Shown here piece after piece: positions 1 through 49,016 of a stretch of 49,016 bases of DNA. The notes below the pieces were generated by a model, which worked only from the letters and a program-made list of their open reading frames with translations, was not told the origin of the DNA and did not search any database. How positions within the stretch are numbered: the first letter of the stretch is position 1; each line of letters starts with the position of its first letter. Both the position numbers and the translations under genes were made by a program. Origin of the DNA: Agathobacter sp. (lineage in GTDB: Bacteria > Bacillota > Clostridia > Lachnospirales > Lachnospiraceae); assembly GCA_017409825.1 (NCBI GenBank), contig JAFQRZ010000017.1, forward strand, positions 1 to 49,016, given 5' to 3'.

Positions 1-66
1 TACTTAGAGATGCTAGGAAAGGATGTACCAGTGTCTTTCCCACATCGGAGCATACTTCGCAGATAG
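1..66 (+). CDS. possible 3' end of a gene cut by the window edge
   Basis: Frame 1 on plus is open from base 1 to a TAG at 64-66, giving about 21 residues that end in KDVPVSFPHRSILRR. The pattern of a Gly-Lys turn followed by VPVS and a basic end resembles the C-terminus of LytTR DNA-binding domains. The stretch is too short for a firm call, and another plus frame and one minus frame are also open here. Bases 67-249 hold no gene or terminator that I can defend. Confidence 0.2.
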   Translation, partial: YLEMLGKDVPVSFPHRSILRR

Positions 67-249
67 TAAAATGGTTGAAAGACATAAAACTTAAGCCGTA
101 ATTGTGTTTCAAGAAATTTAAGCGTTTTCCCTAAAAGTTCGCAAATGCATCCACAATACAGAGGAAAATATATTTCAAAGCATGAAGCCAAGGCGTCAGC
201 AAATCGGATTTTTCTTAAGACAAACTTTACGAATTGAAGAAGACTTCTC

Positions 250-1185
250 TTATCCCTCCACTACAGCCTCTTCTAATTGTTCCTGAATCTGGGCACGATT
301 TCTCATACGTTCATCACGCATATCCTTTAATACATGAATTGTACTCGTAATCTGCTCTCTGGTATTTTGTGCCTGAGCAAGAGAGTTTTCGATTTTCTCT
401 TTGATGTCCCAATCGGTAAAAATATTGTCAAAGAACCAGTCCGCAAATTTCGAGAAATCATCCATTTCAATCTGAATATCCGAATCAATTTGCACATCTG
501 CTAGTTCCGTCTTAAAACGACGCAGCTCATTTCGCAAATCTGCAATCATATCCTGCGCACTATTGAGATGCTCGTGTTTTTGCATATCAATCAGCATACT
601 ATCCATAAATGTATCCCATTCTGCCAATTTATCTGCTTCTTCTAATTCTGTAACAATGTTGTCCGCCAAATCGAATGCTCTGTATCCTGCATCCAGCGCC
701 TCTTCCAGCTCCACGATTTCATTTCCAAGGCTGGAGATATCCTTTTCCATCAGCATAATATCATTTGCTTTACGAGTCGCTTCCATCTTTAAAGAATTCT
801 TTTTCTGCTCATACAAATGCTGGTATTCTGCTTCGCAATCTGAGAGTTTCGCCAATTCGTCCTTGCAATAACTGATGTCCGCCTGAATCCCTCGCAAATC
901 ACTAAATGCTGCATCATACTTCATGGTCGCAGTATAGGCCTCCTGACGTTCTTTCGATAATTTTTCATCAATACTGCCAGCTAATGTAAAGAACAGCACC
1001 TTAATATTCTTGCCTTCCAGCTTGTCTACATCCATCTGCTCTTTCTTCTTCACTTCGGCGAGTTCCGCCACTTTCTTTGCAACCTCATTTTCCTGCTGCG
1101 CTAGTTCCTGCAACTGTGCCTCCAGACGTTTTTTCTGTGCACGCTGTCTATGTAATTCCTTTAATTTCTCATCAAAATATGTCAT
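250..1185 (-). CDS. coiled-coil cytoplasmic protein of unknown function
   Basis: A 311-residue, highly charged protein without signal peptide or membrane segment. Long heptad-like stretches rich in Glu, Lys, Gln and Leu run through most of its length (about residues 1-180 and 260-310), so it should form extended coiled coils. I chose the ATG at 1185 because an AGGAGG ribosome site sits just before it; a longer reading from 1215 would place that site inside the coding region. It is divergent from the aldo/keto reductase gene and appears monocistronic. Function is unknown; a structural or scaffolding role is only a guess. Confidence 0.8.
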   Translation of the reverse strand: MTYFDEKLKELHRQRAQKKRLEAQLQELAQQENEVAKKVAELAEVKKKEQMDVDKLEGKNIKVLFFTLAGSIDEKLSKERQEAYTATMKYDAAFSDLRGIQADISYCKDELAKLSDCEAEYQHLYEQKKNSLKMEATRKANDIMLMEKDISSLGNEIVELEEALDAGYRAFDLADNIVTELEEADKLAEWDTFMDSMLIDMQKHEHLNSAQDMIADLRNELRRFKTELADVQIDSDIQIEMDDFSKFADWFFDNIFTDWDIKEKIENSLAQAQNTREQITSTIHVLKDMRDERMRNRAQIQEQLEEAVVEG

Positions 1186-1234
1186 AAAAAAACCTCCTGC
1201 CAAAATAAATTGCATACAAAATCTATCTACTTCT

Positions 1235-1240
1235 ATTATA
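1235..1240 (-). promoter_or_regulatory. -10 box candidate for the coiled-coil gene
   Basis: On minus this reads TATAAT, about 50 bases before the start codon at 1185. No good -35 box is visible 16-18 bases upstream. Confidence 0.4.
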
Positions 1241-1245
1241 TTACA

Positions 1246-1275
1246 TTGACTTTCATTTTTCTACCATGATATCAT
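1246..1275 (+). promoter_or_regulatory. promoter candidate for the aldo/keto reductase
   Basis: TTGACT (1246-1251), an 18-base spacer and TATCAT (1270-1275) face the reductase start at 1325. A second -10-like TATACT near 1303 lies too close to the start codon to be preferred. Confidence 0.45.
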
Positions 1276-1324
1276 CAGTTTAAGAAAACATTAAAATTGT
1301 ATATACTACAAGAAAGGCAATGCT

Positions 1325-2332
1325 ATGAAATACACGACACTTGGAAAAACAGGACTACAAATTTCCCGCCTTGGCTTCGGTGGAATCCCTATTCAAAAGG
1401 TGGATGCAGAAACCACACGCACCTTAGTAAAGGCAATGGTAGAAAAAGGGATAAACTATATCGATACTGCCCGCGGATATACGGTCAGCGAAGAATTTTT
1501 AGGCTATGCCCTAGAAGGTTTGCGCGACAAATTTATTCTTGCTACCAAGAGTATGTCCCGCACACGTGATACGATGGCTGCGGACATCGACATCAGCTTA
1601 AATAACTTAAAAACAGATTATATCGACCTTTATCAGGTACATAACCCTACGGCAGAACAGCTTGACCAGGTCGTGGCTCCTGGCGGTGCTTTGGAAGCAC
1701 TCATGGAAGCGAAAGCCGCTGGTAAAATCGGACACATCGGTGTGACCTGCCATACTATTGCTATTTTTGAAAAAGCACTCGAGTATGACTGGGTAGAAAC
1801 CATCATGTTCCCATACAACATCATTGAAAATCAGGGCGAAGAACTCATGCGTAAATGCACCGAGAAAAATATCGGATTTATCGTAATGAAACCACTTGCT
1901 GGCGGTGCTATCGATGATCCAGAGTTGGCACTTCGTTACATCTGTGCAAATCCAGATGTATCCGTTGTCATTCCTGGAATGTATGATGTAAAAGAAATCG
2001 AGCAAAATCTCGCAGCCGTAGAAAATGATGCACCATTTACCGAAGCAGAATTGCAAAAAATGGACGAAATTCGCAAGTCCCTTGGAACCAACTTCTGCCG
2101 CCGCTGCAACTACTGTCAGCCTTGCTCCGCAGGTATCGGCATTTCCGCCCTCTTTATCTTGGAAGGCTACTATGACCGTTATGGCTTGCAGGATTGGGCA
2201 AAGGCTCGCTATGATGCCACACCAATCAAAGCTAGCGCCTGCATTGACTGCGGTGCCTGCGAACCAAGATGCCCATATAATCTGCCAATTCGACAGATGC
2301 TCAAAGGTATCGTTGAAAAATTTGAGAAATAG
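1325..2332 (+). CDS. aldo/keto reductase with C-terminal 4Fe-4S ferredoxin domain
   Basis: A 335-residue cytoplasmic oxidoreductase. Residues 1-240 form an aldo/keto reductase barrel: the family Asp and Tyr are in YIDTARGY, the Lys in ILATKS, and the His in YQVHNP. From about residue 255 the protein becomes cysteine-rich, with FCRRCNYCQPC and then CIDCGACEPRCP, the latter a ferredoxin-type Fe-S ligand set. This fusion is common in anaerobic clostridia and suggests electron transfer through an iron-sulfur centre, not simple NADPH chemistry alone. The physiological substrate cannot be told. The gene stands alone on plus between a divergent promoter region and a bidirectional terminator. Confidence 0.92.
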   Translation: MKYTTLGKTGLQISRLGFGGIPIQKVDAETTRTLVKAMVEKGINYIDTARGYTVSEEFLGYALEGLRDKFILATKSMSRTRDTMAADIDISLNNLKTDYIDLYQVHNPTAEQLDQVVAPGGALEALMEAKAAGKIGHIGVTCHTIAIFEKALEYDWVETIMFPYNIIENQGEELMRKCTEKNIGFIVMKPLAGGAIDDPELALRYICANPDVSVVIPGMYDVKEIEQNLAAVENDAPFTEAELQKMDEIRKSLGTNFCRRCNYCQPCSAGIGISALFILEGYYDRYGLQDWAKARYDATPIKASACIDCGACEPRCPYNLPIRQMLKGIVEKFEK

Positions 2333-2360
2333 GCACTTTCATATTATAGGAATCAACGAA

Positions 2361-2388
2361 AAGGGTATCCACTTCCGTGGATACCCTT
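2361..2388. terminator. bidirectional terminator between convergent genes
   Basis: A perfect 12-bp stem (AAGGGTATCCAC with its complement) and a 4-base loop lie between the reductase stop (2332) and the stop of the GtrA-like gene (2400). U-rich sequence follows the stem in both directions. Confidence 0.85.
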
Positions 2389-2399
2389 TCTAATCATCT

Positions 2400-2996
2400 T
2401 TATTTCTTATTTGCTTCTCCCTCTGGGAAAATAATCTTAAATACAAAGAAGAATACTACCATGGAAATGGTTCCCATAATCATCGTTGAACCGATGTTGT
2501 AAAGCCATGTTGGAACAAAATGTCCAGCTACTGCTACCCACACACAGTTAATCGAATTTACCACAAAGGTAATCACTACCCATGCAATGAAATACCACAT
2601 CGCCTGATAAAATGGATTTCCTTTGCTGCGGAAGGTGATATTTCTCTGGAGCGGGAAGTTAATCACCTGTGCGAGGAAAGAGCCTACCAGCATCGCTATA
2701 AGATACCCCAATCCTCCACCGATAACTACATTTCCTGCTGCATCATATACCACGTCATATCCTAATGCATTCCATGTAAAATCAATTCCAAACAAACTTA
2801 CTGGAATTGCTGGCCAGCTCCATTCGGTACCAGCCAACTCCAAACCCAAAAGATTTGGAAGAAACGCATATATGATATATTGTACTACTGTTACTAAATT
2901 ACTAAAGATAAAAAACAGACCACCTTCACGCACCCATTTTGCTGCCTTTGGATGTGTTTCTGCGAAGTTACTCCACAATGTCGTAATTCTATTCAT
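2400..2996 (-). CDS. GtrA-like membrane protein
   Basis: A 198-residue integral membrane protein with four hydrophobic segments (about 27-47, 90-112, 131-152 and 165-188). The stretch INFPLQRNITFRS just after the second segment matches the Asn...Arg...TF signature of the GtrA family, proposed to move polyprenol-linked sugars or to assist glycosylation of surface polymers. It starts 25 bases after the permuted GH3 gene with a good AAGGTGG site, so the two are probably co-transcribed. Assignment to the family is good; the actual substrate is unknown. Confidence 0.8.
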   Translation of the reverse strand: MNRITTLWSNFAETHPKAAKWVREGGLFFIFSNLVTVVQYIIYAFLPNLLGLELAGTEWSWPAIPVSLFGIDFTWNALGYDVVYDAAGNVVIGGGLGYLIAMLVGSFLAQVINFPLQRNITFRSKGNPFYQAMWYFIAWVVITFVVNSINCVWVAVAGHFVPTWLYNIGSTMIMGTISMVVFFFVFKIIFPEGEANKK

Positions 2997-3021
2997 ATAA
3001 ATTCCACCTTAATTTAGAATT

Positions 3022-5892
3022 TTATTCGTTCGCTTTTTTCTGTTTCTTCAATGTAAGTGTTGTCTTAACAATTACAATCGCACTAAGCACCCAAATCACT
3101 GCTGCTAATGCATAAAGTGCCATCTGCCACCATGGGGTAATTTCTACTACCTGACTATCTGCAGAAATACCATTCATTGCGTTACTGTTTGCGATAGCAT
3201 AAATAATATTGTGCGTTGCTTTTCTTACATTGTTCATTACAGTTGGATTGCTTTCATATTCCTTCAATGACCATAATTCTGTGTTAGTATTCAACCAAAG
3301 ATCTGTTCCACCAGCTAAACCAGAAACGATATCCTGATATAACATAGCAGTTACAGAAGCCTGGTCAGTAATTACCATACCTTCAAATCCCCATTCATTA
3401 CGAACAATATCTGTCATCAAGCCTTTATGAGCACCTACCCAACGTGTACCCACACGATTCATCGCCGCCATCATAGCCACTGCATCGCCTTCTGTTGCAG
3501 CCATTTCGAAACCTTTAATAAAGATTTCTCTTGTCGCCTGTTCACTTGCAAATACAGCTAAACCATAACGATTTGTTTCCTGATCGTTTAATGCAAAATG
3601 TTTCATGTAAGGAATACATCCCTTAGAACGTGCGCCAACAGTAACTCTTGCTGCCATCTTACCAGAAAGGAAGCTATCTTCGGAATAGTATTCAAAGTTA
3701 CGTCCAGAATATGGGGAACGATGAATATTTACACCAGGTGCATACCATCCTGTGATACCAAGTGCTAAACTTTCTTCACCGATTGCCCTACCAAAGTCTT
3801 CTACGAGGTCTTCATTCCATGTTGAAGCCATTACTACCTCTGCTGGATATGCCATACCACTTCTACCAGGAACAATAGAGCTAGAGAAACCAGCAGGACC
3901 GTCTTTATCCGCAGTTCCAGGAAGACCTACTGCATCAATCGTAACGGTTGCATAACCGCCCATACGAACCAATCTTGTCATCTGATTCAATGTTAAGGAA
4001 TCCAATAATGCATCCCACAATGGGTCATCATATTCTTTTCCTGCTAATTCAGCTACAGTTACAGTAACTTCTTTGCCAGTTGTAGGCATTGTAGAACCAT
4101 CATTGATAACATCATCACCACGATAGAACTCTAAGTCAGCGATTACGTTATCTGGAGCTGCCCACTGTCCATTCTGATATGTGGTTGGCCATGTACCTGT
4201 CCAATCATTTCTAGTTAAGTATTTAAAATTTGCATCATAATAACGAATATCAACATCTTCCAAATGATTTGTAATTGCATTTCCTGTCTGTGCTGATGTT
4301 GCATAAGTCGTACTATCAAGTTCTGTCACTGTATGCTTATATGTAAAAGCAGCATTTCCTTCTGCTGTCATACCATTTGCTGTTGTATAGCCTTTTGCAG
4401 CCAAGATATTGTTTATTGCATCGTGTGCATTTGTGCCTAATGCAAAATAGTAGTCACCTTCATCAAGAATGTATGTTTTGGCACCATTTGCATCATAAGC
4501 TTTCATATTATCTTTCGAAATCTTAATTTCTACAGTTTCAGACTTTCCTGCTTCTAAAAGCCCTGTCTTATCAAATCCAACCAATTCCACAGATGCTTTT
4601 TCTACACCATTTGTAATGTCATATTCGGTATATGGCGACTGCATATAAATCTGAACGACATCCTTACCAGCTACCTTACCATTATTTGTTACAGTCACAG
4701 ATACAACAAAATTCTCGCCATCTTCTGTTACTTTAAAATCGCTATATCCAAATTCGGTATAAGATAAACCATAACCAAATGGATACTGTACTTCTTTTGC
4801 ATAGTCAAACTGTCCTGCATTTGCTCTTCCAATCACGATATCTTCGTATCTGGTTTCGTAGTAACGATATCCAATATAAATGCTTTCTCCATAAACAAGA
4901 TATTTATCTGTATTTCTTGATTCTGGATTAGCATTTGTAATCGTATAATCACCGATATTTCCAAAAGATGGAGCACTTGTCGAATCATACGCATAGGTAT
5001 CTACCAAACGGCCTGATGGATTAACAGTTCCGTTTAATACTTCTCCAATAGCATACATACCAGTCTGCCCGATACCACCAATCCAGATACAAGCATCTAC
5101 TGCATATTTTTCTAAGAAATCAAGCTCCATTGCATTATTGGAGTTAAGAATAACTACTACATTTTCATAATTATCACATGCATACTTGAGTGTTGCTTCT
5201 TCATTTGGATCAATTTCCAAATACATTACACCTGTGGAAAGCTTAGATGTAGGTAAATCTGAGCTTTCTCCACCACTTCTACCGATTACCACGATAGCTG
5301 CATCACCATAAGCTTTCATTTTGTCTGCAGAAACATTGCTAGTAAGTACATCAAGTGGTACTTCGTTTACCGCAAATTCCCCTGCACCTGTTTCGGATGG
5401 AAAAGTCTTTCTATATTCTTTTCCAGCACCTTTTGTATAGAAATCCCATAAATCTGGATTCACTTCATATCCTGCTTTTTCCAATGCTGCTTTCAAAGAA
5501 ACCGCTTTATCTGCATTTACAGAACCAGAACCGCTACCGCCGTATACGAAATCCACGCTGTTCTGTCCGAATACACTTATCTTTTTCACATTTTTGGTAA
5601 AAGGAAGTGCGTTTTCATTATTTTTTACCAAAACAATACCTTCAGAAGCAATTTCTTCACAAAGTGCTTCTTCGTATTTCACCAAATCTTCATAACTATC
5701 GAAATCACTCTTATAGGTATCTTCTACTTCACCAATAATCTTAGTCGTATCTGCATCCAAGACATTCGAAATCAAATCTGCATACATACCTGTTACTACG
5801 ATTGCAACAATCATAGCGATAGATAAAATCGCACTCAGTGCATATCTTACAACTGCACCTTTTATGGACAAATTTTTCTTACCGTTTGCCAT
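3022..5892 (-). CDS. membrane-anchored, circularly permuted GH3 glycoside hydrolase
   Basis: A 956-residue GH3-family enzyme with domains in reversed order. A transmembrane segment (about 13-35) is followed by the usual C-terminal GH3 domain (about 85-340, with the SVFGQNS and GGSGSGS loops), a fibronectin-III-like domain (about 385-490), and then the catalytic barrel (about 660-900). The barrel carries KHFALND and a probable nucleophile Asp843 in MVITDQAS. A second hydrophobic segment (about 922-944) ends in a Lys-rich tail. The same domain swap is known for Butyrivibrio and Ruminococcus beta-glucosidases, so it is not a rearrangement artefact. The two membrane segments suggest display on the outer face of the membrane. 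A terminator separates it from the lipoprotein gene upstream. Sugar specificity cannot be read from sequence. Confidence 0.93.
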   Translation of the reverse strand: MANGKKNLSIKGAVVRYALSAILSIAMIVAIVVTGMYADLISNVLDADTTKIIGEVEDTYKSDFDSYEDLVKYEEALCEEIASEGIVLVKNNENALPFTKNVKKISVFGQNSVDFVYGGSGSGSVNADKAVSLKAALEKAGYEVNPDLWDFYTKGAGKEYRKTFPSETGAGEFAVNEVPLDVLTSNVSADKMKAYGDAAIVVIGRSGGESSDLPTSKLSTGVMYLEIDPNEEATLKYACDNYENVVVILNSNNAMELDFLEKYAVDACIWIGGIGQTGMYAIGEVLNGTVNPSGRLVDTYAYDSTSAPSFGNIGDYTITNANPESRNTDKYLVYGESIYIGYRYYETRYEDIVIGRANAGQFDYAKEVQYPFGYGLSYTEFGYSDFKVTEDGENFVVSVTVTNNGKVAGKDVVQIYMQSPYTEYDITNGVEKASVELVGFDKTGLLEAGKSETVEIKISKDNMKAYDANGAKTYILDEGDYYFALGTNAHDAINNILAAKGYTTANGMTAEGNAAFTYKHTVTELDSTTYATSAQTGNAITNHLEDVDIRYYDANFKYLTRNDWTGTWPTTYQNGQWAAPDNVIADLEFYRGDDVINDGSTMPTTGKEVTVTVAELAGKEYDDPLWDALLDSLTLNQMTRLVRMGGYATVTIDAVGLPGTADKDGPAGFSSSIVPGRSGMAYPAEVVMASTWNEDLVEDFGRAIGEESLALGITGWYAPGVNIHRSPYSGRNFEYYSEDSFLSGKMAARVTVGARSKGCIPYMKHFALNDQETNRYGLAVFASEQATREIFIKGFEMAATEGDAVAMMAAMNRVGTRWVGAHKGLMTDIVRNEWGFEGMVITDQASVTAMLYQDIVSGLAGGTDLWLNTNTELWSLKEYESNPTVMNNVRKATHNIIYAIANSNAMNGISADSQVVEITPWWQMALYALAAVIWVLSAIVIVKTTLTLKKQKKANE

Positions 5893-5915
5893 ATGAAACC
5901 CCTTTCAAATAAAAA

Positions 5916-5950
5916 GAAGACGAACGAACCACTTACGCTCGTTCGTCTTC
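5916..5950 (-). terminator. terminator between lipoprotein and permuted GH3 gene
   Basis: A 12-bp perfect stem (GAAGACGAACGA and its complement) with an 11-base loop is followed on minus by CTTTTTATTT. It should end transcripts of the lipoprotein gene or throttle read-through into the GH3 gene. Confidence 0.8.
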
Positions 5951-5962
5951 GGTTGTTCTTTC

Positions 5963-6511
5963 CTATTTCATTTCAAATTCGAAATGACATGTGTCAGCAC
6001 CTTCTGCATTCTGTGCAATGTAGATGGTTGTTTCTTTTCCATAGCCAAGTTCTGAGATAAACTTATCTTTTGCGATAGCTACGTCATCCCCACCTGGAAT
6101 GATGAATTCTGTATCAACATCTGTATCATAATCAAATGCATATCCGCCTAATGTAGAGTATGAACCATATACGATACGTTCAGCTGCTGATAATTTTACA
6201 GAATGATAACCATCTGCTACTGTACCATCTTCGTATGTACCATAAACTGTGAAGTTTGTTACGCCGCCAGCCATTTCTGACATGATAACGATTTCTGCAA
6301 CAACTAATTCATAAGAACCATCATCATAGAGCTTTAAATCATAAGAAGTTGTTGTTGTTCCTAACTTCATACCGCCATAGAGATAATCTCCCATAGCTCC
6401 TGATTCATAGTTTCCTTTCAATGTAGCTTCTTTTCCGCCACATGCTGTGAGTGCGAATGCACTTACTACCATTACTGCACACAATAATAATGCTGTAATT
6501 CTTTTTTTCAT
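5963..6511 (-). CDS. small lipoprotein, beta-rich
   Basis: A 182-residue exported lipoprotein: Lys-Lys-Arg start, hydrophobic core and the lipobox LTACG, with the lipidated Cys at residue 24. The mature part has alternating short hydrophobic and Gly/Tyr-rich segments typical of an all-beta fold. The run LKLYDDGSYELV...VYGTYEDG resembles part of the SGNH-hydrolase lipoprotein at 15357-16580, so both may share a small beta-barrel module. It follows the sensor kinase gene by 93 bases and is closed by its own terminator. No enzymatic motif is visible. Confidence 0.85.
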   Translation of the reverse strand: MKKRITALLLCAVMVVSAFALTACGGKEATLKGNYESGAMGDYLYGGMKLGTTTTSYDLKLYDDGSYELVVAEIVIMSEMAGGVTNFTVYGTYEDGTVADGYHSVKLSAAERIVYGSYSTLGGYAFDYDTDVDTEFIIPGGDDVAIAKDKFISELGYGKETTIYIAQNAEGADTCHFEFEMK

Positions 6512-6604
6512 ATTTGTTTCCTCCCCTGAAAATTTGATATACCCTTGTATATTTATTTTACTTTAACATATCCACAATTATAAAACTACTTTTTACACAA
6601 ACTG

Positions 6605-7933
6605 CTATTTTTCTGCACAAACGGTACTCTTAAGTGGAATTAAAATCTTGAGATTAAACCACTGATTCTCGGTATCAATATCCACAGCCCCGTCATATTT
6701 GTAAGCCGTATATCGAATACTCTTAATGCCATATCCATGAAATGTTTTGTCCGCCTTTGTCGTTTTTATCTGTCCCTCTGCCAATTCCAGACCACCTTCA
6801 TAGTAATTCTCCACTCGAATCATTACAAAATCCATCTGCTTGGATACGGATAAATGAATCAAGCGTTTTTCTTTATCTTCAATTTTTAAAACTGACTCAA
6901 TAGCATTATCCAGTGCATTACCAAAAATACTACATATATCCATCGTTTCCATGAAATCTAAAAGACTTCCATCCACTACACTCGTAAGAGTAATTCCGTG
7001 TTTATCACAATACATACTTTTACTGGTAAGTACCGTATCTAAAACTCCATTGCCTGTCTTATTCTGTAATTCATACTGTTTGATTTCATCCTCCATCTGA
7101 TTCAAAAAGGCATTTCTCTTTTCTGGATCCTGTTCCTTGCGAAGGACCTCTATCTGATGTTTCAAATCATGATATTTATAGTTAATCAACTCGATACTCT
7201 CGCGAGACTGCTTATACTGTAAATACTGATTCTGCAATACATTCTGCACAGACTCCAATTCCATTCGCATTTTGTTTTCACAGCAAAGTACCCAGTGTGC
7301 ATACAGCATTGCAACACCTGCGATATCTACAAGCGTTCGAACATTTGCTATCTCCTGCGAATAATCCCCGCTAAATGGTGTCTCTCTCGTTATAAAGCTT
7401 AAATTACTTACCGAAAATACAATCACTGCAATAAATAATGCTGTAATCCAGTCTTTGCGATTGATATCTAGATAACCATCGACTGGCATATGTCCTTTCA
7501 TGATATTCCACATGCTCAAAACCACAAGACCATAAACTACTATAATAAATATGCCCTGCTTCCACCATGCTTCCTCTTGTCCGCCATCAAAAACCAGATT
7601 AAACCATTGCCACTCTAAAGAAGCCATCCCTTCTGCAAGCACGAAAGCAAAAAAGCCATAGTAACAGCTCTCCCAATAGGAAGTCTTGCAACATCCATAT
7701 ATCAACAAGGTCATATTTATATAAGCTACGAACATACAAGGAATCCACAGCCACAAGCTGACCGTTCCTGTAAAATGCATGAATATCATCTGTGCAACTA
7801 AAACTGCTATTGAAATACATACACTTTTCTTTCGCTCAAATCTTGGTCGAAGCACTGCAATAAACACAAGACAAGCCGCCCATTCTGCAATCGCAGTATA
7901 GATTCTCGGAATATCTGGTATCGCATTTCCCAT
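6605..7933 (-). CDS. AgrC/ComD-type sensor histidine kinase (GHKL)
   Basis: A 442-residue membrane kinase. The first 215 residues hold about six hydrophobic segments. A short coiled-coil linker leads to the phosphoacceptor motif KYHDLKH (His255), followed by the N-box NALDNAIES and the glycine motif HGYGIKS of a GHKL ATPase. This is the layout of peptide-sensing AgrC-like kinases. The ATG at 7933 is chosen because AGGTG lies eight bases upstream; an alternative TTG start lies seven codons earlier. The start overlaps the response regulator stop by one base (TAATG), so the pair is translationally coupled. No AgrB/AgrD pair is visible nearby, so the ligand is unknown. Confidence 0.92.
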   Translation of the reverse strand: MGNAIPDIPRIYTAIAEWAACLVFIAVLRPRFERKKSVCISIAVLVAQMIFMHFTGTVSLWLWIPCMFVAYINMTLLIYGCCKTSYWESCYYGFFAFVLAEGMASLEWQWFNLVFDGGQEEAWWKQGIFIIVVYGLVVLSMWNIMKGHMPVDGYLDINRKDWITALFIAVIVFSVSNLSFITRETPFSGDYSQEIANVRTLVDIAGVAMLYAHWVLCCENKMRMELESVQNVLQNQYLQYKQSRESIELINYKYHDLKHQIEVLRKEQDPEKRNAFLNQMEDEIKQYELQNKTGNGVLDTVLTSKSMYCDKHGITLTSVVDGSLLDFMETMDICSIFGNALDNAIESVLKIEDKEKRLIHLSVSKQMDFVMIRVENYYEGGLELAEGQIKTTKADKTFHGYGIKSIRYTAYKYDGAVDIDTENQWFNLKILIPLKSTVCAEK

Positions 7934-8643
7934 TATTTCATCACCTCTCCCCAATATCTCGTCAGAGCTTCCATAAATTCTTTTTTCCTAGCACGGCTAA
8001 GACCAAGCTGCTCCCCTCGTACAATCGCACACCCATCCAATACACGCTCTACATGTGCTAGATTAATTAGATAACCCTTGTTTCCACGATAAAAATTCAG
8101 TGCAGATAACTCTTTTTCCAGCTCCTTCATCGTACCAGAACTTTCATAACAACCTGTATGTGTGTGAAAAATTAAGGTATGTCCCTGACTCTCGATATAG
8201 GTAATATTCGCTACATCCAAACGAACTGTACCACCTTTTATACTTATGGCAATGGTCTTACTTTCTCTCTTTTTCATACGACCTATCGCGCGACTTAATC
8301 TCTGTGAAAAAGCGAAATAAGATACCGGCTTTAACACATAATCCAAGGCATCTACTGCATATCCACGGATTGCATACTGTGGCATATTCGTAATAAACAT
8401 GATAACCACTTCTGTATCTACTTTACGAATTTCCTCTGCGGCAGACATGCCATCCATAAATTTCATCTCTACATCCATCAAGATAATATCGTATACTGGT
8501 TTATATTTATTTACGATTTCATCGCCATCAGAAAAAAGCGAGATTTCAAAAACCTCGCCATTTTCGCTTTCGTATTGTCTTAAATATTCCTGCAACTGCA
8601 TGGCATACGCATGCTCGTCTTCCACAATTGCAATCTTTATCAT
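7933..8643 (-). CDS. LytTR-family response regulator (AgrA-like)
   Basis: A 236-residue cytoplasmic transcription factor. Residues 1-120 form a receiver with acidic pocket EDE and phosphoacceptor Asp57 in ILMDVEM; the conserved Lys is in VLKPVS. Residues 130-234 form a LytTR DNA-binding domain, with IAYIES-like strands, YRGNKGYLINL and the basic end LSRARKKEF. It sits 12 bases after the GH3 gene at 8656-11085 and overlaps the kinase, so GH3, regulator and kinase are one operon. I infer control of the neighbouring glycosidase genes or of cell-density behaviour; no target site was identified. Confidence 0.93.
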   Translation of the reverse strand: MIKIAIVEDEHAYAMQLQEYLRQYESENGEVFEISLFSDGDEIVNKYKPVYDIILMDVEMKFMDGMSAAEEIRKVDTEVVIMFITNMPQYAIRGYAVDALDYVLKPVSYFAFSQRLSRAIGRMKKRESKTIAISIKGGTVRLDVANITYIESQGHTLIFHTHTGCYESSGTMKELEKELSALNFYRGNKGYLINLAHVERVLDGCAIVRGEQLGLSRARKKEFMEALTRYWGEVMK

Positions 8644-8655
8644 ACGAATTCTCCT

Positions 8656-11085
8656 TTATCCTTTGATAAATCCAGAAATCACTTTTCCTAATCCCTTAAA
8701 GAAATGTCCATTCGCAATTTCCGTAATTCCATATACCATCTTCATATTCACCATACCACCAGTCATTCGAGAAATACCGCGGATAGGCATATTGTAAATG
8801 AATAAGATATCCAGATTTGGCTCTCCCTTCGCTATTGCTTTATTCAGCATACCTGTAAGAACTTTATATACAAGCCTGCAAAGTCCACTCTTTGCATAAT
8901 AGAACTGACAAAACGCATCGTTGATACCAATTTCGCCACCCCAGCTTCCATCAGGAAGCTCAGTTCCATATAAAAGTGTAAATTCATCACTGTCGACTTT
9001 TGCAATATTTCCTGCAAAATAGCTTGGAAGTAACGCATCGCTATATGGCCCCTCTTTTACCGTTCCTGCTATCGTAACATCTGTTTTAAGCTCTATCTGA
9101 TTTGCATTTCGTCCAATCTGGATGCGATATGTTCCACTTTCCACTTCCCAAGTATTCGTTCTCACATCAAAGAAACGGAATGCCTTGTCATCAAACGGAA
9201 TCACAACTTCCTTTTCTTCTCCTGCTGCAAGTTCTACTCTGGCAAATCCCTTTAATTCACGCATTGGACGGAACACCGTGTCAGATTCTAAAGAGACATA
9301 TAACTGTGCAACTTCTGCTCCTGCTCGCTCTCCTGTATTTTTTATTGTAAAACGAACCTCATGCTCATTTGCTTTGATATCTTTATACTCAAATGTAGTA
9401 TAGCTAAGGCCATAACCAAATGGAAAACGTACTTCTTTTCCTACTGTCGTGTAATAACGGTATCCTACATATAAACTTTCACGATACTCACTATTTCGTT
9501 CTTTACTTGGATAGTACGCATACGCAGGCGTATCTTCATAGTATATTGGGTAGGTTTCATTCAAACGACCAGATGGATTCACTTTTCCTGTCAAGACATT
9601 TAGCATTGCAGAAGCACCTGCCTGACCACCTAGGTATCCCTGAACGATAGCCTTTACCCTGTCTGCCCAAGGCATCTCTACTGGTGAACCTGCGGATAAT
9701 ACGACGATAATATTATCATATTTCTCAGCTAATGCTTCGATAAGCTCATTCTGCGCATCTGCCATTTTCATATGTGTTCTATCTAAGCCTTCTGCCTCAC
9801 CGATTTCATCTAAACCAGCAAAGACAAGTACTGCATCTACATCTTTTGCTATTTTTACCGCAGTATCAATTAGCTGTGCATCTGGCTTTTCGTTTCTCTT
9901 ATAGCCCTGTGCGAAGCTTACCATATGTAAATCTGTATTCTCGATACAATTCAATATACTTTCTGGTTCCTTCGTTGGATTTACCAAGGAAGAACCTGCC
10001 CCCTGATATCGAGGTGTCTGTGCAAAATCACCGATGATTGCAACTTTAGATTTCTCTGCAAGTGGCAAGATATTTCCATCATTTTTTAAAAGGACGATGC
10101 CTTCCTCTGCTACTTTTCTTGCAAGTGCATGATGTGCTTCCACATCAAATCCCTGCTCCGTCATCGTCGTTGTACCCAGATTATGTACCTTTTTTGCCTC
10201 TTCTAAACCAGAATGTGTCGTCAAAATCACATCCAAAAGCTCATCTAAACGCTGGTCTAATTCTACTTCTGTGAGTACACCATCCGCGATACCTTTTAAG
10301 ATTTCTTTTTGACCAGTTTTCGTCGTACCCGGCATTTCTAAGTGTGAGCCATGCTTTACCCCAAGCGCATGATCATTACTAGCTCCCCAGTCGGAAACCA
10401 CGTAGCCATCAAATCCCCATTCATCTACAAGAATTTCCTGTAACAAATGCTTATTTTCATTGGCATATACACCATTCACTTCGTTGTAGGAAGACATGAT
10501 AGACTTCGCCTTACCTTCTTTGACTGCGATTTCAAATCCTGTCAAATAAATTTCACGCAAGGTTCTTTCATCTACAACAGAATTCATCGCCATACGACGA
10601 AGCTCCTGACTATTTACTGCAAAATGCTTTGGACACGCAGAAATACCATAGCTCTGAATTCCCTTTACTAGAGAAGCCGCCATTTTTCCTGCATGATATG
10701 GGTCTTCCGAATAATATTCAAAATTTCTACCGCAAAGTGGACTTCTCTTGATATTTAATCCTGGTCCTAAAACGACATGCACTCCCATAGAAACAGTCTC
10801 TTCTGCAAGCGCCTTACCCATTTCTTCTACCAATGCTTCATTCCAGGTATTTGCTACGGTCGCTGCAGTCGGAAAACAGGTCGCTGGCATACTTGCATTT
10901 AACCCTAAATGATCTCCCACTCCAGATGGCTGGGTACGCATCCCGTGTGGTCCGTCAGACATCATCATCGACGGAATCCCATACTGTGGATAATCCTGTG
11001 TCTGCCAGGTATTCTTTCCTGACATCATAAGTGCCTTTTCTTCTAGGGACATTTTCTTAATTATGTCTTCGTGCTTTAATCCCAT
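8656..11085 (-). CDS. GH3 beta-glucosidase-type hydrolase, canonical order
   Basis: An 809-residue GH3 enzyme without signal peptide, hence probably cytoplasmic. The barrel covers about residues 5-285, with KHFAVNS (153-159) and nucleophile Asp232 in YVVSDWGA. The second domain (about 320-545) carries a likely acid/base Glu432 in AEGLDR. A fibronectin-III-like domain follows (about 580-675). The last 130 residues form an extra tail with amphipathic, Gly- and Met-rich segments not needed for GH3 activity. Likely job: release of terminal beta-linked glucose or xylose from imported oligosaccharides. It heads an operon with the LytTR two-component genes. Confidence 0.93.
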   Translation of the reverse strand: MGLKHEDIIKKMSLEEKALMMSGKNTWQTQDYPQYGIPSMMMSDGPHGMRTQPSGVGDHLGLNASMPATCFPTAATVANTWNEALVEEMGKALAEETVSMGVHVVLGPGLNIKRSPLCGRNFEYYSEDPYHAGKMAASLVKGIQSYGISACPKHFAVNSQELRRMAMNSVVDERTLREIYLTGFEIAVKEGKAKSIMSSYNEVNGVYANENKHLLQEILVDEWGFDGYVVSDWGASNDHALGVKHGSHLEMPGTTKTGQKEILKGIADGVLTEVELDQRLDELLDVILTTHSGLEEAKKVHNLGTTTMTEQGFDVEAHHALARKVAEEGIVLLKNDGNILPLAEKSKVAIIGDFAQTPRYQGAGSSLVNPTKEPESILNCIENTDLHMVSFAQGYKRNEKPDAQLIDTAVKIAKDVDAVLVFAGLDEIGEAEGLDRTHMKMADAQNELIEALAEKYDNIIVVLSAGSPVEMPWADRVKAIVQGYLGGQAGASAMLNVLTGKVNPSGRLNETYPIYYEDTPAYAYYPSKERNSEYRESLYVGYRYYTTVGKEVRFPFGYGLSYTTFEYKDIKANEHEVRFTIKNTGERAGAEVAQLYVSLESDTVFRPMRELKGFARVELAAGEEKEVVIPFDDKAFRFFDVRTNTWEVESGTYRIQIGRNANQIELKTDVTIAGTVKEGPYSDALLPSYFAGNIAKVDSDEFTLLYGTELPDGSWGGEIGINDAFCQFYYAKSGLCRLVYKVLTGMLNKAIAKGEPNLDILFIYNMPIRGISRMTGGMVNMKMVYGITEIANGHFFKGLGKVISGFIKG

Positions 11086-11136
11086 AGTCTTTTCTCCTTT
11101 TTCTATACAATAGAACTTGTTTACATTTTATCACAC

Positions 11137-11142
11137 ATTATA
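11137..11142 (-). promoter_or_regulatory. -10 box candidate for the GH3 operon
   Basis: Reads TATAAT on minus, preceded by TTG, about 50 bases before the GH3 start. A palindromic CTATACAATAG lies between it and the ribosome site and could be an operator. No convincing -35 box. Confidence 0.35.
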
Positions 11143-11200
11143 CAATTTAATCTACCGCAATATGATATTTTTTGTGTATTTTCCTAATATCTTAGCAAGA

Positions 11201-11243
11201 AAAAAACGACAAGTCATGACAATTTCATAACTCGTCGTTTTTT
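11201..11243 (-). terminator. terminator of the GPH transporter gene
   Basis: A 14-bp stem (11206-11219 with 11225-11238) has a 5-base loop and flanking A/T tracts. Two positions pair only as G-U wobbles in the minus-strand RNA and would mismatch in the plus RNA, which fixes the strand. Confidence 0.85.
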
Positions 11244-11256
11244 TGACATAAATTGT

Positions 11257-12678
11257 TTATTCTACTAACTCGCCTCTACGCTCTTTCAACTCTTTTGTCA
11301 CTTGTTCCTTCAAGGACTGTGGATATTTGATAAAAAGAAGCGGAATAATATAAAGTGCTGCCCCGATTGCTGGTCCAATCATAAACAATGGCCAAATCCA
11401 TGTATTGAATGCGTCGGAAAGTGGTGCTCCTGCTGCAATCGCTTCTGCATCATAAGCAAGGAAGGTAAGGAGCGCGCCTGCGATTACAGTATTGAGTGCA
11501 TTTGCAATCTTATCACAGAAGGTCTGTGCCGCAAAGGTAATCGCTTCTGCACGTTTGCCTGTCTTCCATTCCATATAGTCGATGGAATCTCCCCAAAGTG
11601 CCGTACGTGCAATACCAAACATACTACCCGGAATACTTCCAATACCGAATAAAATCATTGAAATCCAAATACGATTGCCTTCAAATCCTACAAAGAAAGC
11701 AGCAACTCGCATCACTACGGTAAGTAAATTTGCAGCAATCAGTACATTTCTCATACCACCTAGTTTCTTAGAAAGCAATGTCGTAAAGAACATGCCTGCT
11801 CCTGTAAACATATAGGAAAATCCATAGAATAGCGTCATAACCGTAAGTCCGCCCATTTCCTGCCCAAACAAAGTAGCAGTAACCTTATGTTCAAAGAAGT
11901 ATGCTGCTGGCACAGTCAACGACAAACCGTTTAAAATGTTTCCCAAGAGAACTAGCATAACAATTTTGTTTTCGAACAGCATTTTCAGGTTCTCTTTAAA
12001 GGAGCTAGCGGTCGTCTCTTCTGTCGCCTGAATGCGTTCCTTCGCTTTTGCAGACAACATAGAAAGTGCCATACCACCGATTCCGAATACGATAGCTGCA
12101 CCAAAGTAAATGTGCTTTCTTGCAACGCCCTGCTGCATCAAAGCATCCATAACGGTTGGAAAAACACCTACCATGCCAAAGCCCATCGCGGCTACGATTC
12201 TACCCCACTGGGATATTTTTTCACGTTCGGCTGGCACATCCGTCATTACCGAAGTCATACTCCACATAGATACGTCCTGTACTGTAAAAATCATATCGTA
12301 TGCTAAATACAATACCAATATGTAAATCGCCTTTGGCATATCTCCCTGGAATCCCCAGTCTGTAAACAGCAATACAATGATAATACCGATAAAAATCGGT
12401 GTAGCACGCAATAACGGACGGAATTTCTCGCCATTCTTGAAACGATGTCTGTCAATTACCGTACCAATAATTGGGTCATTTACAGAATCCCATACACGGG
12501 CAATTCCAAGTACAAGCCCAATGATAATACCATCTACATACAAGACATCCGTACAAAATAGCATGAACCAATTCATCATCAGTGCACATGCTAAGTTCTG
12601 TCCATAAATCCCCATGCAGTAAAGCCAGGCTTCTTTCTGTCCAACTCTACCGCCTTTCATAAACATTTTCTTACTCAT
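11257..12678 (-). CDS. GPH-family (MelB-like) sugar:cation symporter
   Basis: A 473-residue membrane transporter with about twelve hydrophobic segments. The segment ARVWDSVNDPIIGTVIDR matches the signature loop of the glycoside-pentoside-hexuronide family, where the two Asp residues are involved in cation-coupled sugar uptake. Next to two GH3 hydrolases it probably imports a beta-linked disaccharide or oligosaccharide for the cytoplasmic GH3 enzyme. It has its own extended -10 promoter and terminator, so it is a separate transcription unit. Substrate is inferred only from context. Confidence 0.88.
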   Translation of the reverse strand: MSKKMFMKGGRVGQKEAWLYCMGIYGQNLACALMMNWFMLFCTDVLYVDGIIIGLVLGIARVWDSVNDPIIGTVIDRHRFKNGEKFRPLLRATPIFIGIIIVLLFTDWGFQGDMPKAIYILVLYLAYDMIFTVQDVSMWSMTSVMTDVPAEREKISQWGRIVAAMGFGMVGVFPTVMDALMQQGVARKHIYFGAAIVFGIGGMALSMLSAKAKERIQATEETTASSFKENLKMLFENKIVMLVLLGNILNGLSLTVPAAYFFEHKVTATLFGQEMGGLTVMTLFYGFSYMFTGAGMFFTTLLSKKLGGMRNVLIAANLLTVVMRVAAFFVGFEGNRIWISMILFGIGSIPGSMFGIARTALWGDSIDYMEWKTGKRAEAITFAAQTFCDKIANALNTVIAGALLTFLAYDAEAIAAGAPLSDAFNTWIWPLFMIGPAIGAALYIIPLLFIKYPQSLKEQVTKELKERRGELVE

Positions 12679-12734
12679 ATTTACTCCCCCCTTAGCTTTG
12701 CTTCTGTCCCCACAGAAGTAAAATGTATATGTAG

Positions 12735-12743
12735 ATTATAGCA
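12735..12743 (-). promoter_or_regulatory. extended -10 promoter of the GPH transporter
   Basis: On minus the sequence is TGCTATAAT, an extended -10 box, about 55 bases before the start codon at 12678. The -35 region falls inside the U tract of the preceding terminator and is weak, as usual for extended -10 promoters. Confidence 0.6.
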
Positions 12744-12759
12744 TAGATATATAAAAAAA

Positions 12760-12791
12760 GAAACAGACTCAAATTGCTCTGAGCCTGTCTC
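12760..12791 (-). terminator. second of two tandem terminators
   Basis: On minus a 12-bp stem (GAGACAGGCTCA with TGAGTCTGTTTC, with G-U wobbles) is followed by CTTTTTTT. Confidence 0.8.
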
Positions 12792-12798
12792 TATATAT

Positions 12799-12864
12799 AA
12801 AAAACGTATGCTAAGGGATATTCGGGTCACTGCATTTATCAGCGTCATGATTCATACGTTTTTT
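12799..12864 (-). terminator. first tandem terminator, long loop
   Basis: AAAAAACGTATG and its complement form a 12-bp stem around a 42-base loop, 10 bases after the stop of the membrane protein gene at 12875. The large loop is unusual for a simple terminator. Confidence 0.6.
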
Positions 12865-12874
12865 AACCCTATCA

Positions 12875-13267
12875 TTACTGGTTGTCTTTTTTGCTATCTT
12901 TTAATCCAACACACATTGGAATTAAGAAGAGTAACATTACAACACCTACCATACCAACGATGATACCAACCAGCATCATGCCTTCTACAGCAAGTACAAG
13001 TGCCATACCAGCACCAAGTACTAAAGAAGAAAGTACTCCATAAAGAACTTTACCAAGAACTTTTGCATTTACCTTGATTGGTGCCTTGCCAGACATTTTA
13101 CGGTAAGCGATTACTGTGATAAGAAGTACAACCAAACCGATTGCTGCACATACAACACCTGTTGTAAACATATTCCATTCAGGAAGTAAGCACATGCACA
13201 TTCCAAGTGCAAAGAACAATCCTCCAACTACGCCTAATACTAATGTAATAAAATTTTTCTTTTCCAT
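12875..13267 (-). CDS. small four-helix membrane protein, unknown
   Basis: A 130-residue protein with four hydrophobic segments (about 6-28, 35-54, 70-90 and 95-118) joined by short loops, with a basic stretch RKMSGKAPIK between the second and third. No catalytic motif. It follows the membrane protein at 13305-13697 by 37 bases with no terminator between, so both probably depend on the operator-bearing promoter at 13753-13806. Two tandem terminators close the unit. Confidence 0.8.
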   Translation of the reverse strand: MEKKNFITLVLGVVGGLFFALGMCMCLLPEWNMFTTGVVCAAIGLVVLLITVIAYRKMSGKAPIKVNAKVLGKVLYGVLSSLVLGAGMALVLAVEGMMLVGIIVGMVGVVMLLFLIPMCVGLKDSKKDNQ

Positions 13268-13304
13268 GATTTTTATCTCCTTTTAATACGTGTTTTATTT
13301 TAAT

Positions 13305-13697
13305 CTATAATGAAAGCTCATTGCTTAAAGCGATAATTTGGTCAGCGATTTTTGCACGCTCTTTTTCTGTTACCTTCTGATAAATCGGATAGGCAATACC
13401 TGCTACGGTCATGCCGATAATTCCAATCACTACACCAAGCACAAATATGCTCATGCTAGTGTTCCAAACCATGGTACAGCACATTCCCACACCAAGGAGC
13501 AGGAGGCCGATGACACCTGCTACAATCGAAGCAATCTGACCTGGGACCTCTGCCTGCTTATCTAATTTAATCAACTGGTCCATTTTACTTTCCTGTTTTG
13601 GAAGGTATTTATTACGAATTCTTTCGATTTCTTCCTGCTGAGTTGCAGAATACGTAAACTCGAAAGTTTCACTATTTTTCATAACACAATCTGCCAT
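13305..13697 (-). CDS. small membrane protein, paralogue of 37701-38075
   Basis: A 130-residue protein. An N-terminal charged part (about 1-50) contains ETFEFTYSATQQEEIERIRNKYLP, then come two hydrophobic segments (about 54-74 and 81-103) and an amphipathic C-terminal helix with YPIYQKVTEKER. The protein at 37701-38075 has the same plan with near-identical ends (ETFEYTYSAEQQAEIEKIKSKYLP and YPTYKKITEQERERIAPQI). The start at 13697 is preferred because GAGAGGA precedes it. It is the first gene behind an 11-bp-repeat operator. The conserved soluble ends suggest a protein contact at the membrane. Function unknown. Confidence 0.85.
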   Translation of the reverse strand: MADCVMKNSETFEFTYSATQQEEIERIRNKYLPKQESKMDQLIKLDKQAEVPGQIASIVAGVIGLLLLGVGMCCTMVWNTSMSIFVLGVVIGIIGMTVAGIAYPIYQKVTEKERAKIADQIIALSNELSL

Positions 13698-13752
13698 TTT
13701 TATTTCCTCTCTCATTTCATAGGATTTTCTTTTGTTTCCTCTTGATGATGCT

Positions 13753-13806
13753 ATATTACAGTGGAGTTATTTTTGAAATGTTCGCGAAATGTTAAACTTT
13801 TGTTAA
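13753..13806 (-). promoter_or_regulatory. operator-promoter A: three TTAACA-type hexamers plus -10
   Basis: On minus: TTAACA (13801-13806), TTAACA (13790-13795) and CGAACA (13779-13784), exactly 11 bp apart, then 20 bp to TAATAT (13753-13758). There is no separate -35 box; the proximal hexamer occupies that place. This is the arrangement of promoters activated by OmpR/PhoB-family regulators. Confidence 0.8.
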
Positions 13807-13813
13807 ACTAAAA

Positions 13814-13845
13814 AAATCTCAAGGAATTTTCACTCCTTGAGATTT
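13814..13845 (-). terminator. terminator of the MATE gene
   Basis: A perfect 12-bp stem (AAATCTCAAGGA and its complement) and an 8-base loop, followed on minus by a T tract. It ends just before operator A. Confidence 0.85.
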
Positions 13846-13860
13846 CTATGTTCCGTATAT

Positions 13861-15234
13861 CTATACGCCCCAACGTTTTTTCAGTTTCTTTCTAACGATT
13901 ATAAAACACAAAATATGTACACTCAGTGTCAATGTCCACGAGATAGGATATGCAAAATATACCGTATCTATGGTATGGAATTGTTCCATCTGGAAGAATA
14001 CGAATATCCACGCCATTCGAAATGCACAAGCACCTAAAAGCGATACAATCATTGGCATCACAGAATAACCAAGTCCTCGCAAGGCTCCCACCATCGTATC
14101 CATCATGCCACATAAGGCATAGGTCGTACAAATAATCGACAAACGCTTGATTCCAGCAGCAATAACCACTTCACTATCGGAATACAAATGAAGCAAAGGA
14201 TCGCTCATAAGATATACTGCATTTCCCAGAACCAAACCAACCGACAACACACAAAGCAAGGTCACAATCACTACTTTATTGATTCGCTCATACTTTCCAG
14301 CACCCATATTTTGGCTAACAAACGCAACAATTGCCTGCGAAAAGGCATTCATCGCCACATACACAAAGCCTTCGACGTTTTGTGCCGCAGAATTTCCTGC
14401 AACTACCACCGCACCAAAACTATTTACGGAAGACTGAATGACTACGTTTGACAAAGAAAATAAGGAACCCTGCACGCCTGCTGGAAGTCCAATCTGCAAA
14501 ATGCGAAGCAAAATATCTTTATCCACACCCAAGTATTGCTTTTCCAAACGTATTGCTCCACTTTCTTTTGTGAGGCAACGTAGCACCAACACCGCAGAAA
14601 TACACTGCGAGATTACAGTTGCCAGTGCGACTCCTGCTACATCCATGCGGAATACTACAACAAATATCAGGTTTAAAACCACATTGACAACGCCAGCAAA
14701 GGTCAAATAATACAGTGGACGTTTCGTATCTCCTACTCCACGTAGAATGGCTGCCCCGAAATTATACGCCATATTGGCTGGCATCCCCAGAAAATAAATT
14801 CGCAAATATAATGTTGCCAAATCAATGACTTCCGGTGGGCTTTGCATCCAAATGAGAAGCTGTTTTGCTGCAAAGAATCCCAGAATCGCCAAGAACACAC
14901 CGCAAATCACACTAACCATTATGGCAGTATGTACTGTTTTCCGTAGCTCCTGCTCCTGTTTCGCAGCAAAAAAACGGGCAACTAGTACATTCGCACCTAC
15001 AGACAGCCCCATAAATACATTTACCAACAAATTAATGATGGAGCCATTGGAACCAACTGCTGCAAGCGAGTTATCCCCGGCAAACTGCCCTACCACAATG
15101 ACATCTGCTGCATTGAAAAACAACTGCAAAATACTAGAAGCAATGAGCGGAAGTGCAAATAAAAGTAATTTATTTAAAATAGAGCCTTCACATAAATCCA
15201 TCGTATAGCTCTTGGACCGATTTTGTCTCGACAT
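13861..15234 (-). CDS. MATE-family multidrug/toxin exporter
   Basis: A 457-residue polytopic membrane protein with about twelve hydrophobic segments in two homologous halves. The N-terminal part has LFALPLIASSILQLFFNAADVIVVGQFAG, the usual MatE opening, and the loop GVGDTKRP is also typical. Family members expel cationic compounds using a Na+ or H+ gradient. The start at 15234 (MSRQNR) has AAGAAGG upstream; a GTG eight codons earlier is less likely. The gene has its own extended -10 promoter and terminator. Substrate unknown. Confidence 0.92.
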   Translation of the reverse strand: MSRQNRSKSYTMDLCEGSILNKLLLFALPLIASSILQLFFNAADVIVVGQFAGDNSLAAVGSNGSIINLLVNVFMGLSVGANVLVARFFAAKQEQELRKTVHTAIMVSVICGVFLAILGFFAAKQLLIWMQSPPEVIDLATLYLRIYFLGMPANMAYNFGAAILRGVGDTKRPLYYLTFAGVVNVVLNLIFVVVFRMDVAGVALATVISQCISAVLVLRCLTKESGAIRLEKQYLGVDKDILLRILQIGLPAGVQGSLFSLSNVVIQSSVNSFGAVVVAGNSAAQNVEGFVYVAMNAFSQAIVAFVSQNMGAGKYERINKVVIVTLLCVLSVGLVLGNAVYLMSDPLLHLYSDSEVVIAAGIKRLSIICTTYALCGMMDTMVGALRGLGYSVMPMIVSLLGACAFRMAWIFVFFQMEQFHTIDTVYFAYPISWTLTLSVHILCFIIVRKKLKKRWGV

Positions 15235-15270
15235 AATAACGCCTTCTTTCTTACACAAACTCCATTTTGT

Positions 15271-15298
15271 ATCTTAGCACGTTCTCCTAAGGTTTCAA
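15271..15298 (-). promoter_or_regulatory. promoter of the MATE gene
   Basis: On minus: TTGAAA (15293-15298), a 16-base spacer ending in TGC, and TAAGAT (15271-15276). The TGC gives an extended -10 character. Confidence 0.6.
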
Positions 15299-15315
15299 GT
15301 ATCAAAATATACAAA

Positions 15316-15350
15316 AAAAGAGAAAACTTTTGGATAAAGTTTTCTCTTTT
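15316..15350 (-). terminator. terminator of the SGNH lipoprotein gene
   Basis: A 15-bp AT-rich perfect stem with a 5-base loop and a U tract on minus, placed between the hydrolase stop and the MATE promoter. Confidence 0.8.
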
Positions 15351-15356
15351 ATACTC

Positions 15357-16580
15357 CTATTCTTGGATTGCTTCCGCTACCGCTTCTGCGATTGCTTTTG
15401 CACCTTCGGTATTTGGATGTACACCATCCTTTGTAAACCATTCTGGATGAGCTGTAGTAAGACTATGAATATCTATCATTTCCACACTTTCTGTCGCATA
15501 CGCTAACTGAAGTGCCTTTACAATCTGGTCTACCACTGCTGGCTGGATACCGTATTCCATCTCTGGATTTTCGATATCAAAGCTTTCTGCACAAAGACCG
15601 ATGTAAACCTTTGGCTGTTTGCCATCTGCAAAATACGTATCCAAAAGTGCCTTGTGTGCTTTTACAAAGGTATCTGCGTCTGTCCAGTTTTCTGCTTTGG
15701 AATCATTGGTTCCCAACATGAGAACGATAATATCTGCATCCAAATCCAGGCTCTTCTGGTATGCTGGCTGCTTTGTATATGGCTTATCGCCATCTGGATT
15801 GACACAAGCTCCGATGAAGCCGTAGTTCCCTACATAATATTTATCACCAAGCAAATTCTGAAGTACTGCTGGATAGTTTTCTGTTTCCCAGTTCGTTACC
15901 CCATGTCCATAGGTAATACTATCACCGATACAAGCAACCTTCATCTGACCTTCCTGTGGTCCTGCTTCTTCACTTCCGCTATTTGCTACTGCAAAAGTAA
16001 TTTTCTCTCCCTCTACGGTAGCCATTGCTTCCTGGAACATTGTGATTAGTTCTGGATTTGTTTCATGAGTAAAGCTACCTAACGCACCGATAAGTGCCGC
16101 CTGCACTTCGTATGCCTTAGTTCCTACGAAATTCATGGACGCTGTTGTAGGTACACTGATGGTATAAACCCCATCTGCTTTTGTGTATGTACCAGCCCAA
16201 ACATATTCGCGATGCATCCATCTTTCATGAGACATATCTACTGCACTATTGTCACTTGCTACATATTTGTAAGTTCCATCTTCATAAAATTTCACCTGAA
16301 TGGTGATATTGTCCATTTTCATACCTGAGAATGCTGCAGATGCACCTAGGAAATGTTTTTCTGGCAATGTAGCTTCTTCGTAAGATGGTCCATCAGTAAA
16401 GGACAAAGCATATATCTCACCGGCTTTTCCATCATCTAAGTTCACCGCTTCAAAATCCTGCAATTCATTCTTGGTCGCTTCACTGTTCTTTTCCGTGTCA
16501 TCCTTTTTGCCGCCACCACATGCAACACAACTGAGTGCCATCACTGCGGCTAAACCCAATACTAGTATTCTCTTTTTCAT
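15357..16580 (-). CDS. SGNH/GDSL-hydrolase lipoprotein
   Basis: A 407-residue exported lipoprotein with lipobox SCVACG (lipid Cys21). Residues about 55-190 form a beta-rich module resembling the lipoprotein at 5963-6511 (YEDGTYKYV...AGTYTKADGVYTI). Residues 213-405 form an SGNH hydrolase: nucleophile Ser221 in GDSIT, the oxyanion Gly-Asn in GTND, and the catalytic Asp-His pair in DGVHPN. Such enzymes remove acyl groups from glycans. The start at 16580 follows the upstream stop by one base (TAA-T-ATG) with AGGAAAG as ribosome site, so the gene is coupled to the repeat-protein gene and shares operator B. Confidence 0.92.
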   Translation of the reverse strand: MKKRILVLGLAAVMALSCVACGGGKKDDTEKNSEATKNELQDFEAVNLDDGKAGEIYALSFTDGPSYEEATLPEKHFLGASAAFSGMKMDNITIQVKFYEDGTYKYVASDNSAVDMSHERWMHREYVWAGTYTKADGVYTISVPTTASMNFVGTKAYEVQAALIGALGSFTHETNPELITMFQEAMATVEGEKITFAVANSGSEEAGPQEGQMKVACIGDSITYGHGVTNWETENYPAVLQNLLGDKYYVGNYGFIGACVNPDGDKPYTKQPAYQKSLDLDADIIVLMLGTNDSKAENWTDADTFVKAHKALLDTYFADGKQPKVYIGLCAESFDIENPEMEYGIQPAVVDQIVKALQLAYATESVEMIDIHSLTTAHPEWFTKDGVHPNTEGAKAIAEAVAEAIQE

Positions 16581-16581
16581 A

Positions 16582-17079
16582 TTATCTCTTTCCTGCATTT
16601 TTGCTAGCTTCGATGCTCTTTTCAATCATTTCTTTCTGAGCCTTCATAGCTGCTTCGTGATCATATTTCTTAACTTCTACATTTACTTTTCCAGCATTCT
16701 GAGCTTTTTCCATTCTTTCTGCATTTTCTTTGGCAATACGTTCTTTTGCTTCTTCTAATGTTTCGCCATCCTTCATAAGGTGTTTTTCGATAAAGCTATC
16801 TGTGATATCTTCAAATTTACCAACAACTGCATCTTCAATTTTCTTATATGCATAAGTTACATCTTCTGCCATATCATCAATGGTATCTTTTGCTTTTTCG
16901 CCGATTTTTTCAATTGTACCGTTATCTACTTTTTTGAAGCCTTCTACCGCACCTTCTGTGATTTTTTCAAATCCTTCCACTACACCATCTTCGATTTTCT
17001 TGTAGCCATCCACTACACCATCTTCAATTTTTTTATATCCTTCTACTACTGCGTTTTCGATTTTTTCTAATGTTGACAT
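16582..17079 (-). CDS. protein with tandem 11-residue amphipathic repeats
   Basis: A 165-residue soluble, highly charged protein. Residues 5-59 are five consecutive 11-residue repeats of the form KKIEDGVVEGY/F, continuing more loosely to about residue 90; the rest is a Glu/Lys/Ala-rich helix. Hendecads of this kind build amphipathic helices that lie on membranes or form right-handed coiled coils, as in LEA group 3 proteins and apolipoproteins. No signal peptide is present, so it is cytoplasmic. It is the first gene behind operator B and is coupled to the SGNH lipoprotein. Function unknown; a stress or membrane-surface role is my inference. Confidence 0.85.
   Translation of the reverse strand: MSTLEKIENAVVEGYKKIEDGVVDGYKKIEDGVVEGFEKITEGAVEGFKKVDNGTIEKIGEKAKDTIDDMAEDVTYAYKKIEDAVVGKFEDITDSFIEKHLMKDGETLEEAKERIAKENAERMEKAQNAGKVNVEVKKYDHEAAMKAQKEMIEKSIEASKNAGKR
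16903..17067 (-). repeat. five tandem 33-bp coding repeats
   Basis: Codons 5-59 of the repeat protein. The units encode EKIENAVVEGY, KKIEDGVVDGY, KKIEDGVVEGF, EKITEGAVEGF and KKVDNGTIEKI. The second and third are nearly identical in protein sequence and closely similar in DNA, so unit number may vary by slippage or recombination. Confidence 0.85.
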
Positions 17080-17139
17080 AATTTTGTCCTCCTATATTTT
17101 AAAATTATTTTGTTTAACTTTGTTCCTGTCGACATGATT

Positions 17140-17193
17140 ATAATAAGCCCCTATTATTTTTGAAATGTTCGCGAAATGTTAATGTTTTGTTAA
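17140..17193 (-). promoter_or_regulatory. operator-promoter B: three TTAACA-type hexamers plus -10
   Basis: On minus: TTAACA (17188-17193), TTAACA (17177-17182) and CGAACA (17166-17171), 11 bp apart, then 20 bp to TATTAT (17140-17145), which overlaps a TATAAT three bases downstream. It drives the repeat protein and SGNH lipoprotein. The block also lies directly upstream of the plus-strand promoter for the YegP-like gene, so one regulator could act on both. Confidence 0.8.
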
Positions 17194-17195
17194 AC

Positions 17196-17224
17196 TTGAA
17201 TTTCTTACCACAATGTTGTAAAAT
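17196..17224 (+). promoter_or_regulatory. promoter of the YegP-like gene
   Basis: TTGAAT (17196-17201), a 17-base spacer and TAAAAT (17219-17224). The -35 box starts three bases after the last hexamer of operator B. Confidence 0.65.
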
Positions 17225-17258
17225 CTTAATAACACATAATACGAAGGAGGGGGTTCCC

Positions 17259-17630
17259 ATGGGAAAATTTGTAATTAAACAGACTAACACAGGTATTAAA
17301 TTTGATTTAAAAGCTGGCAATGGACAGGTGATCGCTACTTCAGAAGTATACAGCTCTGAAGATGCTTGCAGAAACGGTATCGCAAGTGTTCAGAAAAATG
17401 CTCCAGTAGCTAACATCGAAGATCAGACAGTAGAAGGCTACGAAACAGCTAAGAATCCAAAATTCGAAATCTATGCTGACAAGGCTGGCGAATTCAGATT
17501 CCGTTTGAAAGCGACAAACGGACAGGTTATCGCTACAAGCGAAGGATATACTACAATGGCAAGCTGCCAGAATGGTATCGAATCTGTTCAGAAAAATGCA
17601 GTTGATGCAGAAATCGTAGAAGCAGAATAA
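17259..17630 (+). CDS. YegP/DUF1508-type two-repeat protein
   Basis: A 123-residue protein made of two similar halves of about 55 residues. Each has a Phe-rich strand, then FDLKAGNGQVIATSE or FRLKATNGQVIATSE, then a Cys-containing helix C(R/Q)NGI.SVQKNA. This is the duplicated DUF1508 fold seen in E. coli YegP; the family's biochemical role is not established. I take the ATG at 17259 because GGAGGGGG precedes it. It is divergent from the repeat-protein gene and shares its operator region. Confidence 0.9.
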   Translation: MGKFVIKQTNTGIKFDLKAGNGQVIATSEVYSSEDACRNGIASVQKNAPVANIEDQTVEGYETAKNPKFEIYADKAGEFRFRLKATNGQVIATSEGYTTMASCQNGIESVQKNAVDAEIVEAE

Positions 17631-17639
17631 TAAAACTAA

Positions 17640-17661
17640 CAGCCCACTGAAAAGTGGGCTG
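17640..17661. terminator. bidirectional terminator
   Basis: A 9-bp GC-rich stem (CAGCCCACT and complement) with a GAAA-type tetraloop lies between the convergent stops at 17630 and 17666, with T-rich runs on both sides. Confidence 0.85.
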
Positions 17662-17665
17662 TTTC

Positions 17666-18892
17666 TTATTTGCTAAGGAATCTATGAATACCTTCTGCTG
17701 CAATCTTTGCATCTTCTACTGCGTGTACAACCGTCAAGTTGCCGACTGTCATATCTCCACCTGCGAAGATTCCTGGGAATGCAGTCATACAATTTTCATC
17801 TACTGCTAAGCCAACATGGTCTCTCATGTCATTGCTTTCCCCTTTGCTATTTAAGTTGAATCTGCTGAGCTGACCTGCACAGATGATTACCTGATCTGCT
17901 TCACAGAATTCATGTTCACAAGCAGCATCCACAAATCTGCCATCTTCCTGCTTTTCAGTAATCGCAAACTCGATTTTGTCATCGTAAATTTCTACTGGTC
18001 TGTGGCAGAATACAAATTCGATACCTTCGTGCGTTGCACTCTGACTTTCTGTTCTGCTGGCTGTGATGCCATCACGTCTTGCATAGCAGGTTACTTTTTT
18101 CGCACCACGACGAATTGCGGTACGTGCACAGTCAATCGCACTATTTCCAACACCGATAACAGCTACATTTTTGCCTTCCACATAAGATTCTGGACTCTGC
18201 AAGTACTGGAAGCCGTAGCATACGTGTGCATACGACTCGCCTTTGATATTCAGCTTTCTTGGTCTCCAAAGGCCTGCTCCAGCGAAAATTGCATCATATC
18301 CATCGCGGAATAAATCATCGATAGATACCTCTTCGCCAACTGTTGTATTTGGACGTACGGTAATGCCAAGTGGTTTCATCGTTTTTTCCAAAATATTGTC
18401 CATGACCTCATCTGGCAAACGGAATTTTGGAATACAATAACGCATAACGCCACCAACTTTTGCATTGGAATCCAAAATATCTACCTTATATCCGAGTTTC
18501 GCTAAATTAATGGCTACTGTCATACCAGCAGGACCTGCTCCAATAACACAGATTCTCTTCCCATTCCATTCTGGTTTTTCATACTGTACAAGCTGTGCAT
18601 ACTGTGTACTGATATAATCCTCAATCATAGAAAAATGTACAGGTGTAGCCTTCTTACCTAACACACAGTTGCCTTCGCACTGCTTTTCATGGTCACAAAC
18701 CAAACAACAAATCGTTGTCATTGGATTGTTATCTGCCAAAATCTTACCAGCTTCTTCAACTTTACCTTCTTTAAAAAGTTTGATAACCTCTGGAATCGGT
18801 GTGTGGATTGGACATCCCTGCATACACATCGGATTTTTACAGTTCAAACAACGATTCGCTTCATCTAATGCTACTGATAATGTTACTGCCAT
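17666..18892 (-). CDS. GltD/NfnB-like Fe-S flavoprotein oxidoreductase
   Basis: A 408-residue cytoplasmic flavoprotein. The N-terminal cysteine motifs CLNCKNPMCMQGCP and CCLVCDHEKQCEGNC bind iron-sulfur clusters. The FAD-binding glycine motif is VIGAGPAG (about 115) and the NAD(P)H site is VIGVGNSAID (about 245). GIFAGGD near the end is the second FAD motif. This is the small-subunit fold of glutamate synthase, shared with NfnB and dihydropyrimidine dehydrogenase. With no large glutamate-synthase subunit nearby, it may serve another electron-transfer partner. It follows the SDR gene by 28 bases with a GGGGGAAG ribosome site and so belongs to the operator D unit. Confidence 0.88.
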   Translation of the reverse strand: MAVTLSVALDEANRCLNCKNPMCMQGCPIHTPIPEVIKLFKEGKVEEAGKILADNNPMTTICCLVCDHEKQCEGNCVLGKKATPVHFSMIEDYISTQYAQLVQYEKPEWNGKRICVIGAGPAGMTVAINLAKLGYKVDILDSNAKVGGVMRYCIPKFRLPDEVMDNILEKTMKPLGITVRPNTTVGEEVSIDDLFRDGYDAIFAGAGLWRPRKLNIKGESYAHVCYGFQYLQSPESYVEGKNVAVIGVGNSAIDCARTAIRRGAKKVTCYARRDGITASRTESQSATHEGIEFVFCHRPVEIYDDKIEFAITEKQEDGRFVDAACEHEFCEADQVIICAGQLSRFNLNSKGESNDMRDHVGLAVDENCMTAFPGIFAGGDMTVGNLTVVHAVEDAKIAAEGIHRFLSK

Positions 18893-18920
18893 AATTCTTC
18901 CCCCATTCTATAGTGAAAAC

Positions 18921-19736
18921 TTATTTTACAAATTCTTTTCCTGTTACGCTACCGCCATCAACTAATATGTCAACACCTGCAAGGTAACCATTTCTTTCAT
19001 CTGCTACTGTAGCGATAGCAAATCCTAGTTCTTCTGGTTTACCCATACGTCTTTCAGCCGTAGTTTTAATAAGATCTCCACCTTCTTCTGCTTCAAGATT
19101 ACCCATATCTGTAGCGATAAGTCCTGGACTTAAGGAACATACACGGATTCCCTTTGCGCCAAGGTCCTGTGCCGATTTTGCTGCATACCAGATAACAAAT
19201 TTCTTTGAAAGACCATATGCAAGACCTGATGCCTGGTAGCCTTTTAACATATTTGGAAGGCCAAGGATTTTCTTTACGAATAATTCTTCATCCTTATCCG
19301 CAAGCGCGAATACTTTTTTGTTTACTACAATGGAAGGTAAGATGTATGCTGAGTTTGATGATACATCTACAATTACGCTGCCTGGATTCATGAGTTTTGA
19401 GAATTCCTCATTTACATATACTGTTCCAAGTGCATTTACACGAATTAACTGTTCTGGCTTAGCCATTGCTGGTGAAAGACCTGCTGAGTTGATTACGTTT
19501 TTGATTTCGCCAAGACTCGCTGCATATTCTGCTAACTCGCGAACCTGCTGTCTATTTGAAGTATCACATGTCTTTGCATAAGCTTCATAGCCTAATTCTT
19601 CTAATTCTTTTACCGCTTTTTCAAGCTTTGACATGGTACGTCCTGTTACTACAATGATTTTTTCTTTTGGCATGCATTTTGCTGCTGCAAGACCCATACC
19701 GCTACCGCCACCTGTGATTACACATACTGTTTTCAT
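18921..19736 (-). CDS. short-chain dehydrogenase/reductase
   Basis: A 271-residue classical SDR. The cofactor loop is TGGGSGMG (residues 8-15). The catalytic residues are Ser in VSSNSAY and Tyr-Lys in YGLSK. The C-terminal ILVDGGSV is also typical. Substrate is unknown; the family includes hydroxysteroid dehydrogenases and carbonyl reductases. A 45-residue insertion before the catalytic Tyr (around ALADKDEELFVKK) is longer than in simple SDRs and resembles hydroxysteroid-dehydrogenase-like clostridial members. First gene behind operator D, co-transcribed with the flavoprotein. Confidence 0.88.
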   Translation of the reverse strand: MKTVCVITGGGSGMGLAAAKCMPKEKIIVVTGRTMSKLEKAVKELEELGYEAYAKTCDTSNRQQVRELAEYAASLGEIKNVINSAGLSPAMAKPEQLIRVNALGTVYVNEEFSKLMNPGSVIVDVSSNSAYILPSIVVNKKVFALADKDEELFVKKILGLPNMLKGYQASGLAYGLSKKFVIWYAAKSAQDLGAKGIRVCSLSPGLIATDMGNLEAEEGGDLIKTTAERRMGKPEELGFAIATVADERNGYLAGVDILVDGGSVTGKEFVK

Positions 19737-19784
19737 ACTACGTTTCTCCTTTTACATTTATTTGATATTTTATTGCATACAAAA

Positions 19785-19828
19785 AACCTGTCGCATATCT
19801 GCTGACAAGCTAGATAATACAACAGGTT
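19785..19828 (-). terminator. terminator-like hairpin enclosing the SDR -10 box
   Basis: AACCTGT (minus, from 19828) pairs with ACAGGTT (to 19785), followed by TTTTTTG. The loop contains the -10 box of operator D. Transcripts from the chemoreceptor gene carry both arms, whereas transcripts starting at the SDR promoter begin inside the loop and lack the left arm. Confidence 0.55.
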
Positions 19829-19867
19829 CTTTTATAAAATGTTTTTTAATTGTTAAAGTTTTGTTAA
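19814..19867 (-). promoter_or_regulatory. operator-promoter D: three TTAACA-type hexamers plus -10
   Basis: On minus: TTAACA (19862-19867), TTAACA (19851-19856) and the degenerate AAAACA (19840-19845), 11 bp apart, then 20 bp to TATTAT (19814-19819). It begins three bases after the stop of the chemoreceptor gene. Confidence 0.75.
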
Positions 19868-19869
19868 AT

Positions 19870-21603
19870 CTATAATTTGAAACGGTTTACTTCCTGATTT
19901 AACATATTTGCAATATCCATATTGCCATTTGCCTGGTGCTGGATATCTCCAACGCTCGCAGTAAGCGATACAGAAATTTCAGATACGCTACTGATTCCTT
20001 TCGCGCTTTCATCAACCGCAACATTTGCTGCTTCGATATTATCCTTGATTGCATCCATATTGCTCTTAACTTCCTGACAAGAAGCTGTGAAATCCTGCAT
20101 CGTAGATGACATTTCATGGATATTTTCTTTATAATCATACGCTGTTTCCTGTAACTGCTGGAAACCACCCATCGTCGTTTCGTCGATAAATGCAATCATT
20201 TCCTGTGATACCTGTGCCAGTTCTTCTACTGCCTGAATTACTTCACTACTTACCTGACGAATACGAGATGCAGAATCTGCTGATTCCTGTGCAAGTTTTC
20301 CAATTTCATCTGCTACTACTGCAAAACCACGTCCCGCTTCACCAGCTCTTGCAGCTTCGATGGAAGCGTTCAAAGACAAGAGGTTCGTCTGATCTGCGAT
20401 AGCTAAAATACTTGTCGTCAATGTCTCAATTTCATTTACAGCCTTTGATTTTTCAATCTTATCTTCTACTGTTGCAGAAAGCTGAGCTGACATTTCTTTT
20501 GCATGTTCCTGAGACTGAATAGAAACATTGTATACGTCATTTGCTTTTTCCATTGCCTGGTAAGCATTTGTCGCACTTTCACTTGCTTTCATATTAATTT
20601 CATCAATGGCATTGTATACATCATTGATAGCTCCAGTAATTTCATAAATGCTTGCAGCAGTTTCTTCCATACCTGCAGACATTTCTTCCATAGTTGCTGA
20701 AACATCGGTGATATTCATTTCTGCATTCTTCAAATTATTAAATACTTCCTGTGAAGCTCCCTTTAAATTCGTAGAGTTTCCAGAAATATTAATCATAATG
20801 GTTCGAATATATTCCAAAAGACTATTTACATTATCACTAATCAACTCTAACTCATCACCGGAATGAATATCCAGTTTCTGTGTTAAATCGCCTTCGTTAT
20901 TTACTAAATCGTAAATCTTTCCATTAATCAATACAACATTCTTCGTAATCGCATTTACGAAAAGAGTAACGATAATTGCAGAAACTACAAGTGCTCCTGC
21001 CATACACCCCATACTTAAGAGTTTAATATTATTTGTCATACGAAGAGCTTCTGTACCATCGTAGTCACAACCTAATACACCGATAACATTGCCCATCACG
21101 TCATAAATTGGCACGTAGGAAGAAATCAAATTTCCGTATTCATTCGATACGACATAATCGCGTACGAAGTGCTCATCTGACAATGCCACACGAACTGGTT
21201 CTGGATCGTCATCGTAAGTATCGCCTGGCTGACACTGTCCTTCCGACTCATCCGTGTCAATACCATAATAAAGCTGTCCATCTTTCTCATAGATGGTGTA
21301 CATATAAAGAATTCCACAAGTTTCCTTAATTTCTCTTAATTCCCAGAGTTCTTTTTCGTACAATTCCTGGTCTGCTGTCCCATCATGTACCTTCATCACC
21401 CTGGAGCCATCAATCATAGATGATGCAATTGTCGCTGCCAAATGCGACTGGTCTACACCAGCCTCTACATAAGCGTTCTCTCCAACCAAATACATCATAG
21501 TTCCCATACCTGCACTTACAATCAAAATAATGATTAAAACAGGAAGTAAGATTTTGGTACGAATATTCATCTTTCTCGTTTTTTGTTTTTTCTCTTTTGC
21601 CAT
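19870..21603 (-). CDS. methyl-accepting chemotaxis protein
   Basis: A 577-residue chemoreceptor. A cytoplasmic Lys-rich start leads to a first membrane segment (about 17-37), an extracellular Cache-like sensor (about 40-185) and a second membrane segment (about 193-215). A HAMP-like linker follows, then a long signalling coiled coil whose tip is [21 protein letters not shown], the contact surface for CheA/CheW. The sensor loop [13 protein letters not shown] is acidic. It implies that the organism has a chemotaxis apparatus elsewhere. Monocistronic; its transcript seems to end at the hairpin inside the SDR promoter. Confidence 0.93.
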
Positions 21604-21680
21604 ACAAAAAGCCCCCTTTTTTTCCTCATTATTGGTTTTATTTTAAAACAAAAAATCTCCATTGTCTATACAATTCCGAC

Positions 21681-21718
21681 AAAAAAGCAGATGATTTTTC
21701 AAAAATCACCTGCTTTTT
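21681..21718 (-). terminator. terminator of the NAD-dependent epimerase-like gene
   Basis: An 18-bp stem, closed by a short AT loop, contains a G-U wobble only in the minus RNA and is followed by a T tract. Confidence 0.8.
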
Positions 21719-21752
21719 ACATAAGTTTTATGCAATTAATTTTATCTATTTA

Positions 21753-22763
21753 TTAGATATGTCCATTTGCTTTTAACCAAGCAATTTCATCTTTGATGGT
21801 TTCTTTGTATGGACGTGTCTTGTATCCAATTTCTTTCTGCGCCTTAGAGTAATCGAATGAGTTGTTCTTATCTAAGTTGTATACAGAGAATGTTGTCATA
21901 AGTGGTTCCTTACCAGATTTTGCTGCTGATTTTTCCATCATAGCTGCAAGTTTGTATGCAAGTTTCAATGGTAAGAAAGTCTTGATTGGCTTACATCCGG
22001 ATTCTTCACAGATTAATTTTACGAAATCACGGAAAGAAACTTCTTCGTTTGCAAGGATATAAGATTCACCTTTTTTACCATAGTCTGCTGCACCGATACA
22101 TCCTGCTGCAAGGTCACGTACGTCACAAAGGTTGAAAGAACCATCCATACCCATTGGCATAGCACCTTTTAAGATTTCAATAACTGTACCTGTTGTTTCA
22201 CCGATAGCTGGATCTTCTGGTCCAAGGATACCAGATGGAAGAACGATACAACAATTTAAACCATCGAAATTTGCTGCATCAAGAACTGCCTGTGAAGCAA
22301 TCGCTTTCGAACGGCTGTAGCAACCTACGGTCTGGTCTTCGTCGTAGTAGATTACTTCGCGCATCTTACGGCCTTTCTTTTCTTCTGGAATAGCACCTGT
22401 AGATGAACAGTAAACTAATTTCTTACATTCTGGATGTTTCTTCATTACATGAAGAATATTCTTTGTTCCACCTACGTTTACATTCATTACTAATGGGCTG
22501 TAATCAGGTGTTACGGTAACTACAGATGCGATATGCATACATACTGTTTCTGTTCCTTCTGGAACTGTGAAGAATTTTTCTACATCTTCAATTGAACAAA
22601 GGTTACCTTCTACTACTTCAACACCTTCTGGGATATACTGAATCGCTTTGTCGCCTGGTAAAGCAAATGCTCTAACCTTATCTCCTCTAGCGATTAACTG
22701 TCTACAAACGTGTCCCCCTAAAAATCCTGCTGCGCCTGTTACTAAGTACAATTTGTTGCTCAT
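21753..22763 (-). CDS. extended SDR, NAD-dependent epimerase/reductase family
   Basis: A 336-residue extended short-chain dehydrogenase. The nucleotide loop is VTGAAGFLGGH (residues 8-18), the catalytic Ser is in CSSTGA, and the Tyr-Lys pair is in YSRSK. Overall it resembles dihydroflavonol-4-reductase-like or nucleoside-diphosphate-sugar epimerase proteins of anaerobes. No sugar-specific motif is visible. It stands alone, with operator C upstream and a terminator downstream. Confidence 0.87.
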   Translation of the reverse strand: MSNKLYLVTGAAGFLGGHVCRQLIARGDKVRAFALPGDKAIQYIPEGVEVVEGNLCSIEDVEKFFTVPEGTETVCMHIASVVTVTPDYSPLVMNVNVGGTKNILHVMKKHPECKKLVYCSSTGAIPEEKKGRKMREVIYYDEDQTVGCYSRSKAIASQAVLDAANFDGLNCCIVLPSGILGPEDPAIGETTGTVIEILKGAMPMGMDGSFNLCDVRDLAAGCIGAADYGKKGESYILANEEVSFRDFVKLICEESGCKPIKTFLPLKLAYKLAAMMEKSAAKSGKEPLMTTFSVYNLDKNNSFDYSKAQKEIGYKTRPYKETIKDEIAWLKANGHI

Positions 22764-22848
22764 GTTTTTACTTCTCCTTTTGAATAATTATTTTTGATTT
22801 TCTTAATTAACTTTTTTCATTTCGCGACTTCTCTCGCTTACAAGTGAG

Positions 22849-22902
22849 ATAATACAGCCCCCTTTTTTCTGAATTGTTTGCGAAATGTTAATGTTTTGTT
22901 AA
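22849..22902 (-). promoter_or_regulatory. operator-promoter C: three TTAACA-type hexamers plus -10
   Basis: On minus: TTAACA (22897-22902), TTAACA (22886-22891) and CAAACA (22875-22880), 11 bp apart, then 20 bp to TATTAT (22849-22854). The leader to the start codon at 22763 is about 80 bases. The same geometry occurs at sites A, B and D. Confidence 0.8.
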
Positions 22903-22978
22903 ATTGAAAAAATCTGAAAAAAATTACCCAAATATCCCCATAAGAAAATTTTACTCCTATTTATTTTAATATTCAAGA

Positions 22979-23005
22979 AAAAACTCCCAGCAACTGGGAG
23001 TTTTT
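22979..23005 (-). terminator. terminator of the dlt-like operon
   Basis: Stem CTCCCAG (22984-22990) and CTGGGAG (22994-23000) with a 3-base loop, A/T extensions and a T run on minus. It closes the seven-gene unit starting at 31289. Confidence 0.88.
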
Positions 23006-23024
23006 ACATTTACCGTTTATTCTA

Positions 23025-24899
23025 TTAATATCCAAGTGCTTTTCCATCACGTCTAGGGTCTGCAGCTCCAAATAAGCTGCCATCTTCTAGGTACATAACC
23101 CCCTGCACGCCACCGAAATAAATCTTCCACTGGCCTTTTTGTGTCATAGTATGTCCCATCGCCCTTAGTGCTGCAACGGTATCACCTGTAATCTGATATT
23201 TACAGCCGGTCTCATATTCGATTCCATTTTTTCCGCCATTATCATAAATACGGGCACAGTCAATAGCATCCTGTAAATTCATTCCATGGTCAATCACCTT
23301 GGAAATCACCTGTGCTATCGTTGTATAAATACGAAGTCCTGCTGGCGTTCCCAAAGTCATATATGGTGAACCATCTTCCTTCAATACGATAGTAGGACTC
23401 ATAGAACTAAGTGGATGCTTCTTTCCCTGTACACAATTTACACTATTTGGGTCAGTTGAAAAATCATGCATCTCATCATTTAATACAAAGCCATATCCAG
23501 GAACTGCCACACAGCTACCAAAGCTACATTCCAGTGTCTGAGTTACAGTTACGATATTTCCATATTTATCTGCTACCGAGAATGAGGTCGTAGAATCATG
23601 CACATATTCTGTTGGGTCTCCTGCCATCCAGGATTGTGACGTATTGGTAATCTTGTCTGCAATGGTCTTTGCATACGCTTTGTCTGTCAGTCCAGATAAT
23701 GGTACGTCTTCTACAAAATCCGTATCTGCCATATATGCCTCGCGATCTGCAAAGGTTGCCTTTAAGGTTTCGCTCCAAAGGTGCAGATATTCTGCTGAGT
23801 TTACCTTCATGCTTCCGATATCATAATTCTCTAAGATATTCAAAATCTGCACAATGTGCGTTCCACCAGAAGAAGGTGGTGGACAGGATATTACCTGATA
23901 GCCACGATAGGTTCCAGAAACTGGTTCTCGAAGATTCGCAGAATAGTTATCCAAATCCTCCTGTGTCATGACTCCACCATACTTTTGGATTTCAGCAAGC
24001 ATGGCTTCTGCAACTTCCCCTTTATAAAAAGCATCCGCACCATTTTCCGCAATCAACGTCATGGTTTTTGCCAAATCTGGATTTGAAAACTCTTCTCCAG
24101 TTTTATACAAACTTCCATTTGGCTTTAAATAATAGCTTCGAATCGCATCATATTTCTGGATAGAAGCTAATTTTTCTACTGTCTGATTATATTGGAAGCT
24201 TCCTACATGAAACCCGCGACTAGCAAGCTCAATCGCAGGTGTCATAATGGCTTTTCTTGTCAGTAAACCGGAGCCATACTTCTCCAATGCCATCTCCATT
24301 CCTGCAACTGTACCAGGTACTGCAACCGCAAGTCCGCCTAATTGATTTGCTTTTCCATCATTTTTTACATTTCCATTGGCATCCAGCCATGTATATGCCG
24401 TCTGTGCTGTTGGTGCAACTTCACGGAAATCGATAAAGGCATCTTCTCCATCCGCCGTATGAATCAGCATGAATCCGCCGCCACCAATGCCGGAAGACTG
24501 AGGTTCTACTACACCAAGGGCATAGGATACCGCAATGGCTGCGTCAATTGCATTTCCTCCTGCCTTAAGCACTGCAAGCCCAGCCTGAGACGCATACACA
24601 TTAGCAGTTGCAACCATACCATTTTCTCCGGTTGCCGAACGGTCACTTCGAATCAAATTGCCATTTCCATCTACCGAAGACCAGATTAATTCCACAACCC
24701 CTGTTCCACCATCATCAATGCTAACATAATCGATTTGTGGAGCTGGTTTCTCTGTCTGCTCTGATTCACTTGTAATATCTTCATTCTCCTGCGTTTCGCT
24801 ATTAGCAGTATTTTCTGTGTTTTTTTCATTCTCATTGCCACAGGCAACACACGAAAAAGCCAACACACAGGCTAGTAATAATGCAATTATTTTTTTCAT
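23025..24899 (-). CDS. gamma-glutamyltransferase lipoprotein
   Basis: A 624-residue exported lipoprotein (lipobox SCVACG, Cys20) followed by an acidic linker to about residue 60 and then a full gamma-glutamyltransferase. GIGGGGFM (138-144) and SSMSPTIV are family signatures. The probable autoprocessing and catalytic Thr437 is in DSTTSFSV, where the common His after the two Thr residues is replaced by Ser. The enzyme would cleave or transfer gamma-glutamyl groups on the outer membrane face. The start at 24899 has AAGGA in front. It is the last gene of the dlt-like operon, whose upstream ligase gene ends 25 bases earlier, so it may act on the same product or precursor. Confidence 0.9.
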   Translation of the reverse strand: MKKIIALLLACVLAFSCVACGNENEKNTENTANSETQENEDITSESEQTEKPAPQIDYVSIDDGGTGVVELIWSSVDGNGNLIRSDRSATGENGMVATANVYASQAGLAVLKAGGNAIDAAIAVSYALGVVEPQSSGIGGGGFMLIHTADGEDAFIDFREVAPTAQTAYTWLDANGNVKNDGKANQLGGLAVAVPGTVAGMEMALEKYGSGLLTRKAIMTPAIELASRGFHVGSFQYNQTVEKLASIQKYDAIRSYYLKPNGSLYKTGEEFSNPDLAKTMTLIAENGADAFYKGEVAEAMLAEIQKYGGVMTQEDLDNYSANLREPVSGTYRGYQVISCPPPSSGGTHIVQILNILENYDIGSMKVNSAEYLHLWSETLKATFADREAYMADTDFVEDVPLSGLTDKAYAKTIADKITNTSQSWMAGDPTEYVHDSTTSFSVADKYGNIVTVTQTLECSFGSCVAVPGYGFVLNDEMHDFSTDPNSVNCVQGKKHPLSSMSPTIVLKEDGSPYMTLGTPAGLRIYTTIAQVISKVIDHGMNLQDAIDCARIYDNGGKNGIEYETGCKYQITGDTVAALRAMGHTMTQKGQWKIYFGGVQGVMYLEDGSLFGAADPRRDGKALGY

Positions 24900-24923
24900 C
24901 CTTTTATCCTTACATACAAGCAT

Positions 24924-26417
24924 CTATTTTGCACTGTAAATTCGTTTTAACTCTACTCTGTCAATCTTACCATTTGCATTGAGTGGAACCTTGTCAATCA
25001 ATACGATTCTGTTTGGAACCATGTAAGAGGAGAGTTTTTCTGTAAGTGCAGCCTTAATCTGTGGACCAGCTAATTCACTGTCTGGCGCACATTCACAGTA
25101 AAGTATGATTCGTTTCTTGTCACCATCATAGATGCATCCACATTTTTCAATACCATCTAAGCTCAACGCCGCTACTTCGATTTCCCCAAGCTCAATGCGA
25201 TGTCCCATATGTTTAATCTGAAAATCCTTTCGGGAAGTAAATACCAAATCACCATTCTCATTATAAAAAGCGATATCTCCCGTTTTAAAGTAACGTCTTT
25301 CCCCTGTTCCATCCAAGTCCATGGTCACAAAAGCGTTTTCCGTCTTTTCTTTATCACCATAATATTCCTTGGCAAGAGCTTTGGAAGAAAGATAAATTTC
25401 ACCGCTTACCTTCTGGTCTGTAATGACTTTGCCGCTCTCCTGGTCAACCAATACGATTTTACAGTTTGAAAGAGGCTTGCCCATTGGAAGAGAATCTGTG
25501 TCTGCAAACACATCCTCCTTTTTCACTTCATAATACAGGCAGATGCCTGCAATTTCAGAAGAACCATATAGATTTACATAATTTAAATCTGGCATTTCCT
25601 TACGCCATTTATTCAACTGCTTCATTGGAAATACCTCTCCAACGAAGAATACATTTTTCAATGTTGTAGGCTTAATATCTGCAAATACATTTAACTGTGT
25701 CAATAATGACAATGCCGATGGCACCCATGAAATGGTACCCACCTGCTTTTCATTCAAATATTCCACCAATTTCACTGGCATAGAGAACAATGAAGTTGGA
25801 ATAATCTGCATCGTCGCCATATTTTTCAAGCAAAGATAAATATCCTTTGCCGATGCATCAAAAAAGAATGGAGTCTGGTTTCCCAAAATTTCATGCTCCG
25901 CATAAGGATAGGTCGCAGAAAATGCCTCCACATAGTCAATCATAGCACCATGGGTTTTCAATCCTCCCTTTGGTACTCCCGTCGAACCTGAGGTAAAGAT
26001 TAAATATAATGCTTCATCCTGTGCATCTGCGTGGTAAGTATATTCCAATGCTTCACTTGAAATCCCTTCATCTGCAATCACTTCCGAAATATCCTCAATC
26101 GTAAGCAAAAGCTCCATGCCCGACTGTTCGATAATGTGATTCTTTTTTTCTTCTTTCAATTCAGGGTCTACTGGTACATAAAAGTTACCACTGTACAAAA
26201 TACCCATAAAAAGAACCAAGGTATACTTATCTCTTCCTGCTACGACACCAATCGGTTTTCTGGTATTATGATAGCCTTTTTCCATAAGAAAAAGGCCCAC
26301 TTTTCTCGCTAAATTGCGATATTCTTTATAGGTAAGTTTTCCATTGCCGTCTTCCAAAGCAATCCTATCTGGATTTACTTTGGCGGCCTGTTCTAAATAA
26401 TCTAATACGTTCATCAT
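24924..26417 (-). CDS. DltA-like adenylating ligase
   Basis: A 497-residue cytoplasmic AMP-forming ligase. Core motifs are FTSGSTGVPKG (141-151), FFFDASAKDIY (A4, 184-194), YGSSE (284-288, where DltA has YGPTE), the KTGD motif and the C-terminal NANGKIDR lysine. It should activate an amino or carboxylic acid and load it on the carrier protein at 29594-29824. The position matching the selectivity Cys of DltA (FCGE) is Val259 in FFVGEVFP, so the substrate may not be D-alanine. The start overlaps the stop of the lipoprotein gene by one base (TAATG). The Dlt resemblance rests on gene company as much as on sequence. Confidence 0.85.
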   Translation of the reverse strand: MMNVLDYLEQAAKVNPDRIALEDGNGKLTYKEYRNLARKVGLFLMEKGYHNTRKPIGVVAGRDKYTLVLFMGILYSGNFYVPVDPELKEEKKNHIIEQSGMELLLTIEDISEVIADEGISSEALEYTYHADAQDEALYLIFTSGSTGVPKGGLKTHGAMIDYVEAFSATYPYAEHEILGNQTPFFFDASAKDIYLCLKNMATMQIIPTSLFSMPVKLVEYLNEKQVGTISWVPSALSLLTQLNVFADIKPTTLKNVFFVGEVFPMKQLNKWRKEMPDLNYVNLYGSSEIAGICLYYEVKKEDVFADTDSLPMGKPLSNCKIVLVDQESGKVITDQKVSGEIYLSSKALAKEYYGDKEKTENAFVTMDLDGTGERRYFKTGDIAFYNENGDLVFTSRKDFQIKHMGHRIELGEIEVAALSLDGIEKCGCIYDGDKKRIILYCECAPDSELAGPQIKAALTEKLSSYMVPNRIVLIDKVPLNANGKIDRVELKRIYSAK

Positions 26418-26950
26418 TAATTATAATCAACCTTTGTCTGATATTCGATAGAAACGATTTCGTCATTCTCTACGATGAAATAGAGACATCCGTTTCCTTT
26501 TTCATAGGTATATTCGTTGCCGTTTACTGTTGTTGCTTCGCCATAAGCTTTGAGCATATCATCTTTTGACATATAAAGGGAAATGCCCTCCGTTGTCTTT
26601 ACAAGGTCATCCTTGAAGTAAATAGATGCAAGCATGTCTTTTCCATCCTTTGGATAGGTATCTAACTGGAAGCTAGAATAGGTATAGAATTTATCCATAC
26701 CATCAAATGCACAGCTAGCCGCTTCATAATATGCTACTGGTTCACCCAACTTGCTTACTACACTTTCAATATCTTCATTTACAGAAATTTCCATTCCATC
26801 ATAAGTAAATACATAGCTTGCTTCATCTGCTGCATTATTTTCTTTGTCAGAATTATTATTTCCTGCATTTCCACCATTATCTCCGCCACCACATGCTGTC
26901 AAAACGACACAACTTACTGCAAGTAATAAAGTTAATAATCTCTTCTTCAT
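26417..26950 (-). CDS. small lipoprotein in the dlt-like operon
   Basis: A 177-residue lipoprotein (lipobox LTACG, Cys20) with an Asn/Gly-rich linker to about residue 45 and a compact domain of about 130 residues. The domain resembles BamE/SmpA-like or copper-amine-oxidase-N-like small folds only in general pattern: a strand with TYDGMEISV, a helix with VVSKLGEP, and a later strand-turn EYTYEKGNGCLYFIVEND. I do not recognise a family with confidence. It overlaps the DltD-like gene by 4 bases (ATGA) and the ligase gene by 1 base, so it is an obligate member of the cassette. Confidence 0.82.
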   Translation of the reverse strand: MKKRLLTLLLAVSCVVLTACGGGDNGGNAGNNNSDKENNAADEASYVFTYDGMEISVNEDIESVVSKLGEPVAYYEAASCAFDGMDKFYTYSSFQLDTYPKDGKDMLASIYFKDDLVKTTEGISLYMSKDDMLKAYGEATTVNGNEYTYEKGNGCLYFIVENDEIVSIEYQTKVDYN

Positions 26951-27987
26951 TGTTTTTTCGCTGCCTCCTCTGCAATCGCATCTTCAATCGCTTTCTTATA
27001 CGCTTCTACTTTTGGTTCCCAAACAGATACATAGGCCTCATCATTTCGATGATCCTTTATGCCATGTTCCTCTAACAGTTTTGCGCCGATATAATCGGAC
27101 ATTTTTTCTGCACCAGAAAGGTTCATGTGCATACCTGCATCATACGTATCTGTCGTATAATCGATACCAATTTCCTCTGCAAGTTCTAAGAAATTGTAGT
27201 AAGTAATATCATATTTTTCTGCGTAAGCATCTACCTGTGCTTCCCATTCATCATACCAATGTGGGAAAAGACTAGGTGCTTTCACAAAAACAAGCTCAAT
27301 TCCTTTTTTATCGCAAAGCTCACGCATCTTATCCAGATATTCCATTGGATAATCTGCAAACTGGTAATTCGCCAATCTCTTTGGTTCCGGAATATGTGTT
27401 ACCGGTCTAACATCTACTCTCAAATAATACCCTTCAAATGTAACCGGGTCTTTGTGGAACAAATATGTAAAATCCTCCGATGTCAATTCACTCCATCTGG
27501 TGTGATAACGAAGAATTGGGAACACATAATCCAATGCATTTTCATCCTCGGTCATGGATGCCTGAATCGAGTTCCATTTCGCTGAGGACCAGCGCATTCC
27601 GTCAATTGTCATACGATTGTAGGCTTCATTTTCTGGACCTGCATGCATGAGTGACATGATATTGAACACGACAACCTCTGGAGTTTCGTATTGCAAGGTA
27701 TCCTCTAACAAATAATATGACTGCCAGATTAACTGCTGCGCACTACCACGTACATAGCTGCTGATTCCGTATTTCTCCCAAAGTCTGCATGGAGAAATGT
27801 TTTCATATACTTCACAGTCTCCCAAAAACAAAACATCATGATTTTTCTCGGAATCATAGTATTCTTCTATCATCGCTCCTTCGATAATATCGGTCATATA
27901 TTTTGGTATCAAAAGCTCTTGCAAAAAGGCTAATACCAAAACGACCACAACTATCGTTGGTACAATTTTCTGTAACACTTTTTTCAT
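26947..27987 (-). CDS. DltD-like SGNH-fold protein with Cys at the nucleophile position
   Basis: A 346-residue protein with one N-terminal membrane segment (about 9-25) and an extracellular SGNH-like domain. Block I reads LFLGDCEVYE, so Cys58 replaces the usual Ser of GDS. The Asp-His pair appears in DAGMHMN near residue 280, and the rest of the fold (VVFNIMS, VFVKAPS) is intact. DltD proteins complete transfer of the activated group from the membrane acyltransferase to the surface polymer. The gene begins 11 bases after the MBOAT stop. A Cys nucleophile would favour thioester chemistry; loss of activity is the alternative. Confidence 0.82.
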   Translation of the reverse strand: MKKVLQKIVPTIVVVVLVLAFLQELLIPKYMTDIIEGAMIEEYYDSEKNHDVLFLGDCEVYENISPCRLWEKYGISSYVRGSAQQLIWQSYYLLEDTLQYETPEVVVFNIMSLMHAGPENEAYNRMTIDGMRWSSAKWNSIQASMTEDENALDYVFPILRYHTRWSELTSEDFTYLFHKDPVTFEGYYLRVDVRPVTHIPEPKRLANYQFADYPMEYLDKMRELCDKKGIELVFVKAPSLFPHWYDEWEAQVDAYAEKYDITYYNFLELAEEIGIDYTTDTYDAGMHMNLSGAEKMSDYIGAKLLEEHGIKDHRNDEAYVSVWEPKVEAYKKAIEDAIAEEAAKKQ

Positions 27988-27998
27988 TTTACGTCTCC

Positions 27999-29594
27999 TT
28001 AGAACTGATTATAAATAAATGAGCTTTCATCATATCCCTGTCCATAAGCACCTGCTAAAAGCACTACTACAAATAATGCTAGCCAGATTGCTGCTCGTAC
28101 TGGATATGGGAGTTCCAATATACGCTCTCTTACCTGCTTCTTTCTCTGTAACATACTAACTACAAAAATCAGTACGACACCAAATAGAATAATCAGATAA
28201 TCTGTTCCATTCAGTCCAAGTGCTAACATGGAGCCATCCCAAAGTGCTGAAATATTCCATGTCGTAAACATACTGAAAAACATTTTCACCGTAACTGTTA
28301 CATCACGATAACAGTCAAACATTCGAAGTGCACTCATCAAAAGAATCGTACGAATGACACAAAATGTTTTATACCAAAGCTTCCCTTCCACATCAAAACG
28401 ATTGTGGAATTTTGTATATAGTGGAGATAATTCCTGTGAAATCAAAATAACTACACAGTTTGCCAAGCCCCAAACGATGAAGTTCCAGCTTGCTCCATGC
28501 CAGATACCGGTAGTAAACCAAACCAAAATCGTTGCAAGGTAAACCGGTACACGTTTTCCTATATTTTCCCCAAGAACCTTTCTCGCTTTTTTCGAAAGCT
28601 TCAACATAAAACCAGATACAGAAATTGGATAGAAAATATAATCCGTAAACCAGCTTCCCATGGTCATATGCCATCTGTTCCAATATTCCTTGATATTCTT
28701 AGAGAAGTATGGGCGGTGGAAGTTTTCCGTCACCTTAATTCCCATGGTTTCTGCAATACCAATGGTGATATCAATTCCACCCGTAAAGTCTGCATACAAC
28801 TGGATGGCGTAAAACATCATTGCTACAAAGAAATAAATTCCTGGATAATCCTCTGGTGCAGCGAGCAATGTCTTTAATCCAATTAATACTCGGTCTGCAA
28901 TTACCAGCTTTTTAAAATAACCCCAGAGAATTCTCTGCAAACCAAAAGAAACCACCTTGGCATCAAACCTATGCTCTGCATATAAGGTTTGTGATAAGTC
29001 ATTGTATCGGCTGATTGGTCCCTGAGATAACTGTGGGAAAAAGCCTACGAATAATGCAAATTTTCCGTAGTTGTTCTGTGCTTCGTATTTCTCATTGTAC
29101 ACATCCACAAGATAACCAACGGTCTGGAATGTGTAGAAGGAAATTCCCAACGGCATAATGATATCCAAATAAGAAATCGGTTCCATATTGGATACACTTG
29201 TAATAATCCCATTGATATTTTCAATGATAAAATTCGTATATTTAATTCCTATCAAAAGGCCTAAATCTACAAATAATGCACCCCACAAGAAAAGACGTTG
29301 TTTTTTCTTAACGCCTTCCTTGTATGTTTTCTTTGCTTCCCTGTCCAGGGTCGCCTTATTCTCTTTTAAATACGCAGTCTTCTCTTTTGATAAGCTGCTG
29401 ATTTTTCTTGCACATAGGTAGGTTACCAGTGTCGTAATACTGATAAAAATCAGATATGAAGGGCCTGCACTAAAGTATAATACATAGCTTGCGCCCAACA
29501 AAAACATCCACTGAAAGCGTTTTGGTATACTGTAATAGATAACCAATACTGCTGCTACTGCAAGAATAAATTCATAAGATGTGAAACTCATCAT
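27999..29594 (-). CDS. MBOAT membrane acyltransferase (DltB/AlgI-like)
   Basis: A 531-residue membrane protein with about eleven hydrophobic segments. The MBOAT motifs are present: NRWHMTMGSWFTDYIFYP and the catalytic His in TGIWHGASWNF. Such proteins pass an acyl or aminoacyl group from a cytoplasmic carrier through the membrane. With a carrier gene directly upstream (one-base TAATG overlap) and an adenylating ligase in the same operon, a DltB-type role is more likely than an AlgI-type acetyltransferase. No DltX-like small ORF was seen. Confidence 0.92.
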   Translation of the reverse strand: MMSFTSYEFILAVAAVLVIYYSIPKRFQWMFLLGASYVLYFSAGPSYLIFISITTLVTYLCARKISSLSKEKTAYLKENKATLDREAKKTYKEGVKKKQRLFLWGALFVDLGLLIGIKYTNFIIENINGIITSVSNMEPISYLDIIMPLGISFYTFQTVGYLVDVYNEKYEAQNNYGKFALFVGFFPQLSQGPISRYNDLSQTLYAEHRFDAKVVSFGLQRILWGYFKKLVIADRVLIGLKTLLAAPEDYPGIYFFVAMMFYAIQLYADFTGGIDITIGIAETMGIKVTENFHRPYFSKNIKEYWNRWHMTMGSWFTDYIFYPISVSGFMLKLSKKARKVLGENIGKRVPVYLATILVWFTTGIWHGASWNFIVWGLANCVVILISQELSPLYTKFHNRFDVEGKLWYKTFCVIRTILLMSALRMFDCYRDVTVTVKMFFSMFTTWNISALWDGSMLALGLNGTDYLIILFGVVLIFVVSMLQRKKQVRERILELPYPVRAAIWLALFVVVLLAGAYGQGYDESSFIYNQF

Positions 29595-29824
29595 TATTCT
29601 CCGTCTTCTAATCGTTCAATCATAGCCCAAAGTGCTTCTGCAGAGTTAAAGTTTTCTGGAATAATTTCTTTTGCTGGAACTACTACATCAAAGGTATCTG
29701 CAATTTCTGAAATAATTGTAATAATGTCAAAAGAATCCAAAATCGCACTATCAATCAAATGTTCTTCTGTTTCAAAATCTACTTCTGGGTGAAGGTCTGT
29801 TAAAATTTCAAGTAATTCGTTCAT
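29594..29824 (-). CDS. acyl/peptidyl carrier protein (DltC-like)
   Basis: A 76-residue acidic protein with the four-helix carrier pattern. The phosphopantetheine attachment site is Ser31 in ILDSFDII. It matches DltC in size and in being encoded next to an MBOAT gene. It would carry the group activated by the ligase at 24924-26417 as a thioester to the membrane. The order here (carrier before MBOAT, ligase later) differs from the common dltA-B-C-D order. Confidence 0.9.
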   Translation of the reverse strand: MNELLEILTDLHPEVDFETEEHLIDSAILDSFDIITIISEIADTFDVVVPAKEIIPENFNSAEALWAMIERLEDGE

Positions 29825-29858
29825 AATTTATTCTCCTTGTACTTTCATTCTTTTATCG

Positions 29859-31289
29859 TTATTGTATTTTTGGATACTTATCTCTTGTAAAATTATGGGA
29901 GCCACCATGATTATTCGAATATTCTAAAATCTGGGCATCCGTCCACATAAAGAACCAGGTTCCATCTGCTCGTCTTGTTGGATCGAAATGATAATACCCT
30001 TCTCCCAAATCCAACAGCAACCACCAGTGATTGTTTTTCGTGGTCCAACTCGCCTTTTCCTTTTGGATTACAAGTGGCTCAAGTCCAATGCGCTCCAATA
30101 ACAACTTCGCTGTCGCTGCATAGGTAAAGCAGTCACCACGTCTTTTCACCATTCCATTATAGGCACCCTCTAGCCAATCTCCCTTTGGTGAATCGTTTAC
30201 ATAGCCAATACTGCTTCGGGTCCACTTATAAATGGCATAAGCCTTTTCACGCATTGTCATAGAATCATTGATGATTTCTGCAAGAATCCGATCTGCATAG
30301 CTATTGACTTCTTCTACGGTATGTCCACCCGTCGAAGGTTCTACTACCTTAACTGTAATATCCTTCGTAGACGTATTACCTGCCAAATCTGTAGCCGTAC
30401 AATGTACTACATAACTTCCTACGGTACTTAAATTCACTTCTGAATTGTCAATTTCTAAGGCAATATCCGAAGCTGCATCACAGTTATCTGTCACACGAAT
30501 ACTCTTTTTATATGAAATTGTACCATTTTTGTCTACCTGAATGCTGGATGTCTGAATCGTAGGTGCTGTCGTATCAACAACCACTAAAGTTACATTTTCT
30601 ACGACTCCCTGCACCTGTATCTGTACTGGATGTTCACCAACCGTCGAAAGGATACTCTTATCTGGTTCTGTTGCATAAGATGCTTCAATCTGCTCATCCA
30701 ACACATATACACTCGCTGGCGGAAGTGCACTTCCACCTTCAATTGTATAGCTTGGAACTACGCCCTTTACAATTAGCTCTGCCGTTTGTGTGGTACTATT
30801 GTTATGAGCATCCGTCGCTGTTATCGTAACCGTCTGACTTCCAAGCTTTGTCGTATCTGGCTTGGTCACAAACGTATATGTCACCTCTGAAAAATCATTA
30901 CAGCTTGCAACGAAATCTTCCGCCTTACACTCCACACCATAATTTATAGAAAACTCCTGCAACGTAAGCTTCGGTTCTGTTGTGTCAACGACTTCTACCG
31001 TGACATTCATCGGGATAAGTCCCCATATTTTCACTAGGCACTTATAAGTCCCAACCTCATCCGTATTGATATAACCTGCTACTGTAGAATGTGCTTTAAA
31101 CTCTTTTTTCCATACGGCATTCACATCAAAAGGCGTTCCCGCTTCCGTTGTTACCTGAAAATTAAAATTCGATACAAGAAAAATACTCGCTGCGGCAAAG
31201 AATGCAATTATTACCAATGCCACTCCACCAATGGTATAATACTTTTTCCTATTTTCCTTATCGTTTATGTATTTTTCTATCAGCTCCAT
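29859..31289 (-). CDS. membrane-anchored Ig-like/transglutaminase-fold protein
   Basis: A 476-residue type II membrane protein. A 20-residue cytoplasmic start and one membrane segment (about 20-40) precede three or four Ig/HYR-like beta domains (about 45-315), each ending near VVDTT or TATD. The C-terminal 150 residues are a transglutaminase-like cysteine domain with triad Cys387 (RRGDCFTY), His421 (NNHWWLLL) and Asp436 (YHFDPT). Such domains act as proteases, amidases or cross-linkers at the cell wall. It is the promoter-proximal gene of the dlt-like operon, 34 bases before the carrier gene. Its role in the pathway is not known. Confidence 0.9.
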   Translation of the reverse strand: MELIEKYINDKENRKKYYTIGGVALVIIAFFAAASIFLVSNFNFQVTTEAGTPFDVNAVWKKEFKAHSTVAGYINTDEVGTYKCLVKIWGLIPMNVTVEVVDTTEPKLTLQEFSINYGVECKAEDFVASCNDFSEVTYTFVTKPDTTKLGSQTVTITATDAHNNSTTQTAELIVKGVVPSYTIEGGSALPPASVYVLDEQIEASYATEPDKSILSTVGEHPVQIQVQGVVENVTLVVVDTTAPTIQTSSIQVDKNGTISYKKSIRVTDNCDAASDIALEIDNSEVNLSTVGSYVVHCTATDLAGNTSTKDITVKVVEPSTGGHTVEEVNSYADRILAEIINDSMTMREKAYAIYKWTRSSIGYVNDSPKGDWLEGAYNGMVKRRGDCFTYAATAKLLLERIGLEPLVIQKEKASWTTKNNHWWLLLDLGEGYYHFDPTRRADGTWFFMWTDAQILEYSNNHGGSHNFTRDKYPKIQ

Positions 31290-31378
31290 TATGCACCCCT
31301 TATTTTGTCATACGTATACATAGTATACTTTACCACATTCGACCATTATCGACAATATTCTTTTTCCACAAAAAATAA

Positions 31379-31402
31379 GGCGTAATCTCTCTCGATTACG
31401 CC
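31379..31402 (-). terminator. terminator of mntP
   Basis: Stem GGCGTAATC and complement (9 bp) with a 6-base loop; minus reads TTATTTTTTG after it. Confidence 0.82.
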
Positions 31403-31409
31403 GTTTTCT

Positions 31410-31994
31410 CTAAAATATACCAGTTATAAAAATTTCTAATCCAATTATAATTAAAATAACGCCACCCATAATGGTTGCCTTATTGGCAAACACCGTACCA
31501 AACTTCTTACCAAGTGCGAGTCCACCAAAACAAATAAAGAAGGTAAGAACTCCTATGATAAGAGCTGCCACAACAGCCATCAGCAAACCGTATTCTGCAA
31601 TGGTAAAGCCTACGGATAACGCATCAATGGAGGTTGCAATGCCCTGTATCATCAGAGCCTTCATCCCAACTCCCGCTTTTTCCACCTCTTCTTCTTTGTT
31701 TTCGATGCCTTCCTTTAACATTTTACCACCGATAAAACAAAGCAGCACAAGAGCAATCCAAGGGATAAACGATTCAAACACTTTAAAATACTGCACAACC
31801 GTATGTACACAAACCCATCCGATAAATGGCATCAATGCCTGAAACCCCGCGAAGACACCTGCAATCATAGCCATTCTGCGTTTTCTCATCTTGGGCTCAT
31901 TCAAACCATTTGCAAGCGAAACAGAAAACGCATCCATCGCCAATCCTACACCAAGCATCGCACTATTGATAAAAAACATCAAATTCCATTCCAT
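31410..31994 (-). CDS. mntP: MntP-type manganese exporter
   Basis: A 194-residue membrane protein with six hydrophobic segments. The duplicated motifs GLAMDAFSVSLANG and IATSIDALSVGFT carry the paired Asp residues that bind Mn2+ in this family. It exports manganese to avoid toxicity. It starts one base after the stop of the diguanylate cyclase gene (TAA-A-ATG), so translation is coupled. No yybP-ykoY riboswitch lies in front, unlike many mntP genes, so regulation would follow the cyclase gene. Confidence 0.93.
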   Translation of the reverse strand: MEWNLMFFINSAMLGVGLAMDAFSVSLANGLNEPKMRKRRMAMIAGVFAGFQALMPFIGWVCVHTVVQYFKVFESFIPWIALVLLCFIGGKMLKEGIENKEEEVEKAGVGMKALMIQGIATSIDALSVGFTIAEYGLLMAVVAALIIGVLTFFICFGGLALGKKFGTVFANKATIMGGVILIIIGLEIFITGIF

Positions 31995-31995
31995 T

Positions 31996-33645
31996 TTACT
32001 CTACCATCCTACTGTTTTTGCCCATTGCTTTCATTCGCACTTTCTTGTCGTACATATCCTCATCTGCACGATTGAACACACTCTCGTATGTACTATCCAT
32101 TTTTTTGTTGTAGCTTGCATACCCAATGGATGCTGATGCCCAGATTTTTCCCTTCTGATGCTCTACCACTTCATCAAATTTCTTGCGGTAGACTTCACAT
32201 TCCTCTTCTGTTATGCCATTTAAAATCACGGCAAATTCGTCACCGCCAATACGATAGACATTCTCCTCGCCAAAGACCTCCGCTATCATCTGGGTAACCT
32301 TAATAATCAGTTCATTTCCAATTTCATGTCCGAAATTGTCGTTGATATATTTCAATCCATTTGCGTCTATGACAAAAACAGAAAAATCCGCTTTTTTCTG
32401 CATAATATCATTCTTTAAGAAGGCAACCTCCTGCAAATAAGCCGTACTATTTTTCACGCCAGTCAGCTTGTCCGAATACGCCAGATTGTTGATATAGCTA
32501 ATCTTAATCTTCAACTGCTGTGCCGTCTCACTCAAGCTTTTCGCCAAAGTTCCTACCTCATCATTAGAACGAATATCCAAATCCACATCCAAATGTCCCT
32601 GTGCAATATCCTGTGCCGCCTTATCCAATTCTTTCAAAGGGCGAATAATCGTCTTTGCAATCTGCATTGTGATAAAAACAAAGATTAAACCCGTGGCAAA
32701 CGCAATACCAATTATTTTAACTACCAAGGCATTATAATCCGCATTGATTTCCACATTTGGAGCAATTAGAGCCATAATCTTACCATTCGTAAGCTCTGAA
32801 AAAACGACTGTCTTATTCTTACCATCTATAGACAACTCATACACCATATCCGTACGAGTCAACTCATCTTTCTCAATGTGGTCTAATTCATCACTAAAAC
32901 CCACAACATTCGTTCCTAATTCAAACTCCTTGCTATACGCAATATCAAAATTCTCATCCGCAAGGAATGCATATCCTGTTTCATATACTTTAATTTCATC
33001 GACCATGCCTGTGATATATGACCAGTCAATATCCATTCCCACAATACCAATCAACTGATTATCCTGGTAAATTGGCATTGCATAAGAAACGATGGTACGA
33101 TTGGTATTCTGATTCTCATACGGATCCATCCAAATCGCTTTTCCTGCATCTACTGGCTCATAATACCAGCCCACATTCTCGGTATCTTCTTTCGGATATT
33201 GTGTAATATTCGTATTTTCTTCTAACTCCAGCTTCCCTGTTTCGTTGCTCACCAGCCAGTAAAAGCCTTCCGTTGGACCAGCAATCTCAGGATTCAAGCG
33301 CAGGTAAATCCCGATAGAACCCTTGGTATTTATCGCAATATCATAGCCTGCCAGCCGCATATTATTGATATAGGTATTACGATAGGTTTCGTCTTTCAAA
33401 TCCTCGAAATGTTCAATATGATTTGTCGCTAATACCGCCATAACCTCTGTCGACTGCTCAATACGGCCCAGGATATTATTGAGCTCCTCCGCCTTTTCCT
33501 GACAAGTCAGGTTCATGGTGGATACTACACTCTGGTCCAATTCCTCTCGGAAGCTTACAATTCCCAAGCCGCCAATGGTAAGACTCGAAAATAATATACC
33601 TACTAAAATTAATAATATTATTTTATTCTGAATGGAATTTTTCAT
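31996..33645 (-). CDS. membrane diguanylate cyclase (Cache-HAMP-GGDEF)
   Basis: A 549-residue receptor enzyme. A first membrane segment (about 9-30), an extracellular Cache sensor (about 40-275) and a second membrane segment (about 300-322) lead to a HAMP domain (about 325-378) and a GGDEF domain (about 385-545). The active-site signature RIGGDEF is intact. The inhibitory RxxD site is absent (FGEE at that place), so product inhibition through the usual site is not expected. The protein makes cyclic di-GMP in response to an external ligand. The ATG at 33645 is supported by GAGGAGG. It lies behind a hairpin that follows the tandem-receiver gene. Confidence 0.93.
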   Translation of the reverse strand: MKNSIQNKIILLILVGILFSSLTIGGLGIVSFREELDQSVVSTMNLTCQEKAEELNNILGRIEQSTEVMAVLATNHIEHFEDLKDETYRNTYINNMRLAGYDIAINTKGSIGIYLRLNPEIAGPTEGFYWLVSNETGKLELEENTNITQYPKEDTENVGWYYEPVDAGKAIWMDPYENQNTNRTIVSYAMPIYQDNQLIGIVGMDIDWSYITGMVDEIKVYETGYAFLADENFDIAYSKEFELGTNVVGFSDELDHIEKDELTRTDMVYELSIDGKNKTVVFSELTNGKIMALIAPNVEINADYNALVVKIIGIAFATGLIFVFITMQIAKTIIRPLKELDKAAQDIAQGHLDVDLDIRSNDEVGTLAKSLSETAQQLKIKISYINNLAYSDKLTGVKNSTAYLQEVAFLKNDIMQKKADFSVFVIDANGLKYINDNFGHEIGNELIIKVTQMIAEVFGEENVYRIGGDEFAVILNGITEEECEVYRKKFDEVVEHQKGKIWASASIGYASYNKKMDSTYESVFNRADEDMYDKKVRMKAMGKNSRMVE

Positions 33646-33669
33646 AGCCTTACCTCCTCTTTCGAAAAC

Positions 33670-33697
33670 AATATCCCCCAATTGCTTGGGGGATATT
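33670..33697 (-). terminator. hairpin between the tandem-receiver and GGDEF genes
   Basis: A 12-bp perfect stem with a TTGC-type loop. The U tract on minus is interrupted (TTGTTTTCG), so termination may be partial. It also sits close to the ribosome site of the cyclase gene. Confidence 0.6.
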
Positions 33698-33704
33698 AAT
33701 TGCA

Positions 33705-34460
33705 TTAAAGTGTTTTTTGTTTCATAAAGAACTCGTTAATCATCTGAACAATTTGTTCTGGACTGGTTGTCTTAAGAATATATCCCTCTGGTTTTAAACT
33801 AAGTACCTGCTGTATACTTTCTTTATCGTTCTTACTTGTCAAAAACATAACTGGAATATCGCTAAATTCTGATTCCGAACGAATCATTTCCAGCACCTGC
33901 TTTCCATTTAACACAGGCATCTCATAATCCAAAAGCACTAAGTCCGGTCTATTCGTCGACAAGTATTTAATCGCCATCGTACCCGAATTCGCCAAAATCA
34001 CCTGATAGCTGTCTTCAAGCCAGCCTTTGACATTACGAAGCATTGCACCGGAATCGTCTACAACAAGAATTTTCTTCTTCGTATGCTTTCCGTTTGCCTT
34101 GATGTATTCATCCATATCACTTACCACGGCTTTTACATCAATCGGTCTTTGGAATTCTTTCTTCAGTAGCTGCTTTGGAACTAATTTGCGAATTTCTGCC
34201 AGCTCATTGACATCTCCAATAACAAAAACGGAAATATCCTCTTCTACAATCTTGTCACGTAAAAAGACAAGTGCCTGCTGCTTTTTCACCAATTCCTCAT
34301 CGGTATACATCAAAACAGCGGTGATATCCTCTTTTACGGCATTGATTTCATTCACACTGGTTCCCACAGTAATCACGTTATATCCAAGCCCTTTTAACTG
34401 CTCTTCCATCGCAATATTCAAATAGCTTCGAACCTCTGTAAAAACTAATATATTATGCAT
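33705..34460 (-). CDS. response regulator with a degenerate and an intact receiver
   Basis: A 251-residue cytoplasmic protein without output domain. Residues 1-120 fold like a receiver but have lost the acidic pocket (LVFTEV) and the phosphoacceptor Asp (LMYTDE). Residues 128-248 form an intact receiver with Asp135-Asp136, phosphoacceptor Asp178 in LLDYEMP, and the conserved Lys in GYILKT. It lies 21 bases after the hybrid kinase gene, so it probably receives phosphate from that kinase's HPt domain. Its partner for output may be the downstream cyclase or another protein. Confidence 0.88.
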   Translation of the reverse strand: MHNILVFTEVRSYLNIAMEEQLKGLGYNVITVGTSVNEINAVKEDITAVLMYTDEELVKKQQALVFLRDKIVEEDISVFVIGDVNELAEIRKLVPKQLLKKEFQRPIDVKAVVSDMDEYIKANGKHTKKKILVVDDSGAMLRNVKGWLEDSYQVILANSGTMAIKYLSTNRPDLVLLDYEMPVLNGKQVLEMIRSESEFSDIPVMFLTSKNDKESIQQVLSLKPEGYILKTTSPEQIVQMINEFFMKQKTL

Positions 34461-34481
34461 GATTTTCTAATCCTTTCATGA

Positions 34482-37400
34482 CTATTTCTGCAATTCTGCT
34501 ATCAGCGCATCCGCCAAATTCATAACATCTTCCATCGCAACATCTGCTACATAAGCACTGAGTTCTTCTACTCTGCTTTGGCATTCTTCTGGGAAAGCAA
34601 ACCCTTCCAGCTTGTGCATCGCTTCATCTGTACCATCCAAATCAAAGCAATCCATGGCATTTTTCAAGCTTTCCAATTCTGCAATGATGTCTTCTACTGG
34701 CACATCTTGCTTCTCCTGCTCCTTCATGCGAGCAAATGTTTCCAAAATTGGTTTATAACTTCTGTACAATGATAACACATCTGGGGTCTCTAAGGCTAGC
34801 GTTTTTTCATCTTCTGCATTACCCAATTGCTCCAATCTGTAGAACTTCTCCGAAAGTTCCATCGCACCAATCATGCGCGCGGTGCTCTTCAATGCATGTA
34901 CTTCAATGGTATAATCGCGAATCATGCCATCTGCCAGACACTTTTCTACCTTAGTAGATTTCTGGTCGATTAACTTGTAGAAGTCACCTAAAAGACTGAT
35001 AAATAATTCTTTCGTACCAGAATTTTGAATTCCTTCTTTTACATTCAAGCCTTCAATTACAAGTTCCTCGCTATCATCCGCAGCACCTTGCATCGCTGCA
35101 ATCTTTTCTGGATCCTCGATAATCACCATGCCCAGTGGCAACCATCTACGGATGCATCCACAAAGCTCTTTCAACTTGATTGGCTTTGGTACGAAATCGA
35201 AGAAACCATTGTTTTGGAATAATTCTCTCGCTTCTACCGTAGCATTTGCAGAAAGCGCAATAATTGGAAGGCTCTGGAAATATTCTCCTTCCAGCTTACG
35301 AATTTCTCGCGTTGCTTCCACACCATCCATCACTGGCATCATGTGGTCCATTAAAACGATATCATAGTGATTTTTCTTAACCTTCTCAACGGCCTGTTTG
35401 CCATTTTCCGCTGTATCCATTTGTACCTGAAGTGGTTCTAATAAGCCCTTGGCCACTTTCAGGTTCATTTCATGGTCATCTACAATAAGAATCTTAGCAT
35501 CTGGTGCAATGAAGCAAAGTACATCCTCTTCATTTTCTACCGTAACCGTTTCACCATTGATCATCTGACAGAAGTTCAAGCTATACAATGGCTTATTCAT
35601 AATGGATGCCTGCTTGTCAGAAAGATTCTGCTGCATTGGATTATGTAATACACAAAGCTTCGTTTTACACTGGCTCATACGCTGACACATCGATACCGTC
35701 AGCATTTCTACATCATCGGTAAAAATAATCGTCGCAGTTTCTTTTCCCTCGTAAACATCTGCGAATTCTATGCTTCTTAATCCATACGCAGCTACCAGAT
35801 TCTTATACTGTGCTTCTACAAGAGGGTTAACAAATTTACCCGAAACCACAGTACTATCCTTAAACTCTGCTTTCACATCAGCAGCCTTTTTATCACTACA
35901 TACTTTCTGCGGAATATTAAAATAGAAGGTGCTGCCTTTTCCGTATTCACTCGTCACGCCGATACTTCCACCCATTAACTCTACCATTTGTTTAGAAATG
36001 GAAAGACCTAAACCTGTACCTTCTTTGAAGTGGTTTTTCTCCTTATCCACCTGTGAATACGTACCGAACAACTTTCCGATATCTTCCGCCTTGATGCCCT
36101 GGCCTGAATCCTGAATGAAGTATTTCACATTCACGGTTTCACCATCGATTGGTTCTGCCTGGACAGTCAATTTCACAAATCCTTCATCGGTAAACTTAAT
36201 TGCGTTGTTCATCAGATTGATGATAACCTGTCGAATACGCTGTCTGTCGCCCAAAAGCATTTCTGGTAAATCTGTATCAATATCATACAAAAGCTCGACT
36301 GGCTTTTCTCCGATACGATTGAGAAAAATCATAGACAAATCATGGAAGGTCGACATCGGCTCATACTCATCCACAATGATATCCATCTGTCCTGCTTCAA
36401 TTTTAGAGAAGTCTAATATATCGTTGATAATGGTGAGCAATGCATCCCCTGAACTGCGAATATTATTCAAATATTCTCTCGTCGTCGCAGGCAAATCCTC
36501 TCGCAAAAGGATATCTGTCATACCAACAATCGCATTCATTGGTGTACGGATTTCATGCGACATATTGGACATAAAAGCCGATTTCGCTTTATTGGCATCT
36601 TCCGCTCTTTCCTTTTCTGCCTCTGCACGCTCTTTTTCCGCTTCAATCTGCTCGAGCAGATTATGATGCTCTGTATTATCAATGAGAAGCATACTATAGC
36701 CAATCGTTCTTCCCTTTTGGGTAATTGCTTCTACTTCTTTTACAAAATGTTTGTCCTGCAAATCGACACAGAAGCTATAATCATAAAACAGCCTAATCAC
36801 ATCGCTTGGCACCATCTGGCTCTTTTCCAAGTTAGAAAGTTCCGAAAACAAAGCTTTTGCCGCAGGATTGGCATCCAAATAGCCATATTGATTGTCTACA
36901 ATAATCAATGCATTATCCGTATGCTCGATAACCCATTCACGCCCCTGGTCTGTCACATAGAAGAAATTACCACGAATAACACCCAGGATAATCGCCAAAA
37001 TAGAAAGGGATGCTGATAATGGAACAATATCGTATGGAATCAAGAACAACAATCGAATATGCAAACCAAGTACGATAACAAACTGAGCACCTGCCAAACG
37101 TGCCAAATTATAGCGTTCTTCCGTCGCCTTTACCTTAAACATTCGAATCGTCGTAATAATCATTCCAACCACAAGCATCACGCATAAAATACAGTTTCTT
37201 ACCATGTACAATACACTTGGTACCGTCTGCACCAAATTCAGACCTAATCTATCAAACCTTTGAATATTGATATCCAAAAATACGACATGGAAAGGGTCTC
37301 CGATAAACAGATTAAACAAAAACAGAATCTCAACCGCGGCCCAAATTGACAAAACTGTCGTACGCATTTTCTGCGTTCCCAAATTGAGATAGGTCGCCAC

Positions 37401-37652
37401 AAACAGCATAAAGGCAAAATAAAACAAAGTATTTGCCATATATAAAATCTTGTTTGCCATCAATACTGCGGCTTCCGAGGTCGCACCTAGCATCAGTAAA
37501 TAAATACAGTTAATAAACAAACATCCTATGTTGGTTAAAAGCAAACTCATGGATGCCTTGGTTGGCTCTTTTTTAAATAATGCAATACAGCCCAAAAGCG
37601 GTATTGCCACACCTAATAATTGTAGCCATGGTGCAATTAGAAGTAATCCCAT
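34482..37652 (-). CDS. hybrid sensor kinase with 7TM input, receivers and HPt
   Basis: A 1056-residue phosphorelay protein. Domain order: seven membrane segments (1-230), PAS-like domain (235-330), Glu/Arg coiled coil (335-355), HisKA with His366 in MSHEIRTP, ATPase (465-585; MNNAIKF and GTGLGLS), a degenerate receiver (about 600-705) lacking the Asp, an intact receiver (718-838) with Asp769 in LMDHMMP, and an HPt domain with His919 in HALKST. All four relay steps sit in one chain. The GGGGGAAG ribosome site precedes the start by five bases. It is 48 bases behind the small membrane protein gene with no terminator visible, so it may be part of the long upstream operon. Confidence 0.93.
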
Positions 37653-37700
37653 AATTTCTTCCCCCTACTTCTTTTTTCTTTTCTTATCATTTACCATTTT

Positions 37701-38075
37701 TTACTGGCCAAGTTCCTCAGTCAGTGCAAGAATCTGTGGTGCAATGCGTTCTCGCTCCTGCTCCGTAATTTTCTTATAGGTTGGGTATGCAAATACCATG
37801 GCTGCAACTCCGATTATACCTAATACAATACTTGGAAGAAGCCAATCCATACCACCTACCAACACCAAACTCATACCTCCACCAAAAGCAAGACATCCCA
37901 TAATTCCCATAATCAAACCAATTACGGTACCCTTCTTGGTCACAGAGGCATCCAGCTTGCGAAGCTGCTCTAATTTATCATCTGCCTTAGGTAAATATTT
38001 GCTCTTGATTTTTTCAATCTCTGCCTGCTGCTCCGCTGAATATGTATATTCAAACGTTTCCTTATTGTTCTCCAT
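37701..38075 (-). CDS. small membrane protein, paralogue of 13305-13697
   Basis: A 124-residue protein with a charged N-terminal part containing ETFEYTYSAEQQAEIEKIKSKYLP, two hydrophobic segments (about 48-68 and 72-93) and the amphipathic end YPTYKKITEQERERIAPQI. The same plan and both end motifs recur in the protein at 13305-13697. It overlaps the upstream membrane protein gene by 14 bases and belongs to the OmpR/kinase operon. Function is unknown; conservation of the soluble ends more than the membrane part suggests that these bind a partner. Confidence 0.85.
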   Translation of the reverse strand: MENNKETFEYTYSAEQQAEIEKIKSKYLPKADDKLEQLRKLDASVTKKGTVIGLIMGIMGCLAFGGGMSLVLVGGMDWLLPSIVLGIIGVAAMVFAYPTYKKITEQERERIAPQILALTEELGQ

Positions 38076-39021
38076 TTACATTTAGCTCCTTACAATCTTT
38101 TCTTGCTCCAGCAATCATCATTGCTCCAATGGTATTAATTGCAACCGTTACTGCAATTCCTGTCAATGTATTCATCAAATTTGGATTAAAATCGGCTTGT
38201 ACCCCCGGCGTAGCTGCATTTTGACCGCCGAAGCTGGTAAGCATAGCCACCTGCAACGTAAAAATGGATACAATCGCCTTTACCATGTCAATACGTTTAA
38301 CCGCCGCATATACAGGATTTTTACGTGCTCTGTATTTCACCATATTGATAATCGCCATGATAAAACAGTAAAACGTAAATGCAGCCAATCCAATCGTCAC
38401 AATCATGTGATATTCAATCGTCTGCTTTTCAACAATTACCATAAACATAATCACTGATACTGCGATGTTTAAAACCATGACCAGCCAGCCACAAACTTCA
38501 TAGCTGTGCAAGCCTCTACGTTGCTCTTCCTGCTCCGTTAGGCCTTTTTTCTGTGTACGTGCAATTACAACGAATCGCATCAAGCTTAAAATCATATTGT
38601 AACCAGCCATGGCAAACAACCAGCTAGAATTGTACACAAAGCCTAAAATAATCTTAAATGTTGCGAAACAAATGTTAATCAACAACCCACGATACATCGA
38701 CAAACGCATACGCAAATCTTTATCCGTCAAATAGGTGTAGCTATATTTATTCGCATAAAGTCCATTTTTCACATTTTTTACGATTCCAGGTATTCTCGCA
38801 CATACAACTACCAAAGTATAAAATGCCACCATATAAAATGATATAGCAAGTATGTTTTCTTCCAAATGGTTCACAAATATATAAATCAAACCTGCAACCG
38901 TAAGATTAAATAGCAAAAACACGATAAATGTATGTGGAAAAAGCACCTTCTTCCCAATCACCATCCAGTCTATTTCTTTTCTGTTTTCCATATCTACATT
39001 TTCATTCTCAAACTTATTCAT
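38062..39021 (-). CDS. polytopic membrane protein of unknown function
   Basis: A 319-residue protein with about eight hydrophobic segments spread from residue 30 to 305. It contains an extracytoplasmic Asn/Gly/Pro-rich loop near residue 270 (FGGQNAATPG) and basic cytoplasmic loops such as KYRARKNP. I recognise no family. It overlaps the kinase gene by eight bases and the following small gene by 14 bases, so it is translationally coupled to the two-component system. It could be a sensor accessory or an effector of the regulated envelope response. Confidence 0.8.
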   Translation of the reverse strand: MNKFENENVDMENRKEIDWMVIGKKVLFPHTFIVFLLFNLTVAGLIYIFVNHLEENILAISFYMVAFYTLVVVCARIPGIVKNVKNGLYANKYSYTYLTDKDLRMRLSMYRGLLINICFATFKIILGFVYNSSWLFAMAGYNMILSLMRFVVIARTQKKGLTEQEEQRRGLHSYEVCGWLVMVLNIAVSVIMFMVIVEKQTIEYHMIVTIGLAAFTFYCFIMAIINMVKYRARKNPVYAAVKRIDMVKAIVSIFTLQVAMLTSFGGQNAATPGVQADFNPNLMNTLTGIAVTVAINTIGAMMIAGARKDCKELNVNGEQ

Positions 39022-40063
39022 CTTTACAACGATTCAATTTCACCGTAAACGTGCTGCCTTCTCCCAGACGACTGCTTACGGAAATTTCTCCTTTACATAT
39101 ATCAATGACACGTTTTACCAGTGCAAGCCCCAAACCATTTCCTTTCGTGGCATGAGAGGTATCTCCCTGATAAAATTTCTTAAAAATATTCTGTCCCGTT
39201 TCCGGTGACATTCCACAACCAGTATCCTTCACCTGAATGTACGCATTATCCTCATCTGCATACAAGTTTAATGTTACTACCCCACCTGCTTCGGTAAATT
39301 TCAGTGCATTCGAAAGCAGATTATTCCATACCAGACTCAACAGCTCTTTATCCGCTTCCACATAAACGCCATCGGTAATATCCGTTTCGATTTCAATTTC
39401 TCTTGATTCCCAAACCGACTCAAATTCCAGCATACATTCACAAAGCTGTTCCCCCAAGTCATATTTCTCTGCATTTGGATAGATCTGCTGATTTTCCAGC
39501 TTGTTCAACTTCAAAATATTTGTAACAAGTGCTGACAAACGTCTCGTCTGCTCTGTAATCGCTTTCCCATATTCAATACGGTCTGCATCTTCCATCTGTG
39601 GTGCCTGCAAAAGTGTACCATAGTTCTGCATAACCGCCATCGGAGTTTTCATCTCATGAGATACATTTGCAACAAAGTCCGTACGAAGGGTTTCCACACC
39701 AGAAAGTTCCTCTATCATGTGATTGAGATATGTAATCACTTCGTCAAACTCGTTCCCGCTATTTGGTCCTTTGATATAATCAATTCGCACCGAGAAGTCA
39801 CCTTCTACCACCTGATCAAGCACCTCGCGAATCTGTTTAATTGGCTTCGTCACCGTCTCTCTTCGATACCAGGCATCTGCAACTGTAAAAAGAACTGCAA
39901 GAAACAAAATATTCCCAACGATAATAATCGTTCCATAATTCCCATTCAAATGCCACTTTTGCTCATAGCTGAAAAATAACACAAAATTACATATTACGAT
40001 AAAGCTGAATAAAGCAATACCCATGGCAAATCGACTCAGCCATCTCAACCAATTCTTACTCAT
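39014..40063 (-). CDS. sensor histidine kinase, two-helix intramembrane type
   Basis: A 349-residue kinase with two membrane segments (about 12-32 and 44-66) separated by only about a dozen extracytoplasmic residues, a HAMP-like linker (about 68-118), HisKA with His136 in VSHEMKTP and an ATPase domain with NNLLSNALKF, DTGCGM and GNGLGL. The minimal external loop points to sensing within or at the membrane, as in envelope-stress kinases, not to a classical ligand domain. The start at 40063 is chosen for AGGAGG upstream; it begins 66 bases after the regulator stop. It partners the regulator at 40130-40801. Confidence 0.92.
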   Translation of the reverse strand: MSKNWLRWLSRFAMGIALFSFIVICNFVLFFSYEQKWHLNGNYGTIIIVGNILFLAVLFTVADAWYRRETVTKPIKQIREVLDQVVEGDFSVRIDYIKGPNSGNEFDEVITYLNHMIEELSGVETLRTDFVANVSHEMKTPMAVMQNYGTLLQAPQMEDADRIEYGKAITEQTRRLSALVTNILKLNKLENQQIYPNAEKYDLGEQLCECMLEFESVWESREIEIETDITDGVYVEADKELLSLVWNNLLSNALKFTEAGGVVTLNLYADEDNAYIQVKDTGCGMSPETGQNIFKKFYQGDTSHATKGNGLGLALVKRVIDICKGEISVSSRLGEGSTFTVKLNRCKDE

Positions 40064-40129
40064 AACTCCTCCTAAATGCATAATCAACTCACGAAAAACT
40101 GCATCTCCATAAAATTGAACACCGTTCAA

Positions 40130-40801
40130 CTACTTGATTACTGCTTTGTATCCCAGACCATGCACTGTCACAATTTCAAAATCTTCACATTCTGACATCT
40201 TGTCACGAATCTTCGTCATATATACATCTACCGTTCTAGGACCGGAAAGCGACTCTGCATCCCAGAATTCTTCCATGAGCTTCGTACGAGTAAACGTTTT
40301 CTTTGGGTAGGACAAAAGCTTATAGAGAATATCAAATTCTCGTACCGTAAGGATAATCTCTTCCCCATCCAAATACGCACTATGCTCTTCTGCATCCAAA
40401 ACCAGCTTCCCTATTTCCAATTTCTTATTGGTATTGATTTTTGCTCTACGAAGAAGTGCTTCTACACGAAGCAAAAGCTCCTCTAGGTCAATCGGCTTAA
40501 TCATATAGTCATCAATACCAACGCGGAATCCTTTTCTCTTGGACTCGAAATCATCTCTTGCCGTCATAAAGATAATCGGAATCTCTTTATTCATATCTCT
40601 TACATTTTCTGCAAACTCGAATCCGTCCGTGCCAGGCATCATAATATCAGAAATAATCAAATCAAAAACCGTTTCATACATCATATCGTATGCTTCTTCT
40701 GGCTCCATCGCCCCCTTCGCCTCAAATCCATTCTGATTCAAGTATGAACAAACGGTACGATTCAAATCTTTATCATCTTCTACTACTAAAATGTGAAACA
40801 T
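40130..40801 (-). CDS. OmpR/PhoB-family response regulator
   Basis: A 223-residue transcription factor: receiver (1-120; acidic pocket EDD, phosphoacceptor Asp52 in ISDIMMPG, Lys in YMIKP) and winged-helix domain (about 128-222) with LTVREFDILYKLL and the recognition region SGPRTVDVYMTKIRDK. Regulators of this type bind direct repeats spaced 11 bp. A two-hexamer TTAACA site with a -10 box lies directly upstream (40839-40882), so autoregulation is likely. The same hexamers in longer form occur at four other promoters in this window, making this protein the best local candidate to bind them. Confidence 0.93.
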   Translation of the reverse strand: MFHILVVEDDKDLNRTVCSYLNQNGFEAKGAMEPEEAYDMMYETVFDLIISDIMMPGTDGFEFAENVRDMNKEIPIIFMTARDDFESKRKGFRVGIDDYMIKPIDLEELLLRVEALLRRAKINTNKKLEIGKLVLDAEEHSAYLDGEEIILTVREFDILYKLLSYPKKTFTRTKLMEEFWDAESLSGPRTVDVYMTKIRDKMSECEDFEIVTVHGLGYKAVIK

Positions 40802-40838
40802 AATCTGGCCCCTCCTATATATAATTTATAATTTCGGC

Positions 40839-40882
40839 ATATTAGTCTTTATTTTCCCATAGCTTTGTTAAAGAAATGTTAA
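40839..40882 (-). promoter_or_regulatory. operator-promoter E inside the end of the transglutaminase gene
   Basis: On minus: TTAACA (40877-40882) and TTAACA (40866-40871), 11 bp apart, then 21 bp to TAATAT (40839-40844), which overlaps the stop codon of the upstream gene. It would give the OmpR-type regulator its own autoregulated promoter inside the long operon. Because most of it is coding sequence, chance resemblance is possible. Confidence 0.6.
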
Positions 40883-43475
40883 ACAGCTTTGCCTTCTTAT
40901 AACATTCATAGCAATACTGCATTTCTTCCACCGAAATCGTCTCATGCGAATAGTGATTTTTCTTCACGATATCCATGAATCTATCCCATTCTTTCTCGCC
41001 GATATCCGTAAACTGTTTCACTAAAGCATCTCTATATGCTGCATCCGTCCATTTTCGCTGGAACCAACTGCCCACCTGAATCAATCGTAGTTTAAAATAC
41101 AATCTTCGATTGATACGTTTTACCGCACGACGCGTCCATTTTTTCTCAATTTCCTGCACCAAAACAGCTTCATAACGAGAAAATCCATATTTTATTGCTG
41201 CCCAAATTACCCCTACAAGCAATATAAACACCGCAACAACACCCAATACTTTACCTACTGCCTTCAAAGCTGCCATGCTATCCGTATTGGTATCTTTATC
41301 TGTATCACCATCGTCATTTGGGGTGCTTCCTTCTGAATCCTCAGTCTCTTGCTCAGGCAAGGTCGTATCCTGCGTCTCCTGCGTTTCCTCCTCTACCTGT
41401 GAATCTTCGCTTTCTGTCTCTGTATTCTCCGGAGATTGCTCTGTCTCTTCTGTCTCGGATGCCTGCTCTTCATCCTCCAATTCCTGACGATGAATTTCTG
41501 AAACATCCTCCCAACGTTCCATATCTTCTTCTGTTGGTAAATTATCCAAACTACTGCCTGGTGTCGCTTCCACTGGAATCCATCCGATATTATCCAAATA
41601 AATCTCTACCCAGGCATGTGCCATAAAATCACCCACCTGTGCTTTATACACACCGGTCTCCATATCTTCAACAAAAGCCGAAGGTTCTACAGCATACCCC
41701 GAAATATAACGAGCCGGAACCCCAGCATTTCGTAGAAGCAAAGTTGCAGCACTGGCAAAATGCATACAATACCCTTCATGACTCACCGTCAATGCATATT
41801 CAATTGGGTCTGTCCCTGCTGAAATACGATCCAATTTCAAGCTATAAGACATCTGTTGTTCCAAGTACTCACATACAATCTGTGCACAATGAATTCGTCG
41901 GTAATTTTCATTCTGCACATGACCATACACTTTAATTTCGCCAGATGGCGAAAATCTATCAATGACCTCTCCTGCTTTTGAAAGATAGTCTGCATTCTCT
42001 GGCACCTGCAAATAAGCCTCCGATAATGCATTTAAAAATGCAAGCTCCTCTACCTGGTCGGTCAAATATATTGGTTCGTCCAAGCAATACAACAAAGCAT
42101 CTCTATTTCCAAAGCCTTTTTCAATTCGGTCATTTAGATACATCCAATGATTCAAATTGGTCCAAACTTCGATTTCCTTCCCCTCTATTGTATTGTCCCA
42201 AATCGCCTTCTTGAAAAGATAATCGCCCATAAGTGTATACGGTTGATCTAGGGAAGTGTAGTCTGTCCCATACGGCACATAAGCTACGTCTCCCGTTGTA
42301 CCTACGTATGAAATCTTGAATGCTCTATCCCAAAGAAATTTGTCCCCATAACATTCGCGCTGACGTTCATACAGCATCTGAAAAACCTGTTCTGCAACCG
42401 CTTCCGAATTTTTCCCTGCAGCTCTGCAAGCCGCGATAAATGCAGAATCATCATAGGTCCAATTCCCATTATTATAATTCGTCGCATAAAAACCTTTGAG
42501 ATACACGGTTCCCTCCGGTTCCTTATCCATTTCGATTTCTAACACCGTTTTTCCTGTATATTCTGGTGCGCTATTATTCAACTGTTCCCAGTTAAAATGC
42601 AAATCAATCTGCAACAATTTAAAAATATTGAAGCTTTCCAAATTATCGAAGCTCAAATTATTCTGCCAATCCAAAACCGTCTGTTTCGCCTCATCTGTCG
42701 CCAAATTCTGGATACTTTCTCCAAAACCTACACCTGCCAGAAGCACACTAATCCAAACACAACCTAATACTACTACTTTTTTTACAACAGAAGTTCCACC
42801 TGGTAGTACAAGCAGCATTGCCGCAAAAAACATATATAACAAGCCATTTCCAACTGGTGATAAACCTACTACCAGTTCCAACACCAATGCAAGTACCGGA
42901 AATACGACCAAAAGAATTCTCTTCTTCCAGCCATACGCCAAAAACCATGCAAGCCCCCAAAGCAGTAAACAGATTGCCGTAAATGCAAATACGGCATTTT
43001 CATTTGCAGTAGCTAATCCCAAATACAAATTCATGTCGTAGTAAGAATTAAAATGTGGCAAATAAAGCCAAGCCATTTGAATAAAACCATCGATAATTCT
43101 CTCAAAATTCGCTACAACATAAGCCACTGGTATTACAATCCCTGCCACACGGCATGGCAGCACCAGCCTATTTAAGTACTTCTTCGGCCAGTCATATCCC
43201 AACCAAAGTACAAATATGAAAAGAACGATGACCCACCAGTCCATCGTGTACTTGACAAGATTCGTTCCAACAACGGAACGCGCGGATAGATTATCTGCCT
43301 CACCAGCAAGCACCGCTACCTGTATAAATTCTGGAAAATACTCCTTAATAATAGAAAGGAAAGAAAACCACAATAAGCCTATGGCTCCCCACAGGCTAAT
43401 CGTGTCTAAGATATTCTGTTTCCATTCCTTCTTCCTCTCTCTGTTATAAGAGAAGCTCCAGTTTTTCACACTCAT
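40842..43475 (-). CDS. TgpA-like membrane transglutaminase-domain protein
   Basis: An 877-residue protein. The first 255 residues hold about seven membrane segments (DUF3488/TgpA-type). A large extracytoplasmic part follows, with the transglutaminase core at about 520-645: Cys570 in EGYCMHFA, His620 in AHAWVEI, and Glu636 in WIPVEATPG. A Glu/Thr/Ser-rich linker (about 655-735) leads to a last membrane segment (about 742-765) and a basic cytoplasmic tail. The DUF58-MoxR-transglutaminase trio is widespread, but its substrate is unclear. The start overlaps the DUF58 gene by 32 bases. Confidence 0.92.
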   Translation of the reverse strand: MSVKNWSFSYNRERKKEWKQNILDTISLWGAIGLLWFSFLSIIKEYFPEFIQVAVLAGEADNLSARSVVGTNLVKYTMDWWVIVLFIFVLWLGYDWPKKYLNRLVLPCRVAGIVIPVAYVVANFERIIDGFIQMAWLYLPHFNSYYDMNLYLGLATANENAVFAFTAICLLLWGLAWFLAYGWKKRILLVVFPVLALVLELVVGLSPVGNGLLYMFFAAMLLVLPGGTSVVKKVVVLGCVWISVLLAGVGFGESIQNLATDEAKQTVLDWQNNLSFDNLESFNIFKLLQIDLHFNWEQLNNSAPEYTGKTVLEIEMDKEPEGTVYLKGFYATNYNNGNWTYDDSAFIAACRAAGKNSEAVAEQVFQMLYERQRECYGDKFLWDRAFKISYVGTTGDVAYVPYGTDYTSLDQPYTLMGDYLFKKAIWDNTIEGKEIEVWTNLNHWMYLNDRIEKGFGNRDALLYCLDEPIYLTDQVEELAFLNALSEAYLQVPENADYLSKAGEVIDRFSPSGEIKVYGHVQNENYRRIHCAQIVCEYLEQQMSYSLKLDRISAGTDPIEYALTVSHEGYCMHFASAATLLLRNAGVPARYISGYAVEPSAFVEDMETGVYKAQVGDFMAHAWVEIYLDNIGWIPVEATPGSSLDNLPTEEDMERWEDVSEIHRQELEDEEQASETEETEQSPENTETESEDSQVEEETQETQDTTLPEQETEDSEGSTPNDDGDTDKDTNTDSMAALKAVGKVLGVVAVFILLVGVIWAAIKYGFSRYEAVLVQEIEKKWTRRAVKRINRRLYFKLRLIQVGSWFQRKWTDAAYRDALVKQFTDIGEKEWDRFMDIVKKNHYSHETISVEEMQYCYECYKKAKLFNISLTKLWENKD

Positions 43476-44550
43476 CTTTTATCTTCTTTTCATCTAGTTT
43501 CGTTATAAATTCGCCATTTTTGTATAGTTCTAGGTTCTCATTCACCAAAACATCATGCAGATACCATTCATTCTTGAAATCCTTACGATATTCCTCTCGA
43601 ATCTTCTTTTCTTTCGGAATTGCTTCTCGTAAATATGCATCCAGAAACAGATAAAAGCTTTCTTCATCATCCACACGAATACGACGAATCCCTTCTTTCT
43701 CCTCACTATACCATGTTACATAATGCGGACATTTCTGATCCATCAACGCAAAAGACAGGGTTGCTGCCAAGTCCAAATATGCCCCCGCCTCGATTTCCTT
43801 TTTCCGTAATGTTTTTGACTGCAAAGGTCGTAGCTCCAGCATCAATACTACAGCGCAGGCCTTCGGCAAACTATTCTCTTTTACCATCAGGTCATCCATC
43901 TTGGCACTAAGCTTCCAATGAATACTCTGCAGCTTGTCCTTTTCCCGATATGCACGTATTTCGAAGGTTTCCCCAGAATCATGTCCTGGACGAAAATCAT
44001 CATATACATCTGCATCGCCAAGAAAATTACGAACAGCTTCTGTAATCTGTACATTAGCAGAATACACTTCCGGCATAACCAGCACCGAACTAAAATCCCT
44101 ACATTTACGTTTTAGACAAATCAGTCCAAATAGACTATATATTTTCATCTGTGTCAAAGAAATCTCATGACAGCCAGCTCCTTTTAACTCCATCTTTATC
44201 GAATAGTTGCGCTCTCCTGCCGAAACATCCTCGAACGCAATCCACTGGCTCTTCCCATTCTTATGTAACACATTTTTATTTTTCACACGTACTTCTACTT
44301 TTCCCGCTGGCAATACGCCTTTATTTCGAATTTTGATATTCACACCAACCGGGCGTCCCGACTCCGTCATAGAAATCGGAACATCGATATAACATTTCAT
44401 CGTAATGATGCGATAAATAAGTTCCACGATGGAAAGGAATAACAATATGCCTAGAGCATACCCGATTGTCAGCATTATTGTATTCGTATACAAAATCCCA
44501 AGATAAAAGCAAACTGCCACAATTAGTAGGACAATGATTATACTAACCAC
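43444..44550 (-). CDS. DUF58-domain protein
   Basis: A 368-residue protein with two N-terminal membrane segments (about 2-22 and 25-46), a beta-rich part and the DUF58 core whose signature is YREKDKLQSIHWKLSAK near residue 205-220. DUF58 proteins have a degenerate von Willebrand-like fold and accompany MoxR ATPases. It overlaps the MoxR gene by eight bases and the transglutaminase gene by 32 bases, so all three are made together. Likely a membrane adaptor for the MoxR ATPase; the target is unknown. Confidence 0.92.
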   Translation of the reverse strand: MVSIIIVLLIVAVCFYLGILYTNTIMLTIGYALGILLFLSIVELIYRIITMKCYIDVPISMTESGRPVGVNIKIRNKGVLPAGKVEVRVKNKNVLHKNGKSQWIAFEDVSAGERNYSIKMELKGAGCHEISLTQMKIYSLFGLICLKRKCRDFSSVLVMPEVYSANVQITEAVRNFLGDADVYDDFRPGHDSGETFEIRAYREKDKLQSIHWKLSAKMDDLMVKENSLPKACAVVLMLELRPLQSKTLRKKEIEAGAYLDLAATLSFALMDQKCPHYVTWYSEEKEGIRRIRVDDEESFYLFLDAYLREAIPKEKKIREEYRKDFKNEWYLHDVLVNENLELYKNGEFITKLDEKKIKDECEKLELLL

Positions 44551-45508
44551 GATATTCTCTCTTCTCCATATAGCTTGCTGGCTGTGTCACTTCGGATAAA
44601 ATCTGATCCAATACAGCCTCTTCTGTTACATGTGTTACTCTTGCCTTTGTATTCAGTACAATTCGATGCTTCCCGATATCCTTAAACACCTGATACACAT
44701 CCTCTGGTGTCACATAGGTTCTTCCTTCCAAGAAAGCCCATGCCTTTGCCATACGCACACATGCCAAGGTTCCACGAGGACTGATACCTAATTCAATGTA
44801 TGGATTTTCTCTCGTACTCTGCACCAGCTTGCAGATATAAGAGTACACATGGTCGTGTACCTGCACCTGCTCTACAACCTCCTGCATCTGAGTCAAGGCC
44901 TTCGCATCCAAGATACCACGCACCTGTTCCATATCATTTTTTACACTTTTCCCTTTTGCAATCGCAATCTCACTATGCAAATCTGGATATCCCATGCTCA
45001 TACAAATCATGAAACGGTCCAACTGAGATTCTGGCAAAAGCTGTGTACCTGCACTTCCCTTCGGATTCTGGGTTGCCATTACCACAAAAGGTTCTGGTAC
45101 TGGATGGCTCACCCCGTCAATCGTTACTACGCCCTCTTCCATAACCTCCAAAAGCGCAGACTGCGTCTTTGGTGAGGTACGGTTGATTTCGTCTGCAAGG
45201 AAAAGATTACACATGATTGGCCCCTGACGGTATTCAAAACGCCCCGTTTCCTTCTGATACATAGAAAAGCCTAAAATATCTGCAGGCATAACATCTGGTG
45301 TAAACTGCACACGTTGATTCATCAAGCCCATTGCACGCGAAAAAGCCACTGCTAGAGTGGTCTTTCCTACACCGGGTACGTCTTCTATCAAAATATGTCC
45401 ACCTGCCAAAATCGCTGCAAGTGCCTTTTCGATTCGGTCATCCTTACCGGTTACTACCTTTTTTACTTCATCCATTACTAAGTTCGCGCATTCGTATGCT
45501 GTCGCCAT
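44543..45508 (-). CDS. MoxR-family AAA+ ATPase
   Basis: A 321-residue cytoplasmic ATPase. Walker A is VPGVGKTT, Walker B LFLADEINRT, sensor 1 in MATQNP, and arginine-finger region LDRFM. MoxR ATPases act as chaperones that mature or activate partner complexes, usually with DUF58 and von Willebrand proteins. The start at 45508 has GGGGGGA in front; a longer reading to 45556 would reach further into the hydrolase gene. It overlaps the hydrolase gene by 41 bases. Confidence 0.94.
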   Translation of the reverse strand: MATAYECANLVMDEVKKVVTGKDDRIEKALAAILAGGHILIEDVPGVGKTTLAVAFSRAMGLMNQRVQFTPDVMPADILGFSMYQKETGRFEYRQGPIMCNLFLADEINRTSPKTQSALLEVMEEGVVTIDGVSHPVPEPFVVMATQNPKGSAGTQLLPESQLDRFMICMSMGYPDLHSEIAIAKGKSVKNDMEQVRGILDAKALTQMQEVVEQVQVHDHVYSYICKLVQSTRENPYIELGISPRGTLACVRMAKAWAFLEGRTYVTPEDVYQVFKDIGKHRIVLNTKARVTHVTEEAVLDQILSEVTQPASYMEKREYRG

Positions 45509-46436
45509 AGTAAATCCCCCCTGTTTTCTCAAAAAAGTTATAAACTGCAGCCTCATAGCTTGGAGTATCCACGCAATGGCTCATTCCATGAGCTGCACCT
45601 TGAATCAAAACCAGCTGTACATGATCCTCTCCTGCCAGCTGACAATCCATACTCATCGAGCATGGCACAAAATCATCTGCATCCCCGTGCAGAATCAGTG
45701 TCGGAATATCACTTTCCTTTACCGCTTCTACAGCAGAGCTTTCCTCTACATCAAACTTACCAATCCACTTTGCGCTAAGTTTCGCCAATGCGTATGTGAC
45801 CTTTACAGGAAAGCACATCTGCTTAATCACACTACAGAGAATTGCCTTTGGTGAAGAATACGGACAATCCGCTACAATACCTGCTACGTTTTCTGGCAAT
45901 CCTACATTCGATGCCATAAGTACCGTCGCTCCACCCATGGATAATCCACTTAAATAAATCTTTTGATTTTTCCCAAATCGCTCCGTGAAGTATTCCACCC
46001 AGCAGCGCACATCGTATCGTTCCTTCACTCCGAATGTGATCGTTTTCCCTTGGCTTTTTCCATGTGCCCTCTGATCTGCCAAAAGCACGTTAAATCCTAA
46101 TTTTCGGGTATAAAGAAAAATCCCATTGCCATCTCGAATTGCACTGCATCGATATCCGTGAAAAAACATGATAAGTGGTGCATCATCCTTCAAATGATAA
46201 TATTTCCCGTACAAAAGAAGTCCATCTTCCGATTTCACCTGCACTTCCTCATAAGGAACCGCCATAACCTCTTTCACACATTTCGTAATCGTACCATGAT
46301 ACGCATCATAGCCAGCCCCATGCGGCAGACTATTATCATCTCCCATATACTGCTTATTGGAAGAAAAAATGACATCATATAAAACTACTATAAATACTAC
46401 AAACAGCAGTACCAAAACTACCAAAAACCAAACCAC
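45468..46436 (-). CDS. alpha/beta hydrolase, membrane-anchored
   Basis: A 322-residue protein with one N-terminal hydrophobic segment (about 2-24) and an alpha/beta hydrolase domain. The nucleophile elbow is GLSMGG, the acid is probably in HGDADDFVP, and the His in GAAHGMSH. The oxyanion loop FFHGYRCS is also clear. It resembles the BAAT/acyl-CoA-thioesterase-like or serine-aminopeptidase-S33 hydrolases of clostridia, with unknown substrate. The second hydrolase at 47788-48684 has the same anchor-plus-hydrolase plan, with the MFS gene between them. Confidence 0.88.
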   Translation of the reverse strand: MVWFLVVLVLLFVVFIVVLYDVIFSSNKQYMGDDNSLPHGAGYDAYHGTITKCVKEVMAVPYEEVQVKSEDGLLLYGKYYHLKDDAPLIMFFHGYRCSAIRDGNGIFLYTRKLGFNVLLADQRAHGKSQGKTITFGVKERYDVRCWVEYFTERFGKNQKIYLSGLSMGGATVLMASNVGLPENVAGIVADCPYSSPKAILCSVIKQMCFPVKVTYALAKLSAKWIGKFDVEESSAVEAVKESDIPTLILHGDADDFVPCSMSMDCQLAGEDHVQLVLIQGAAHGMSHCVDTPSYEAAVYNFFEKTGGIYYGDSIRMRELSNG

Positions 46437-46456
46437 TGTTACTACTACCTCAATCT

Positions 46457-47740
46457 TTATTTTTTCTGCTTAGAAGCAAAATATGTAGGAATTAAAGTAA
46501 GTACACTCATAATACCTGCTGCAAAAAATAGTACATTGGAAGGTGCCATACCTACGTTTCCATTGATTTCTACCTGTGCACCAAAATTCTGAATAATAAT
46601 ATTCGCTGTGGATGGTCCCAGTACCATAGGAATCATTACGTTGAAAATGATTCGTACCCCTTCAAACTGTCCGAAGTTTCCTTCTGGATACAAATTCTTT
46701 GACCAAGCTGTCGTGGTCTGCATAATCAGCACATAGCCAATACCTGCTAAAATAATGCCTGGAAGCAATAACGGAATCGTTTTACCTGCAATACCAATTA
46801 CAAATAATCCCACAACAGAGAAACCGATACTTGCAATAATCATCTTGATATGCTGCCCATTATTAATCGCCTTGGTAGCTGGAATCGTAGCTAAAATCGC
46901 AAGTCCTAAACCAACGCCTTGTAAAATGCCAGACATACCTTCGTCATAGCCTAACACATAAATAAAATAATTTCCGATATGTGCATAATAGAAATTGAAA
47001 CAGATAAAATATACACAGCTTGTCAAAAATACACAGAACAATTCTTTATTTTCTTTTACGGTTTTAAAGTTAAATACAGAAAAGAACTGGTGCCAAAAGC
47101 CTTTTTCATCACGGTTTGGCTGTAAGCCTTCGCCTTCCTTCATGAAGATGAAACCTAACGTACCAATAACCATTACCGAAACGCCCATAATGATAAAGAA
47201 TGCAAAGTAATCTAAGATACTGATTAAAATACCACTTACCACGGTACCAACGATAGTTGCGATAATCGGAAGTGCTGCTAATGCTGCACCAATCTGTCCA
47301 CGGTTCTTTTCATTAGAGATATCCGTCGTCCAACTGCTAAATGCAGCGTCATTTCCCATACTTCCGAAGAAACTCATCAGCGCATCCATCGCAACAATCA
47401 TCACTGCCGCTGCGATAATCTCGTTCTTTGGAAGGAATTCGGATACCCCGAATAAAATGGTAAAAATACCCCAAAGCACATATCCGATAAAAATAAACGG
47501 ACGTCTTTTTCCTTTGCGGTCACTCATAGTACCCCAATAGAACGTACTAAAGGTCGTTACGATGGAGGAAATTGCCGTCATCCAGCTGATAATCCACGCG
47601 TAAGGTCCGATTTTTGCATAAATAAAGGTATTAAACCATTGGTTCTCTACGTTCCAGCAAAGCTGACCTGCCAAACCTACTACCCAAATCAATATCCATT
47701 CTCTTCTTCCGATTTTCTCTAGCATATTTTTCTTTTCCAT
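46457..47740 (-). CDS. MFS transporter, GPH-like
   Basis: A 427-residue transporter with about twelve hydrophobic segments. The loop GTMSDRKGKRRPFIFIGY after the second and third segment is the MFS A-motif in the form used by sugar symporters of the GPH/sucrose-transporter type. It lies between two alpha/beta hydrolase genes with gaps of 20 and 47 bases, so it may import or export the compound that these hydrolases act on. Direction and substrate are open. Confidence 0.87.
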   Translation of the reverse strand: MEKKNMLEKIGRREWILIWVVGLAGQLCWNVENQWFNTFIYAKIGPYAWIISWMTAISSIVTTFSTFYWGTMSDRKGKRRPFIFIGYVLWGIFTILFGVSEFLPKNEIIAAAVMIVAMDALMSFFGSMGNDAAFSSWTTDISNEKNRGQIGAALAALPIIATIVGTVVSGILISILDYFAFFIIMGVSVMVIGTLGFIFMKEGEGLQPNRDEKGFWHQFFSVFNFKTVKENKELFCVFLTSCVYFICFNFYYAHIGNYFIYVLGYDEGMSGILQGVGLGLAILATIPATKAINNGQHIKMIIASIGFSVVGLFVIGIAGKTIPLLLPGIILAGIGYVLIMQTTTAWSKNLYPEGNFGQFEGVRIIFNVMIPMVLGPSTANIIIQNFGAQVEINGNVGMAPSNVLFFAAGIMSVLTLIPTYFASKQKK

Positions 47741-47787
47741 TATATTTCCCTCTTTTCCCTGAAATATGTATCTTATATCATAGTCCT

Positions 47788-48684
47788 TTACGTGTATACT
47801 TTTTCAACAAATGCCTGCATCATCTTCATATACCGTTCGGTATCATCTACAACACAATCCGCGTGATCCACACCTTCAAAAAGATGCAACTCCTTGTAGC
47901 CCTTATTGGCTTCGTACATCTTTTCGCTATGCCAATGTGCCGTAAAGGTATCATTCGTTCCGTGAACAAAGCAAATCGGAATTTCATTTTCTTTCAAACG
48001 GTCAATTGGACGAACCTCCTCGAAACGATAGCCAAATAACAATTTGCAAACTGGCGATGCCAAATCCGCCAGCCAGCCTGGGAATCGAAATCCTTGCAAC
48101 GTCTTCCAACGAAGCACTGGGAGAATTTCGCTATAGCCACAGTCATTGATAATAAAATCCACCTTTGGCTTATATTCCAATGCCATCAACTGTAGTCCTG
48201 CCCCCATCGACTCTCCATGCAGACCAATACGAATGTCTCTGCCATATCTTTCGTAGGTATCTTCAATTACCGCCATCAAATCCCTGGATTCTTTGATACC
48301 AAATGTAATTGTCGCAGGTTTATTCACTCCATGACCACGATTATCATAAATCACACAGTTATATCCCATTTTTCTCCACAGCACAACATATTTGTACATT
48401 CCATAACGAGTGCTGGTATATCCATGCGATAATACAACGTAATGCTTGTTCTCTGGATTTCCTGGTACGAAACCAACCCAAAGTTCCTGTCCATCAAACG
48501 TTTTCACCGTATGCTCATTTTCTATTTCCAGATTTTCCTCTCTTGTAAATGGATATTGCTTCAAATGCCCCAATTCATACTCCAATGTGTGCACCTTCGG
48601 TCTGACAGCAAAGCATGCCATAAAAACCAAAAACAGTACAATTATCACCAATATAGTCCCTAATAATCCAATTAAAAATTCCAT
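47788..48684 (-). CDS. alpha/beta hydrolase, membrane-anchored
   Basis: A 298-residue protein with an N-terminal hydrophobic segment (about 4-26) and an alpha/beta hydrolase fold: nucleophile elbow LHGESMGAG, acid in VHGTNDTFT and His in EGVDHADCV. The loop VLSHGYTSTR is the oxyanion region. It resembles the FrsA/YqkD-like hydrolases of Firmicutes. First gene of the long operon that reaches at least 37701; a good TTGAAG-17-TATAAT promoter lies upstream. Confidence 0.9.
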   Translation of the reverse strand: MEFLIGLLGTILVIIVLFLVFMACFAVRPKVHTLEYELGHLKQYPFTREENLEIENEHTVKTFDGQELWVGFVPGNPENKHYVVLSHGYTSTRYGMYKYVVLWRKMGYNCVIYDNRGHGVNKPATITFGIKESRDLMAVIEDTYERYGRDIRIGLHGESMGAGLQLMALEYKPKVDFIINDCGYSEILPVLRWKTLQGFRFPGWLADLASPVCKLLFGYRFEEVRPIDRLKENEIPICFVHGTNDTFTAHWHSEKMYEANKGYKELHLFEGVDHADCVVDDTERYMKMMQAFVEKVYT

Positions 48685-48733
48685 CTTATGCCCCTTAAAT
48701 TCTAGTTTTGGATATAATTACCCTATTGTCCAC

Positions 48734-48762
48734 ATTATACTCCGAAACGCCTTCTACTTCAA
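48734..48762 (-). promoter_or_regulatory. promoter of the long envelope operon
   Basis: On minus: TTGAAG (48757-48762), a 17-base spacer and TATAAT (48734-48739), about 50 bases before the hydrolase start. The -10 region and following bases (TATAATGTGGACA) recur inverted at 48868-48880. Confidence 0.7.
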
Positions 48763-48846
48763 CGAATATATATTATTTCTTCGATTCGTAAAGTGCATTT
48801 TAATAAAATTCCGATTTGTGCACTCGGTTGATTTCTTAAATACTAC

Positions 48847-49002
48847 GAAAAGCACAGGGAGCATATATATAATGTGGACACGTCTTTCGCTCATAGTGTC
48901 CTCGTTGCGTTACTAAATTCACAGCCCACAAACTGTGGTCTGTTCATTAAGTAACGACGGGCCACTAATGGTCCCCTTTTATATATGCTCCCTGTGCTTT
49001 TC
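48847..49002. other. structured inverted-repeat element, no gene
   Basis: A 23-bp perfect inverted repeat (48847-48869 with 48980-49002; left arm begins GAAAAGCACAGGGAGC) encloses 110 bases that fold further. GGACAC pairs with GTGTCC (48876-48881/48896-48901). CGTTACT pairs with AGTAACG (48908-48914/48950-48956), with inner ACAG/CTGT and CCACA/TGTGG helices. GGGCCA pairs with TGGTCCC with one bulge (48959-48964/48969-48975). The whole 48685-49016 stretch has no credible reading frame. It may be a noncoding RNA, an IS-related miniature element, or a large terminator for a gene beyond the window. The coding strand cannot be decided. Confidence 0.7.
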
Positions 49003-49016
49003 TTACTTTTTGAGGA

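Follow-up and report, generated by a model that had tools for sequence, protein, structure and literature searches.

The closest described system is Dlt (DltA, DltB, DltC, DltD, and DltX), the D-alanylation machinery for teichoic acids of Gram-positive cell walls, in which a ligase, a carrier, an MBOAT, and DltD work as one unit around an acyl-Tyr shuttle motif. BtrI–BtrJ–BtrK and VinN–VinL–VinO likewise load an amino acid on a carrier, followed by PLP decarboxylation, and make small molecules. PatA–PatB and other MBOAT–SGNH pairs, known for peptidoglycan and alginate, are described in the relevant passages of PMC12148441 as using an acyl-CoA donor and no carrier protein; the same passages state that the FXYXXF motif carries the acyl group in both DltX and PatA. 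Here, we analyzed a 49,016-nt stretch of DNA from Agathobacter sp. (GCA_017409825.1, contig JAFQRZ010000017.1; hereafter the window), which encodes a seven-gene operon with the following features.

31379..31402, minus strand: terminator-like stem that separates the seven-gene unit from its upstream neighbour
29859..31289, minus strand: TG, membrane-anchored protein with Ig-like domains and a transglutaminase core (PF01841, 1.4e-8)
29594..29824, minus strand: CP, DltC-like carrier protein (DltC model 1.7e-7, under its cut-off)
27999..29594, minus strand: MBOAT, DltB-like acyltransferase (PF03062, 1.8e-11; DltB model, 149 bits)
26947..27987, minus strand: SG, DltD-like membrane-anchored protein with Cys58, Asp283, and His287
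26417..26950, minus strand: LP, lipoprotein with lipobox Cys20 and with Cys80
24924..26417, minus strand: AD, amino-acid-adenylating ligase with pocket code DAKSFVLGI, including Asp187 and Lys191 (TIGR01733, 264 bits; AMP-binding, 2.1e-52)
23025..24923, minus strand: GGT, gamma-glutamyltransferase lipoprotein (PF01019, 1.5e-158; TIGR00066 above cut-off)

All seven open reading frames were recovered at these coordinates on the minus strand. Read 5′ to 3′, TG and CP are separated by 34 nt, CP and MBOAT overlap by 1 nt, MBOAT and SG are separated by 11 nt, SG and LP overlap by 4 nt, LP and the ligase gene overlap by 1 nt, and the ligase and GGT genes abut directly. All seven are genuine genes of a single unit, as the first-pass annotation had proposed; the overlaps of one to four bases on which it relied occur at three of the six junctions, the others being one direct abutment and two short gaps. 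Because the terminator-like stem lies just upstream, the operon probably starts at the TG gene, with the limit that the region scanned around it held eight such stems against 4.7 expected. For GGT, a start at Met9 (24899) is more likely, since the lipobox follows this residue.

Related loci were retrieved with six exact peptides from the window's SG, none of which spans Cys58, and 46 of the 55 stretches that matched were retained. The resulting 56 SG loci were reduced to 53 by leaving out L056, L066, and L078 as identical, and the window's own row was set by hand from its open reading frames. Since retrieval relied on exact peptides, near relatives are over-represented. The seven DTD loci belong to one genus. 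Six of the seven genes constitute a cassette of these 53 distinct clostridial loci, in which TG is present in 47, AD in 46, CP in 47, MBOAT in 51, LP in 44, and an aspartate-racemase-family gene in 30. The recurrence of the same genes in so many distinct loci places the grouping beyond chance. The commonest order, TG–racemase–AD–CP–MBOAT–SG–LP, was found in 10 of the 38 loci with sufficient flanking sequence. Four loci (L072, whose upstream flank is short, L073, L077, and L087) carry TG–MBOAT–SG–LP with no adjoining ligase or carrier. GGT occurs in only 2/53 loci, from two closely related genomes. GGT is a lineage-specific addition and no conserved part of the cassette.

The MBOAT ends in FIYNQF, which matches the FXYXXF acyl-shuttle motif of DltX, with the tyrosine at residue 528 (codon 28013-28011). 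DltX had been reported as not seen in this operon; its motif is in fact there, fused to the C-terminus of the MBOAT with no separate microprotein. In the alignment, His366 and Tyr528 are each kept in 69/71 rows, so the protein carries both the histidine and the C-terminal FXYXXF tyrosine of envelope MBOATs, and it falls short of the curated DltB cut-off (149 vs. 375 bits). Among cassette MBOATs of at least 40% identity, 49 of 50 end in FXYXXF; the one exception stems from a split gene: the counted protein is its first half, and FIYTQF closes the second. The more distant L044 protein (32% identity), ending in FIYHSY, was excluded from this count.

SG carries Cys58 (codon 27816-27814) in place of the catalytic serine, and this cysteine was found in all 53 orthologs (52/52 distinct aligned sequences plus the L080 protein, in which SG is fused to TG). 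SG is thus not a DltD-family protein with a catalytic serine. Serine occupies the position in eight of nine SG paralogs. The GDCE motif of SG was aligned with GSSE of DltD in a weak global profile match (E 7e-5, probability 35%, all rows); with the Cys rows alone no global alignment was obtained, and local matches covered the C-terminal part only. The Asp–His block gave a weak GDSL profile match (E<=1) in 42/48 members, with the cysteine as predicted nucleophile, and SG had no Pfam match at E<=0.001. A serine version of the motif was absent from 392 genomes of the order, although the residues around this position are in themselves peculiar to the cysteine clade. The control pattern for serine, which also admits TGN and ACN, found the same 27 cysteine sites again and a single extra site encoding Arg (G125). 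These observations suggest that SG passes its cargo via a cysteine where the known Dlt machine has a serine. A likeness to RseA (single-sequence PDB match at 8e-4; PF03872 in 17/48) was confined to a short stretch and rejected, and the best hit of the SG profile against PDB sequences (E 0.017) was taken as chance.

In TG, the residues of the Cys387–His421–Asp436 triad are kept in 57/57 aligned rows. The first-pass annotation would have given up its reading had the transglutaminase been missing from most orthologous loci; the gene is separate in 47 of the 53 and fused to SG in L080, and TG is thus a regular partner. In LP, Cys80 is invariant in 34 aligned sequences (the window plus 33 of 45 in the cluster). 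LP had no Pfam match at E<=0.001; an assignment to DUF7738 (weak matches only, 11/34) was rejected, and the best PDB hit of its profile (E 0.16) was taken as chance.

The ligase scored below the cut-offs of TIGR01733 (264 vs. 317), TIGR01734 (251.6 vs. 559.85), and NF003417 (262.8 vs. 476). Its pocket code, DAKSFVLGI, differs from DLAVVVGVA in the DltA of L107, and AD therefore has neither a DltA score above the curated cut-off nor a D-Ala pocket. The position equivalent to GrsA-239 is Lys in 45/46 ligases of cassette loci and Ala in the L107 enzyme, the one DltA available. A lysine here is, we assume, what glutamate-activating domains carry, with DAKDLGVVD as the presumed Glu code; this code was not found in the open-licence literature among the matches listed. 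The relevant sections of PMC12283262 assign DAQDLGVVDK to Glu/Gln and DLTKVGHVGK to Asp/Asn, and their text gives no DAK code. They also place Glu at position 239 in Arg-activating domains, so this position can pair its charge with the side chain. Taken from this one pocket position, the cargo of the window's system is suggested to be an acidic amino acid, Asp or Glu. CP matched the DltC models weakly (31.1 bits vs. 68; 20 vs. 52.35), with a predicted phosphopantetheine site at Ser31 (codon 29734-29732), and a Ser-Phe or Ser-Leu motif was present in all 44 distinct CP-cluster proteins, the window excluded. Neither the serine-to-cysteine change in SG nor the pocket lysine had been recorded in the earlier annotation, and the racemase, which the window lacks, was beyond its view.

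When we examined the racemase of the relatives, the L074 enzyme had an aspartate racemase as its best solved relative (1jfl, 3.6e-54) and scored 228.8 against a TIGR00035 cut-off of 93.1. All 28 scanned members of the 32 in the cluster matched TIGR00035, and Cys82 and Cys193 were invariant in the 28 aligned; the relatives' enzymes thus combine an asp_race score with the two catalytic cysteines of an aspartate racemase. The L074 enzyme also exceeded the CuyB cysteate-racemase cut-off (206.6 vs. 190), and the CuyB model was matched by 28/28. In addition, an asparagine synthetase cluster (c13) occurs in five loci, with L076 confirmed by Pfam; an AsnB-type HMM gave seven loci, of which we used the five scoring >1200 bits, compared with 138.8 for L060 and 37.8 for L097. 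The racemase accompanied the ligase code DAKC in 30/42 loci and DAKS in 0/3; of the 12/42 DAKC loci without it, eight are among the 29 with long flanks. The cargo in most relatives is probably D-Asp. No racemase of the cassette type was found in the window's genome by a query that was positive in nine other genomes of 60. The ligase and SG trees, both from fast searches, long-branched and without bootstrap, conflict, and the ligase was probably replaced in the window's lineage, which lacks the racemase and has gained GGT. With no racemase and a differing code in the window's genome, what the relatives indicate about cargo may not hold for it.

We further found that the genome has a second, paralogous operon (contig C26). 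Its ligase likewise has Lys at this pocket position, and the operon also encodes a decarboxylase and a carrier before running on into MBOAT and SGNH-type genes. The best solved relatives of the decarboxylase are BtrK, an L-glutamyl-carrier-protein decarboxylase, with a narrow lead over diaminopimelate decarboxylases, and it misses the NCBIfam cut-offs for both names offered. Three genomes, among them two named Lachnospira, have a decarboxylating ligase–carrier module apart from an MBOAT–cysteine module.

The gene content, the conserved residues, the shuttle motif, the cysteine in place of serine, and the conflict between the ligase and SG trees are all plain in the sequence. Together they suggest, in line with the first-pass annotation, a Dlt-like unit that serves to attach an amino acid to an extracellular target. 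On balance, we find it somewhat probable that this system places an acidic amino acid on an envelope polymer, with the cargo, acceptor, and bond as putative elements. By analogy with Dlt and Pat, AD would activate the acidic amino acid and load it on CP; the MBOAT would take it from CP and, via His366, move it through the membrane to its own Tyr528, from which it would pass to Cys58 of SG. Cys58 would then deliver it to a hydroxyl of an envelope polymer, most likely lipoteichoic acid or a surface glycan; an amine acceptor is also conceivable, since the SG intermediate would be a thioester. In their presumed roles, TG would act beside SG on the same substrate and LP would assist. In most relatives the cargo would probably be D-aspartate, supplied by the racemase-family enzyme of the same cassette, and in the window's lineage it would be Asp or Glu, in L or D form.

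Several other explanations can be weighed against the same data. Diverged but ordinary D-alanylation, in which the ligase activates D-Ala and the other parts are those of Dlt, DltX being fused, would account for the matches of the ligase, CP, and MBOAT to DltA, DltC, and DltB models, though under cut-offs, and the unit could be a stand-in for Dlt in a genome with no DltD-family match. We nevertheless consider it unlikely, because the pocket lysine is absent from the one compared DltA, and because the cassette racemase (30/53 loci) is of the aspartate family, not an alanine racemase, with asparagine synthetase in five loci. A different, acidic or related cargo for the same machine has a similarly low probability: it might be cysteate, asparagine derived from Asp, or an acyl group linked through its side chain (beta or gamma). 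The CuyB scores and the asparagine synthetase fit such cargoes, and decarboxylation of the BtrK type, which requires a free alpha-carboxylate, would fit a side-chain linkage in the paralogous system; on the other hand, among solved structures the racemase is closest to an aspartate racemase, and the synthetase is found in few loci.

That the system yields a small molecule or aminoacyl lipid and decorates no polymer is very improbable in our estimation: the ligase and carrier are NRPS-like and no polymer gene was seen in the cassette, but TG is a surface protein with Ig domains, and the relevant passages of PMC12148441 describe envelope acylation as built in this way, from an MBOAT with a shuttle motif and a membrane-anchored partner of the SGNH type. 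We give marginally less credence still to a gamma-glutamyl group that is attached, trimmed, or recycled by GGT as part of the system, as the first-pass annotation envisaged. The GGT gene directly follows that of the ligase, its family scores (PF01019 and TIGR00066) indicate an intact protein, with Thr445 as the predicted catalytic residue, and it occurs in the lineage whose ligase was probably replaced. However, it is missing at the locus of L057, the nearest further relative to share this ligase type, and its absence from all but 2 of the 53 loci is the very outcome that the annotation had named as refuting, which leaves this step unsupported.

Returning to the acidic cargo on an envelope polymer, a broader reading is possible, although we hold it to be doubtful: Clostridia may possess a set of related machines for envelope aminoacylation whose cargo modules can be exchanged, with thioester transfer, cross-linking or remodelling by transglutaminase, and feeding in trans. 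If so, the modules would be a ligase paired with aspartate racemase, a ligase of another type with no racemase (as in the window), and a ligase with a BtrK-like decarboxylase that would deliver beta-alanine or GABA, each feeding an MBOAT with a fused shuttle. The thioester of the cysteine branch would permit amide bonds besides esters, the transglutaminase, whether fused or adjacent, would cross-link or remodel the aminoacylated polymer, and the separate decarboxylating module of the three genomes would feed the MBOAT–cysteine module in trans.

The first-pass annotation had also asked whether a canonical dltABCD exists elsewhere in the genome; no match to the DltD family (PF04914) was found there at E<=0.1, the genome being 97% complete. 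A DltD-family gene was found in only one of 56 sampled genomes of the order, and that match was marginal. Similarly, the relevant part of PMC10877564 lists a complete dltABCD for none of its eight gut commensals. As the order Lachnospirales includes major gut bacteria, the near-absence of this family in the sampled genomes raises the question of how surface charge is adjusted there. D-Ala makes the surface more positive, whereas an acidic cargo would leave it neutral or acidic, and surface charge bears on sensitivity to cationic peptides. A DltD-like enzyme with Cys for Ser, a carrier-fed fused shuttle, and an apparent ligase swap make the chemistry and evolution of envelope decoration testable.

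In the open-licence literature, among the matches listed, no title or abstract opening described the cassette, a carrier-fed MBOAT with an aspartate racemase, or a cysteine SGNH partner. With Dlt, the cassette shares a ligase, carrier, MBOAT, and DltD-like protein in one unit, the acyl-Tyr shuttle motif, and a predicted transfer to an outside polymer. It differs from Dlt in its MBOAT-fused shuttle, the cysteine for the catalytic serine, the other ligase pocket, the TG and LP partners, and the aspartate-racemase-family partner of most relatives, and its proteins miss the curated cut-offs for DltA, DltB, and DltC. PatA–PatB and similar pairs share the C-terminal FXYXXF of the MBOAT and a separate SGNH-type partner, whereas the cassette MBOAT is fed by a ligase and carrier and its partner has a cysteine. 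The C26 operon shares a ligase, a BtrK-like decarboxylase, and a carrier with BtrI–BtrJ–BtrK and VinN–VinL–VinO and, unlike them, goes on into MBOAT and SGNH-type genes.

All seven ORFs that the first-pass annotation had grouped as a Dlt-like operon were recovered on the minus strand at the positions claimed (23025–31289). Of the tight junctions described for this unit, three are overlapping and one is abutting, whereas two have short spacing; a terminator-like stem lies upstream of the first gene. Domain scans identified a transglutaminase with an Ig domain (TG) and confirmed the MBOAT, the adenylating ligase (AD) and the gamma-glutamyltransferase (GGT). The carrier protein (CP) was a weak DltC match in domain and family scans, and neither the DltD-like protein (SG) nor the lipoprotein (LP) could be placed confidently in a family by domain scans.

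For comparison, SG served as a query against 60 related genomes (34 with a match at E ≤ 0.001, paralogs counted in) and a named genome collection, from which 46 loci were taken in; 20 further stretches came from related genomes and the window's own genome. The locus set comprised 53 distinct loci with an SG ortholog, window included, leaving out three identical loci and treating L036 and L056, whose SG are identical and whose contigs are equally long, as the same contig. Partner genes were counted on the same strand as SG and within 8 kb. They were TG in 47 loci, AD in 46, CP in 47, MBOAT in 51, LP in 44 and an aspartate-racemase-family gene in 30; among the 38 loci flanked by 7 kb or more upstream and 3 kb or more downstream (long-flank loci), the numbers were 36, 32, 33, 36, 32 and 21, respectively. 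The most frequent order, TG-racemase-AD-CP-MBOAT-SG-LP, occurred in 10 of these 38. By contrast with the proposal that a gamma-glutamyl enzyme is built into the system, GGT was carried by the window and one close relative alone (2 of 53 loci; 2 of 38 long-flank loci), and is a local addition to the cassette. One of the two long-flank loci scored without TG has it fused to SG in a single 655-residue frame:

L080, 9906–11870: one open frame joining the cysteine SG to an Ig-like region and a transglutaminase core

An asparagine synthetase cluster was present in five loci (Pfam confirmation on L076). In seven loci, all Pseudobutyrivibrio (L069, L071, L082, L084, L088, L089 and L099; Pfam on L084), a D-Tyr-tRNA deacylase gene 3′ of SG occupies the usual place of LP; an eighth such locus, L098, has LP. 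Separately, in L097 (5014–17605) an SG gene lies among two LP genes and five genes for transglutaminases, and the 21-kb stretch covered contains no MBOAT, ligase or carrier.

The GDCE motif of SG aligned to GSSE of DltD from L107 and L108 in a weak global profile match, and every one of the 52 distinct orthologs aligned, as well as the L080 fusion, has Cys at the nucleophile position. Eight of nine SG paralogs have Ser there; the ninth, on contig C14 of the window's genome (L051, 6879–7865), reads GSCH, also with Cys, and adjoins another MBOAT. Across 392 genomes of the order, the codon pattern of the Cys motif was found in 26, and a Ser-permitting pattern gained no Ser site. The Cys, His and Asp of TG were kept in 57 of 57 aligned rows, and a second cysteine of LP, Cys80 (window 26711–26713), did not vary among the 34 of 46 LP sequences that were aligned.

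Alignment of 46 ligases of cassette loci to a GrsA stretch gave the pocket code DAKCAGLGM in 39, near variants in 3, DAKSFVLGI in 3, including the window, and DNLFYCMDV in an extra ligase of L081. We take Lys at GrsA position 239 to be a feature of glutamate-activating domains. The cassette racemase belongs to PF01177, with an aspartate racemase as its nearest solved structure; all 28 racemases scanned, of 32, matched TIGR00035 and also a cysteate racemase model, whose cut-off was exceeded at least for L074. A racemase match at E ≤ 1e-20 was found in 9 of 60 relatives. In six of them the identity reaches roughly 50% or higher across most of the protein length, and in four of these six the gene lies inside the cassette. 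In the survey of PMC12283262, arginine-activating domains have Glu at GrsA 239, which fits charge pairing at this position; the Glu/Gln code there is DAQDLGVVDK, and the text contains no DAK code. An acidic amino acid is the best-supported reading of the cargo from these sequence features.

A racemase accompanied 30 of 42 loci with DAKCAGLGM-type ligases (DAKC) versus none of three with DAKSFVLGI ligases (DAKS), and a search of the window's genome found none of the cassette type. The DAKS ligases (window, L036/L056 and L057) grouped together in the ligase tree (support 100), outside 44 DAKC ligases (96), whereas the SG tree nested the DAKS loci among DAKC cassettes at forks with support 94 and 83. 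Both trees come from quick searches and have long branches, and support for the second inner SG fork is only moderate. The difference in placement between the trees indicates that the ligase was probably replaced in the window's lineage while the remainder of the cassette was kept.

The window's genome also encodes a second aminoacylation operon:

L050, 2377–7861 (contig C26): ligase, decarboxylase, carrier, MBOAT and serine SGNH-type protein

Its ligase has the pocket code DVKIMSLCN, and the solved structure nearest its decarboxylase is BtrK, narrowly ahead of diaminopimelate decarboxylases. A ligase, a carrier and a decarboxylase sharing the Pfam families of the C26 enzyme also occur in three other genomes, of which two are named Lachnospira, in stretches containing no MBOAT (L115, L116 and L117; one contig is only 6.7 kb); in these genomes the TG-MBOAT-SG-LP unit is located elsewhere. 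These arrangements suggest that cargo modules are interchangeable.

A DltD-family search of the window's genome gave no match; sampled genomes of the order gave one in 56, marginal, and those of the class four in 79, two of them marginal. For eight gut commensals, PMC10877564 lists no complete dltABCD. The window's genome has five sulfatase-fold proteins, and one of two scanned matches LtaS weakly (60.5 bits, cut-off 970), which makes polyglycerolphosphate a possible acceptor.

DltX had been recorded as not seen, but its acyl-shuttle motif, FXYXXF, which other MBOATs carry as a fusion (PMC12148441), sits at the C-terminus of the window MBOAT as FIYNQF. FIY[ND][QR]F ends 49 of 50 distinct cassette MBOATs with at least 40% identity; the exception comes from L096, where the gene is split: this product is its first half, and FIYTQF closes the second. 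A 51st, in L044 (32% identity), ends FIYHSY. According to PMC12148441, the other MBOAT-SGNH pathways have no carrier protein, so the combination seen here, a carrier-fed MBOAT with a fused motif, falls outside its description. Measured against Dlt, the cassette falls outside the system by its ligase, its MBOAT and its DltD-like protein, which also lacks the catalytic serine; nevertheless, its build is suited to work the same way. It is a real Dlt-like machine, as in the first-pass reading, and is present in many Clostridia.
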